DNA of 64,000 bases from Panagrolaimus kolymaensis (taxonomy: Eukaryota > Nematoda > Chromadorea > Rhabditida > Panagrolaimidae). Position numbers and translations under genes: made by a program. Below, piece by piece: positions 1 through 64,000 of the stretch. The stretch lies in contig JAJQJQ010000056.1 in assembly GCA_028622995.1 (NCBI GenBank), positions 1,178,001 to 1,242,000 on the forward strand, read 5' to 3'. The notes beneath the pieces were generated by a model. The model saw nothing but the letters and a program-made list of their open reading frames with translations, did not search any database and had not been told where the DNA came from. Numbering within the stretch: the stretch's first letter is position 1; each line of letters opens with the position of its first letter.

Positions 1-364
1 TTAACGTATCTTTTGAGACAAAAATAAAAAAATTATGTCGATTTTGAAAAAACCGCTGCCCATCCCTATTTATAAGTACACAAAAAAATGTACATATTTT
101 TTCGGATAAGAAAATTTTATTCAAATTTTTATGACTTTATTTTTAAATTTTTTTTACAGTAATTTTTCTCAAGTTCTCGAAGTTACAACCTTTTTTTGGG
201 TTAAAATTCAGTTAGCTTTTTTTCTTACAAATTTTTAATTTTTATTGTTTCTTTTTACTAACAGAGAGCTTCCATTGATTATTAGTTTAAAAATTTTTTT
301 GATTTTTAACTCTCTCATTTCATGATTTTTAACCCTGTGATTCATTGAATTTTAGGCCAATGAT
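1..364. other. AT-rich leader of the Helitron-like gene
   Basis: No coding sequence is recognisable here. A splice-acceptor-like TTTTAG ends at about 355, 9 nt before the first ATG of the giant gene. The reading frame stays open from that acceptor to the ATG, so this could be a trans-splice site or the acceptor of a further upstream exon. The 5' end of the transposon (expected TC for a Helitron) was not found and may lie outside the window. Confidence 0.5.
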
Positions 365-3300
365 ATGAATATGGAAATTGATGATAATTCTATTGACGCA
401 GTTTTTAAACCACGACTTAATGAAAATGTTGAAGGCATGGAAATTGACGAAAAAATTCCAGCACAATCTTTATTAGGAACCCAAATTAATACTCAAGTAT
501 CTGCGACAGCATCTAATGCTTCTGGTGCATCTGATTTGTTTTCATCCGGTGTTTTTGAAAATATTGATGATCCTATGGCACAAATGAATTATCCTGATGT
601 TGCTATTAATTTTGATGATGAAGAAGACATAAATGTTCTTATGGCAAAAAATGAAAGCCTTCAATTAATAGCAGCTTCCATTGAAGATATTACTTCCACG
701 GTATTAACCCGTGCAGAATTAAATGAAGTCAAAAATAATGAATTTATTAATGATCATGTCATTAGTGTTCAATTATACCGGGAACTTATTCTTGAACACG
801 AAGACAAAGTTTTAATGGTTTTACCAGTGTTTTGGAATAATCCAGAAGCTTTTGAAAATTGGGATGCTGAAAAATTAAATGTTCCTAATCGTCTTCCAAC
901 ATATCCAGTGAAAAGCCCAACATTTGAAGATGCTATCATTCTCATGAACATTGGAAATGGCCATTGGTCATTTGCAGTTTTGAACAAGGCATCCAAAACA
1001 TGCACTCATTATTGCAGTCTCAGATGGAAGCTTTCTGACTACCATGAAAAGCACGTTAAAAGAATATGTTATATGCTTACTGGAGTTGAAATGAATATTG
1101 ATATAGCTCCAACTGATAGTTATTACCGACAAGTTGATGGAGTAAATTGTGGCCCATTGAGTGTTATTCTTCCAAAAAGAATTTTGAATAAAGAAAAATT
1201 AGTTTTTGATATTTCCGTGGTGGATCAATGGCGGCAAATGGTGCATGATTACAATATTGGATTCTTAGAATCACTTCCAATTACTCAACAACTAATTGAA
1301 AATATGGATTTGCTATCAAAAAAATCAAAAATTATTGAACGCTATGAATTATCACTACCTGAAACAAATAATACTTTTGAACAAAATATGAGTGAATCAA
1401 AAATATCTGGAATTCTTGAGGATTCTCAACCAACAGCAATTATTGTTCCTTCTAATGACCAACCTTTTCAAGCTTCTGATTTTGCCAATGTGGATGATCC
1501 AGACCTTCGACTGGGTCTATCAAGAGAAAGTTTAAATAGAATTAAAAATGGTGGATATATTGGGGATGGCACTATTATCAAAGAAATTTATCGTACTGTT
1601 ATTAGAGGGTATGAACATGAAAGATTAATGGTTATGCCTTGCAATTGGGTTTCGAGGTATCCTTTTGATAATTGGAGCAGCAACGCAAAAGACAAATTTC
1701 GCCTTCAAACTTACCCTCAATACAGCTCAACTTTTAAATTTGCAATTATACCTATTCATTTTGGCATTCATTGGACATCAGCTATTTTGGATAAGGAACG
1801 AAAAGAATGCACATATATGGATACATTCAAAAATCCTCCTCCAGCAGATATTTATTTAAAATTAAAACGAATGTGTTCTTATTTATGTGGAGGTAATGAA
1901 TGTGAAATAATATATCCCCCAAGCGACAGTTTTTATCAACAAAGAGATGGTGTTGATTGTGGCGCATTGTGTTGTATTTTAATTCATAGATATTTTACTG
2001 GAGAAGATATGGATTTTACCCGTGATATGGTTTTTGCATGGAGACGACAAAGATATAATTATTATCACCCCATAACACCTTTAGTTGATAAACCATCCAC
2101 TCCAACAAAAACTCAAGATGAAATTGAAATTCTTAGTAATGATAAAGGAAAAGATACTATTACAGAAATTAATAATGTAACTATTTCTAAGCAAGATAAT
2201 TCAAAAGTTAATGAACCTCCACCAAAAAAGATTAAATCAGATTTTTCAATCATTGTTACTGCCCCTGATGTCACGCAAGATTTAACGCTACCAGAAAATA
2301 TGGAAATATCGCAAAATTCTTCTAAAGAAAAAAGCGAACAAGATAAAATCGAAGAAAAACGAAAATATGAACGTGAAAGAAAACGATCCCAACGTAATCG
2401 ATTTAAATCCCCCTCTGTGATAAAGTCTCATGATAAACCAGCAAATAAAGGTTCAAAGTTTCAAGCAGAAGAGACCTTAACTCCAACAAGAAAATCAGTA
2501 AGTTATTTTAAGAAAATTAGATGTATTTAATTTATAAAAAAATTGTTCTATTTTTAGATTCGAAGCACACCCAAAGTTATTAATTTAATTTCGCAACTAA
2601 ATTTAACAGATTATGAATTCCTTGATATTTCAAATCAACCGATTAATAAGTAAGTTATCCTAAAAATATTTAATTTTAATTTACAATTTTATGGTTTTAA
2701 TGAAACTTAAAGAGAAAAAAAGCATTCTAATTAATATTATTTTTAGAATTCGTCAACAATTCCAATCTGCTCTTGAATTGAACAAAGCGACTTGTGGATT
2801 ATCAAAAGCAATTCAAGGGTTATTAAAATTAGCTGAAATGAAAATTGTACTTTCAAATGATGAAATTCAAAATTTCATTAAAATAATCCCTAAAAATATG
2901 ATTGATGGATGGAAAAAAAATTCAAATGAAAGAAAGCAGTTCCTAATTGATCGATTAAAATATCAAAAAAATTTTAATTTAAATAATCACTTGGATCTAA
3001 TTAATGCTTCTACCACCATCAAAAATCAAATTACTCAATATAAGGATTTACAAACAGAAGATAAAGGATTAACAATCTTGGGATTCCTTATGGATGCTAT
3101 TAGTAATTTAGACCCTAAACTTTTAACTGCACAAAGAATTACTGAATTTATGGAAGAAATCCTTAAATCTATGAATATGCTAAATGACATTCAAGAAGTG
3201 ATGTGGAAAGCTTTCATGCCAATAAAAGAAAGTTTGCGATGTATACTTCACCAAAAAATAATAGGTTCTCGTGGAACTGAAGATTATTTTAATCGATCAA

Positions 3301-6300
3301 TTCTTGGTTTTTCTTTCCATTCAATAAAAAGAAAGTGTCAATCAGAAGATATTCCGCTTATTACCGAAATTTTTGATGAAGTTTATCAAAATTTTATGAA
3401 TAAAGATGAAACTGGAAATTACAAATTTATTCATCCAGGTCGCGCAACAACCTTAAAATCTGAAAAAAGTAAGTATATGTGGAATTATTCGTTTGAACCA
3501 AAGATACAAAAAGATGATGCTGAAAATAATTCTAAAATTAATGAAACATCAACACTGATGGATGATACGCAAGATGAAATTTCTCAGCAAGTTGAAAATG
3601 AAGAAGCTTTAAAATATTTAAAAAATGCGATAGCTGAAGAAAATAATGTCAATTTTAATAATCCTAAGGCAAATATGGCAGCTGATGTTTATTTTGCATG
3701 TACCCGAGCCAAAATGTGCAATGAAGAATGTCCACAGGTTAATCCAGGGCTTGGTGAAGGATTATATTACGCAATTAAACGAATTACTCAATGTACAAAA
3801 TATGATATAATTCCAACAATGGCAAAATTTGAGTTAAATTGGTTTTCAATTATAAATAATCATGCGCCATGTTTTCAAGGATTACGAACTTTACAAAGGA
3901 TACTTCGAAATATTCATGGAATTATTGGGATAATCGATAAATGTCAAAAATGCTTAGCAGAATGTAATTATTCATTACTTTTAAAGCTTTCTAGTGGAAA
4001 TATAATTCCAAAAGAACAAAGACGATTATTATGGCTTAACACTTTAACTCCTTCTCCTTTACAAACCGAACAAGTAGCGGAAAAGGAATATGGAAAGTTG
4101 TTAAAAAAATTTGAAGAGGAAGATAAAGATGTTTTTGAAAAATCATGCCAAATTTGTCAACGACTGACAACACAATCGAAATATAGCGAATTATCAGTGA
4201 ATCATCCTATTTTTCAAGCTTTTGAAGATTTAGTTTTGGAAGTACCAAGAATGGATGAAAATAATTTACAAGTATTTGGTATTTGTTCACATTGTAAAAC
4301 ATATATGAATAATGGAAAAATTCCGCTTTATGCAACAGCTAATGGTTTAAATGTTGATGAGATGCCAGAAGAATTTAGTGATATGAATGCAATGGAATGG
4401 GCTTTGATAAAACTGAAACGACCTTTAATGTCTTTTACAAATGTTCAACCTCTATCTGGATATAATGCTAACCCTCTCCCTCATATGCATGGTACCATGG
4501 TGCATATCATGAACCCAATTGAAGAAAATGTTTCATATCTTGCTAATACATTACCTTCACTACCAAATGCTCTAGGCATAGTTATTAATGTACGGTGGAA
4601 CCCTGAAAAACCATTTGGAAAGTTTGTTAGATTAAACAAAATGTTAAATTGTTTAAAATGGTTAGAAGTAAATAATCGACATTATCATGGCATAACTATT
4701 GATCCACAATTTCGTTTTACTAATGCATCCGTATTCTTTGAAAAAGAAGCAACCCAAGAACAACTTAATAATTTAATTGATTTATCAAATGCTCCAGAAA
4801 AACCGACTTTAATTATCGATGAAACATTAGCGCATATTGATAAAAATGCAAATATTGGAGGTACAACGCTTCAAAATTATCTTCTACAAAAAATGAACCC
4901 AGATAATCTTTCAAAGTTTAATGAAAAAGAAATGGATGAAGAATGTTTCCCCGAAATTCATTTAACCGGTTGTTTTGGTATTGATTGGCCAAGGCAACAA
5001 AAACTTAGAAATGCTGATTACATGACTGCTAGAGCTTTACATTCATCAAGAGCTTTTGCCTTAAAAGAATATATTGCATGGTGTAAATCAAGAAAAGATG
5101 TCACCGCAATTCATGGACCGGTTTCTGTTCAATTTCGTGAAATTAAAAACCGAGTGGAAACATCTGATTTATTGAGATGCCTGAATTCAGGAAATTATGA
5201 TGTTTTGGTGGATGCAGTTTCAACCACACCTTTTAAATCGTTAATAGGTTCTTATGATCATACCATAAACATGAGACATAAATTAACGACAATGGTTGAG
5301 TGAGTTTAAATTTCTATTTAAAAAAATAAAAGAAAATAATTTATAATTTTTTTATAGCTATTTTGGACCTTTTCAAATTTATTTGACTTTGAATCCAGCT
5401 GAATGGGATTGGGAAAATTTGAAGCATGCCATACGATGCATTTATCAAATCCCAAATGAACAAGCAATAGATGTAGCTCATTGGAATAAAAAAGATCCCT
5501 ACATATTTGCTCATTACTTCCATAATAGATTGCTGAAGTTTCTAAGAAATGTTATCTTAGTTGCTGATGGACCTTTTGGTGAAATCATACACGATTTCCG
5601 ACATTATGAATGGCAAGGCCGAGGAACTTCGCATTGTCATATGGTTTTATGGTCGAATGAACATACAACTTTTGATGGAACCAATGAAGCAGAAGTAATT
5701 AAGAAAATTGATTCAACAATTACTGTTCGAATACCCGACCCCGTTAAAGAACCAAAAGGACATCGATTAGTAACGAAAAATCAAGTTCATCGTTGTACAG
5801 GTAAAAAAAAAAGAATACAAAAAATAAAAATAATTCTTTTCCTTTTTTCAGAATCTTGTATTAAACCTCGAAAAATTAAGAGTGTTACTCATCAAATGTG
5901 TCGATATGGATTTCCACATGAGCCATCACCTTACACTTATTTAAATCAAAAAGATGGAAAATTTGAAATTCAACCTGGTAAAAATATCAAAGAATATTTT
6001 TTGAGAAGATCCGATGAAGAAATTAACATTAATGCGTACAACATGGCAGTTATATTAGGGTGGCAAGGCAATGTGGATATTCAAATGATCTGTTCATCAG
6101 ATATGAATGATATTATAAATTATATTACATCTTATATTTCTAAACAAGAAACAGCCAGAAAAAATCAACAAGAATTTTCTGAAATGCTCGCTGCAGGTTT
6201 AACTGCTGGAATAATGATGTCAGTGGCTTTTCGATTCCTTAATGCTCGTTTGATAGGATTAATTGAAGTTGCCCATCATATTCTTCAACAACCAACTTAT

Positions 6301-9300
6301 CAAGCATCTTGTGGCGGTGTATTCCTTCCAGCGGATCCTGCAGATAAACGAAGAAAACGAGTAAACCCATGTATTAAATTAGGAGAAGCTACAGCAGAAA
6401 ATGTTTATCAAGCAACGTTAATTAATAACCATTATCCTGATCGGCCAAAAGAATTACATCCATTTTCTTTATTTAATATAAAAACAATGTTTGATATTGA
6501 AATTAAAAGAAATAACCGCCTAAAAAATATCAATGTCGACGATTTATTAGATATGGATGATAATTTTTCTATTAATGATTATCTCGATCAAGAGAGTCAA
6601 AATGAATTTTCTGGAGAAGAAGAAGAAACTCAAATTTTAAAAGATAAACGTTTAGCAATTGATAAAAATTCAACTGCTCCAATAGGAACTCAAGAACCTA
6701 AAGAAGCTGAGATTACATGTCACAAAAATAATGATGAAGTAATAATGAATTCAATTGATGGAAAAAATCATGATTCATTAATGGAAATCGAAATGGAAAA
6801 TGCATTAATGCCATCACAAGATAATTTTAAACAACCATCAATGAATATTTTTCAACAAATTCATAATGAAAATCTAGTTGATCAAATTCGCATATTTCGA
6901 AATCTTTATGAAAATAACCGCACAAGTGTAAGTCAAGACGTTGCTGATGAACATGTTGATTTTATGATTCGTTGTATTTATGAATCTGTGACTAATTCGA
7001 ATGTAGCAGTTTATCTTCCTACAGGTTTTTATGCGGCATATCAACCCAATTTTCTTCTCAATTATAACATAAAGAAAACAACAAAAATACTTTTTCCCTT
7101 TGTTGTTGGGTACCATTGGTGTATGTTTGTGTATGATATTAATCAAAATAAAATTCATCATATTGATCCATTTGGTAATCAAAAATCTTTTTCAAATCTG
7201 CATGACCAAATTATGAGAAAATTAATTTTAAATATTAATGGTCTAATTCCAAATCCTACGAAATCTTATCCTAAATTTAACGCTTGTTTTGTTCAAAAAA
7301 ATGGTGATACAATTAATTGTGGGGCCTACATAATTGCTTATTGCGAATATTTGATAAGAGGTTTAAAATTGGAAGATCAAAGAAACTTTAATATTTTAAA
7401 TTATAAATTACGAATGATTCAAATTTTTAATGAAATAATGGAAACTAGTGCAATTCCGATGGAAATTTTAAATAATTTATCAGATGTTATTAATCAAGTT
7501 CAAAATAATTCATCCACAAATCAACCAAAATTGCCATCTCAATCAAAAGTTGAATCTCAAGCAAAAGTTGATAAAAACGAAACAGAAGTTTTAAAACACA
7601 AACTTTACACTCAACAAAATTATCAACCCACAAATAAAGAACTTCAAAAGCAAAATGTGTATGGCGGCAATCCATTTTTAAAAAGCAATTATCATGTTTT
7701 TAATACAGAATCACCTGTATTTTGCCATAACAAAATGACAGAAAAAGTTATTCCTATTAATAATTCACATGTCAAATTTGTAAAACGAAGAAAGCCTGTT
7801 GTGGTTAGATTTTATATTCCAATAATAAATGAAGAAGATGAAATTACAATGGAAAATTTCTACCATCGTCTTTGTTTAATATTCAAACCATGGGTAAATG
7901 AAGCTGATATTTCACCCCTAAATGGTAGTTATGCAAATTTGTGGAATGATTATTTTACAAACTTGAGAGAAAATAATCCTGAAGCTGCAGCCGATATTGA
8001 TCGACTTATAATGTCAAAGCAAAAACGATTAAAGGTTCAATTGGAAAATGCAACCAATCGACGAATGTATGAGCTATTAGAAGAACAAGATTGTGATATT
8101 GATCCTGTTGATGATCAAGAATTTCAAAAAATTGTTGTTCCATTGTCAACTACAAAAGTAGATAAAAAGAAATTGGATGAAGATATAGCCAATTTAAATA
8201 AAAAGCAAAAAAGTATTTTTGATAATACAACAACAAAAATCAAACAACAAGAAGAATGGAAACCTGAATCAAAAACAGCTCAACCAGATCAAATTCTTGA
8301 ATATATTAGTGGCCTTGCTGGAACGGGGAAATCCACATTGGTTCATACTTTAGCAACTAATATTATTTACCAATATCAAATTGCTGGTTCCAATTATGAT
8401 AGTCCACCAGTAATTTTAGCAGCTCCTACAGCTCTTGCTGCAATTCTTATTGGTGGAAATACTATCCATCATACTCTTGGAATTACTCGAGAAAGTGTGA
8501 ATCACAAGCCGATGAGCAAATCAACCGCTTCAAAACTAAATTTATTATTTGCAAAATGTAAACTTCTTATTATCGATGAAGTGAGCATGGTTGGAAGTTC
8601 TTTATTAGCCCGCATCAGTCTTCGTTTACAAGAAATAACAGGTTGTGATAAAAAACCATTTGGTGGTATCAATGTTATTTTATTAGGCGATTTATGTCAA
8701 CTCCCGCCAGTATTAGATGGACAAGTGTTTACGGAAATCACTCAAAAACAAGCAGACCGATATTTTAATCATATGGGTGCTGGTATCAACCTTTGGAGAT
8801 ACTTCAATTATAATGAGCTTGAAGAAAACATGCGGCAAAAAGATGACCTTAAATATGCACAAATACTTGAAAATTTCCGAATTGGATGTGCAACTGAAGA
8901 AAATTATAAGGAACTTGAAGATAAAATAATTCCACAAGCAAAAATATCTCCAATGACGATGGATGATATGGCAAAATATTATATTGATTTACTTAAACGT
9001 GATCCAAAAGCCTTAGCTTTATTTCCAAGAAAACTTGATGGAGCTGCTTTTAATAATGCTGTAATGAATCGTCTTGGTTTACAAGTCATTACTATAACAG
9101 CTGATGATAGCAATCCAAAATTAAAAACGTATGTTTAAATTTATAAAAAAACATATTTTAAAAACCACTAAACTTTTTAATTTTTTAGCGCCGATAATCA
9201 ATCAAAACCTTGGCAAAAGAAAGAAGGTTCAAAGAAATTCGATTTTACAACAAAATTAAAAAACGATTTAGCAAAAAATAATGATATTCAAAAACTTGAT

Positions 9301-10994
9301 GAAAATAAAGAGAAATCTAAAGAAAATGTGGGAGAAATTCCAATCGAAGAAGATGATGAAAAAACTTTAAGAAAACAACTTGGAAGTAAAACAGCAGCAT
9401 TGCCAGAAATTTTAAAAGTTGCAATTGGTTGTCGTGTAATGTTAAGAAATAATATTGATGTTGCTCGTGGATTAGTTAATGGGGCTATTGGATATTTAAG
9501 AACTATAATATCTACTGATCGACCCCATATGGATGATAAAAACCGTGTTCATGAAGATACTTTAAACATTGAATTCGACCATCTTCCTGGCCAATTAATT
9601 CCAATTTCAAGAGAAACAGCTGTATACCACACAGACAAAACTAATTCGAAGCAAGTCACCCGTCGTCAATTTCCTATCCAAGTTGCATATGCTTGTACAA
9701 TTCATAAAGCTCAAGGATGCACATGTAATAATGTTTTGTTATTCTTGAAAGATTGTTTTGCAGGAGGACAAGCTTATGTGGCATTATCAAGAGTAAAAAA
9801 TCTCAAGGGCCTTCATCTTGCTTATTTTGAAAGAAGATGTATGATGGTGAATAAAGAAGCTGTTAAAGAATACAATAGGCTTCGAACATTAAATAAAATG
9901 CCATTATTACCTCAACCAACTTCAAATATTCCAAAAACAACGTCAAATATCCAACCGCCTCCTCCAGCAAAAGAACTATCAAAAGCCGTTGCAGCTCCAC
10001 ATTCAATCCCTCCAAAACCAGCAATGGGAACTATTCATCAAGATCATGAAGGAGAAATTTTAAAATTGTCATTGGTTAATGGTGATAGATTTTTATCATT
10101 TGCAAACTCCTCTTTGCAAATTTTGAGGCAAATACCGGAATTTATGGAATTCCTAAAGAAACATCCAAATGATAATGAAATTCTCACCGAATTATCAAGT
10201 ATTTATTTGGCTTTGGGAACAAATCGAACACCAGATGCTACAAAATTAAAGCAACTTTTTACAACAGAGCAAGAAGAAGCTGATCCATGGGATTTTATTC
10301 AATGGATTTTTGATAATTGTAATGATGATTTTAAAAATCAATTTTTATTCAACATTAGCGATTATTACACATGTGATAATTGTAAAGAGGTAATTGGAGC
10401 TTAACAAAAACAAAATAAAACTTTAAAAAAACAAAATAATAATGTTTTAGAAAACCAGACATGATATTCCAAATTCCATGGTCCTTGAGTTACCATTAGT
10501 CAAAGAAAGCGCAAAGCCAAAAACATTTAGTGAAATTTTAGAATTATTAAAGCATCGACAAAATAACATTCATTGTCGAAAATGTAATATACTTGGATTA
10601 CACAATGTTGAAAGAACTATTTCGTGGCCAACAATTAATAAACAGCGCTATCTTTTTGTTAAACTTGAAAGATACAATGCAAATAATGGAATAGTTAATG
10701 AGGCAAAAATTCAAGGTCATAAAGCACATCAACAAAGCATTCAAAGTTTGTAAAATATCATTTTTTTAAATAATAATTCCCTTTTCAGATAAAAAATGGA
10801 GTCTAATCGGAGCTATACAACAACCATTTGGAAGTAAAAACACAGGAAGTTTTACAGCATGGTTACGAGATAATGTTGAAAAAAAAGTGACATGGGAAAA
10901 CATAAATGATGAATGTTCGAAAAAATACAGCAAAATAACTGATAATTTACATAGGATTTACCTATTATTGTATAACCAATTCACCACGAAATAA
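365..10994 (+). CDS. Giant Helitron-like Rep/helicase with three Ulp1 domains and a USP-like domain
   Basis: Rolling-circle transposon replicase, expected to nick and unwind DNA in the nucleus. Joined exons: 365-2497, 2558-2649, 2747-5299, 5358-5800, 5852-9128, 9189-10389, 10451-10715, 10789-10994, about 3,389 aa with no stop. Order: Ulp1/C48-like domain 1 (aa ~112-280; His ~199, Cys ~261), domain 2 (~390-560; His ~468, Asp ~485, Cys ~532), a CxxC...CxxC DUF6570-like segment (~1209-1260), Helitron-like N region and Rep with GRGTSHCH (~1679) and two-Tyr YITSYISK (~1830), Ulp1-like domain 3 (His ~2160, Asp ~2178, Cys ~2229), PIF1 helicase (Walker A GLAGTGKST ~2561, Walker B LLIIDE ~2644, GDLCQLPPV, IHKAQG, YVALSR ~3028), and a USP-like fold (~3123-3389) without its catalytic Cys and His. 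Rep and helicase are conserved, so identity is firm; the roles of the protease-like domains are inferred. The start could lie further upstream. Confidence 0.93.
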
Positions 10995-11257
10995 CCACAA
11001 TCTTTTCTAATTTCATTAATTGCAAAATTTTATTATGCCAAAAATATTTTTAAATATCATTAAAAATAATTTTATTAAATAACTAAACTTTATATAGTTG
11101 AATGTGATTAGTAAATTAATTTTAATTTTTTGAAATTTATGAATATTTAATTTAACATTTTTGCATAATTTATATTATAAAAAGATTACTAAAAATCATA
11201 AAAAATAATTAATATAATAAATTTAATTAAAACTGTTCATTTAAAAAATAAAAATAA

Positions 11258-11325
11258 TGAGGATTCGAACCTATGAGTTCAAAATCACAAAATTTCCGCC
11301 TTTGCCGCCTACACCACACAAACGA
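11258..11325 (-). repeat. tRNA-derived relic with Pol III A and B boxes
   Basis: Read on the minus strand, an A-box-like TGGTGTAGGCGG (11305-11316) precedes a perfect B-box-like GGTTCGAATCC (11261-11271) at tRNA-like spacing. The acceptor and anticodon stems do not pair convincingly, so this is not a clean tRNA gene. A tRNA pseudogene or the head of a tRNA-derived SINE fits best. Confidence 0.45.
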
Positions 11326-11700
11326 TAAGTAATAATTAACTTCAGGTAATGATATTTTTACTCAAAATCAAAATATTTAAATTTCTATAGCGGCATACAT
11401 CTATTTTTATGTGGTTTTTTTTAAAGTTAGCTTACTCATAGAGGTAATTGAGGGTGGAGAAAACGATTTTTATATCCAAAATATAGGGTAAAATTGCTGC
11501 ATCGCTCAGCGGGACATTGTTACCAGTGCTGATTTTTCGGTTTGATGAAATTACTATATCTAACCCTCTATTTTTTTTACAGATTCGTAAATGCGACGAA
11601 AAATTGACCCTAGAGAGCCCTCTAATATCAACAAAATTGCGAGAAATAAAAAAAATCATAAATTTCGGTTAACAGATCGGGCGTTCTCATTCCTAAAACA

Positions 11701-11731
11701 GCCGCACCCCTCGCTTCGCTCGGGGTGCGGC
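11701..11731. repeat. GC-rich perfect hairpin (10-bp stem)
   Basis: Left arm gccgcacccc (11701-11710) and right arm ggggtgcggc (11722-11731) pair perfectly around an 11-nt loop. The surroundings are very AT-rich. Helitrons carry a GC-rich hairpin close to the 3' terminus, so this may mark the end of the element, although CTRR is not seen directly after it. It could equally belong to a small unrelated repeat. Confidence 0.6.
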
Positions 11732-11797
11732 GGGATTTTCAAAAAATAAAAATAAAATAAAAGACAAATTTATTTTTTTCATTTTGTTTATTTTTAG

Positions 11798-14700
11798 AGG
11801 AAAAGAGGAATGGAAATGTGACAACAATGACGTCGAAATAAAAAAGCCAACAAAAGCATGCTGTACACCAGTTTTAAATAATGAAAACGAAAATAATCAT
11901 CGCCAACAAGAACTTAGTTTAAAAGAGAATAATACAACCACAACAAACAACTTTTATTCTTCAACACCTCGACCATATGTAGATCCTTCAAAAAAATCAT
12001 GGTGGCAATGGACTAAAGATATTTGTTATAATGGTTGGCAAAAAGTTAAATCAACTTTTAGTTTTCCAAGTACCCGAGGTGAATCAACGATTGTTAAATG
12101 GCTTAAATTTATTCCAATTCAACTTTGGCGTGGCTTTAAATGGATTTTACATGGATTGCTTGGAATTTTAGTTTGGATTCTTGAAGCTTTTATGAAAATT
12201 TTTCGTGGTAAAGAAGCAAGTAAATCTGATGAAACAACAATTCCCAAACAATATGTTTATAAAAAAATTGAATCTCCACGTGATTATTTAAATTATGATA
12301 ACTTTGCTTCCAACCAAAATGAAAATGAAAACTTTGAAAATGAAGAAGCAAAAGTGGAAGAAGAAAGCTTTGAGAATGACGCAGCTGACGACACCGATGA
12401 AATAACTCTCATTCAAAAACCCGAGCCGGAGCATGCAATTATTTCTCCAGCACCTCAAGTTGTTGCCTTTTCACATGGAGAGCGTTTTAAAGAACAACAG
12501 GAAAGTCATGATGCAACAACAACAAACAACCATGAATCTCCAATATCATTTTATGCTAGAAGAGTATCAGTTGCATCCTCAACTAAATCAGGTGGGGGTG
12601 AACATGGAACGACGCCGACAACGACAAGATATACTTCTCCTCCACCACCTGCACCTCCACCGCCTAAAAGTGCCATTCGAATTCCAACCACCGCAGAAAA
12701 CACAAATTCCAAGGAAGAAAGCACGATAAATGAAAAAGCTGCTGTTGAAGGTTCAACAATTAAAGGTGGAGTTTCTGTTATGGTTCCTGGGTTAATGGAT
12801 GCCGCACAAGAATCGATGGAACGACGAAAACGTGGACGAACAGTTTCACCAGAAAAGAAAAATGCCATCAATTCAAATAATAATAATGGTGGAATTTGGG
12901 CACCTTATCGAAGTCCAAGCGTGCTTGGTACAACAACTTCATCTGCAAAAACAACATCAACAACGACTAATCGAACTACGACAACAAACAACAATCAAGG
13001 AGGAAGTGGAGTTGTAACAAGAATGAATGCTCAAACACCAACAAGCGAAGCATTTTTATTTCGACCTCGAAGTCAAACAGCTCGAAATATTGAAACTATT
13101 GATAATCATAAAGATTATTTTCATCCTGATAATTCTCATTATCAACAACAAAAACGAATGTTTTCAACTTCCCCAACTCCATCATTCTTATTGGGACAAA
13201 GTGTTTTTAAACCTGTAACAGAAGTGGAAAAAATTAGAGATAATTTTAATCGAAAAACTGAATCTAGAGCTGCTTCAGTTGTTGGTGGTGGAGGATATTC
13301 AAGATCTCCATCAGTTATGAGTCAAAGCTATCATGAAAGTGGAAGAAATCGAGACAATGATAGTTACACGCCTTATAGGTTTGTCAGAAAAAAAGCATAC
13401 GATAAACGTTTAAAAGTCAATGTTTCAGAGATAGTGGTTATGAATCGAGTGCTCTTCGACATCGATATCCAATGATGCATAATTCATCGGGAGCTTCAAA
13501 TAATGATTATTCAACAACTTCTTATGGTCAAACCACAAATCAGAAATGGACTATTCGAAACAATGGCAAAGAAGACGATGTTTTTAGTCGACTTCCAATT
13601 GGTGGAACAAGAAGTAAGCAAAATATTAAATATTTTTAGAAAAAAAAGAGTACAGATTAAATTATAATTTAATAGAAATAAAAAGCAATGCATTTCAAAA
13701 TCTTATTTTAAGGTTAAAAGTTGCTAAAAAAAGAGAAAAATATTGTTAATTTTTTAGAAATAAAAAATAAGCATGTGTTTATGTAAGAAACATGGGTGAA
13801 ACTTTGATTGAAAACTATAAAAAAAATAAACTGAAAAGCTTTAGGTGTGTGTGGGAAAGAAAATTAAAAGAAAGTATGCTAGAGTATAAAAATTATTAGA
13901 ACCCATAAGAATGAAATAAGAATAATAATAAAAAAAATAATATTGTATGTAAGCTTTAGAGTTGAAAATATATATAAGCAAGCATAAACAAGGATGGATG
14001 TATTTGACAGGAGATAGAGGAAGATGAGCTGCTCCAAAGATAAAATATGCCTGGGGCAGATTTTTTCTTACATCTTCCAAAAAAATAAAATGCGTAGGCT
14101 TTTTAGTTTTTCTTTTAAATAGTTGCTTCTTTTTTTTAAGAAGCATCAACGGATAAGAGAAAACGTAAACAAAAATCTTTTTTCTTGCCAATGTGTTTGT
14201 TTTTTTTACAAAAAATACATATGATCAATGTTTTTCTCTTTACTTTTTTTCATTTTTTCGTTTTAATAAAAATTAATATTTTACATACATAGTTTTTAAC
14301 AGAAAAAAAAGTTTCTATCCTTATTCCTAAAAAAATTAACAGTTAACTCAGTTTCTTTCTCTTTTATTTTTTCTTTGAAGGGGTAGTAGCATAGAGGAGG
14401 CTTTGACTAACTAAATGAAGCAAGTTTCTAAAAAGGCAAAAGAAAGAAAGAAACAGAGACAAGAGAAGCATATCTTTTGAATTGAAAAGAAAAGCGAGCG
14501 ATGATATCTCAGTGGTTTGGCTTTTAGCATTAGTTAAAGAAGTTGCACGGGCATTATTTCATGCTTTCCAGCCGCCGCCGCACTATAATAAAATGGGTAA
14601 ACTCAGAAAAAGGCAACAACGAAAGAAAAAAAAAATGCAGCGTAAAAACGTGAAAAAAAGAAAAGACGATGGCAACTGGGAAGTAAGTTGCTATAGCGGC

Positions 14701-15635
14701 ATTAACAACTTATAACTCGGCATGTATGCATATTTAAAAGGTTTATTATTTAAAAACCAAATATGTAAGTTACAAAATTTTCCACAAATATTTTTTAAAT
14801 TTCTGTTTATTACAAAAAAAACTTTTTAACAAAAAAACAAAAACATCACGTACGAAGAAAAAAATTCCATTCGATGATAAAATGTTTTCTTTCTTTCTTA
14901 TTTTTTTGAAACACGAAAACCAAAGAATAATATGCCTAATTTTCTAAATATACATATCTATGATATTAAAATAAAAGAAACAAGTCAAAAAAAAAGTAGC
15001 GGCAAAGGCAAAATGGCAAGGCTAATAAAAGTTTTTATTTTATTATTTTTTTAAGTTTCTTTTTTTTCTGCCTAAAAAAATAAAAGTCAAAAAATAAGGT
15101 AAAAAGTAATTTTTGAGTTTAAAAAAAGTCAGCAAGGAGAAAAAATAACTTTGCTTTCAACTTTATTTCTTTTTCTTATTCTTGTTATTTCTTTCAAAAA
15201 ATAAAATGAGCATGCCCCTCTTTTTTATATAAAAAATTAGAAGTAGTAAGCTTGTTCACGAATAGGAGAGGTAGTAGTATTAAACGACGACGACAACATA
15301 AAAAAATCTGAGGAATGATGATGAGACAAATAAGTTGACGACAAAAACTTCAATTGAAATGCTAAAAGGAGAAAAAAAAATGACAGACGAAAGAAGGCAA
15401 TAAGAAAAGGATTCATTCAATTTTTAGAGATAGGAAAATAAAACCTAAAATAAATTGAATTGAATAACAAAAATAAACTTCAATGAGATTTTTTATTTTT
15501 ACAGGAGTTCTTGAACGTAAAGTCACTGAAAAGCATCTTGAAAAAGATGTTGATGGTCAAGTACTTAATGGTTGGCGAGAACAAAATTGGATGGGCACAT
15601 ACGAACAATTTGAGAATCCTAATCGTATTTTATAA
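11798..15635 (+). CDS. Unknown protein, 3' exons (5' part not found)
   Basis: I do not recognise this gene. Exons 11798-13378, 13429-13613 and 15505-15635 join in frame to about 631 aa; the first begins at an acceptor after one codon base, so an upstream exon is missing. The N-terminal part holds a Trp-rich amphipathic or membrane-associated stretch around 12000-12220 (WWQWTKDICYNGWQKV; then FIPIQLWRGFKWILHGLLGI). A long low-complexity middle follows, rich in Asn, Ser, Thr, Glu and Arg with a Pro run, and a charged C-terminus ending NPNRIL. The second intron is 1.9 kb, unusual next to the ~50-nt introns elsewhere. The missing 5' exon probably lies beyond the Helitron-like element, placing that element inside an intron. 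An intracellular membrane or scaffold role is only a guess. Confidence 0.7.
13614..15504 (+). other. Long intron, nothing recognised inside
   Basis: This 1.9-kb intron runs from GTAAGC at 13614 to TTTTTACAG at 15504. It is rich in poly-A/T and purine tracts. Small open frames inside look like chance. One copy of CTATAGCGGCAT lies at 14691-14702, the same 12-mer as in the piggyBac inverted repeats. Confidence 0.6.
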
Positions 15636-16119
15636 TAATAATTATAAAAATATGTAATGTGTAATTTTTTTACTTATTTTATTTTTGTGTAAAACTTAAA
15701 AATCAAGTTAAATTGATTTTTGCTTTTAATAATTATTTTACTTATTTCTTTTTTGTATTAAAAGAAAAAAATTGTGTTTGACTTAAATTTGATTAGAAAT
15801 AGAATTATTAGTATATTTAAACATCAAAAATGTTAAAAAAATAAAGTATCAAATAATACACAAAATAGAGAAAACATAAAAATAAAATGAAGAATGTAGG
15901 CTCGAAAGACCCGATCAAAAAAATACAAAAATTTAAACAATTTTGAGAATGAAAAACTAAAAAATGCAAAAAAAAAAAGCAGTGTTGGTTTGAGAAAATG
16001 AGGAGGAGACCAATTTATTTTTATTTTATTTGTTGAGTTTTTCTAATAATTTTTTCTTTACTTCTGGTTTCTTCTAAAATTATTTTTCAATAAAGACTGT
16101 GAAATTGATAAACGCAAAT
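15636..16119. other. Convergent 3' spacer
   Basis: AT-rich spacer between two genes that end toward each other, holding the 3' UTRs of the unknown gene and of the Dcp1-like gene. Possible AATAAA signals occur on both strands. No further gene is seen. Confidence 0.6.
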
Positions 16120-17345
16120 TTAGCTTACGTTAAGAACATCTTCCAAAACATTAAGCAATTGATCATTTGGCATTGCCAATAATCCATGTTTTGGATCTTC
16201 GGCTCCTTTTTTAAGTCCATCTTTATATGCAAAGCTAATAAGTTCCATAACAGCTTCCATTCGATCTTTAGCTGCAGCTTCTGGTGCTGTAGCTTTTGAT
16301 AATAATAAACTTTGAGCAGCAGCCGCAGAATGAGTATGATTATTTTTGGGAGTTGAAGAATATCTATCAAGCTGAGGAGCATTATTTTGCTTGACGACGA
16401 TTGGAGGTAAATCATTGAGGTTTTGTTGCCTAACAGAATTAATTAATGCAGTAATTTTATCTTCTTTAGAAGCAGAAAATGGAGTGACTGATGCTGGACG
16501 TGAAACTAAAAATAAAGCAAAAAGGGTTAATTAAAGATAAAAAAAATTATTTAAGTTAAAAACATACATCCATTTTTGGGAGCTGCAGCTCGACGTAAAA
16601 CACTCGCTGGAATCATTTGAGGGTTGGTATTCCATTTGTTGGGTGTTGATGATTCTTCTGGTTTATGAGAAAAATTAGAGTAAAATGGTGCATTCGAAAA
16701 TGGACTTTGTGATACAATATTTGGTTTCACGATAGGTTGAATAAAGTGACCGTTATTTTTGGCGGCAGGTGGAGTCGAAAATGAAGTGGCTAATGATGAT
16801 GAAATGCAATCTCCAATTGGTGAATCATTATCAGTAATATTATTTTGTGATAATGGACTATAAGTTCTTAAAGGTGGGCTTTCACAAACAACATTTGTTG
16901 GAGTCGTGGTAAATTCTTTTAACTTTTTTTCTAATTGATTTAATTGTTCGCTATAATCATTATTTGAAGCCAAACCATAAACAGTCCCTGGAATAATAAA
17001 AGCTTTATAAATATTTATTAACAGAAAAATATTAAAAAGCTAACCATCTCGAGCTCTCATCATAATAATATTTTCATTTCTATGATAACCAGAATTTTTA
17101 TAAAATTGCAATTTAATATTATTTACACTTCTACGATTAAAAAGTTGAATATCCAAATGATCATTGGAATTCTTTGGTTTTACAACTAATACAGGTCCAA
17201 CATAATCTTCTTTCGACCATTCAGATGTATCACGTAAAAATTTAAATACCGCTCCAAGTGGAATATTTATAATTGTTTCGCCATTTGTTTGAGATTCGGA
17301 GCTTATAATAACATCGACGGGGGCTCCAAATTCGGTAGACGACAT
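16120..17345 (-). CDS. Dcp1-like EVH1-domain protein
   Basis: Possible mRNA-decapping activator of the Dcp1 family, which binds Dcp2 in cytoplasmic P-bodies. Exons 17345-17045, 16987-16568 and 16505-16120 give 368 aa. Residues ~25-115 resemble the Dcp1 EVH1 fold: AVFKFLRDTSEWSKED, then a GP-LVV strand, FNRR, a YxN-like strand and a VYG turn. The middle is Ser/Thr/Pro/Asn-rich and the C-terminus is helical (NDQLLNVLEDVLNV), as in Dcp1 proteins with a C-terminal oligomerisation helix. The assignment rests on pattern resemblance, not on an alignment; another EVH1/PH-fold protein remains possible. It is divergent to OGDH, with a 1.2-kb shared upstream region. Confidence 0.5.
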
Positions 17346-18582
17346 TTATACATACATTTAAATTAACCCGCAACAAAATTATGTATGTATATATACAACA
17401 ATAACAAACAAAAAAGTTAGTGAAGAAAGAAAGAAATGTATTACAAAAAAAAATGAAAGACTTTTTCTTTTTATTCAAGGAAGTCAGAAGTTTTTTTGGA
17501 TCAAAATAAATGTGCATGCACAAGTATTCGTTTCAAGATTTATTCCATTCAGAAAAAAAAATATTTTTGATCTAACCTCGATTTACCTCAAAAAAAAGTT
17601 TTTTCAATAACTGCGCTTGAGTTAAATGACATGAGTTGTTCATATCAAAGACAATTCCGATTTGGCTAACATAACAAGCTTTGTTCCTTCATTAAATTTT
17701 TATATGCAATAGTTTTAATTTTTTTTTTGCCTTTAACATCTAAGGTTAATTGAAAATTTTCATGTTTTTTTTTGCTGAAATTGTCACTCAATCATTTCTC
17801 ATTTTTCTTTGTCCAATAAAAAAGTTTTTGGTCTTTAATTTTTCGATTTTTCAGAGCACGAGGTGAGGTACACGTGATTCCCTTTTTTGTTGCTGCAAAT
17901 CTTTACAATTTTTCCTTTTTTTTTGTAATTTTTTTTGAAACAGCATCATTTTCTTCTTCAAAGTTTTAGTTACGTCATATAAAAAATCTTCAATAGATAA
18001 TCCTCACATCTCGGACGTATAACCTTTTGCCGATCTTCAAGCGTCAACCATTCTCACGGAAAATCTTTTTCTCATTTTTTCTTTTTCATCCAGACAAAAT
18101 TTTTTTTTAACTCAAATCCTCTATCTTTTCCCGGACGCACACGCCATTATATAACTACTAACTGAACAAAACAATCGCACTTTTTTTCTATCACATTTCT
18201 TTCTTCTTTTTTTTCATCTTCTTCATCTTTTTGACGACTATGTCCCAAGCATAAGCCCAGCAACAGGGGAAGACCAAAAAACATGCGCATATTTTTGTTT
18301 CTAAAAAGTTTTTGGTTGAAAAAAAAACCAGCGTTCGTCTAGTGCTAAATTTTTTTGCGCAAAAATTTTAATAAATCCTATTGGGATTTTTTAAATTTCT
18401 GTCTATTTTTATGACTAAATTTTTAGTTTCTTTTATTAACAAATATTTTTTACAGTTTTTTTCGTGTTCGATTATCTTTCATGTATCCTTTTTGAATTTT
18501 CAAACTTTGATTTTATTTATCTAAGTTTAAAATTTTGCATAATTTCTAGGTATCTCCCAGTTTGTCTTTAGCCTCCAGCAAA
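17346..18582. other. Divergent upstream region of the Dcp1-like and OGDH genes
   Basis: About 1.2 kb between divergent start codons, with T-rich and A-rich tracts and no convincing ORF. It must contain both promoters. TTTCTAG and CTCCCAG acceptor-like sites at about 18549-18560 precede the OGDH start and could be cis or trans acceptors. Confidence 0.6.
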
Positions 18583-21500
18583 ATGATGCGGGCTTCAGGC
18601 ATCATCCGGGCACATGTTTGTCATGTAACTCGTCGTCGGGCATTTTCATTAGCTCCAATTCGACGTACTCCAGTTTCGGCTGCTTCCCGAAGTCTTATGG
18701 CTGAAGGATTTATGAATGGTTCATCCAGTGTATATATCGAACAGATGTATGAAAGCTGGCGGAGTGATCCTAATACGGTTCATAAAAGTTGGGATGCATA
18801 TTTTCGTAATGTTGAAGCCGGGGCAGCCCCAGGTGAAGCCTTTCAAGCACCTCCAAGTTTATCATCTTCTCGAAGTCAAACTGGGCTGGTTCCTGCTCAA
18901 CAAAAAAGTAGCTCTGTTTCATCTACGGCCGATATTTCACGCGCCATTCAAGATCATTTAAAAATTCAATTACTTATTCGTAGTTATCAAGTAAGCTTCA
19001 TTCCTATTTATTTTATATATATAAATTTATATTCAGACTCGTGGTCACAATATCGCTGATCTTGATCCCCTTGGTATTAATAGTGCTGATCTTGATGATA
19101 CTATTCCTCGAGAATTAGAACTTGAATTTTATGGATTCACTGAAAAAGATCTCGATCGAGAATTTGTTCTTCCTCCAACTACTTTCATCGGTGGAGATCG
19201 AACAAATTTAACCCTTCGTGAAATTATTAATCGCTTAAAAAATATTTACTGTTCACACACCGGTGTTGAATATATGCATCTTACAAATTTTGAACAACAA
19301 GAATGGATTCGTAAAAACTTTGAACAACCCAGCGTCACCGAATTAACTCAACTTCAAAAAAAAGTTTTATTCAAACGTTTGATTCGTTCAACCAAATTTG
19401 AAGAATTCTTAGCTAAAAAATGGCCAAGTGAAAAACGTTTTGGTTTGGAAGGTTGTGAAGTCTTAATTCCCGCAATGAAACAAGTTATTGATCGATCTTC
19501 CACTTTGGGAGTGGATTCAGTTGTTATTGGCATGCCACATCGTGGTCGACTTAATGTTCTTGCAAACGTTTGTCGACAACCTTTGGAAACTATTCTTTCA
19601 CAATTCAGTACCCTCGAAGCTGCTGATGAAGGTTCAGGAGATGTTAAATATCATTTGGGTGTTTGTATTGAGCGATTTAATCGTGAATCTCAACGCAATA
19701 TCAAAATTGCGGTCGTAGCTAATCCCTCGCATCTCGAAGCCGTAGATCCGGTAGTACAAGGAAAAGTTAGAGCTGAAGCTTTTTATGGTGGAGATACTAA
19801 ATGTGATCGAAATCTTGCGGTTATGTTACATGGTGATGCAGCATTCGCAGGTCAAGGAGTAGTTATGGAAACTTTCAATCTTGATGATTTGCCTTCATAT
19901 TCTATACATGGTGCTATTCATATTGTTGTAAACAATCAAATTGGATTTACCACTGATCCTCGATTCTCACGTTCTTCACCATATTGTACTGATGTGGGTC
20001 GAGTAGTTGGTTGCCCAATTTTCCATGTAAATGTTGATGACCCAGAAGCTGTTATGCATGTTTGTACTGTAGCAGCAGATTGGCGTAAAACTTTCAAAAA
20101 GGATGTCATTATCGATTTAGTATGTTATCGTCGCCAAGGACACAATGAACTCGATGAACCTATGTTTACTCAACCTTTGATGTATCAAAGAATTAAAAAA
20201 ACTAAATCTCTTTTGGAAAAATATCAAACTAAAATTATTGGTGAAGGTGTTGCAGATGAAAAATATATTAAAGTTTGTTCATATATTATTTTTTCAAAAG
20301 TTTATTTTAAAATAACAAAATTTTAGGATGAACTTGCAAAATATGGTCAAATTTTAGAAGATGCATATGAAGCCGCTCAAAAGATTACTCATGTTCGTAA
20401 TCGAGATTGGCTTGATAGTCCTTGGGATGATTTCTTTAAAAATCGAAATCCCCATGCTTTTGTTCCAACTGGAATTGAAAGAAAAGAATTGGAATCAATT
20501 ATTGATAAATTCTCTTCTGTTCCTGAAGGCTTTAATCTTCATAAAGGCCTTGATCGTACATTAAAAGGTCGAAAACAAATGTTCAGCGATAATACTCTTG
20601 ATTGGGCTTGCGGGGAAGCCCTTGCATTTGGATCTCTCCTTAAAGAAGGCATTCATGTTAGATTATCTGGACAAGATGTGGAGCGTGGTACATTCTCTCA
20701 TCGTCATCATGTTCTCCATGATCAAAAAATTGATCAAAAAGTTTATAATCAATTAAATGATTTATCTGAAAATCAAGCTGAATATACTGTATGCAATTCA
20801 TCTCTAAGTGAATATGCAGTTCTTGGATTTGAGTTAGGCTTTTCTATGGTTAATCCAAATTCATTAGTTATTTGGGAAGCTCAATTTGGTGATTTTTCTA
20901 ATACTGCTCAATGTATTATTGATCAATTTATTTCATCTGGTCAATCTAAATGGATTCGACAAAGTGGTCTTGTTATGCTTTTGCCCCATGGTTATGAAGG
21001 TATGGGACCTGAACATAGTAGTGCCAGGCCAGAACGTTTCTTACAAATGTGTAATGAAGATGACACCATTGATGTTAATGTATGTTTCTTATATATAATT
21101 TTAGACTATAGGAATCATATTATCTTTTTTTAGCAAGTAACATTAGATGAAACATTTGCTGCCCAACAATTAAATGATACCAATTGGATTGTTGCAAATT
21201 GTACAACTCCCGCAAATTTGTTCCATCTTCTTCGCCGACAAGTTTTATTGCCTTTCCGTAAACCATGCATTGTTATGACTCCCAAATCTCTATTACGTCA
21301 TCCAGCAGCTCGATCACCAGTTGAAGAATTTATAACCGATACAAATTTCAAACGAGTTATTTTTGAAGAAGGTCCAGCAAGAGATAATGGAAAAAATGTT
21401 GAACGTCTTGTCTTTTGTACTGGTATGGTTTTTAATTAGGTGACTAATCAAAAAAGTAACAAGAATACTTTTTTAGGAAAAGTTTATTATGATTTACTTG

Positions 21501-21889
21501 CAGCAAGAAAAAATTTAGGATTAGAAGATAAATTTGCTTTAGTTCGATTGGAACAAATCGCTCCATTCCCATATGATTTAATTAAACAAGAAACTACCCG
21601 TTATCCAAATGCAGAATTAATTTGGGCTCAAGAAGAACATAAAAATATGGGTGCATGGGGTTTCATTCAACCTCGTTTAAATTCTTTAGTTTTGAAGTAA
21701 GTTTCTATTTATTTTTTCAAACTAATATTTTTTTGAAAACGTGTTAATTTTTTTAGTGAAAACCGTGGTGTCAAATATGCGGGTCGTAAACCAAGTGCAT
21801 CACCAGCAACCGGAAATAAATATACCCACATTAATGAACAAAAACAACTTTTAGCTCATGTATTTAATGTGCCTAAAACTAGCTTGTAA
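18583..21889 (+). CDS. ogdh-1: 2-oxoglutarate dehydrogenase E1 component, mitochondrial
   Basis: Thiamine-diphosphate-dependent E1 of the 2-oxoglutarate dehydrogenase complex, TCA cycle, mitochondrial matrix. Exons 18583-18990, 19037-20272, 20327-21079, 21134-21422, 21477-21696 and 21757-21889 give 1,012 aa, the normal family length. An Arg-rich transit peptide precedes the conserved N-terminal [13 protein letters not shown]...[11 protein letters not shown] block. The ThDP site shows [10 protein letters not shown]...[11 protein letters not shown] (GD...N motif). The C-terminal transketolase-like part has [26 protein letters not shown] and [19 protein letters not shown] 18583 is chosen because the open frame upstream has only a TTG. 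The last exon may instead splice from GTAAGT at ~21886 to CAG|CTAA at ~21990, which changes only the final residue. Confidence 0.97.
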
Positions 21890-22352
21890 GTAATAATAAT
21901 ACTCACACAAATTATTAACATTAGGAGTGAATTTGATAGTGTTTTTTTGCGAATTAATTTTTAACCAACGATTAATATTTTTTTCAGCTAATAGTAACTC
22001 AAAATATTATGATATGTAGTAGAATATCGACAACGACGTGCAGTGTGTGTTTTTTATTTAGTGTGTGATCTGATCTGATTATTATTGAAGAAAATTTCTA
22101 ACAATAAAAACAACTTTTGTTTTTCTTATGTAATAATAAAATTACTTTTTCATAGAAAATTGTACGGCGTTTTAAAATTACTTTTAAAAAAATAGAAGAA
22201 AAATAAAGATTATTTAAAGTTATTTGTATTTTGTTTTTTAAACGCATATTTAAAAATGTGAATTTTATATCATTAATGTATTTTTGCAAAAAAAGATGAA
22301 AAGAAATTTGTAAAATGCAAAGTTATTGAATCCTGTCTCACTTTTAGAAGCC

Positions 22353-24476
22353 ATGTCAAATTGCATAGAATATTGGAAAGCTCTCGATTTATCTGGGTTG
22401 CTAACAGAAGCAGACGAAACCCTTCTTTATTCTCATGCAGGATGGATGCTTGAATCCAATGCTAATAAAATATGGCCTTGGTTTAAATGGTTTATGTATT
22501 TTGGTTCACCTGCTTTACTCACTTTTGCTTTTTCATACAAGTTTCCACCTAAAGTATCCACAGTTGTTGGAGGAGCAAGCTTCTTACTTTCTTCTTTAAC
22601 TTATCAAAGTTTCTCTAACTACAATTTAAAAAAATTCCATCAGTGCCTTAATACTTTTCTTATTCATGATCAAAAGTTCAAACAATTTATTAATAAATTA
22701 CGAGAAAGAGAAATTGCATTTTTTACGTAAGTTGTTTTTTGAAGGAAAAAAGATCGTAAAAATGGTCATTTTTGTAACACTCTTTTCTGTTATTATTTCC
22801 ATCAATTTTCAGTATGGGTAAATCATCTAAAGCGCCATTATGTTCACATCATGCTCGAGTTTTATGTATAAATTATTTTCGAAAATATGCTGAAGAATGC
22901 ATGAGTATTTCTGATTTTATTAAAAGTCAAATGTAAGTTGTTTTTCTTTTGAGTTTTTGCTAAGTCGCTTTTCCTTATTTTAGGGATTATTCAATAAATA
23001 TGTGCCGAAATATGATTGACGAAAATGAATCTCTGGCAAATTTAGTTTGTATTGATAAACCAGTGACTGATGACATTCTTAAAAGTGATCCAATAAAAAA
23101 TTTAATACAATTTGCAATTTATTGTCGAAGTGAAATGCTTCATATGATTATCATAGATTTAATGTATCGAAATACTGCAAGTCGTGATACAGAAATTATT
23201 AATAAATTATGCGAAGTTATTAAAAAGACAGAAAACCATGATTATTTAGAAACTCTCGAATACCAGCAAGAAACTCATAAACTTCCAGAAAGTAATATTT
23301 TGAGAATGCAACCCATTGGAATTCAACGTCGAATGGCGTGTATCGTTCAACTTGAATCTATCCTTGAAGAGTAAAAATTGTTTTATCTAAGAGAATTAGA
23401 TTTATTTTCTTTTAGATTAAAGCTAAGCGAAACCCTCCCAAAAGATTGTTCTTCCTTAATTAACGAATTCGATGCGGTCACAAAAATTTTACTCACTCAT
23501 CAAAAAGAAAACCAACAACAAATGATTTCTGATGGTGAAAAACAAACTAAACTTGATTTTCTAAATGATACCCATTTGAGTAATGAACCTGAAACAATTA
23601 AAAAAGCTATAGATTCGGCTGCTAATGATGATGATAACAATATTAATTGCTATCAGGTCTGGTTCTGGTTTTTTAAATATTCTATTTTAGTTAGTAGTTA
23701 TCATTATTCGAGACGATGTAATAATGTTTCTTTAAACCCTCGTGACAGCATAGCTTTTTTCAAATTGATTTTATTTTTTATTGCAAAACCCAATAAAGAA
23801 CGCTATTAATTTAATCGTTCAAATAAATAAGAAAAAAAAATGAAAAAAATTTCAGGTTTTTGAAGCAATTCCAGAAACGCAAGACACCACCACCGAACAA
23901 AGAGCATCAAATGATTGTGGTTTTCATCAAAATGCTGACGCTCACGGCAACGAAAATGATGATGATTACGAAGTAAACTTTTTTTTTCTTTGTATCTTTT
24001 TTTTTGTTTAAAATAGTGGACAACAAACCGTTAGGTCACACTAACTAACAAACCAAACCATTCCATTTCAAACTGGTTTATAAATATTTATTTTTATTAT
24101 TATTTAGAGTTTTGGCGTCTCATCAACTTCAAACAAAGGTGTTGTTCTTCTAGATGAATTACGAACTGTGTTGCAACCAAGGCAGGAAATGGCGTTGCAA
24201 AAGGAAAGAGAAGCAATTGCAAAATTTCGGAAAGTTCCAATAGAAGATGTTAAAATGGAAGATATCAGGGATGATATGAATCAAACAACCTCAATCAAAA
24301 AACCAACTTCAGATGATTGGTTGGAAAAGCCTTTTGTTTATCATGGTAAAGGAGTTAGCCTTCCTCCAACTGCTTCGTTGTTTTCGCAACTAAATCATCG
24401 ATTAAAAGTGACTGAAGCTATTGTTATTGGAGATGAGGAGTCTTCGTCGTCTGATGAGGATGAAAAATCAGATTAG
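22353..24476 (+). CDS. Vezatin-like two-TM, coiled-coil protein
   Basis: Exons 22353-22726, 22813-22932, 22984-23370, 23416-23656, 23856-23972 and 24108-24476 give 535 aa. Two adjacent hydrophobic segments (WFKWFMYFGSPALLTFAF, then VVGGASFLLSSL) form a hairpin near aa 50-90, followed by helical regions, an acidic linker, and a C-terminal helix with DELRTVLQPRQE and a LFSQLNHRLK motif. Vezatin has the same order: TM hairpin, coiled coil, an LQELKSVL-like helix, and an acidic tail. Vezatins are membrane proteins of adherens junctions linked to myosin VIIA and dynein transport. The start lies 5 nt behind TTTTAG, as for trans-splicing, and only about 360-460 nt after OGDH. Family call is moderate; an unnamed nematode membrane protein is the alternative. 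Confidence 0.6.
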
Positions 24477-25157
24477 TTTTAGTTGCTATAACCAAATTTT
24501 TTTCGATCTCTATTAGTGTTGTTAAAATGCAATGAATCTGTATCAAGAAAATTGAGTTTTTATAAAAATTATTTGATTAAATTTGGTTTAAATTGAACAT
24601 AAAGAAAAAACAACCAGGTAAAAAAGACATAAAAACATAGAAAAAAAGAAATTAACACTTTTCTATTATTTTATAATGGAGGAATTGATCATTAATCGGT
24701 CGGGTTGTCTCTCTTTTCGAAATTCGAATGTACAAATAATAATATCACTTGAAAATTATAAAAAAAACTTATTTAAAGAAAGCTGTTGCAACAACCCATT
24801 ATTGTCATCATTGAACCCAATTTCCAATTATAAAGGTTCAAAAATTTACTCACAATGGTGTTTGTTGCTTTTGAAAGAAAATTTTTTTGTATTAAAAAAA
24901 CGTAATAAAAAGAATGCATGCGTCAATTATGATTTGAAACATCAGCCAAAAAAAGTAAGAAAAAAAAAAATAAAGAAAAATTTTAAAGTCAAAAATAGAG
25001 GTGGTTGAAATTTAAAATTATGAATTATATTTTTTTGTTTAAAGTTAAAATAAATTTTTTCAATTAAAATAATGATTGGTGTTTTTTAGAAGGATATTAA
25101 AATATAGACTAATTTGATTTGATTGGATTTTATAGTTGTTGTTCTTGTAAAAATTAT
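24477..25157. other. Convergent 3' spacer
   Basis: AT-rich spacer between two convergent genes. A 110-codon open frame at 24676-25008 is Lys/Asn-rich low-complexity sequence with no recognisable motif, and I regard it as chance. Nothing else is seen. Confidence 0.55.
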
Positions 25158-27140
25158 TTAGAAAAGATTGAGTCCAGCATTGAAAGCATAAATTCGATCC
25201 CATTTAATATTTGGTGGAACTGCACGAGTGTGGCGTCGATAAATGGCTCGACTTTTAAGTGAAAAGCATGTACTTAATCGGCGCCATTGAGAACGAGAAG
25301 CACAGAAAATGGCCTAAAAAGCAAAGATGTAAAAAACAAACCATAAAATAACAATAAAAATTTAAGAAAATGAGTTTAATGCAAAACTCTTAAAATAAAT
25401 AAAAAAAACAAGAATCAAACAAATAAATTACACTTAAATTTTTAAAAAAAAAGTGTGTTCGACAAGTTTTGTGTTTTGATTTATTTCTCACCTTTTTAGC
25501 TCTGGATTGAATCATTTGATGTTCAAGTAAAGCATCAGCAATGCGTTGACTACCAGCATAAAGGGCAAGTACTCGATGATCAGTTTTTGATGCAACTACA
25601 TATCCCGAAATAACTACAACTCCCTCTTCATTGGGTTGTCGAGCAATGTATACGGTTGTTTGAGAATAAAGATATTTAAGGAATGTTGCACGATTATGAT
25701 TGCTTAAAGTTTTATCATATTCCAGAATTTCTTCGATATCTTTTTCATTATTCAATTTTAACGGAGAAATTGTTACTTCTGCAAAAAAAAAGAGAATATT
25801 GAGAAGATTAAAAAAAAGTTTAGTTTAAACTTTAAATCGAAAGGAGCCCCAATTTTTTTCTTTCCGCTGCTGTATTATCTTTTTCTTCCTCCTTTCTTTC
25901 TATTGTTATTTTTTTCTTTGAATGCAAATTTAAAAGTACTAATTTTGTATTTATAAAAAATAAAAATGATGATGACCAGAGATGTTTTAATCGCCAAAAA
26001 ATATTTTTTTAACCGGTTCCGAAAAAAAAAGAAGCTCGTTAAAATAATAATAATGAAATATGAACTTTCGTCCACTTTGACGGACAAGAATCCTATGGGT
26101 CGTCTCATCGTTTTCGTAGGGTTTGGAAACTGCATTTTTTTGTTGCTATCAATGCTGATTGCATTTGTCTCAATCGGACACGACACTTTTCATTGCCACC
26201 AATAATTTTAGGTAGCAAAAGGTTTTGCAACGTCATCAGCAACAATATAAAAAAAAGTTACAAAAAGACAAAAGAAAGAAATTAAACTTTCTCTCTCTCT
26301 TCCTTCTCTGGACAGTGTGGTGTAAAAGAATTTTTTTGTTGGGTAATTTGCACAAACAATTTACTTTCATTTTCACTGACCGGAAAAAGAAAAAGGAACT
26401 TTTAGATAGAAAAGGAAAGAAAAAAATAGCCCAAAAAATCGGGTAAAATAAAAAAAATATTTGAATGCAATAAAAAAATAGTTAAAAATTTGTAAAAATG
26501 TTTTACCTTTGGATGGCCTTAAAACTTTAAGCAATTCTTCAGAATCAACCGAAATTTGATGAAGTTGAAGTCGATCAGCTACAATAAAACCAGCATTATC
26601 TCGAAGGCCCCAATCTGCATCCGAATCAAAAATGTCGATGGTTACATTTTTCTTTAACTCTAAATTCGTTCGACCTAAAGTAGTTTCAGCGAGATGATCT
26701 ACGAGATGTTCAACAATTAAACGTTGTGGAGCATTATGATGCACTTGAACGTAAATTCGTTCCATACGCAAATCTGGAAGTTTATCTTCAATTGAATCAA
26801 TTTTAAATTTTCCATTGACTGCATCGGTGTTATCCACTGTGATAGCTTTTTTAGCGAGAGCTTGTTCAACATGTTGAAAAATAAAATATCCTTGATTTTG
26901 AGCAAATCTAACTATAGCTGCAAGAGCTGCGATTTTACCTAAAAAATAAATCAATCATTCGTTTCAAAACTAAATAAATCAATTAAGAGATTTAAAAAAT
27001 GGCTAACCATCTTGAGAATTTATTTGGGCTATAGTAGTTCCAGGAATTTGATTGAATGGAAATGGAGATTGGACGGGTTGAGCTTGAGCTGATGTTGCAA
27101 TTGTAGTGGGTGAAGAAGACAATCGGGATGAAGTACCCAT
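25158..27140 (-). CDS. DUF1248/YitH-type GNAT-like protein
   Basis: Exons 27140-27008, 26938-26507, 25778-25492 and 25313-25158 give 335 aa. The second half contains a block typical of the nematode DUF1248 / YitH acetyltransferase-like family: an ILEYDKTLSNHNRATFLKYL segment, VYIARQPNEEG, VVISGYVV, and VLALYAGSQRIADALLEH, where the family has a conserved ALYADS-like turn. The N-terminal half (HVEQALAKK..., HNAPQRLIVEHLVDHLAETTLG) is unfamiliar. No signal peptide or membrane segment is seen. Acetyl-CoA binding is inferred from the family only; catalytic residues cannot be assigned from sequence alone. Confidence 0.6.
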
Positions 27141-30080
27141 TATGATAACAAGACGTCAATAAAAGTGATTAGAAGAGAAAGAAAAAAAGAATAATTTTCA
27201 CGCCAAAAAAAAATATGGGAGTCTAATTTTGCGGTGACGACGACAAATTTGTCTTTTTTCTTTCTTCTCTTCTTTTTTTATTTTCTTTCAGCTCCAATAA
27301 ATTGGCGCTCGTTCACAATCGACAACGACGATATATTCAGCAGCGACGACGACGACAGCGGATTGAGAAAAAAGACACTGAATTCAGAATATACGTCGAT
27401 CGTATACGTGCTATCACTGCTGCAGCAGGGTTTATTTTTGTTTCAAACGTTTGTTATTGGCGAGTTTGTGAGCCGTAGGGTTTATTCTTTTCTCAGAATA
27501 TTTATTCTGTGGTGATGTTGGTTGTTAGGTTGTAAGCGGCGGCAAGTGGAGCGCAAATAAAAAGAAGAAATATTATATGCACAACTCCGCCCTCCACCAA
27601 CACAACAGAAGAAGAAGACCACAAAACTGAATCCCAGTAAGTAGAAGTATCAGCAGCAACCACAAGAAAAACCAGCGGCGGCAACGACGTAAAAAACCGG
27701 GTATTAAATTACTTGGCAAAACCTGTAATTAACGTTGTGTGTACATTTTTATATATATCAAAAACAAAGAAACAAAATGTTAAAAACCGCGAAAAGTTGA
27801 TAGAAGAAATAAAGACAAAAATCAGTGTCAATTATCAGATGTAAAGTAAAAATCATGGAAAAAATATTATTTCGGAATTGGCGTAATCGCGCTTAAATAT
27901 GGGTTTATTTAGAACGTGACGATTGGAATAGTTACTGGACTAAAAAAAGGATTTTCTGGTGAATTATTTTTTAAAACTCCGTTATTTTCTAAAACAAAAA
28001 AATAGAATAATCTGATGAGGTTAATCCAAGTTTTAGTTTAATAACCTCGAAGATTACCCCTAATAATAAAAAAATGAAGTGGTGGTCAATATACATAGCG
28101 ACATAGTTCAATGACAATACGAAAAAAACCCATCACAACCCCGCTTCATCATCTTGTACAGTTTGTGGCCTTGAAAAATGGTAAAAACCTATGTCAAATA
28201 AAAAAACTATAACATTATCAAACTTTTGAAAAATATCTTTTTCTTTTACAAAAATGTTTGAATTACGTAAGCAACAAAAAAAAGCATTGCACTGTTGAAA
28301 AAAAAATATTTTTTAGGCCACAAAAATGGAAACTATTTATCTCGCGTTCGTTAAAAAGCGTAAATAATAAAAAAAATAAATAGGTGAATTTGCTCAAGAA
28401 CAACACAAGCCACAAAAATTTTTTGAAATAATAAAAGAAATGAAAGAAAGAAGAATTCAAGAAGGTACAACAACGACAATTGAACTCATTCGGCGACCCA
28501 TAATTTTTTCTTCGTTGATTCATTTTTTAAATTTTTTTATTTTATTGTACTCTTTTTGATTTCCTCAATTCAATTTCAATTGTTTATTACGAAAGAAACT
28601 AACTTATAGATTTTAGATGTTTGATCGAAAAATAACGAGAAACAATTCTTTAGTTTCTTCTTCTAAATGGTGTTGCTAAACCCCGGAAGCAAAAATGAAA
28701 TCAAGAAAGAAAAAAACTAGAAAAATTCTTTTTCTTTTTCACATTAATGCCCTGAATTTGTGATGGCGGTGTTATGTATTTCGTTAAAAATAAAAATAAA
28801 GTAGAAACCAACGTGAAAAAAATGCAGAAAAGAAAATCCGCGTATCGACCTTTTCCAGAAAGAATGAATATATATATTCATAAAAAAAGATTATCCGAAA
28901 AGTACTTAAAAAATTTTTCGGTTAAAATCGATTTTCTGATTTTCAAAGGATCGAAACAAAATCCATAAAAAAAATTTTAACCACAATTTTTTTTTAAAAA
29001 CTCCTGGAAAAAAACGAAGAAATTTTAATTCAATATGTATTTTAGTGGACGACAACAATAAAACATTGACGATGATCATCTGAACACGTTTTCCGGTCAG
29101 CTGTCCGAACAACGACAAATAATGATTGAGAGAAATAAAAAAAGAAATTGCCTATTCGCATGATCGATGATCTGTGAACAGAGAAAGTTATGTGTTCCGG
29201 ATTTACCCCTTTCTGCCACCAACCGAAACAAATCTCTCTCTACAAAAAAAAAATTTGCCTCATAACATACATAGCAGAATATTGTATCAGAAACTCGATT
29301 GTATGTACATACAAAAAAGTGAAAGAAAAAAAAATCAATCATGAAAAAAAGAGATAAAAATTCAAAGAAAATAATTTTTTTTTCTAATTTAAAGGCCATT
29401 TTTATACAAAAATCAAATCATTAAGTAATTCACTTTTTTTTCAAATAAACTTCATTCGACAGTTTCGGACTTTCTATTACTACTCCTTCTTCGTCAACGC
29501 TCACTCACGTCTTCTCATACTTCATTCTTCGCATTTACTTAAATTCAAAAAAAGGAAAAGAGAAATGCATGTAAGTGATTGATTGAGCAGAAAGAAAGAA
29601 AAACGCAATGTCCACCCTTAAAAATATGTATGTTTGATCGAAACGAAAAATGCGTCGTCTGGTCATTTGATTGACCTGAATTTCATTTTAAAAGAAATCT
29701 TAAAATCCACCAACAATTGTGGTTGGTTTTTTGGTTATGAGTTTCTTCTTTGTTTGATATGACGCAAATTTACACACGCGCGATAATTTCGAAAAGAGAA
29801 AAGAAGAGAGAAAATGAACGGAATAAGTAAGAATACAAACATCATCATTTTTTTTTGACGGTAAATTCAAAGGATAAAAAAATGACGAACAATGCCTTCT
29901 TTGTTCATCATCATAATTTTTCTTTACTTTCATGGATCTAGGTTTTCGCCACCATTTATTTTTCAATATGAATCTTGTTCCACCACATACTTGGCGCTAC
30001 GAGGGCCTTCCTCTCGTCGATAACATGTTTTTTAAAATTTAAATGTTTTATTTTAGAAATTTAGTGTAAGCATATAAGAT
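27141..30080. other. 3-kb AT-rich region without recognised gene
   Basis: Upstream of the YitH-like gene. It contains polypurine/polypyrimidine tracts (GAAGAAG, CGACGACGACGAC at about 27320-27360) and many short chance ORFs. No domain, exon chain or RNA gene could be supported on either strand. Confidence 0.5.
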
Positions 30081-30089
30081 ACAATAAAT

Positions 30090-30480
30090 AATAAAAACTT
30101 ACAAACATATTGTTTAATTGAGCGAAAGTTTAGTTTTTTACCAGTTTCAAGCCAATTTGGGTTGCATGTCATAACAATGTCATAATAAACAAATAAAACT
30201 TTCAAAGTTGTCTTACATTTGCCATTGCATCTTGATAAACGTGTCCCTTATAACGGGAAAATCCTGTATAAGTGGAAAGCAAAATTATTTTAGTTCCAAT
30301 GGAATTAACATTGTTAACAATTTATTGATTTTTTATGAAGACTTCAATATCTGCAAAACTATCGTGATAAATTTTAACTTGGTTTTTACGAAGATATGTA
30401 TATTCAACACGTTCTTTTATAATTTCATGACCAAACTAGAGTGGACACATTTATTTTTATTTATTTATTTACCATTAAAT
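30090..30480 (-). pseudogene. Decayed Helitron Rep fragment
   Basis: On the minus strand, frameshifted pieces read STYTGFSRYKGHVYQDAMAN and then TCNPNWLETGK. These match the well-conserved Helitron N region (FTGSPRY...YQDAMAIVRKYG...TFTCNPNWPE). Stops and frame changes between them mark an inactive relic. It is more similar to ordinary Helitrons than the giant gene at the window start is, so it belongs to another family. The sequence up to the piggyBac insertion at 30791 may be part of the same relic but has no clear motif. Confidence 0.65.
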
Positions 30481-30790
30481 TGTTCAATCTTGCTAAAAAT
30501 TAATCCAATAACATGAGAGAGAATTTTTGAATTTTGCACTTTTTTTGTATCTCGTGGGGAAAGAGACAGTAAAATGTTGCATTCATCCATGGTATTTCTT
30601 TCATTTTTTAGTCCTAAATTACTTTATTTCAACTTCAAACAACTTGCTTCACGTTTGGATCTTCGTTTACTTTTTTTCATTATTTTTTATTTATCGCGTG
30701 ATAAAGCAACATTTCTTTCCATTAATAATAACCAGCCAAAAAACAATGCAACATTTTCACCTAAATATGTTTTGTACACTTTCATTTTAA

Positions 30791-31330
30791 CACTCGGACG
30801 GCGGATTGGTACAAACGGTGCAGATTGTAGCCCTGGATTTGGGGAATTTATTCCTCAGCGCAGATTTCAGAAATCGATGTTCTGGAAAAAGTTGTCCCAG
30901 CGCGAATGTTCAGAATGCATTTTTATCTTCTATAGCGGCATATAGCTATTTTTTTATTGACAAAAAATATAAATGTTTTTTGCATTCATAAGCTGAGAAT
31001 CTCTAGTTTATTATGTACTCAAAATATAATTAAAAATTTGAACTTAAAAAAATAATTTCCTTTATCAAACAATAATGGTCCCGAAACGAAATTTTTTAAC
31101 GTATGCAAATTTTTCTGGACATCTCGATCGAAGAATTTTTCATAGAGGCCATATTAATCACCAGAATCTCTAGTATTTTTGGGTATATAATGTTCGTTGG
31201 GTAAGCAATCAAAAGTCCTCTATTTCATAGCAAAATGTATGCGGCATGCTTTTGCGATTATGGTAATTTATCGTTTTTTTCAAAAGTTTTTATTTATATT
31301 TTATTTTTATACATTGTAAAAACATTTTTT
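30791..31330 (+). repeat. piggyBac left terminal inverted repeat
   Basis: The 540-bp left arm pairs with 33798-34337. It contains CTATAGCGGCAT (30930-30941). Short ORFs in this arm have exact mirror copies in the right arm, which confirms the identity of the two arms. Confidence 0.95.
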
Positions 31331-31342
31331 AAATTATATTTA

Positions 31343-33556
31343 TTACAATCTACCCGAAATAACACCTGGATTATTAAAACAAGCTTCACAAAATTTTGGA
31401 TTCTTTTTCGATTGATGTTTAGAGCAAATTACTCCAAGACAAAGTTGGCAGTGATAATTACTTTTGATTGTACAATATTTACAAGTTCCTCCTTTTAGTT
31501 CCCTTGCTGAACTTCTTGTTTGTCGTTGATCAAGAGGAATTGGTTGAACATTTTCCATCGCCGAAGATTTCCCATGGCAATTGACACAGATTGTAATCAA
31601 ATGTTCATTACAAATAGGGGCGTTGCATACTTCACAATTGTTATAATCTCGACCTATTTTTGTACAAACTTTACATCTATTTTGAGTCGATTTTTGGTGT
31701 CCAAGAACTTTTTGTCGAATACTAAAACGAGAAAATTAATTTCTAAATCAAAATCAAATAATAATTTACTCTTCTTGTAATCCTTCAATAGTTTCATATT
31801 TTTTTGTCAACCAGAAATTTCCAGATTCTTTGATTTCTTTTTGATCTTTCATAAGTTGATCAGATAAGTTGTTCAAAAACTCTCTGCGGTTTGCACTATT
31901 GTTAAAAAGGACTGATGCATTTAGAGCTGCAGTATCAATGGTATGCATGAAAACTCGCACAGGCCACCGATTGACTGGAGGAGAAAAAGAATAATTGACA
32001 ACCATTTCATCATGCATATCAACTCCACATTTCATTTTATTGTACTCGTGAATAATAAGGGGTTTTTCATTGCGGGCTTTTTGAATCGAATGATGTTTCG
32101 TTGAATACAAAAAAACTTGTTTAGTTGCTTTAGATTGGAAGCTAAGTAAAGTTTCTTTTTCTCGAAAGACATATTTAACATCCGAAACCTACAAAATATG
32201 GTTTATTTATGAATTTATAAAAAGTAAGGTAAACATACTTCAGATTTTTCTCTTACAAAATCATCTGGAATGCCATGACGATTTTTGCGAACTGTCCCTA
32301 AGAGATGAGTTTTAGAGTTCCATAAAATATTTCCTAATTGAGGTGATGTAAAAAAATTATCGGTGACAATTGTTCTTCCAGTGGATAAATAATTGGATGC
32401 TAATTTGAGAACAATCTAAAAGATTTGTTTTTTATATTTAGAAAGAAATAATTTTTACTTACTCCTTCTCCAAAAGGGCCATCAATTCCATGGTTATTTT
32501 TACCCAGATAAACTTCGCTCTTACACAAAAACTTTGTTTTTGGGTCGACTATGTTGAAAATCTTGATACCATATTTTGCTGCTTTTGATGGGATAAACAT
32601 TCGAAAATTACATCTTCCGCGGAAATGAACCAAAGTTTCATCGACTGTCAAATACTCTCCTGGTTTGTAATATTCTTCGAGATTTCTATTGAAAATGTCA
32701 TAAACAGCACGGAGGTGAACAAATTTATCTTCATAACTCCCATCATCATTTTTCTTTCGGTCGGGTTTGAAGTCAAAACGTAGGCATCTCATCAAAAATT
32801 TATATCTATCCTTCGAAAAAACTAAGTGGGCATCTGAAAACTCTAATTTATTACAAAAAAAAATGCGAATACCCTTACCAAGAGAAGAAGATTTTTTTGT
32901 TGAAAAAATTTCATCAACGGAAGAATTATTATAATTCATAATTCCTAGTTTCAACCACAAGCCAATAAGAGCACGAATTTCTGTTGGATTTGTATTTTTT
33001 ACATCATGGGTGTTTTTACTTTCTCTTTTGAATTTACGTGCAATTTTTTGTAAACCGAAATTTGTTCCTTGAACAATTCTAAAGATAACAAGGGAGGTGA
33101 AAAATTTCAATTAAAAAATTGCTTACAAATTAATTATCCCATCAGAAATCATTGCATCAAAAGCGTCCTTTTCTGAAGCAAAGGTACTTGATGATTCGGG
33201 AATTTCAAAAGTAAAATCATTTTCCACTTGTTCAGGATGCTGAATAGTCCAAGAATTATTATAGTTTCTTTTTCGGGCTGGAACAATGTTTGTTGTTTGA
33301 AGAAAACGACGATTGTCTTCCTCATTAAATTCATTAGCGATAAATTCTTCGTCTTCTTGTTCCTCAACATAATCTTCATCATCAGAAGTATCAAAATCTT
33401 TCTACATAATAAAAGTTTTCAAAAACAAAAGAAAAAAAATAAACAAAAAAATACCTCGCTATCATATTCAGGACGAATTCTAGAAGCAGAAGGTTCAAAA
33501 GGGTTTTCTTCTTCATCACTTTGACGACTTGAATCAAAACCTCTTTTTTCAGTCAT
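31343..33556 (-). CDS. piggyBac transposase
   Basis: DDD transposase that excises and inserts the element at TTAA. Exons 33556-33455, 33401-33127, 33078-32463, 32415-32239, 32188-31770 and 31721-31343 give 655 aa. An acidic N-terminus is followed by the DDE_Tnp_1_7 core with catalytic Asp in TVDETLVHFRGR (~270), VTDNFFTS (~346) and GVDMHDE (~445), close to the positions known for the classical insect enzyme. The C-terminus is a Cys/His-rich domain (CKVCTK, CEVCNAPIC, CKYC, CQLCLGVICSKHQ, CEAC), as in other piggyBac proteins, where it binds terminal DNA. Five short introns have normal GT-AG borders, and the reading frame is fully open, so the protein is probably functional. Confidence 0.96.
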
Positions 33557-33797
33557 AGTTAAAATAAAAAATGCGAAGCAAAATCAAAGCAAAATCTGAA
33601 TAAAGAATGAATATGAAAAAAGGAAATGAATTGAGAAAATTTTTTGAATCTAAAAAATTCATTGCCCTTTGAAAAAAGTGTGAATGACAACAATTGCGCC
33701 TTCAAAACCTTTTTGAAGAAGAAAAGAATAACCTTTGGCGCAGTAAAAGATTCGACCTTATTAATAATAATAATAATAGATGATAAAAATGCAATGA

Positions 33798-34337
33798 AAA
33801 AAATGTTTTTACAATGTATAAAAATAAAATATAAATAAAAACTTTTGAAAAAAACGATAAATTACCATAATCGCAAAAGCATGCCGCATACATTTTGCTA
33901 TGAAATAGAGGACTTTTGATTGCTTACCCAACGAACATTATATACCCAAAAATACTAGAGATTCTGGTGATTAATATGGCCTCTATGAAAAATTCTTCGA
34001 TCGAGATGTCCAGAAAAATTTGCATACGTTAAAAAATTTCGTTTCGGGACCATTATTGTTTGATAAAGGAAATTATTTTTTTAAGTTCAAATTTTTAATT
34101 ATATTTTGAGTACATAATAAACTAGAGATTCTCAGCTTATGAATGCAAAAAACATTTATATTTTTTGTCAATAAAAAAATAGCTATATGCCGCTATAGAA
34201 GATAAAAATGCATTCTGAACATTCGCGCTGGGACAACTTTTTCCAGAACATCGATTTCTGAAATCTGCGCTGAGGAATAAATTCCCCAAATCCAGGGCTA
34301 CAATCTGCACCGTTTGTACCAATCCGCCGTCCGAGTG
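33798..34337 (-). repeat. piggyBac right terminal inverted repeat
   Basis: The 540-bp right arm is the inverse of 30791-31330. It carries the reverse complement of CTATAGCGGCAT at 34187-34198. The transposase start codon lies about 240 bp inside this arm's inner edge, so the promoter may lie within or beside the repeat. Confidence 0.95.
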
Positions 34338-34577
34338 TTAACGGTAAAGGTATGTTATTTTTTTGCTGATACTATTAGCTTGTGCAACCTTTGTGTTTCA
34401 CATTTCAATATTTTCGTGCTAGTTTGAACCTATTTATGCCACACTTGATGTATTACAAGTTTAGGAGGTTATCCAATTACTTTCCTATTTACTGCTTATG
34501 CATAAACTAACAGTTAAAATCCAAATGTTGCATCTTTTCTTACTAATATTTACTATATGCTTGTCTTTTTTAGATCA

Positions 34578-35542
34578 ATGTCATCATTCGCTCCAAGTGA
34601 AATGTTTGTTCCGCTGCAACAACAGCCATCAAACTTTCAACCTCCCATGGGTTACTCGTATGATATGGCTCCTCAACAAGCTGTTCATTATCCTCAACAG
34701 CCATCAAATCTTCAAATGAGCTCTTCATATGATATGGTTTCTCATCAAGCTCATCTTCAAGAACAGCCATCAAATCATCAACTCCAAATGGGATTCTCAT
34801 ATGATATGGCTGGTCAACAAGGTCATCAACATCCACCCAATCTTCATCTTCCTATGGCTTATCCATATGATATGGCATCTCAACACGCTCTTCATCAACA
34901 ACAGCAACAAGAATCATTGTCTCCTTCGGCTTCCTGTGAATCACCAGATGGAACAAGCTCCTCCGTCATTAGCCATCGAGTCTTCGTTGGCAGTTTGCAA
35001 ATTGAGGTACGTATTTATTGTTAGAAGCGTCTCTTATGCTTTATCCACGTGCACCATAAACCATTTACCGCCATCTTAGCATAGTTGTTAAACGTCTTTA
35101 CATGTTATCCAGATTTTAATGATCCTTGTTTTTTAGGTTGATGAAGAAATCGTCAAGAGAGTCTTTGAAAAGAAGGATCCAAGCTATGTTCTCCGTGATG
35201 TCAAAGTTCTTCGTGAATCTAATGGTCAAAGCAAAGGTTATGGATTTGTTACATATGATAACATCGAACATGCTCAAGAAATCCTAAAGAAGGAACCTGG
35301 TACTTATATGTACAAAGGTCGTGCTTGGAATATTGCTCCTGCAATTCGTCGTTATACTCCTCGTGGTATGTTTTCATCTTTCTTTGTATTCTTATTATTG
35401 ATCATGTTCTTTTATAGCTTCTCCTCTTCCTCAAAATCTTGTCTACTATCCATATTCGCCTACTTTGGGACCTTATTCACCTGGCGTTCCCTTTTCTCCT
35501 GCTATGTACCAATATCCCAATGGAACATCATACTTTTTTTAA
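34578..35542 (+). CDS. daz-1: DAZ/DAZL/Boule-type RNA-binding protein
   Basis: Germline translational regulator with one RRM, acting on mRNA 3' UTRs in the cytoplasm. Exons 34578-35006, 35137-35365 and 35418-35542 give 260 aa. Residues 1-135 are Gln/Pro/Met-rich with four or five imperfect ~23-aa repeats built on SYDMxxQQ...PSN. The RRM (~137-220) shows RNP2 RVFVGSLQI and RNP1 SKGYGFVTY, and ends with NIAPAIRRY, the DAZ-family signature. The C-terminal tail is Tyr/Pro-rich (YYPYSP, PYSPGVPFSP), a likely remnant of the DAZ motif region. ATG lies 4 nt behind TTTTTTAG, as for spliced-leader addition. In C. elegans daz-1 acts in oogenesis; that role here is inferred. Confidence 0.88.
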
Positions 35543-36806
35543 AATTGTGGATTGTATTGTATTGTAATTTTATTTGTTTTCCCTTTTTAAAATTATATAT
35601 TATAATTTATTAATGTTTTTTACTTTTTAAAATTAGATTATTTAATGTTTGTTTTCTTTTTTATTAAGTAAAGACTTTGTTGTTCTGCATTTCTGTGTTC
35701 TGACATTTGATACATCTTTATTAGATGAAAGGATTGTGAGCTTTGCGAGCTTTAAGGAGTGCATGCGTGTTCTTGACTCGTCATTATGCAAGTTACGATA
35801 AATGGTTTATGGATGAGTTGGTTTATTGTTATGATACCACTCAGACGTTAATCGTAAACAGTAAAGTTCCAGAAGTGAACGCTTTGTGAATACTCATCAC
35901 CTATCGGTCGGTGAATCCTTTGGAATGCAACTTATGTGGTAATTTTTCTTCTTTAAAAGTAAACAATGTTTATGTGCTTTTTTTAACGCTTATTTTATAC
36001 ATAAAAGTCAATCAGCTAACAATGGAATAATTACAACAAAAAGAAGAAGAAAGGGTTGCACAGTTTTAATAGAAGCTTGAAAACTTAAGCTCGCCATCTT
36101 TGGTCATCACGTCGATCATGATCCCTACAAAGTAATGTTTGTAAAGTTATCTCGCCTTCACATATTATCCACTTTGTTGTCTTCTCATAGAAATATCTTT
36201 ATGTTGCATTGTCTTAGTAATGATTACCACAACTTCCCATGGAATTGCACTTACATGTTCTTAGAGAGAATGTTGCGAGCGTATGCTTATTCAAACCATT
36301 TTATTGTTATTTCCTTTTGTTTATAAATTGTATTTAAAGCGTTGTTGAAGACTCAATAAACAGTGAAGTTTCAAACGAGGAATTTGTTACTTCATCGGAT
36401 GTTTTGTAGTTAGCTCGGTTTGGTCAAGTAAAGATATTTATCAATAAAGTGTATTGTTAAATACAACTAAAAAAATCTACCGATAAAAATCATTGGTTCC
36501 ATTTATATCACGTAATCCATTACGGTAATAACGATTACGACAACTTATAAAGATAAAAAACTTGAAAGCATTAATGGATAAAACAACTTTATTGAACAAA
36601 ACTTAACAAAAATATAACAAAAAGTGATACATAATATTCAGTTTCAAACTATTCAACCAAACGACTCATCGTTGAAATGATAAAGCTTGTTTTAAGTATG
36701 CAATGCATCTCAAAGATAGCTTCATACATTCCTTTCACTGAGACGTTGATTAAAAGTTCAAAAAACAATAAACGAACAACAATAACAAAAGAAGATCATG
36801 ATGATA
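35543..36806. other. Convergent spacer, no gene recognised
   Basis: Contains the DAZ-type 3' UTR and possible AATAAA signals. Its base composition is less AT-extreme than elsewhere and short ORFs occur, but no motif or exon chain could be supported on either strand. Confidence 0.5.
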
Positions 36807-37410
36807 TTATGGCTTCACAGTACATTCCAATACCCAAATTCCTTCTTGTTCTTTATGACCAAGTGAAACAACTTTTAGTTCTTCTCCAATATTAACAAAT
36901 TCAGTATTCTTATCAATCTTTATACGAGTTCCAATACCACAAGTTTCACCATAAACATAACGTTCATCGAAGCTATTGATTTTTGTAATAAAAGGATGAA
37001 GACTTGATGCTCTAAAAAATACTCATACAATAAGAAGTACTAACCAAAACGATAAGCTTACTTGAAAAGAACTACAGGAACTTTAGCACGAATATGAACA
37101 CCACCTTGTAAATCTTTGACAACAGCCATACGTTGAACTTTGATAATACCATAATATATAACATATCCTTTGAGCCTAAAATGAATGAAAATTATTAACA
37201 AGAATGTAAAAATGTAAAAACAAACTCAGGAATTCGTTTTCCAAGAAGATTATCCATATGTTCGATGCATTTGAGTGATCCTCTTCTGAATTCATGCGGA
37301 TGTATGTATAAGACAAAATCGTATTCTTTTGCATAAAAGTTGAACTTATTTTTCACCATTAGTTTTTTGACATCCTTTAGATTCAATTTTGTAAAATTAT
37401 TTGAAGACAT
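36807..37410 (-). CDS. RNA polymerase I subunit RPA43-like protein
   Basis: Exons 37410-37226, 37175-37062 and 37011-36807 give 167 aa. The layout matches the N-terminal Rpb7/RPA43 fold: FVLYIHPHEFRRG, then CIEHMDNLLGKRIPELKGYVIYYG, a strand-rich part with HIRAKVPVVLF, and an OB-like part beginning ITKINSFDERYVYGETCGIG. In RPA43 the corresponding parts are the LHPREL, GGVVLAYSN and VNKVSxxHIGLLVHG blocks. The protein would sit in the Pol I stalk in the nucleolus. It is shorter than usual RPA43 (about 250-350 aa) and lacks the acidic/Lys-rich tail. The match is by eye; RPB7-like stalk subunits are the main alternative. Confidence 0.5.
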
Positions 37411-37828
37411 GTTTGAAGAATATTATCAATCTTGAAAGCAGAAAATAAAAAGAAAGAAGAGGAATGTCAAAGTTTTGAAGAAGAAAAAGCTTTGCAAGCT
37501 AATATTTTTTCGTGCAAAGAAAACCTTTGGGATCGAATGTGTTTAAAAATAGTTATGTGAAGCACCAAATTAAAGGTTGTATTGGATTATTTTTATCAAT
37601 CCTTTTTATCTCTTAGTTATTTTTTGATTTGAATTATCAATAAATTTGTAAACGCTAAAACTAAAAACGTTGTGGATACATTTGGCATACTCTTCATGCC
37701 TTTCATATTTACTCATTGAGTTAAAGTTACGGTAGTTAGAGAAATTTGGGTTAATATTTAAAAAAAGATTTTATTGGTAATATTTTACAACTAATATTTA
37801 TTATTTTTCGTATTAACCAATTAAATAG
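37411..37828. other. Short intergenic region
   Basis: Lies between the BBS2 stop and the RPA43-like start on the same strand, about 420 bp. It is AT-rich, with no ORF or motif of note. Confidence 0.5.
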
Positions 37829-40376
37829 TCAAGCACCATTCTGTAAAAAGCGTGGAATAACTCCCAAATTTTCTGTTGTGATTGCATTTTTACATTCTTT
37901 GACTAATTTGGCTGCAGCAGTTCCAGCTAAAAAATAAGTTTAATTAATTAATTTAATTTTAAATTTATCAGAGTTATTACCTCTAAGTCGAGAATGTTGT
38001 TCAATAGCTATAGTTAAAACTTTCATGTTATCTAACAAATGCTGGCGGGCTTGAGATCGAAGTTGATGTTGAGCAACCATGTCTCGATTGAGAATAGCTA
38101 ATCGAACATAATGCTTTCGAGCTTGGGGACTGTAATTTTTTGTATTAGGTTTCTTTTTATTTATTAATTTAGGGGCTTACGTATTTCGAATATTTAATAA
38201 ATCTTCAGCGATGATTACACATTCTCGGGCTATATTCATTCGATCCGCCCAATCGGCTTGCAACTTTTCATTGAGATTGTATTTTTCGTCCATCTAAAAA
38301 ATTTTTTTATTCTTGTTTAACTTCGATAACTTATTTTACTTACTGTAGCGATAACATTATTAACTGCATCTGATGATTGTGGGAAATGAGCTTGACTTGA
38401 AAGTTCTTCAATTTTTAAAAATTGCAACATTGATTGAACAATATTTCCACAAACGTCGATATCATCATGCTTGATTTCACAACCACCACTTTCATCAATG
38501 ATCAATCGAAGCCCCTGTTTTTTGGTTACACACATAAAGCAAAATTCCATTTTAGGATTTTCACAAAGTGTTTCAATTTCTTGTTCCTTTTCACCTAAAT
38601 AAAAATTGTACAATAACCATTTCATTATCTAAAATAAATTAAGGACTTTATTAAACTTTTCTAAAATGGCTTTCTTGGTCATACATTATCAGGTCGATAA
38701 CCAAGATTAAATTTAACATATCCTTCAGGTTCAGTATAAAGTTTATCAACCATTAAAAGAGTTGCAAATTTAAGAATTTCTCCATTTACTTCAAATACAT
38801 GCATTTGCTTTCTGTAAAATTTATTTTGTGGTTTTGTCATTTTGGTATTTTGCTTACGCTGTTGATGAGCCAGCAAATAATTTAATATGCAAATCGGTGG
38901 CCATTTGTTTTTGAGGAAATAATTGAGTGGTTAATCCACTTTCTTCGATGCTTGGGTGACTAAAACTTGCTTCATAAAGGCATAGTTTAGTGTAAGAATA
39001 ACTTACATGACTAAACTTTCTGAATCAAATACACCTTCAGCAAAAATAACTGCAGCTCGAATTGGAACATTGTTACTCAAGGAAAGAGTCAAACAAAGTC
39101 CTTCTTCAATGGTGCAATGAATGGCTGATTGCAAGCTAGTTCCTGATGGAATGGCTGCATGATCGATATTGATAGTTTCGGGTTTTTCATAATTTTTTAA
39201 TTCTTCCATTAAATGATGCTTCTTTTGACCATAATCTCGAATAAGTTGTTGAACTTGATCGGGTGAAACTTCTTGAACAAATTGGGTTCCAATTACTGAA
39301 ATTTGTTGTTTTATGGAAAAATAAAAAATGAGAATATGTACCTTTGCCATTAGTAAACGCTAAAACAAATTGAATAGTTTCTGTTTCATTTATATTTGCA
39401 AGAAACGCATCCGCCACTTCTCCATCGTACAAAGCTTTAGCGACGATTTCTCCAGTGGCTCGTAATCTTGCATCAACCTAAACTTTTATTTTACATTTTT
39501 CTTAGAATAGCAAAAAAGTAATTACTTTTCCACTTTTCCATACACAAACAAAAGTATTTTCTGTTGGATATTCTAAAAAGCATACGACATGACTTTTAGA
39601 TTTAACTCTCCAGTGAAGGGCTTTATTTTCATAATATCCCAATGTTCCACTTTTTAGAGCGAATAAAAAGCCAGTATTTGATAGCGTTTTCACTGCAGAC
39701 ACTGGATCACCTTCAGTAAACTCAGATAAAAGTGCCAAATGTTTTAGCACTTTTATTTCAATTCCATTTGTTCCAATTACAAGTTCATTTCTTCCATCAC
39801 AATCAAAGTCACATAAAGTTAATGAATTTATATCATCAGCCAAAGCCGTCCAAAAAACATCCGCTCCAAATGCATCTATGCCCCAAATTGTGGAACCACA
39901 TGCACAAATTATTAAAGGATTGGTTTGATCATCGACGATGCCGAACTTAAACTCAGATTATTTAAACTCAAAAAATGCGTTTGGATTACCTCAATATATC
40001 GAATTCCTTCAGGCATTTGTCGATGAAAAACTGTTTTATTTTTATATACATCGTAACAAATAAGGCTGGAAGCAGTTCCAATAACAACGACATCATAATC
40101 ATCCGTGCTAGCAAATTTACAAGTTCGAAGACAAGTAATTGTTTCATTTATATGAAATATTGCTTCTGCAATTATTCCTATTTATAAAGCTTCCGATTTT
40201 TTTTTAAGCTAACCGCTATTTTGAAGCATAACTTTATTGGTATTTGTAGCCACGACAAGTTGAACCCGGCGAGATTCATCAAAAATTCCAAATGAAGCAC
40301 AATTAGGAAGAATATGTTGACTAAATCCAAAATTAAATACTGGCTTAAAAGATCCTTTAAGCATAGCTTGATCCAT
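37829..40376 (-). CDS. bbs-2: Bardet-Biedl syndrome 2 protein (BBSome subunit)
   Basis: Subunit of the BBSome, which carries membrane proteins within cilia; in nematodes it works in ciliated sensory neurons. Eleven exons (40376-40214, 40177-39990, 39945-39526, 39477-39342, 39295-39007, 38959-38858, 38811-38685, 38628-38344, 38293-38181, 38129-37981, 37926-37829) give 689 aa, normal for BBS2. The N-terminal beta-propeller region has ILPNCASFGIFD, VVVIGTASSLICYDVYKN, SLTLCDFDCDGRNELVIGT (the conserved VNSLALCDFDGDGKKEL block), and WKSGKVDARLRATGEI (conserved WSNGKVDAR). The C-terminal half is helical, as in the family. All introns are 45-80 nt GT-AG. Identity is firm. Confidence 0.95.
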
Positions 40377-41240
40377 GGTGGGAAAAAAAGTAAAAAAGTA
40401 ACTTGAAAGAAAAAATTAGAAGAACGTTCTTGTTGGAAATTTTATTTCAATGTTTAGTTGCTATGGTTACTTCCAAAAAAACGTTTGCTTGCTTTTTTTA
40501 ATTTTAACTTTTACTAAAATATTTAATTTTTATTAAATGATAATGGAGAAAAGTAATCAAAGAAAAGAAAAGCTAGGAAAAAATGAGTTTATAAAATTAC
40601 ATAATCAAAAACATGAAGTATCGTATTGCCTTCAAAAGCAATAAACGACAAAAAAGTAAAAACACTTTATTCCAATTTTACTCATACAAAAATTAAAAGA
40701 GACTAATAAAATAATAAATTTAAACAACAATTAAGTAAGCATGTTTCTTATTGAATTCAAGGTGAATAAAATCCTCCATCTTGAAAACCCTCGTAATTTC
40801 TTTCGACCATCATTAGTTACTGATTTTCTGTAACACAAACATATTTTTTTTGTAATTTTTTTCTTTCCTTAAAGATCATTCTATACTTTTCATGTTTATA
40901 TTACCCAAAGTATTAGGATGTTTATGAATCATTTTTCATTTTTAAAAGGTTGTTCATCATTTTTTTAGCCAATGGCATTTAAAAAATTTATAATAAAAAA
41001 TTTCTTCTCTATTTTGTTGCAAAAGCACACAACTAATAATCTATCATTCCAACGAAGTCAGTCACTTTTCGATCCGAATGTCTTCATTTTCCTTTTTTTG
41101 CTTTTTATTTATTAATTAACTCAAATTTTTTGCAGACACATATTATTTTAATTGCCTTAAATAACTGCTTCAAAAAATAACTGTAAACTTTTAAAAGTTT
41201 CGAATAAAGCTTTCTTCCATTCTGTAACGAATCTGTCGAA
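40377..41240. other. Intergenic region with dispersed repeat
   Basis: Upstream of BBS2. A possible isolated minus-strand exon lies around 40735-40835 behind a GTGTTACAG acceptor, but no partner exon was found. The right part (41088-41220) is related to 51556-51705. Confidence 0.45.
41088..41220. repeat. Dispersed repeat, copy 1
   Basis: Shares a long, imperfect match with 51556-51705. Common landmarks in the same order are AATGTCTT, CCTTTTTTTGCTT, TATTTATTAATT, GCAGA-ACATA, ATTTTAA-TGCC-TAAAT, TTCAAAAAATAACTGTAA and GAATAAAGCTTT. Function is unknown; it could be a decayed transposon end or a duplicated 3' UTR. Confidence 0.7.
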
Positions 41241-42108
41241 TTTGAAGCCTAAATTAAGAACAACTAGCTAGAGACACCGTCAAGGGCCATTAGGTCCTAC
41301 CACAAGATTACCACATGGAGTTTAGCATCAGGGATGCACGGAAATGACTTTTTTCCGTTTCCGCGGAAACGGAAATATCAAAAAATTTTTCCGTAAACGG
41401 AAACGGAAACGGAAGTTTAAAAACATGCGGAATTCCGCGGAAACGGAAGCGGAAACGGAAATTTTACGTTACAGCCCAAAATTTTTTTTACGGAAATGAG
41501 TACGGAAATTTTTTTTCCCGTTTCCGTAAACGGAAACGGAAACGGAAACCTAAAAAAGGGCGGAATTCCGCGGAAACGGAAACGGAATTCCGTGCATCCC
41601 TGTTTAGCATCCTCTATAGGCCAATAAATTGCTATAGATGATGTCATAAAGCATCATCAACACGACACTCCGCGACACACCAAATGACCACTAAAGACGG
41701 AGAGACGGCAGGCATATAAAGCCTGATGATTCACTACAATGGAATGCATTTGCATCACATCATTTCACGGCGCCCACGCATCGCGTTATCACAATGATAT
41801 CACTTTTGTCCTTGCCCACCACTCAACAAGAAACCACAGGCGATCATACAAAGCCACTAAAACTAGTATATAGACTGTGCCCTATTTTCCATTCAATTGT
41901 CGACCATGGTGACGAGCCAGAAACTAGCTTTGATATAAATTGAACGTTCTTTTACTAAATTACTGTTGATTGTATTATTTATTTATTCACGATTCTTGAT
42001 AATAAACCTAAAAACCTAAAACATATCGGAAGTCTTAATCACAAACAAGTGTAAGTCACTCATCAACACCGAGGACGTTACATATTTTTGGTAGCAGCGA
42101 GGGGTTAA
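41240..42108 (+). mobile_element. LTR-like sequence with primer-binding site
   Basis: The stretch ends ...GACGTTACA at 42082, then six bases later TGGTAGCAGCGAGGGGTT (42089-42106), which looks like a tRNA primer-binding site directly downstream of a retrotransposon LTR. Inside are a TATA-like CATATAAAGCC (about 41714) and an AATAAA signal (about 42002), as expected in an LTR. The region is less AT-rich than its neighbours. The left border is not resolved and no gag/pol follows, so this is a truncated element or LTR remnant. It is interrupted by the MITE at 41329-41602. Confidence 0.55.
41329..41602. mobile_element. hAT-type MITE 1
   Basis: 274 bp, starting CAGGGATGCACGGAAA and ending TTCCGTGCATCCCTG, flanked by an exact 8-bp duplication TTTAGCAT (41321-41328 and 41603-41610). 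CAGGG termini with an 8-bp duplication are the hAT hallmark. The interior is built of GGAAACGGAAAC repeats and their complement and folds on itself. No transposase is present. Confidence 0.92.
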
Positions 42109-42958
42109 GTACTCACTACATACCGATCTTTTGAGGAAAGAATCAATAAAAGATACAATCAAAGCTAATTAGTATTTAAAAATTTTTACCGATCGAGAAT
42201 TTAACAGAAATTTGAACTACTGCGCGCTGAAAAAAGAAATTTACTGTTGAATATTTACACGTGTTAAAATTTGTGGACCGATCAGCCCAAAAAAAAAAGC
42301 TAGATCCTTTTTACTTACCAAGTTGAAATCTTCTTGAGCTTCATTTAAATCGAAATCATGTATGTAACTTGGTTTATTATTGCTTTTAAAAAAAGCTCTA
42401 CGTGATGAAGCTTTTATGTTCTATCAGATTTACCAATTAAGGCAAGGATTTTAATTAAGTGCTGCTAATTTATAAATATTTGTTTGAATAAACTTTTCCA
42501 TACTTAACTAAAAAAAGAATGAGCTACATATGTTTAGCTTACTTAGTCACATCAGCGGATTTCTTTTCTTAATATAAACCAACTTTTTGTTAATGTTTTA
42601 AATTAACAAAAATTGTGTTAAACGAAGAGTCTTTTTTTTACGTAGTATTTCCACAAATGGTTTTTGACAAGTAAAAACATAAAAAATTAAAAGTATTTAA
42701 ATTAACCACAAGACATCAAAATTTCACACATTCGTCTTGAGTATTATAATTAACAATATATTCTATTTATATAATTTTATTCAATGATCTTCGAACAAGT
42801 TTTATAAAAATTTAAATTCATTCTTTAATATTTTATAAAAATTGGCATTGTGTTTCTGATGTATCTACGAATAAATTTTGTTTGTTTATTGTCAAAAAAA
42901 AAAATACAAATTCATTATGAAATTTTTTTTATAAAGGTTTTAAAAGAAATTTTTTAAA
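42109..42958. other. Non-coding region after the LTR-like element
   Basis: Probably starts with a leftover of the retrotransposon's internal sequence. No gag or pol motif is readable on either strand; the rest is AT-rich upstream sequence of the next gene. Confidence 0.5.
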
Positions 42959-45272
42959 ATGGAATTTAAAATGTCAATGCTATTACCAAACAATTTATCA
43001 GATTATGGTCCCAGATATGAACAAGCTACAAAAGAGTTATACCAAAGCGTTTTACTTACTGAAGATGCGGATGCTAAAAATGTTGCATTTGAAAATTTTG
43101 TACTAAAATATTTACTTTTACCAAAATGTTGGTATTATTGGCAAAAGTAATATTATTTTATAAAAAACTTTAAACTTTTTTAAACAATTAAATTTCAGAC
43201 TTCCTAAGAAAAAATTGCATTCCAATTCATTTGTTATATATTTGCCAAAGAACTTTGCTCTTTATAAAGTAAAGAAATATATGGAAGAAACGTTGTTGGA
43301 AACTTTTTTTGTGAGTTTCATTCAGTTTAAAAGTCAAAGGCAATTTATTTATTTAATTTTTTTTAGCCCAATCAATTAATAAAAACATTAAATGGCCCAT
43401 TCCTGGAACCACCAGAATTAATGCTCTTTTTTCCAAATAAACATTTAAAAAGCGCTTTACTTAAATGTGAATTAAGTAATATCATCTCTTTAATTTCAAA
43501 TAAACATAGCATCTTTCAGATAGTCCATTAAAGTCGAAACTTTACCCAATATATCAAAGTTCTTTAAAGTTATATGAAAAAATAACATCAATGAAGCATG
43601 ATGATGAAAAATGGTTTGAATGCTTGAAAGAAAGCAACGATGAAATTTGTATTCGACAGAATAGCGAATGTCGAATAACGAAAAATCCATCAAACAAAAA
43701 TTTTTGGAAAATTTACATTTATTATTTGGAGTCCACAAATTTCTCAGTAAGTAAAAGCCATCGTCTTGTTTTTTTATTTAACAATTTTCCATTGAAGTTT
43801 TATCGGTTGTAATTAGGGCCAATTAAAAATGTTTAAACATATGCTTTTAAACGATGTATTTTTATTTATGTCACCATGCAAGTGCACGCGACGCTTGAAT
43901 ATTAGAAAAAATTATAATAATTTAGGAAACTTTAAAAAAGTGAATTAAATAGTTTTTAATTTCAGGAAATGTTAAAAGTTTATCAACGCTATTGCCGTTT
44001 ATTTTTAAATGATGAAACAATGAGAGATGAATTTAAACAAAAAATAAGTCACTTAAATGGCCCTAAATTTGAATGGTGGAAAGAAATCATAAATTTGGAA
44101 AAGGATTTAATTTCGGAAAAAGATGCTTGCGAATTAATAAAAGAAATTTTGCGTGATTATTACAAAGAAATCTGCTATAAAAATGATTTAAATTTCGAAG
44201 AATTATTAAGTTTCTTGGAAAATATTGTTAAAAAAGAAGAAAGAAAATTAATTAATATTTTAATAAAAAAAAAAGAATTACCTCATTTATCATATTTATC
44301 GTCACGAAAGTTGTTCAAAATCTGTAAATCCATTTTTATGTCGCAAAAACCCCAAAACTTTTCTTTGCCAATGACAACAATTAATTATATATCAAAGAAA
44401 ATTCCAACATTCGGTATTCAAAAACTTCGAATGTCATGTAAATATTTTTTAGCAAAACAAAAAATTATTTATTGTCATAATCTTAATATTAATGAAAATT
44501 TTAAATGGACATGTGAATATAAGGAACATTCTCTTCTTTTTTGCCGTCTGGATTTATTGAAAAGAGTTGATTTAGTTGATATTACGCGCTTATGTATTTC
44601 CAACTCCCTTAACATTTATTGTAAAGAAACATCATTCCTTGGAAATTATTTGACAATGATTCATTATTGTAATCTACGACATATTAAATTGATTAGAGTA
44701 AATTTGTCCTATCAGGATTTATTATTTTTAACATCATCCGGAAATATCGAATATTTTGATCTGGATTGTCTCCCAATACGGGATCAAAACGAAAATTGTG
44801 TTACTCTTGATAAAATATTTGCAACCGTGCCAAATGCGAGACATTTTAAATAGTGAGCAACATTTAATCTTTTTAATTATAAAATTTTTTGAGTTTTAGT
44901 CTAAGCTTTCCCGGTAATTTTGACACTCCTCAATTGCTAACAAAATTGAGACATTTAAGAAAGCTAGAATATTTTGAAATTTCCACAATTGGATTAAATT
45001 TTGATGCAACAGCTTTTAGCACATTTATGAAGGTAACTGATTTAGTTATCTTTTATCTTCGCAACAAGACTTTAAAAATAAATTTTAATTTTTAGAAAAA
45101 TGCTGCTTCACAAAGTGTGTTTTTGTTGGATTTTTGCCGCAATTTTGATAAACATTTATTTAAAATAGTTATTTCTCATTTATTAGACGAAACATGGTCA
45201 ATCAAGAAATGTAAAACTTATCCATACTCTCGTTTGAAATTAAAAAAAAAGAATTTCAAATTATTTCATTAA
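42959..45272 (+). CDS. Unrecognised 610-aa protein, possibly F-box/LRR-like
   Basis: I do not recognise this gene with certainty. Exons 42959-43146, 43199-43310, 43367-43475, 43520-43746, 43966-44852, 44900-45032 and 45096-45272 join in frame to 610 aa. The N-terminal half is helical and charged. The C-terminal half has Leu-rich, strand-turn units (CNLRHIKLIRVNLSYQDLLF, HLRKLEYFEISTIGL) preceded by IPTFGIQKLRMSCKYF, which recalls the expanded nematode F-box/FTH-like families with divergent leucine-rich parts. No signal peptide or TM segment is seen. If F-box, it would be a substrate adaptor of an SCF ubiquitin ligase; that is speculative. Confidence 0.75.
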
Positions 45273-45639
45273 CTTATTTGTATGCTATCATTTAGATTTG
45301 CGTTTATTTAAATATAAAAAAAAGTTTCTTTATATAAAATAAATGTTACAAAAAATATAATTATTCATGCAAAAAAGGAAAATAAAGTTTACGATGAATA
45401 CAAAAAGCAAGAAACCCATGACATAAATAAGTATCGCTTCTTCGTATACATCCGTTTGATAAATTTTTTTATATCAAATAATCGGCCAAGGATGACTGCT
45501 GTAAAAACAAAGTATGGGAAATGTTATGGCAAATGATTGGAATTTACCTAAACCAAATGCATTCATAAAAATTCCAACAATGAGAGCAATAAAATAAGGT
45601 ACAACAAAAACTCGTCGCTAATATTTAAAGGATAAGCAT
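45273..45639. other. Spacer with minus-strand membrane-protein-like remnant
   Basis: The minus strand of 45400-45625 encodes a hydrophobic stretch (VVPYFIALIVGIFMNAFGL) and, after a possible GTAAAT...TTTTTACAG intron, AVILGRLFDIKKFIKRMY. This looks like the end of a decayed membrane-protein gene; see the feature at 45400-46190. Confidence 0.4.
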
Positions 45640-46190
45640 CAGGGTTGCACGAAATTTCGTTTCGTCTTTCGCTTTCGCGAAATTTCGCCTGTTTTTTCAA
45701 TTTCGTTTCGTTTCGCGTTTCGCGAAATTTTTTAAAAAATTTCGTGAAACCAATTTTTGGAAAAAAAATTCAAGAAAAAATTTAAAAAATTGCAATTTTT
45801 GGAAAAAATTTTATGTTTGAGAAAAATTTTAGATAAAAAATGTAAAAAAAAACTGAAGTTCACTTTATGAAGTCAAAAATAATAGATTTCAAGCATTGAT
45901 AATAGTTATTTTTCAAAAAAAAATTATCAGCATCCATAAACAAAAAACGAATTTTTACTTTCGTTTCGTTTTCGCGAAATTTCGCGAAATTAAACTTTAA
46001 TAATTTCGTCTTTCGCGAAAGCGAAAGTTTTTCACTTTCGTGCAACCCTGATAAGCATACGATAAGAAGAGTAAAAAGCCAAAAATATGCAAACGCAACA
46101 TACCAAACCAAGCTTCAGACCAAATTGTAGGAACTAAATGTATCGTTTCATCAATGGATGTAACAGGTGGCGCTCTTAGACGCTATATTC
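45400..46190 (-). pseudogene. Possible membrane-protein gene remnant split by a MITE
   Basis: On the minus strand, 46190-46060 reads ...IDETIHLVPTIWSEAWF..., followed by a hydrophobic run, then the hAT MITE (45640-46050), then the hydrophobic remnant at 45625-45400. Removing the MITE and one 8-bp duplication makes the flanks contiguous, either as an open frame or as an intron ending AATATTAG. The family cannot be recognised. Treat as a weak call. Confidence 0.3.
45640..46050. mobile_element. hAT-type MITE 2
   Basis: 411 bp, starting CAGGGTTGCACGAAAT and ending CTTTCGTGCAACCCTG, flanked by the exact 8-bp duplication ATAAGCAT (45632-45639 and 46051-46058). The interior carries TTTCGCGAAATTTCG palindromes at both ends and an AT-rich centre. 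Its termini resemble MITE 1, so both may be mobilised by related hAT transposases. Confidence 0.92.
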
Positions 46191-46982
46191 TATCTCAAGT
46201 TTCCATGGCTGATATTCACGATCTTTTTATTTTTTTGTGGAAATTATAGTTATTTTTAACTACTTTTCACTTAAGTTCATACAACATCCATCCTTCTCCT
46301 TACACAACTGAAGTGATGTTAGTTTATAACTCTTTTTCTCAATATTTTACTAAGTATTATTTTCATTTATCCTGCAAATCAATGCGCTAAACCTAATTGC
46401 TTTTATTGATGACAAAAAATGATATTGCAACTGTGTTTCTGCTGTTTCTCGTTGAATCAAATTACTCGTATTTTTATTAATATTTGTCTATGAATGAATA
46501 AAGAAGTATTAAATTTTATTTTGTTGTGATTTTGGATAAACATATAGCTTTTATTTCGGCTTAAATAAACTTTTAAAAAAAAAGAAGCAAAGTTTGAAGT
46601 TTTCATTGTTATTTATTCTTTCTTCGATAGAAATTAATAAATTTTCGAGTGATTGACTTTTACTAGCATAAAGATCGTTTCACTCACCCATCGTGAGTTT
46701 TTAAACAGCTTATGCCTAAAATTGATTCCTTTTCGATTTAACTTTGTTATTCATGAAATTGTTTGGGAGAATGAAATAATGATAAAAATAATTATAGACT
46801 TATGAAAAATAAGTTTATTTTATGCATACAATTAAAAAGTAGTTAAGTTTATTCATATTCACATATAAATATCACAGATACAACAATAAAAAGAATCATA
46901 CATATTATTTAAACCAAAGATGATGATGAGCCAATAAGAAAAACGAATCATGAAGAATATAATAAGTTTGATATAATTATTT
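46191..46982. other. Intergenic region, nothing recognised
   Basis: AT-rich sequence downstream of the kinase gene on the minus strand. No ORF or repeat of note. Confidence 0.5.
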
Positions 46983-48379
46983 TTACAGTTTACGAGCAAG
47001 TTTGACAACACCTTCATTTCCTAATTGTTTTATACAAAGTTGATAATCCAAGAGATTCGCAGGAGATGGCCGGTCTTCTTCTTTGAAAGCAAGTATATCT
47101 TTAAAAAATGTACATACATCGTCATCATAAAGTTCTTTAGGAAGTACAGGTATAAGCTAAAAAACACAAAGCTTTTAATAAACACGAAATTAAAAAACTT
47201 GCTTTATCTTGGAAACGTTGCTGCATAGAAATTTCATCAGTTAGAAAAGCATCATCAGGAAACGGCGTTTTTATAGTGCCCTTTGGCTTCTTAAACAAGT
47301 ATTCATAATAATCAGCTGTAGGCAATGGAAAAGGAAGCGTTCCAATTAGAGTTTTAAATAAAGTAATGCCGAGGCTCCATATATCACCAGCATAAGCATA
47401 ACGAGAAGTTTTTAACGGATCCAATCGAAAGAATTCAGGAGGTAAATAAGCAATAGTTCCAATATGGTCACGTGGTTCATTTTCATTATAAACAAAAGAA
47501 CATCCGAAATCACATAGTTTTACAATTCCTTTTGCGCTCACAAGAATATTTGCGTCTTTGATATCTAAAAAAAAGTTTAAGTTGGATAAAAATGAGAATA
47601 TAACAGACCACCATGAACAATCTCTTTACTGTGCAAAAAGTCCAAAGCTTTTGCCAATGGAAAGATGAGCGTACCAACAACAGCAGATGTTTGATTTATT
47701 CCTTCTACATCTTTTAAAGAGGTTCCATCCACATGTTCAAGTAGAATGCATACGTTTTGAGAAGTATCAGCATATGCTCCAAAGGAATCTGAAAATTAGG
47801 ATACTTAAAGAAAAAATGAAAAAAAACGTACTGCATATAGAATAATAAGCTGTATTTTTCAAATTCTCAAGTTCATTTTGAATTAACTTTATCACGTTTT
47901 CATTTGTTTGAAATCCAATTCTTTTTACCGCAATAATTGAACCATCAATCGAGCCTGATATGACGTTACCATGTTCTCCCCTACCGAGTTCTTTTATTTT
48001 GTCTTCCTTTATTTGATTCATTTGAATTGTAGGAGGCAACTGAAATTTTACAACGGTCAAACTCAATAAGAACAAAAACAACAATACCTTATTTAAAATT
48101 TCATTATAGAGATCAAATTGTTTTAAATATTCAACATTAAATCCAGAGGATTCAGGAGTTGTCTTTTCTCGCTAAAACATAACGTTGGATAAAATATTAC
48201 GTATAATATAATAATTTATAAAAACATACCTTGAATGGAACATCAAATTTGTTTACTTCTAAGAATTTTTCAGCAGAAAGATCTTCTTCTTTTTTCTTTG
48301 TTGATTCGTCACTAATGTTGAGTTTCAGCTTTTTCTTTTCTCGTTGTTCAGCTAGCGAAGTTCTTTTGTTAGAAGACAT
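46983..48379 (-). CDS. Divergent STE/MAPKKK-like protein kinase
   Basis: Exons 48379-48230, 48171-48088, 48039-47832, 47788-47609, 47564-47203 and 47156-46983 give 385 aa. After a Lys/Glu-rich N-terminus comes a kinase domain (~90-370): Gly loop LGRGEHGNV, IIAVKRI (Lys of beta-3), HVDGTSLKD hinge area, catalytic loop HGDIKDANIL, DFGCS, PPEFF in place of APE, and AGDIWSLGITLF. HGD replaces HRD, so the usual Arg is missing, while Asp, Lys, Asn and DFG are kept; activity is likely but regulation is probably altered. DFGCS and the subdomain pattern point to the MAPKKK/STE group. The last intron is GC-AG (donor GCAAGT at 47202), needed to keep the frame. Without that splice the protein would stop within the C-lobe. 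Confidence 0.85.
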
Positions 48380-48499
48380 CCTGAAAAAGTAAAATGTTGA
48401 TTAAAAAATCAAACTTGTGAAAAGAAAACTTAAAAAAGCGTTTAGCATAACAAAACGACTACGCGAAAAAAAGAAGTAAAATGAAACGAAAACAAAAAG

Positions 48500-49970
48500 T
48501 TTATGCAAATTATCAACGTTGAAAGCAATTATGGCTTCAAGTAAGTTTTTAGTTTATTGCTACAGTAATCTTCCCTTTGTTGTCAAAGAAATTTTACAAT
48601 AATCTCATTCCAATTTTTGGCCAACCAGATATTACCCAAAAATTTGTTTAAGCATTTTTAACTTATAAATCTTTAAATCAATGGCGGTTTTTCTCCATTT
48701 TTGGGTGGATGCTTTGGAATAATTTTTATAGTTGCCTTGGTTTTATTTTTAATATGGAGTCAAAAAATCATGGAAAATTAGTTGAAAAATCCGAATCATT
48801 AGTCATAGTTTAATGGTTTAGCTTTTACCAAAAACTCACAAACCACAAATTTCAGAACCATTCCAGAAGCTTATGTCTTTATTGCAAAAAAGCCAAAGAA
48901 TTGATGGAATAGTCATCGAAGTTGATTTCAATATAGTAGTTAGAAATGGATCTCAAGCAGTAGTCTATGAAGGCTTAATTACAACTATATCCCCAATTGC
49001 GAGCTTTTATCCCCGATTAGAAACACGAAATTATTAAAATTGTAAAGTTGCAATAAAAATAAGAAATAATTTTAGTAAAAAAATGAATTTGATTAAATTT
49101 TCGTGAAGTTGAAGCCGCTATTAAAATTGGATGGCATCAACATATTTGTGTTTGCTTGGATGGAGTGGAAAGAGGAAACGACGACGAATATTAAATAATA
49201 TTTATTAACACGTAGCAACTGGCTAAACAACAAGACACGAACAACAATTAACTAAAACCCTTGCAATCATACAAAGCAATCGACTGAACAAGAGAGAACA
49301 CTTTCCCGCTAAAACCAATATATTCAAGCAAAATGGAGTCTTTCATCGTTAAAGTGTAAATCAATCCATGCCTATTCTTGTTTATGAATTAATTGAAGGC
49401 AAAAATCTTCTTTCATGGATTCATTCATATGAATTGAAACAAAACCCTGTAAAAGCTGCAACACCAATACTTTTGCAAAATGCAGATGGAATGGAACATG
49501 TGCATCGCTTTGGAATTTTATATAAAGATTTATTTAGATGCTCGTAGTAATCTTTGAGCTCAAAGATTTGAAGCTAAAATAACTGAATTTTTTTCATCTT
49601 GTAATGAAACCTTCACCTATGAAGTCCCCATTCAACAACGTCTTCCATTTCGATGGATGGCGCCTGAAACCCTTAGAAATCGATTATTTTCTTGAATTTT
49701 TAGCTTGTAAAGTGTTTATAATCATAGAGAAATTCCATATGGAATGTAGATGGAAATGATATTTTTGAATTTTTATCCAACGAAAATCGATTGCATTTAC
49801 CCAAAGAAATATCGGATGGTGGGAAGAGATTATTATCAAAATGTTGGAGTGAAAACAAGGATGAGAAACCTACATTCAAAATAATTAGAATCCTAATTGG
49901 TGCCTTTCTTGAAACTCATACTTTAAATTATGGATATCTTTCTTGTGAATATAACGAAAATTAAACAATT
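48500..49970 (+). pseudogene. Receptor-type tyrosine kinase pseudogene
   Basis: Plus-strand fragments appear in the right order but in shifting frames. They are a TM segment (GGCFGIIFIVALVLFLIWSQ, ~48690-48770), a Gly-loop-like RNGSQAVVYEG (~48950), an alpha-C region REVEAAIKIGWHQHICVCL, ILVYELIEGKNLLSWI (~49380), a broken catalytic loop (YKDL/LDAR, ~49530), LPFRWMAPETLRNRL (~49640) and CWSENKDEKPTF (~49850). FRWMAPE and CW...RP/KPTF mark tyrosine kinases. Stops, frameshifts and an insertion at about 49180-49350 show it is dead. It lies next to, but is not closely related to, the kinase on the opposite strand. Confidence 0.85.
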
Positions 49971-50139
49971 TTTGTAAAATAAAAATTCACAACATACTGA
50001 TATATGAAAAACGTTTATAATATTTAAAAAAAGAAAAAAACAAAATAAGTATCAAGCTAAACAATAAAAAACTTTTCAAAAATAAATAAAGAATTAATAC
50101 AACCATAAATAAAAACTTCACTGTTCGCCTGATTATTAT

Positions 50140-50960
50140 TAAATAAGGCGGCGAGTTTTCACGATTAAAAAATAAGTTTAAAGTTAAATCAAGACAACAT
50201 GAAGCTCTTTCTGAAGCCCATGTAAGCCGATGGAATATTCTTGGTTTGGATGTTACGGTAACACATCTCTTTGATACATTTTTTATGAAAAAGTTATTAC
50301 AGAAATATGTTATTCAAGTGTTGGGAAATTGGAAACAAAATCCATTTGATGTTCAAACAAATAATTGTGAACTTTATCTTGAATTGAAGCGGAATGCAGC
50401 TTATTATGTCACGGAAATGTTGATACCCGCTTTAGTTAATACTCTTTTAACTTTGAGTGCAGTGGTATTCCAACTTTCAACGATTCAACCTTTACTTTAG
50501 GTGTTTTCGGTGGTTTCACAAATTTTGTTTCTTATTCTTATCAATTCACGATTGCCGGATTTTAGTTCATCAACACCTACCATATTTGTAATTTTTCTTC
50601 ATTTAAAGTTTTAAAATACCGAAAGCTTTTCAGTTAAATATGCTGGATTTAATCTTTTTACAACTGCACTTTTTTTCCTTTTATCATTAGTTTTTTGAAA
50701 AATGGCTCATTCCACTTAAATTCTGCCACCGCCCCATTTTATGACTACCATGCTTGGCTACGTTGATAATGTTTTGCCATTTTTCAGGCGATGATAACGA
50801 TGAAGCTAAATCTCCTGAAGAAGCTTCTCAACGAGGTCCATACGCTCATGTTGCAATTACCCTTAATAATTTATTATTTGCTTTTTGCTTTCTAGTCTAT
50901 ATTATTGCAATCGCTTTTTCATTTTTACTTTATGATTTTTTTTTTGCTTTTTAAAAAACG
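50140..50960 (+). pseudogene. Cys-loop ligand-gated ion channel pseudogene
   Basis: The end of an extracellular domain leads into TM1 (NNCELYLELKRNAAYYVTEM, then LIPALVNTLLTLS), TM2-like (VFSVVSQILFLILINSRLPD, ~50500), TM3-like (YAGFNLFTTALFFLLSLVF, ~50640), the loop PPPHFMTTMLGYVDN, and TM4 (LNNLLFAFCFLVYIIAIAFS, ~50860-50930). This is the order of nicotinic/GABA-type pentameric channels of nematodes. In-frame stops occur after TM1, after TM3 and before PPPH, and most of the ligand-binding domain is missing. Confidence 0.82.
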
Positions 50961-51098
50961 TGTTTCCATCTTTTTGTTGTACATAATATTTAAATAAAAT
51001 ACAATTGAGATGCTACTAATTTATTTTATTGTAAAAAAATATAAGTTAAAAAATTCAGCGTTATAAAATAAAATAATAATAAAAACAATAACCTTTCC

Positions 51099-51337
51099 AT
51101 ACGTGGGCAAGGTGGTGTGTCCAGGTTTTTTTGCTAGCGGTACCCCTAATTTTCCAAAGAGTCTCCCCTCTGTGATACTTTTTGGCTAGCAAAAAAAAAA
51201 GCGGTACCCTCTAGATTCTGAATTTTTTTTCCTTGGTATCCCCTGTGGATTTTTTTCATTTTCTAGAAAAGCTCTGCGGTACCCCGGTACCCCAGGGTGT
51301 GTCAAAACACACCCTAACACACCCTGTGCCCATGTAT
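51099..51337. repeat. GGTACCCC-rich foldback repeat
   Basis: About 240 bp, GC-richer than its flanks. The ends are imperfect inverses: GTGGGCAAGGTGGTGTGT on the left against the complement of CACACCCTGTGCCCAT on the right. Inside, GCGGTACCCC-like units recur at least four times (about 51140, 51213, 51275, 51286). It is probably a small non-autonomous element; family not recognised. Confidence 0.6.
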
Positions 51338-51436
51338 GAACCTTTCTATGAAATTTTCCAAATTTTTTAAAATGAAATAAAACTATTACAAATGCTACTT
51401 TTCCTTCATTATTACAAAAAAAATCTATTCTTCCAT

Positions 51437-51556
51437 TTAAAAAACCCCACCCATTTCTTTTGGAATTGGAAGGCCCAGGATGTTAAGAACTGTTGGAGCA
51501 ACATAACGTAAAGCTGGAACACGATGATGGGTGATGATTTTTTGAAAATGTGCGAT
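51437..51556 (-). pseudogene. Orphan C-terminal exon of an alkaline-phosphatase-superfamily enzyme
   Basis: An open minus-strand exon of 40 codons behind a CATTTAG acceptor ends VAPTVLNILGLPIPKEMGG + 2 residues + stop. APTVLxLLGLPxPxEM is the C-terminal signature shared by phosphoglycerate mutase (cofactor-independent), ENPP and sulfatase-type enzymes. No upstream exon was found; the sequence beyond 51556 is the dispersed repeat (copy 2). This is probably a gene cut off by that repeat or by a rearrangement. Confidence 0.45.
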
Positions 51557-51705
51557 CTAAATGTCTTGTTTTTCCTTTTTTTGCTTATTTATTAATTCAT
51601 ATTTTTAGCAGATACATACTATTTTAACTGCCATAAATTATTGTTTCAAAAAATAACTGTAAGCCTTTTTTATGTTTTGAATAAAGCTTTTTTTATTTCC
51701 ATAAA
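51556..51705. repeat. Dispersed repeat, copy 2
   Basis: Imperfect match to 41088-41220 over about 140 bp, in the same orientation. It begins where the orphan exon at 51437-51556 ends and lies just upstream of the SAM carrier gene. Confidence 0.7.
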
Positions 51706-51869
51706 AGCAGCAAAAAAAGTTTTGCAGCGAAAGTTTTTACATTGAAATCAACGATTGCAAAGGCAAACTTTCACTTTCTTCATTTTTAGCTAACATTGAA
51801 ACCTAAACTTCTTCAAAATCATTGCCTTTGATTTCAATTCAAATATTCAAGAATATTATTAATGCATGA

Positions 51870-52766
51870 ATGGATAGCAGCTATGTGGACATAGGCAGAT
51901 GGCTAACTTGTGGCGCAGTGGCTGGACTTTCTGTGGATCTCAGCCTTTATCCAATTGATACTATCAAAACAAGATTGCAAAGTTCTCAAGGTTTCATCAA
52001 AGCTGGTGGTTTCAAAAATGTTTATCATGGTATGGGATCCGTTGCTATTGGTTCAGCTCCTGGTGCAGCTTTATTCTTTACAACTTATTATGCTGGTAAA
52101 AATGTTATTACTACCGATTGTGAGTTGCTTCAAACTTTATTTTATATATATTTACTATGATACGATTTTAGCTCCATGGGGCGATGCTGTTCGTGCAAGT
52201 TTTGCTGAAATGGTTGCATGTTTAGTTCGTGTTCCTACAGAAGTTATCAAACAAAGAGCTCAAGCTGGTTCAACACATTCACTTTCAAATATAGCTAAAA
52301 ATATTTACAAAGTCAATGGTCTTTCTGGTTTTTATCGTGGATATGGCACAACTATAACAAGAGAAATCCCTTTCTCGTTCATTGAACTTCCTCTTTGGGA
52401 ATATTTGAAGAAAAGAATTGCTGCTTCTAATGCAAGTTTTTACTTATATTTTATCATAATTTGTTTTCATGCTTTCAGGGAAGAGATAAACCAACACCTT
52501 TTGAATCTGCTGTCTGTGGAAGTATTGCTGGATCATTTTCTGCTGCAGTTACGACTCCATTTGATGTTGTAAAAACCAGAGTAATGCTGTTTGAAGGAGC
52601 TAAATCGCCATCAATTCTTGGAACATTTGCAAGTATATATAAAAATGAAGGCATCGCAACTTTCTTCAATGGAATTGTTCCAAGAACGCTATGGATGGGA
52701 ATTGGCGGATATGTGTTCTTTTTCGCTTATGAATTCTCGCTGCAAACAACTCACAAGTTCTTTTGA
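51870..52766 (+). CDS. Mitochondrial S-adenosylmethionine carrier (SLC25A26 type)
   Basis: Imports SAM into the mitochondrial matrix in exchange for S-adenosylhomocysteine. Exons 51870-52119, 52172-52431 and 52479-52766 give 265 aa, the family length. Three carrier repeats show the signature PxD/ExxKx[23 protein letters not shown] and [11 protein letters not shown]. PTEVxKQRAQ and the first-repeat [13 protein letters not shown] are typical of SAMC. The second intron has a GC-AG border: donor GCAAGT at 52432 keeps the frame into [10 protein letters not shown], while the nearby GT would bring an early stop. It is followed by the convergent trehalase gene. Confidence 0.93.
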
Positions 52767-53080
52767 TTATTGTTGATTGTTAAATTTTAGGTAATAAATG
52801 ATGTAGTTTTAAAACTTTCTTGTTTCAACATACTTTTCTGTTACTATGTCTTGTATACAAATTTTACTTGCTGCAGAGAGATAGTTTTAAATGTTTTATT
52901 TGCACGAAATGATGGATGACTAAAACCTGCAATTTATCACGTACAAAACTGCCGGAAGAGACATACAATTAATTAGAGAAACATTATGTCAAAAGAAGTC
53001 AGCAATGCACCCGTTGTTTTGCACGCATTTCTATGATAAAAGCTCAAATATGGAAAACTAAATTATGTCACAACTTCATT
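52767..53080. other. Convergent 3' spacer
   Basis: About 300 bp between the SAM carrier and trehalase stops. It holds both 3' UTRs and nothing else recognisable. Confidence 0.6.
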
Positions 53081-55823
53081 TTATGCTTTTGTTGAAATTG
53101 GTGGAGGGAAATAATCGAAGCCATCTTGGGGTAAAGGTTTATTTGGTGGAAGTTCTTCTGCTGGCGGAGGACAACATTCACAATCTGGTGTTGCTGCAGG
53201 TTGGGGTTCTTCCCATCGAAGTTCTTTACCATAAGTCATGAGTAAATCCAAAATAACGCCATTTGTCCATCCAAACCCTTCTTGAAGTTCATATTCACCA
53301 CCACCTCCTGAACTTTTATTGCATTGTGTGGCAACATTATATTTTTCAAACATTCTTCCACCACTGTAAAGCCACATGAAATAATTTTTTCTTATCCATT
53401 TTTCAGCTATTATTTTTGCAATATCATTTAATCCTACTTTTCTTAACCCTTGAATAATTACCCAAGTTGTTGGAGCCCATGCATTTGGAAAATCCCATTG
53501 TTGGCCGGAAGCAACTAATGAAGTTGGAATACCTCCTGGAAAAGTTAAAACTCCAGCTTTTTCAAGATATGTGCTTATTTTTTGTGGATCGAAATCTTCA
53601 TGAACACATTCAGCAAAAAGTGGGAAGAAGTTGGTATCGAAATAAGTGCTAGCATGTTTATTCGATGCTAAATCATAATCAAACCAACAACCCATTTCTT
53701 CATTCCAAAATATTTGGTGGATGGCTTTTCTCATAAGTGTAAATTGCTCATGACTTTTTGATGCAGCTTCAGGCATTCCAAGAAGATTATAAAATTTTGC
53801 AAAAGTTCTTAAATTGCCGCAAATAATGGAATTAAGATCGATGGGCAATATTGAACTTGTTCGAGTTGAACCCATTTTACCTGCTTGCGGTCCATCAGTA
53901 GTGAACCAGCGGGCACTAAAATCTCTTCCACTTTCTGCTGCAGCCATAATATCTCCCCAAAGACGAAGCTTTTCAGGTGCATCATGGATATATTCAGCAC
54001 ATTCGACATCTTCTCGATAACTTTCAGGTCGTGGACCACCTGCTACAACGTGATAACGGAAAAGATGGGCCTTCCAATCATCTTTATGAATCCTGCGATT
54101 ATTTGTAAAAAATTCCATTTCTTTTTCTAACCATGTCATGGAACGTCGAACAAATTCCAAATCTCCCGTTTGTTTATAATATGCATCCACACACCATGTT
54201 AATAATGGAGGTTGCGATCGATTTAAATAATATATTCGATTTCCATTTGGTACATAGCCATAATTTTCTATTAAATGTCCCATATTTTCAATCATTCCTC
54301 GAACAGTTGAAAACATTTCAGATGCAAGTAAGCCTTTGATGGTAAAGAATGAATCCCAATAATACATTTCTCTAAATCGACCACCAGGAACGATAAATGG
54401 ATTTGGCACAGGTAAGAGAGAATATTGTTGCGGATTGGATTGAACTTTTTCTGAAACTCTTCGACACAAAGTTGGCCATTTTTTATGTAAATCTTGAGCC
54501 CAAAGTCTATACGTTTCATCTTCAATGGTTGTAAATGATTTTATCTAAAATAAACTTTTTTTAATAGGTGTGCTTATTAATCTAAATCAACCAACTTCAA
54601 GTTTATAATCTAATGGTTGAAAATCTTCTAATTCTCCACCAGGTTGCTCAAAGTGATCTTGGATGAATAAATTTAATGCCACTGGATCAACTTGGCCATT
54701 TTTTGATTCATGAATACAAACATTCCAATCTTTTAATGTTGTTTCTAAAAATAAATTTATTGTTTTGTTTTTGCTTTCTGTTACTTTTGATCCTAACAAA
54801 ATTATTAGAAAAATTATTTTTGCACTTTAGATAAAAGCTGCTTTATAAATTTCATAGGCTTTGAAAAGAAACAAAGTACAGCAAAGATCAATAAAAAAAG
54901 GAATAAACAAGGGATGGGAAAGAAAGAGATAGTACAAAACGAGTGCAATCGAATTAAATTGCTGACGCAACTTTTCCTTTGATGGACTGGAAAGAAACCT
55001 GATAAGCAAGCACCTAAGCTGCTTGCACCGGAAATAAAGAGCTTTTTTTGAATCACACTTTTTTTCATCGTTAATTTATTCCTAAATTTTTTTGGTACTC
55101 ACCTGCATCAGTTTTTAATGGCATATCAACGAAATGTTTACAATCAACAAAAAGTCGTGAAGTTTGAACGGCAGCTAGCAAAGTTCCATGACAATATATT
55201 TCATTTCTCATGGCATTTAATTTACCCTGTCTGATCAATGCAGGATCCTCTTCGAGTGGGTCTTTAACAGGTTCAATCGGGGCTGTAGCTGTATGAAGCG
55301 ATCTAACAGCTAAAAAAAGAAAGAAAATTAGAAAAAACTTCTCGCAAAAAAGGCAAAAACTTGGTTAAAAAAACTAACAAATAAATGAAGTTGAATTTCC
55401 AGAAGGGCAATAATGTCGATATGAACGAGCCCATTTAAAAATTTCTGAAGGATTTGAAAGTGCAATTAAATTTGTTGTTATTGAATTTTCAATACTGATC
55501 CCTCTTGAATTTGGTTCTCCTACTTTTCTAAATGTCAAAGATGGCGTTGCTTCAGTACTTTTATGTTTTCGTGGCTTCGGAGATGGAACATTTTCGCTTT
55601 TATTATTTACCATCATCATATTTTGGTGGAGCAGTAAAGGTTGTTGCTGATCCAAAGCAGCTAAACTTGTGCTTGGTGCTTGAATTTTAGGTTCATTCTG
55701 CTTTTCTTGGGTAAAAGAAATTGATGAAATAATTCCAGGATATTTAGTTCTAATGCGATCTACGGTTTGAGATCTCCTATTAATTAAATGCTGCACACAT
55801 CGTGGATTGATTTGTCTAACCAT
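53081..55823 (-). CDS. Trehalase (GH37)
   Basis: Hydrolyses trehalose to two glucose units. Exons 55823-55379, 55309-55103, 54792-54596 and 54544-53081 give 770 aa. The GH37 body shows signature 1 PGGRFREMYYWDSFFT and signature 2 QWDFPNAWAP, plus ESGRDFSARWF, containing the presumed catalytic Asp (usual form ESGWDFSSRW, so Trp is replaced by Arg), and GGGGEYELQEGFGWTNGV. The first exon encodes a ~150-aa Ser/Pro-rich extension with no clear signal peptide (MVRQINPRCVQHL), so a cytosolic or tail-anchored form is possible. The C-terminal tail is Pro-rich with CECCPPP. Nematodes usually have several trehalase genes. Confidence 0.95.
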
Positions 55824-57607
55824 TTAAATAAAAATTTGAGACAGAGAAAGTCTAAAAAATAATAAAGGTAAAAAGGGGACACTAAAAATGCAAGTACTTA
55901 GATTATGAAATACCCGACGCGTCAACAACACAAACAAACAGGAAGAAATATGTTTCAAAAAAAAATATAGCCATAAACAAATTGTTTTTTCTTTTCTTAG
56001 ACAAAACAAAAAATCGTTGAATTTCATAAAATCTTCAAAACATTGATTTTTTTGAGTAAACAAATAAACTCAAATACTTTTTTTTAACGAAAAAAGGTTT
56101 TGAAAAAAAACTTTGTACTTCGAACTTAAAATTTTAGAAAAATTTATTCCACTTTAAGTTCACTTTTATTATCAAAAACATATATTTTTCCTTCCGCAAA
56201 CTTAATTTTCTCACTGAATTATGGAAAGATAAAATTATTTTGGAATTTAAACTTAAAAATCGAATGATGCAAAAATATAAATATGGACAAAAATGAGGTT
56301 ATTCAAAAGGCTTTTGATTTTCACGTGTACTTTTTTGTGTTTGTTAGGGCAGTTAGTTTGGAAATAAAAATGAGAAAAAAAGTAAGAGACGGGCAGTGCT
56401 GACGTGAGAAAAAATAAAATGAGTAGAATGGCCAGCCAGCTTCCGTACAAAGTTCTTTTTCTGGTTTAAAGGTTTAAAAATATCTAACAGTCGCTTGAAT
56501 TATTCAAAAAAATTAGAAAGATAAAAATTTACATGTGTAAACAAGAAATAGTCTCGCAAAAAAATTATCGACCAACCTTTTAAACAAGAAAATCAATTTA
56601 TTTTAAAAGGAAGAAAATGAAGAAAGAAAAAGACACGGTGATCGAATTTTATTTTTTCAAAAAGAAAATGGCACATTGTCGTGGCCTATATGCATAACCC
56701 ACACGCTGAATAACAACGTGACAGATGATTGGAAAGTTCAAGAAACACCTGTTTGTCTAGGCACCATAAGGTTGGGATGACGCGATAAAAGCCAGCCAAT
56801 TCCTTTAAAAAGTAACATACGTGACTAAAATGAAAAATAAAGGATTCCACCACGTGGTTATTTGCGGAGACAAAATATTTTTGATCGTGTCTTATTTCTA
56901 ATTAAAGATCAAAAGAAAATTAACCAAGAAAAATATTTGCGGAGACAATAGATAAAACTTTAAACCAAAAGTTTTTCTTCAACTAAACAAAAAAAACTCA
57001 GATGCAATGCAGTCAAAGTCATTAAATACTCGAGACTTTAGAAAGAAGAAAAACGAGAGGAGACAACTTTGAAATTTCAAAAAAAAAATAGTGGTATTGA
57101 ACGAAAGAGTCGGTCAACAATCAAAAAAAATGACGTAAGCAAAAAGAAAATCAAAATCATGTCAAATATTGATATTTTTTATTAAAGGAAATAGATAGAT
57201 AAAGATATTCGATATTCAAAATAATTGCAAAAACTAAGGTTAATTTTTTGCCTCGAAGTAAATTGGAAAAATATTATTCTTGTTAGCCCTAATTGTGATC
57301 CCTTTAGACAAGTAAGATGGGAACTGAGCTAGTAAAAAAAGAATCGTTTAAATTTATATTTAAAATCAAAAAATACAAACATTTGTTTTAACAAAAAAGT
57401 TCAGAAACTGCTGAACTTTGAAATAAAAATAAATCGAATTTCTCAATTTCTTTATTTTCAGCCAGCTGCAGCTGCTCAAAGTCCAATAATATTCTCAAAG
57501 CGAAAATTTCTTTTGGCCATTTTCTGAGCCACGTTTGTTTGTGTTTTCTCTGTTTTTTGCTGCTTCAACTTTATCTTTGGCTTTCAAAATTATCACCATT
57601 AGAAGCA
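55824..57607. other. Divergent upstream region of trehalase and mL55
   Basis: About 1.8 kb of AT-rich sequence between divergent starts. It must include both promoters. An acceptor-like TTTATTTTCAG (ending ~57461) and ATTAG directly before AAGCAATG (57608) may be splice or trans-splice sites of the mL55 mRNA. No gene was found. Confidence 0.55.
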
Positions 57608-58022
57608 ATGAATTCACTTTTTCAACGTCTAAATCTTGGTCAACCATATTTTCAAGCATGCTTTTCGACATCTGCAGGTAAGGGTTTATGATCTTGAATT
57701 TATAGCTTAATAATTCTTGCTTATTTTAGTAACCTGTAATGCTTATCGTTCTTCTCTTGGAAAAGTTGGACGTGAAAAATTTATTAAAATGTATCAAACA
57801 ATTATTATGCGACCTGATGGCTCAACTATTTATGCTCGTACTTTAGAACCTCGACATTTTGTTCAATTTCCTGTTAATATAGCTACATTAAGTGATGATG
57901 AACGTCGACAACGTTTAGCAGCAAGAAAACCTAAAGCTAAGAAAATTCAACAAGAAATCATTGATGATAATTTTGATCTCAACACTTATACTTCAATGTT
58001 TAACAAGAAAAAATCGAAATAA
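57608..58022 (+). CDS. mrpl-55: Mitochondrial ribosomal protein mL55
   Basis: Metazoan-specific protein of the mitochondrial large ribosomal subunit. Exons 57608-57677 and 57730-58022 give 120 aa. A short presequence (MNSLFQRLNLGQPYFQACFS) is followed by the mL55 core: RSSLGKVGREKF, YQTIIMRPDGSTIYARTLEP (family: LLVRPDGSTIxxRxxEPR) and LSDDERRQRLAARKPK (family: LSEEERxARxxKR). The stop is only 178 nt ahead of the DPM1 start, which suggests a shared operon. Confidence 0.9.
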
Positions 58023-58200
58023 TTATATATATAGTGTATTTGTGTTTTTTGTTTGTAGTTATTATAGATGCATATGTTATTTAGGATAAATGGTTTTAAT
58101 ACATTGTGCGTGTTTTTGATGGGTTGCCATTTACGATTTTCATCGTTATTGATACATTTGCTAGTTTTTTTTGTTATTGTGTTCAAACATCTTTTCAGAT
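58023..58200 (+). promoter_or_regulatory. Probable intercistronic region with trans-splice acceptor
   Basis: The 178 nt between the mL55 stop and the DPM1 start end in CTTTTCAG two bases before ATG. There is no room for a normal 5' UTR, and a 3' splice site directly before a start codon is typical of downstream genes in nematode operons (SL2-type trans-splicing). Confidence 0.6.
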
Positions 58201-59091
<891 letters not shown>

Positions 59092-59316
59092 TGCCTTCTA
59101 AGTTATTAAATTTGTATGGGTTTTTATGTTGTTATTTTAACTTTATTTATTTCTTTTGTATTTTGTTTATGTAATAAACTTTTGATTTGCTTTAATAAAA
59201 CTTTTTTGATTTTGTTTATTAATACTATTGACCTTTGTTAAAAGCATAGCATCACCCGTTAATTAATTAAAGTTTGAGCAAAAAATATTTAGGAAATATA
59301 AAACTAAATACTAAAC

Positions 59317-60257
59317 TTATGAAGTTTTGTACCAACTGTTTATAAGTTGTTCATTTTGATCATACCAAGCAATGTAACCACACGTTGCTTGCCCGGTTGC
59401 ATTAAACATTTTTATTTCATCACAACGTTGTCCACCGATAATCGCTGAATCAGTTGCTTTCATTTCGAAATGATTGATTGAACATGTTAATTCTCCACAA
59501 AGTCCAACACTATTGTCATAACGACAATAAGTGTTATAAGCCGTGTTTGCTCCCATCCATCTGCCAGACCATGTGCAATCACTTGGATCGGATCAGAAAA
59601 GGAATTTAGTAGAAAATAAAGGTATTTTAATTATTAATGCTTACTTGCAACAAAACCTTTTAGTGAAATAAGATCCTAAAATGGTGCTACAAGGTTCACC
59701 GAAGCTTGGATCGGGTTTGCAAAGTAAGGATAACCAGAAACTTGAGCATCGGCCATTATGAGGACGAATATAATCATATTCAGAAGGACATGGAAAATTG
59801 CAAAGTGGAGCTGTTCCAAACCATTGGCATCCACCACCCGAAGATTTGGGATGGAAGGTAGTTAAATCAGATACAGCTCTTGCTGTCATACCTAAAAAGT
59901 AATTATTATTTTATAACTTTTATTTTAGCTATAAAAAAATTTACCAATCATTCCTGTAACAACAGCGGTAGCGATGGAACCCATAATAGCTTGACGCTTT
60001 TTTCGAACAACAATTTCTTGCCTTTTTGGAATTTTTTTAGTTTCATTATTAGTAAAATTTTGAAAGAAATGATAATGTTTAGAAAATTTATCTTTCGCAT
60101 ACTCCTCCTGCCGAGTTCTTATCTCATCTTCTCCAGTCCAATTAGTAACTAATGGGTTTTCATTATCAATTAAAATAGCAGGGGATTCAGGAATATTCAA
60201 GCATACTATTGTAATCGCAAATAAAAATAAAATCATTAAAATCAACCTAATAACCAT
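59317..60257 (-). CDS. Secreted Cys-rich protein, nematode-type, unknown function
   Basis: Exons 60257-59945, 59891-59645 and 59581-59317 give 274 aa. The start at 60257 is chosen because it opens a clear signal peptide ([20 protein letters not shown]); upstream in frame there is only a TTG. The mature part has NWT and NFT/NNE glycosylation sites, a dibasic VRKKRQA that could be a processing site, a short hydrophobic stretch, and then a Cys-rich region with about 16 Cys (CQWFGTAPLCNFPCPSEYD; CSSFWLSLLC; RFCCK; CTWSGRW; CRYD; CGELTC; CGYIAWYD). Similar W-G-T-A-P-C frameworks occur in uncharacterised secreted nematode proteins. Function unknown. Confidence 0.82.
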
Positions 60258-63150
60258 TTTTGTGAATAAAAATTTTTGGTTGGTTGGTTTTAAACTGTTC
60301 AAATAAAAATTTAGAGAAAAAGAAAAAAGGAGTGAAAATTTATTTATGATGACGCAAAAGGTGGATCGACAAACTAACTACTGACTCCTCTTCTTTTTTC
60401 TTTTTTTTAAAATCAAAGCGGTTATGCACAAATGATGTTTTTCGACTAAAATAATCCGCCCAATTGCAAAATATGTATCTGTTTTCATTAGTTCAATATG
60501 TGTCTCTTTTTCTCTCTTTCTATAGTACTTTTTTTTTCTAACCATCACCATGAATAAAAAAAAAGAAAAAAAAAGAAAGCCAGGTGCCACGAGCAATGAA
60601 AAAAAAATAAAAAATATAAAAGCTTAATCGCAAAATAAAAAAAAGAAGCGATGAATCATTCTTTAAAAAAACACATCATTCATCAAAAAATCAGTTGTTG
60701 TTGTTATTTTTGCGTAGTCCTTTTCCCTTTTAGCTTTTCTTCTTTTTGCTGCAACTTTTACTTTATATCTTTTTTTTGCTTTGTATCCTTTTTTTATTTT
60801 TTGCTAAACAATTTTTTTTTCAGTTTAAAATCAAATTTTAAAAATTCTTTGTTTATTGGTTTAAAATAATTTGATAAAAATAAGTAACAAAAAAGATTAA
60901 TGTCAGAGTTAATAAAATTTGTGAAGCAACCATTTTTTTCCTATAAAATTTTTACCACCAAATAAAAAGCATGTTGACAACGACAACAGCGATAAAAAAA
61001 TGACAACATCAAAACCATGAAAGTATGTATGCATATCGACAAAGTGTCAAATTTACTAAACGTTAGTTAGTTGACGCCGATGCCGACATTGATCTTTTTC
61101 TTTTTCTTCAAACAGCTTTTTAGGCGGCTATTTTTTTTTTCTTTCAACCACAAAAAAATGCATAGTATATTTGAGGAAGAAGAAAAAATTGATAGAGACG
61201 TGAAGAAGAACGTTTTTAAAAAAACCTAGCAAGAAAAAAAACTCCCTTCAACTCGATATAGTCAGTGTCGCTTCTTCATTCGAGCATCCTTAGTAGCCGA
61301 TCTATGACGCGTGGATGGCTGGATGGGGCGTCTAACCCATCATCCCATATTCTCCTCTGTCGTCAGACAAAAGAAGAAGCATGCTATTTCTGTGAGAAAA
61401 AAAATATATACAAGAAAATATGGAAGAAGCATTTCCTTTTTTTTTCTTCGACTTCTTGAAACGGTGGTAGTTGGATGGATGTTGTCGCAAACGAAGAAGA
61501 AACAAAATGCGCATCTTTTTTCTTTTCTTTTTTTTCTTCTGAAACACAAGAAGCTTTTTTTGTTTTTGGTAGTAGAGTGCCAAAAAAAAAGAAAAATAAG
61601 AAGAAGACGTTAAAGATATCGACGATGAAGACGAAAGTGAAGACGACGACGCCTCTGCCGTACATACAAGAAAAGGAAAACTCCTGAGAGCCTAAAAAAA
61701 GAAGAAGATACACCAACACCAAAGCAGCCCTTAAGAGGCGTAAAACGATGCAGCCTAAGGGAATTTTTATTTTCCCATTGTTAAAAGTCAAAACAAAAAA
61801 AAAGTTGGAAGACAAAAAAAATAGAAAGAAAATTCACCCCTTTTTTCAACGATGTCTTTGTTTTCGTACAATACCTATGTATACTTATTTATTTTTCGCA
61901 ATTCTTATGGTTACCAAGATACCTACCGTATATTCCCAGATAATTACCCTTTTTATGTGACGTCTCAAAGCTTTTTCTATGAATTGTTTATGCCATTTTA
62001 AAGAGCATCCGTTGTCAATGGTTTTTTCATTTTTCACAAAATATTACTTTTTTTAAATATTTATTTCTCATAAGTTTCTGCAATTTTCTTTTTCATTTTT
62101 CTTAATTTTTCTCTTCTTCATTTTTTTAAATACTTAATAGTCGTAATTGCTTCTTCTCCTTGGATTAAAGCATTTATTTCTTCTTTTTTTTTTGCACATT
62201 CTCATGTCCGGTTTAATGCCTTTCTTATAATGTGATGCTTAAACTTTTCATTGCCCTCCTCTTAATACCACACACAACTACTATAAAATAACATTTTTAT
62301 TATTTTCTTTTATCTTTCTTATAAAAAAATATTTTAAAGCAAAAATAATAGATAAATATTATTTATTTATGGTGGTGGTATCCTGGTGAATGAGATTACA
62401 CTTACTTTTTCTAACTATAAGATAAGATTATCCCATCTTCTTTTTTCCTACTTTTAATTCACTTCAGTTGCATCAAAACATATGTGTCAAGTTAAAGGGA
62501 AAGATCATTCACCCCATTGAATTTTTTTTTGCATCTTAGCTCGTTTTTTAAAGCGCTTTTTCTCTTTTTTTAATTTACTTTTACATGAGCCTTTGCAATA
62601 TATATATATACTAATATAACTTATTTAAGCCTTTCCCAGATTTATGTATTTACAATATTTTATGACACCTTTTTCCCTTTTTGCTTTTTTATTTTACTTT
62701 GAGCTTTATGTATAAAAACGTAAAAAATTGCATTTGTGAGACACCGGTAGTGGTGGTGGCAAAAGGCAAACTTTAGAGGCGGAGCTTTTTTATATCATTC
62801 ACCGGTGTTATTTTATTTTTGACGTGTGACAATAACAAAAAATTAAAAATTTACTTTAAATTTTTTTGTACAATTTTACTTTTTTACAGGTTAAAATAAA
62901 GCTCAAAAAAGGGAAGTGAAAATCCTTTTACTTTGGGTTTTGGCTTTTATTCTTCGCTGTTTGTAAAGATTTCCTATTTTGCTCAAGATCTTTCAAAATT
63001 ATTAATTAACGCCATTATTTTCCATTCCAACAAAAAATTTATTTAGGCCATTTATATATCAAAACGGAGGCAACAACGTTGACCGCCATATAGGTGGCGG
63101 TCATTTGTTGCCTTCGAATATTATTATTGCGCTAACATCGTCGTCAAACC
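60258..63150. other. 2.9-kb AT-rich upstream region, no gene found
   Basis: Contains long A/T runs and purine/pyrimidine strand-asymmetric tracts (GAAGAAG around 61150-61700), a (TA)n run near 62600, and several TTTTTATATC/ACCGGTG words around 62750-62810. Short ORFs here are low-complexity and look like chance. Confidence 0.55.
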
Positions 63151-63229
63151 ATGGTTAATTTGACGCCAATGAAATCATTTAGCGCTGTAATATTTCTTAT
63201 TTTGGTGTATTCCACTAATTTCATTGAAG
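63151..63229 (+). CDS. First exon of a secreted or membrane protein (runs out of the window)
   Basis: ATG at 63151 opens MVNLTPMKSFSAVIFLILVY + STNFIEG and ends at a GTTAGT donor. This is a textbook signal-peptide exon. No second exon could be identified before the window end, so the family is unknown. Confidence 0.6.
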
Positions 63230-64000
63230 GTTAGTTTTTTCTCATTTTTTACTTCCTTTTTTTGGGTTCAACTTCTTTGGAAAAGCTCATTTCATGTTTC
63301 TATTTTTGTGTTTTCTTCCTCATTAGCTTATTTATTGAAAACTTAGTTAATAATAAAAGAGGCCAAGAGCCATCGGCTAAAAAAATAAGTAGGAGTATTC
63401 CCAAAAGTTGTTCTCTAAATTTAAAGAAAAAAATAATTGGAAAACATAGAAGAAAATTGTTGTTTTTATTTTTTTTCACAAGAAACTCAGAACCTATCTT
63501 TTTTTCATCATTGTTATTTCAAAAAAGAGTTAATAATTCATTTAAAAAATAACAAACAAAATCTTCCAAACTAACTTATGTTAGTATAAATTTTCTTTTT
63601 TCTTTTTTGCGTCATCCTCTTCATTTTTTACGGACTAATCAATCAATCATCATGTTATTTTAAAGCTTTAACTAGCTTGTTTTTAAATTTTCAACAAAAA
63701 AATGCTTTTGACGATTTTATGTTTTTTGAATGAAAAAATTGGTAGAATTTTAAGTTTCTTTTAAAAAACTACTATTTTTCATTGATAAAATATAGCAATA
63801 AAATTTGAATTATTGGAGCGTTTTTATTTTTTGCACTTCAAAGAGTTTTTTCAAAAATATATAAATATCAAACCATAAAGAAAATTGAAAAAAAGGCAGC
63901 CAAACGGACGAATATGCATTTTTATTTTTGCTGTCATTTAAAACCAAAAAAAGAGTTTTATAATCAGATTTATCATCAAAAAAAGATCAGAACAAAAAAA
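63230..64000 (+). other. Presumed first intron and downstream sequence
   Basis: AT-rich. A 96-codon frame at 63262-63552 is Lys/Phe-rich without motif and is likely chance. Nothing else is seen. Confidence 0.4.

Follow-up and report, generated by a model that had tools for sequence, protein, structure and literature searches.

Helentrons and Helitrons that carry VTD and/or OTU deubiquitinase domains are known; the relevant sections of these accounts describe a RepHel replicase that is joined to ubiquitin-field cysteine proteases, in some cases with two such domains, and inactive relatives exist (PMC9741609; PMC4067079). Ulp1 domains occur in other DNA transposons, namely Mutator (KIU/VANDAL) and Ginger1 elements, which are not of the RepHel type and for which the passages concerned mention no ubiquitin-like fusion (PMC2836005; PMC13317346). 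CRN/CR proteins, as outlined in part of the source, have ubiquitin-like N-termini, some have Ulp1-like peptidase C-termini, and they are linked to Helitron-rich regions (PMC5289972); they are not RepHel proteins, and they are compared here by description, with no claim of membership.

The locus reported here, from the nematode Panagrolaimus kolymaensis, shares with the VTD/OTU elements the fusion of RepHel to ubiquitin-field proteases, and with Mutator and Ginger1 the presence of an Ulp1 domain in a DNA transposon. It differs from the former in having Ulp1-type C48 domains (catalytic order His-Asp-Gln-Cys), a dead USP fold and a GG-ended ubiquitin-like domain. While Helitrons that fuse ubiquitin-pathway proteases of the VTD and OTU types are known, the version with C48 and a GG-ended ubiquitin-like domain is new. 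The Helitron-type element, of about 22.5 kb, could encode a single polyprotein some 4,090 residues long; we give this reading an even chance.

Gene structure and replicase core

Splice and translation checks showed that eight exons, at positions 365 to 10994 of the window (the whole 64,000-nucleotide stretch analysed, in which all features described lie on the plus strand), form one uninterrupted frame of 3,389 codons plus a stop codon when spliced together, in agreement with the one long Helitron-type gene of the initial annotation. The eight exons hold as drawn there, but the start of the gene and the upstream exons with the ubiquitin-like domain and its GG end had been missed; with them the predicted gene has 4,089 codons, contains no premature stop and starts outside the window. 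Exon 1 (356..2497; 365-2497 in the earlier model) holds two tandem Ulp1-like (C48) domains and is followed by a short exon (2558..2649), an exon with the Helitron N-terminal region, CxxC motifs and DUF6570 (2747..5299), the Rep exon (Helitron_like_N; 5358..5800), and exon 5 (5852..9128), which combines the remainder of Rep, a third C48 domain and the PIF1 helicase. Exon 6 (9189..10389) encodes the C-terminal part of the helicase and the first half of a USP fold, which continues in a CxxC-containing exon (10451..10715 or 10745) and in the last exon, with the USP His-box region and the stop codon (10789..10994). If the last donor is instead placed at 10746, the count becomes 3,399 codons; the ten added residues, GHKAHQQSIQ, resemble an in-frame stretch of copy C42 (GHKAHHQSIL), which leaves the 3' exon boundary (10715 versus 10745) uncertain. 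GC3 is 0.16-0.25 exon by exon.

Helitrons transpose by means of a Rep that nicks DNA and a helicase that unwinds it, and the motifs for both are intact: the HUH motif (HCH, 5632..5640), the two-tyrosine motif YITSYISK (6121..6144) and the helicase Walker A motif GLAGTGKS (8311..8334), with Rep joined to a Pif1-type helicase. Pfam scores were 61 bits for DUF6570, 56.4 for Helitron_like_N, 84.9 for PIF1 and 24.2 for Pif1_2B_dom. Unlike in Helentrons, no Pfam family for a C-terminal AP endonuclease was found within the exons scanned. A protein-database search with exon 5 gave four matches among 2998 candidates. The best of these, 28% identical across 35% of the query (E 1e-27), was a Helitron-like protein of 1,246 residues; the remainder were bacterial helicase-type or unnamed proteins. 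None of 7998 scored proteins matched exon 1, and a scan of viral contigs with exon 3 found nothing. Exon 6 is present at full length only in the window copy (C55), C49 and C42 among 104 scored.

Ulp1-type proteases and the USP-fold C-terminus

The C48 domains lie at two places, as first proposed: two N-terminal (C48-1, 680..1288; C48-2, 1511..2080) and one between Rep and helicase (C48-3, 6886..7488). Against a Pfam cut-off of 20.7 bits, Peptidase_C48 scores 45.7 bits on the piece spanning C48-2 and 36.7 bits on that spanning C48-3, the latter match being absent from the whole-exon scan report; C48-1 falls below the cut-off at 17.6 bits, but is 38% identical to C48-2 over 185 residues (E 2e-37), indicating a tandem copy. 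In the alignment, all four catalytic residues (His, Asp, Gln and Cys) are present in C48-2 and C48-3, and those of C48-2 are kept in 4/4 copies. C48-1 keeps His, Gln and Cys and has a Cys at the catalytic Asp position (THYCSL), a replacement found in all four close copies, in 6/6 copies of the L011 family and also in L031 and L033-L035; as read from these sequences, it is common to several Helitron families. Two of the three SUMO-protease-like domains originally called are thus upheld by Pfam, but three equivalent SUMO proteases are not supported, since C48-1 has lost the Asp.

C48-2 and C48-3 resemble SENP/Ulp1 SUMO proteases (PF02902) in family and residues, and differ from them in being embedded in a transposon protein. 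The top hits of a structure model of C48-2 (built from three window sequences, pLDDT 62) were SENP3, SENP1, SENP2 and Ulp1 (best E 2e-6, TM 0.4-0.6). An AlphaFold2 model that covered C48-1 and C48-2 together, made from a single sequence, had pLDDT 35 and was set aside. The sole close relative of C48-3 is in copy C42. The C48 region of the L011 family matched none of 240 proteins in the database search.

Exon 6 alone gave sub-threshold scores for the USP tail (14.0 bits, and 17.2 for a shorter piece); once exons 6-8 were joined, UCH reached 28.9 bits and UCH_1 31.9 bits (cut-offs 23.9 and 22.2). The deubiquitinase-like C-terminus of the initial annotation therefore stands as a USP fold, but not as a mark-editing enzyme, because in both copies compared (C55 and C42) the catalytic residues are replaced: the Cys box reads SFANSSLQ, with Ser for Cys, and the His box TGSFTAW or IGNFYAW, with Ser or Asn for His. 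These boxes were aligned by eye against the canonical ones. An active deubiquitinase was accordingly rejected.

The upstream ubiquitin-like domain

Window positions 1..355 are the last part of a predicted 1,372-base intron, with a phase 0 acceptor (ttttag) at 350-355, leading back to upstream exons at locus L009 (contig C55 1174678-1175631, 1175697-1176405, 1176460-1176624 and 1176721-1176983). The last of these encodes a ubiquitin-family domain (34 bits in Pfam, cut-off 25.4) that ends in LQAGGG and also matches single ubiquitin chains in the PDB. Its GG end is kept in all four copies, while the residues beyond differ (QAGG-GSNKATNK, QAGG-SNKVTNK, QGGG-CLKEACK and QGGG-CLKEADK). Splicing from this exon to the C48 exon is predicted from sites and frame, the donor AAA|GTTAGTTT and the acceptor GAATTTTAG| being the same, in phase 0, in 4/4 copies compared.

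Here and in the three closest relatives, the ubiquitin-like domain immediately precedes the C48 exon, and the two are paired at these four loci only. The domain has six matches in the genome; the other two contain stops and do not coincide with any of the C48 matches listed, most of which lack a ubiquitin-like match in their vicinity. Another upstream region (L009 5697-5930) looks ubiquitin-like; as Pfam, PDB sequences and comparison with C42 gave it no statistical support, it is not claimed as such.

Ends, insertion site and cargo

An empty site at the related haplotypes C2 and C8 delimits the insertion to about 22.5 kb, a length missed in the initial annotation; it ends at window position 11735. 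In C2 the empty site reads GATGGATA^TTTTC (left flank ...TTA, right flank TTTTC), with no target duplication; insertion is between A and T, and T adjoins the 3' end in 12/14 ends read. Matches at C17, C9 and C2:4.83M were ruled out as left-flank empty sites; they correspond to innexin sequence inside the element, which contains fragments of innexin and AAA-ATPase genes. Innexins belong to invertebrates.

Further copies with a shared end were found by genome search: of the places scored, 39 others carry the 3' end (11380..11735), and the 3' flank of the C42 copy differs. A subterminal hairpin, CCGCACCCCTCGCTTCGCTCGGGGTGCGG (11702..11730), precedes the terminus and is present in all 14 ends read. 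Canonical Helitrons start with TC and end with CTRR; here the insertion starts (A)TTAGTGCAC, where a unit of 1.08 kb that contains inverted repeats has its edge, and ends in CGGGA. As in the available description of Helitron2 (PMC4067079), no endonuclease was found and palindromic sequence occurs at both ends, but the asymmetrical terminal inverted repeats of that group were not found here, the best stretch common to both ends being 11 bases.

Selection between copies

Comparison of two lineages, one represented by C55 or C42 and the other by C93 or C46, gave dN/dS values of 0.20-0.36 for the ubiquitin-like domain, 0.12-0.16 for C48-1 and 0.19-0.23 for C48-2, against 1.2-1.6 for the linker between the C48 domains. 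The N-terminal half of the USP fold gave 0.09 between C55 and C42 (five replacement and 11 silent changes). Values from C55 versus C42 alone are less clear (0.35 for C48-1, 0.47 for C48-2 and 0.30 for the linker that precedes the USP). The earlier suggestion that the open frame is under selection thus gains signs in its favour, with domain values below that of the linker. Though catalytically altered, C48-1 and the USP look constrained (dN/dS 0.09-0.16), unlike the inter-C48 linker.

Proposed mechanism and alternatives

The complete polyprotein would comprise the ubiquitin-like domain with its GG end, C48-1, C48-2, DUF6570, Rep, C48-3, PIF1 and an inactive USP fold, with predicted cleavage at GG; we consider this model evenly poised between right and wrong. 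C48-2 and/or C48-3 would cut after GG, in cis or in trans, and so set free both the ubiquitin-like domain and the protease-Rep part. Once released, the domain could either undergo conjugation or serve as a competitor in its free form. The same proteases could also take SUMO or ubiquitin-like tags off the replicase, or off host proteins of repair and chromatin. The role of C48-1 and the dead USP would be to bind, not to catalyse, and transposition itself would rely on nicking by Rep and unwinding by the helicase. A more tentative extension is that the transposon has its own modifier system, in which the ubiquitin-like head of the polyprotein would be released by C48 at GG and conjugated by host enzymes; the dead USP and C48-1, with its Asp-to-Cys change, would read it, and the element would in this way tag or shield its own replication complexes.

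The same parts could instead belong to two adjacent genes in one Helitron, one for a small GG-tailed ubiquitin-like protein and the other for a separate C48-Rep-helicase protein that matures the former in trans, as Ulp1 matures SUMO. This arrangement is possible, if doubtful: the unspliced ubiquitin-like frame hits a stop 14 codons past the junction, a Met (MEID) some 28 codons after the C48 exon begins, conserved in 4/4 copies, is a possible separate start and speaks against a joined protein, and the stretch between the two parts is long, 1,372 bases here, of which 634 are an insertion without counterpart in C42. The conserved phase 0 donor and acceptor argue against it, however, as do the exon starts of C93 and C46, which lack an ATG at the junction.

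Helitrons capture genes, and the accessory domains might likewise be captured host pieces with no role in transposition. The innexin and AAA-ATPase fragments are consistent with this, as are the strong divergence of exon 1 (24% identity over 194 residues between C55 and C42) and the lack of C48-3 and the USP in the C93 and C46 matches. It is made improbable by the lower dN/dS of domains than linkers, by the recurrence of C48-like domains in other Helitron families of the genome, one of which also has a USP-like domain, and by a 2,290-residue open frame at 12 C48-bearing Helitron loci. Least probable is a domesticated, Helitron-derived host gene that has lost mobility: constrained domains and the small number of full-length relatives would fit, but the gene retains intact HUH, Y2 and helicase motifs, haplotypes C2 and C8 have the empty site, the C42 copy has a different 3' flank, and the 3' end recurs elsewhere.

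Significance

On the polyprotein reading, this may be a transposon that carries its own protein-tagging and tag-cutting parts. The locus bears on why Helitrons gain ubiquitin-pathway proteases: because the GG-ended ubiquitin-like domain is a candidate substrate within the same gene, the idea that such a protease matures or manages the transposon's own modifier is directly testable. The two domains with altered catalytic sites that look constrained also represent a possible route to binding-only modifier readers.

Gene structure and domain content

The Helitron-type gene at window 365-10994 reads, as initially annotated, as one long frame over eight exons, which join into 3,389 stop-free codons. 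An alternative donor in the last intron gives 3,399 codons, and both lengths are kept because a stretch similar to the addition lies in frame in the copy on contig C42. The gene is predicted to extend left of the window and to be longer than this model; the adjoining 8 kb of the same contig (L009 on C55) carries four further exons in the same direction, which meet the acceptor at window 355 in phase 0 and bring the total to 4,089 codons. The last of these encodes a domain of the ubiquitin family, at 34 bits against a cut-off of 25.4, with its end, LQAGGG, shortly 5' of the splice.

A genome search with the ubiquitin-like domain (70 of 70 candidates scored) gave six matches. The top four are the C55 locus and loci on contigs C42, C46 and C93, the same four that best match exon 1 (the C48 exon); the other two, on C7 and C1, have stops inside and adjoin none of the listed C48 matches. 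Donor and acceptor of the junction between the ubiquitin-like domain and the C48 exon are conserved across all four loci, as is the GG; the residues that follow it differ between two lineages. The intron before the C48 exon holds a 634-base insertion (L009 7435-8000 plus window 1-68; C55 1177435-1178068) with inverted ends GGGATGGGCA/TGCCCATCCC and a 10-base direct repeat TTTATAAGTA, which the C42 copy lacks.

The Rep, PIF1 and DUF6570 calls are backed by Pfam searches, and the gene has intact HUH, Y2 and Walker A motifs. Three Ulp1/SUMO-protease-like (Peptidase_C48) domains had been proposed, two in exon 1 (C48-1 and C48-2) and one between Rep and the helicase (C48-3). Pfam supports C48-2 and C48-3, the latter passing the cut-off only as a separately scanned piece and missing from the whole-exon scan; C48-1 falls under the cut-off, though its 38% identity to C48-2 clearly marks it as a tandem duplicate. 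The proposed USP-like C-terminus has a USP fold by profile once introns are removed, but its catalytic Cys and His are replaced. The window also contains oxoglutarate-dehydrogenase-like exons (window 18562-21133), a DDE_Tnp_1_7 transposase fragment (window 32403-33110) and a trehalase gene (window 53084-54469).

Altered catalytic sites and selection

C48-1 has Cys at the position of the Ulp1 catalytic Asp in all four close copies. The same change occurs in six of six copies of a second Helitron family and in the Helitron-like loci L031 and L033-L035; the Asp is retained in L041-L043 (comparison without L040). The USP folds of two copies were compared, their boxes being aligned by eye to the canonical USP Cys and His box motifs: Ser stands at the catalytic Cys position, and Ser or Asn at that of the His. 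L033-L035 form a Helitron-like family that pairs a full-triad C48 domain with an Asp-to-Cys one in open frames 2,257-2,290 long; recent activity of this family is hinted at because match scores are identical at many loci. A different Helitron (L013 1647-9899) has two N-terminal C48 domains (46.8 bits), the second degenerate by eye, and a C-terminal UCH match (25.6 bits) downstream of an in-frame stop (8670-8672), with USP-like Cys and His boxes that look intact by eye.

Rough dN/dS values were obtained by pairwise Nei-Gojobori comparison of four sequences (two for USP). Between lineages (C55 or C42 vs C93 or C46), the ubiquitin-like domain has 0.20-0.36, C48-1 0.12-0.16, C48-2 0.19-0.23 and the first 100 residues 0.40-0.55, compared with 1.2-1.6 in the linker joining C48-1 and C48-2 and 0.96-1.3 in the tail beyond both domains. 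C55 vs C42 alone is less clear, with 0.35 for C48-1 (17 changes) and 0.47 for C48-2 (12 changes). The same pair gives 0.21 for the helicase part, 0.30 for the helicase-USP linker and 0.09, from just 16 changes, for the N-terminal half of the USP fold.

Relatives within the genome and in the literature

The genome is rich in C48-like domains. Searching with the C48 exon gave at least 101 matches (63 of 134 candidates scored); among those listed, 35 of the 101 cover residues 85-242, and 12 loci have a 2,290-residue open frame that also matches the helicase. By tblastn, the C48 region matches two of the ten Helitron neighbourhoods initially sampled (L011 and L013), and Pfam names C48 in L013 but does not report it when the entire L011 frame is scanned. 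For C48-3, 45 matches were obtained (77 of 77 candidates scored), and C42 alone holds a close relative. Full-length exon 6 is found only in C55, C49 and C42, and its USP half as three short pieces elsewhere, among the 104 of 388 candidates scored.

No description of a Helitron with a C48 or ubiquitin-like domain was found in the titles, abstract openings and passages of the open-access literature searched. Published passages describe Helitrons with VTD and OTU domains, one of which carries VTD twice, and, from insects, inactive VTD relatives (PMC9741609), OTU Helentrons and Helitron2 (PMC4067079), and Ulp1 in Mutator and Ginger transposons (PMC2836005, PMC13317346).

Extent and ends of the insertion

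The empty site is present in two related haplotypes, C2 and C8: C2:7808001-7809200 aligns with C55 as far as 1167199 and again from 1189735, and C8 matches C2 without a break. The insertion therefore spans about 22.5 kb in total, as one event or nested events, with its 3' end at window 11735. It is flanked by A on the left and T on the right, with no duplication. Canonical Helitron ends are TC...CTRR; these were looked for at both insertion ends and are absent, so the element is best described as Helitron-type with non-canonical ends.

A 381-base 3'-end query matched at least 40 places, one of them the window itself (40 of 281 candidates scored), and the matches stop at query 356-371. The expectation of further copies with a shared end was borne out, as all 12 ends read (the plus-strand rows among the 39 others) have the hairpin and CGGGA; T follows the terminus in 12 of 14 ends (those 12, C42 and the window). 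The right flank of C42 differs from that of the window copy, which indicates a separate insertion. On its left side the insertion is bounded by a 1.08-kb unit with inverted repeats of ~289 bases (C55 1167197-1168280; L063 and beyond). This unit also adjoins the C42 and C49 copies and, on C1, a different Helitron; one arm occurs in at least 25 further places at 73-74% (40 of 279 candidates scored). C49 113368-116834 may be a copy with an internal deletion: a helicase/USP exon of 94% identity is found there, near the 5' inverted-repeat unit. Inside the insertion, on the reverse strand, are captured AAA-ATPase and innexin gene fragments (L009 1-1415 and 1922-4136); the ATPase fragment recurs close to the C42 copy and close to a different Helitron on C1.

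Proposed mechanism

From its sequence, the locus is best read as encoding a single polyprotein, with the ubiquitin-like domain spliced in phase to the C48 exon; the main rival, a two-gene arrangement, would divide these parts and is possible but less likely. The sequence shows the anatomy and the selection pattern; the mechanism is a proposal. The putatively active C48 domains would cleave after the GG and so release both the ubiquitin-like head and the Rep part, and C48-1 and the USP fold would serve as binders. The C48 domains may also act on modifiers of the host or of the transposon.
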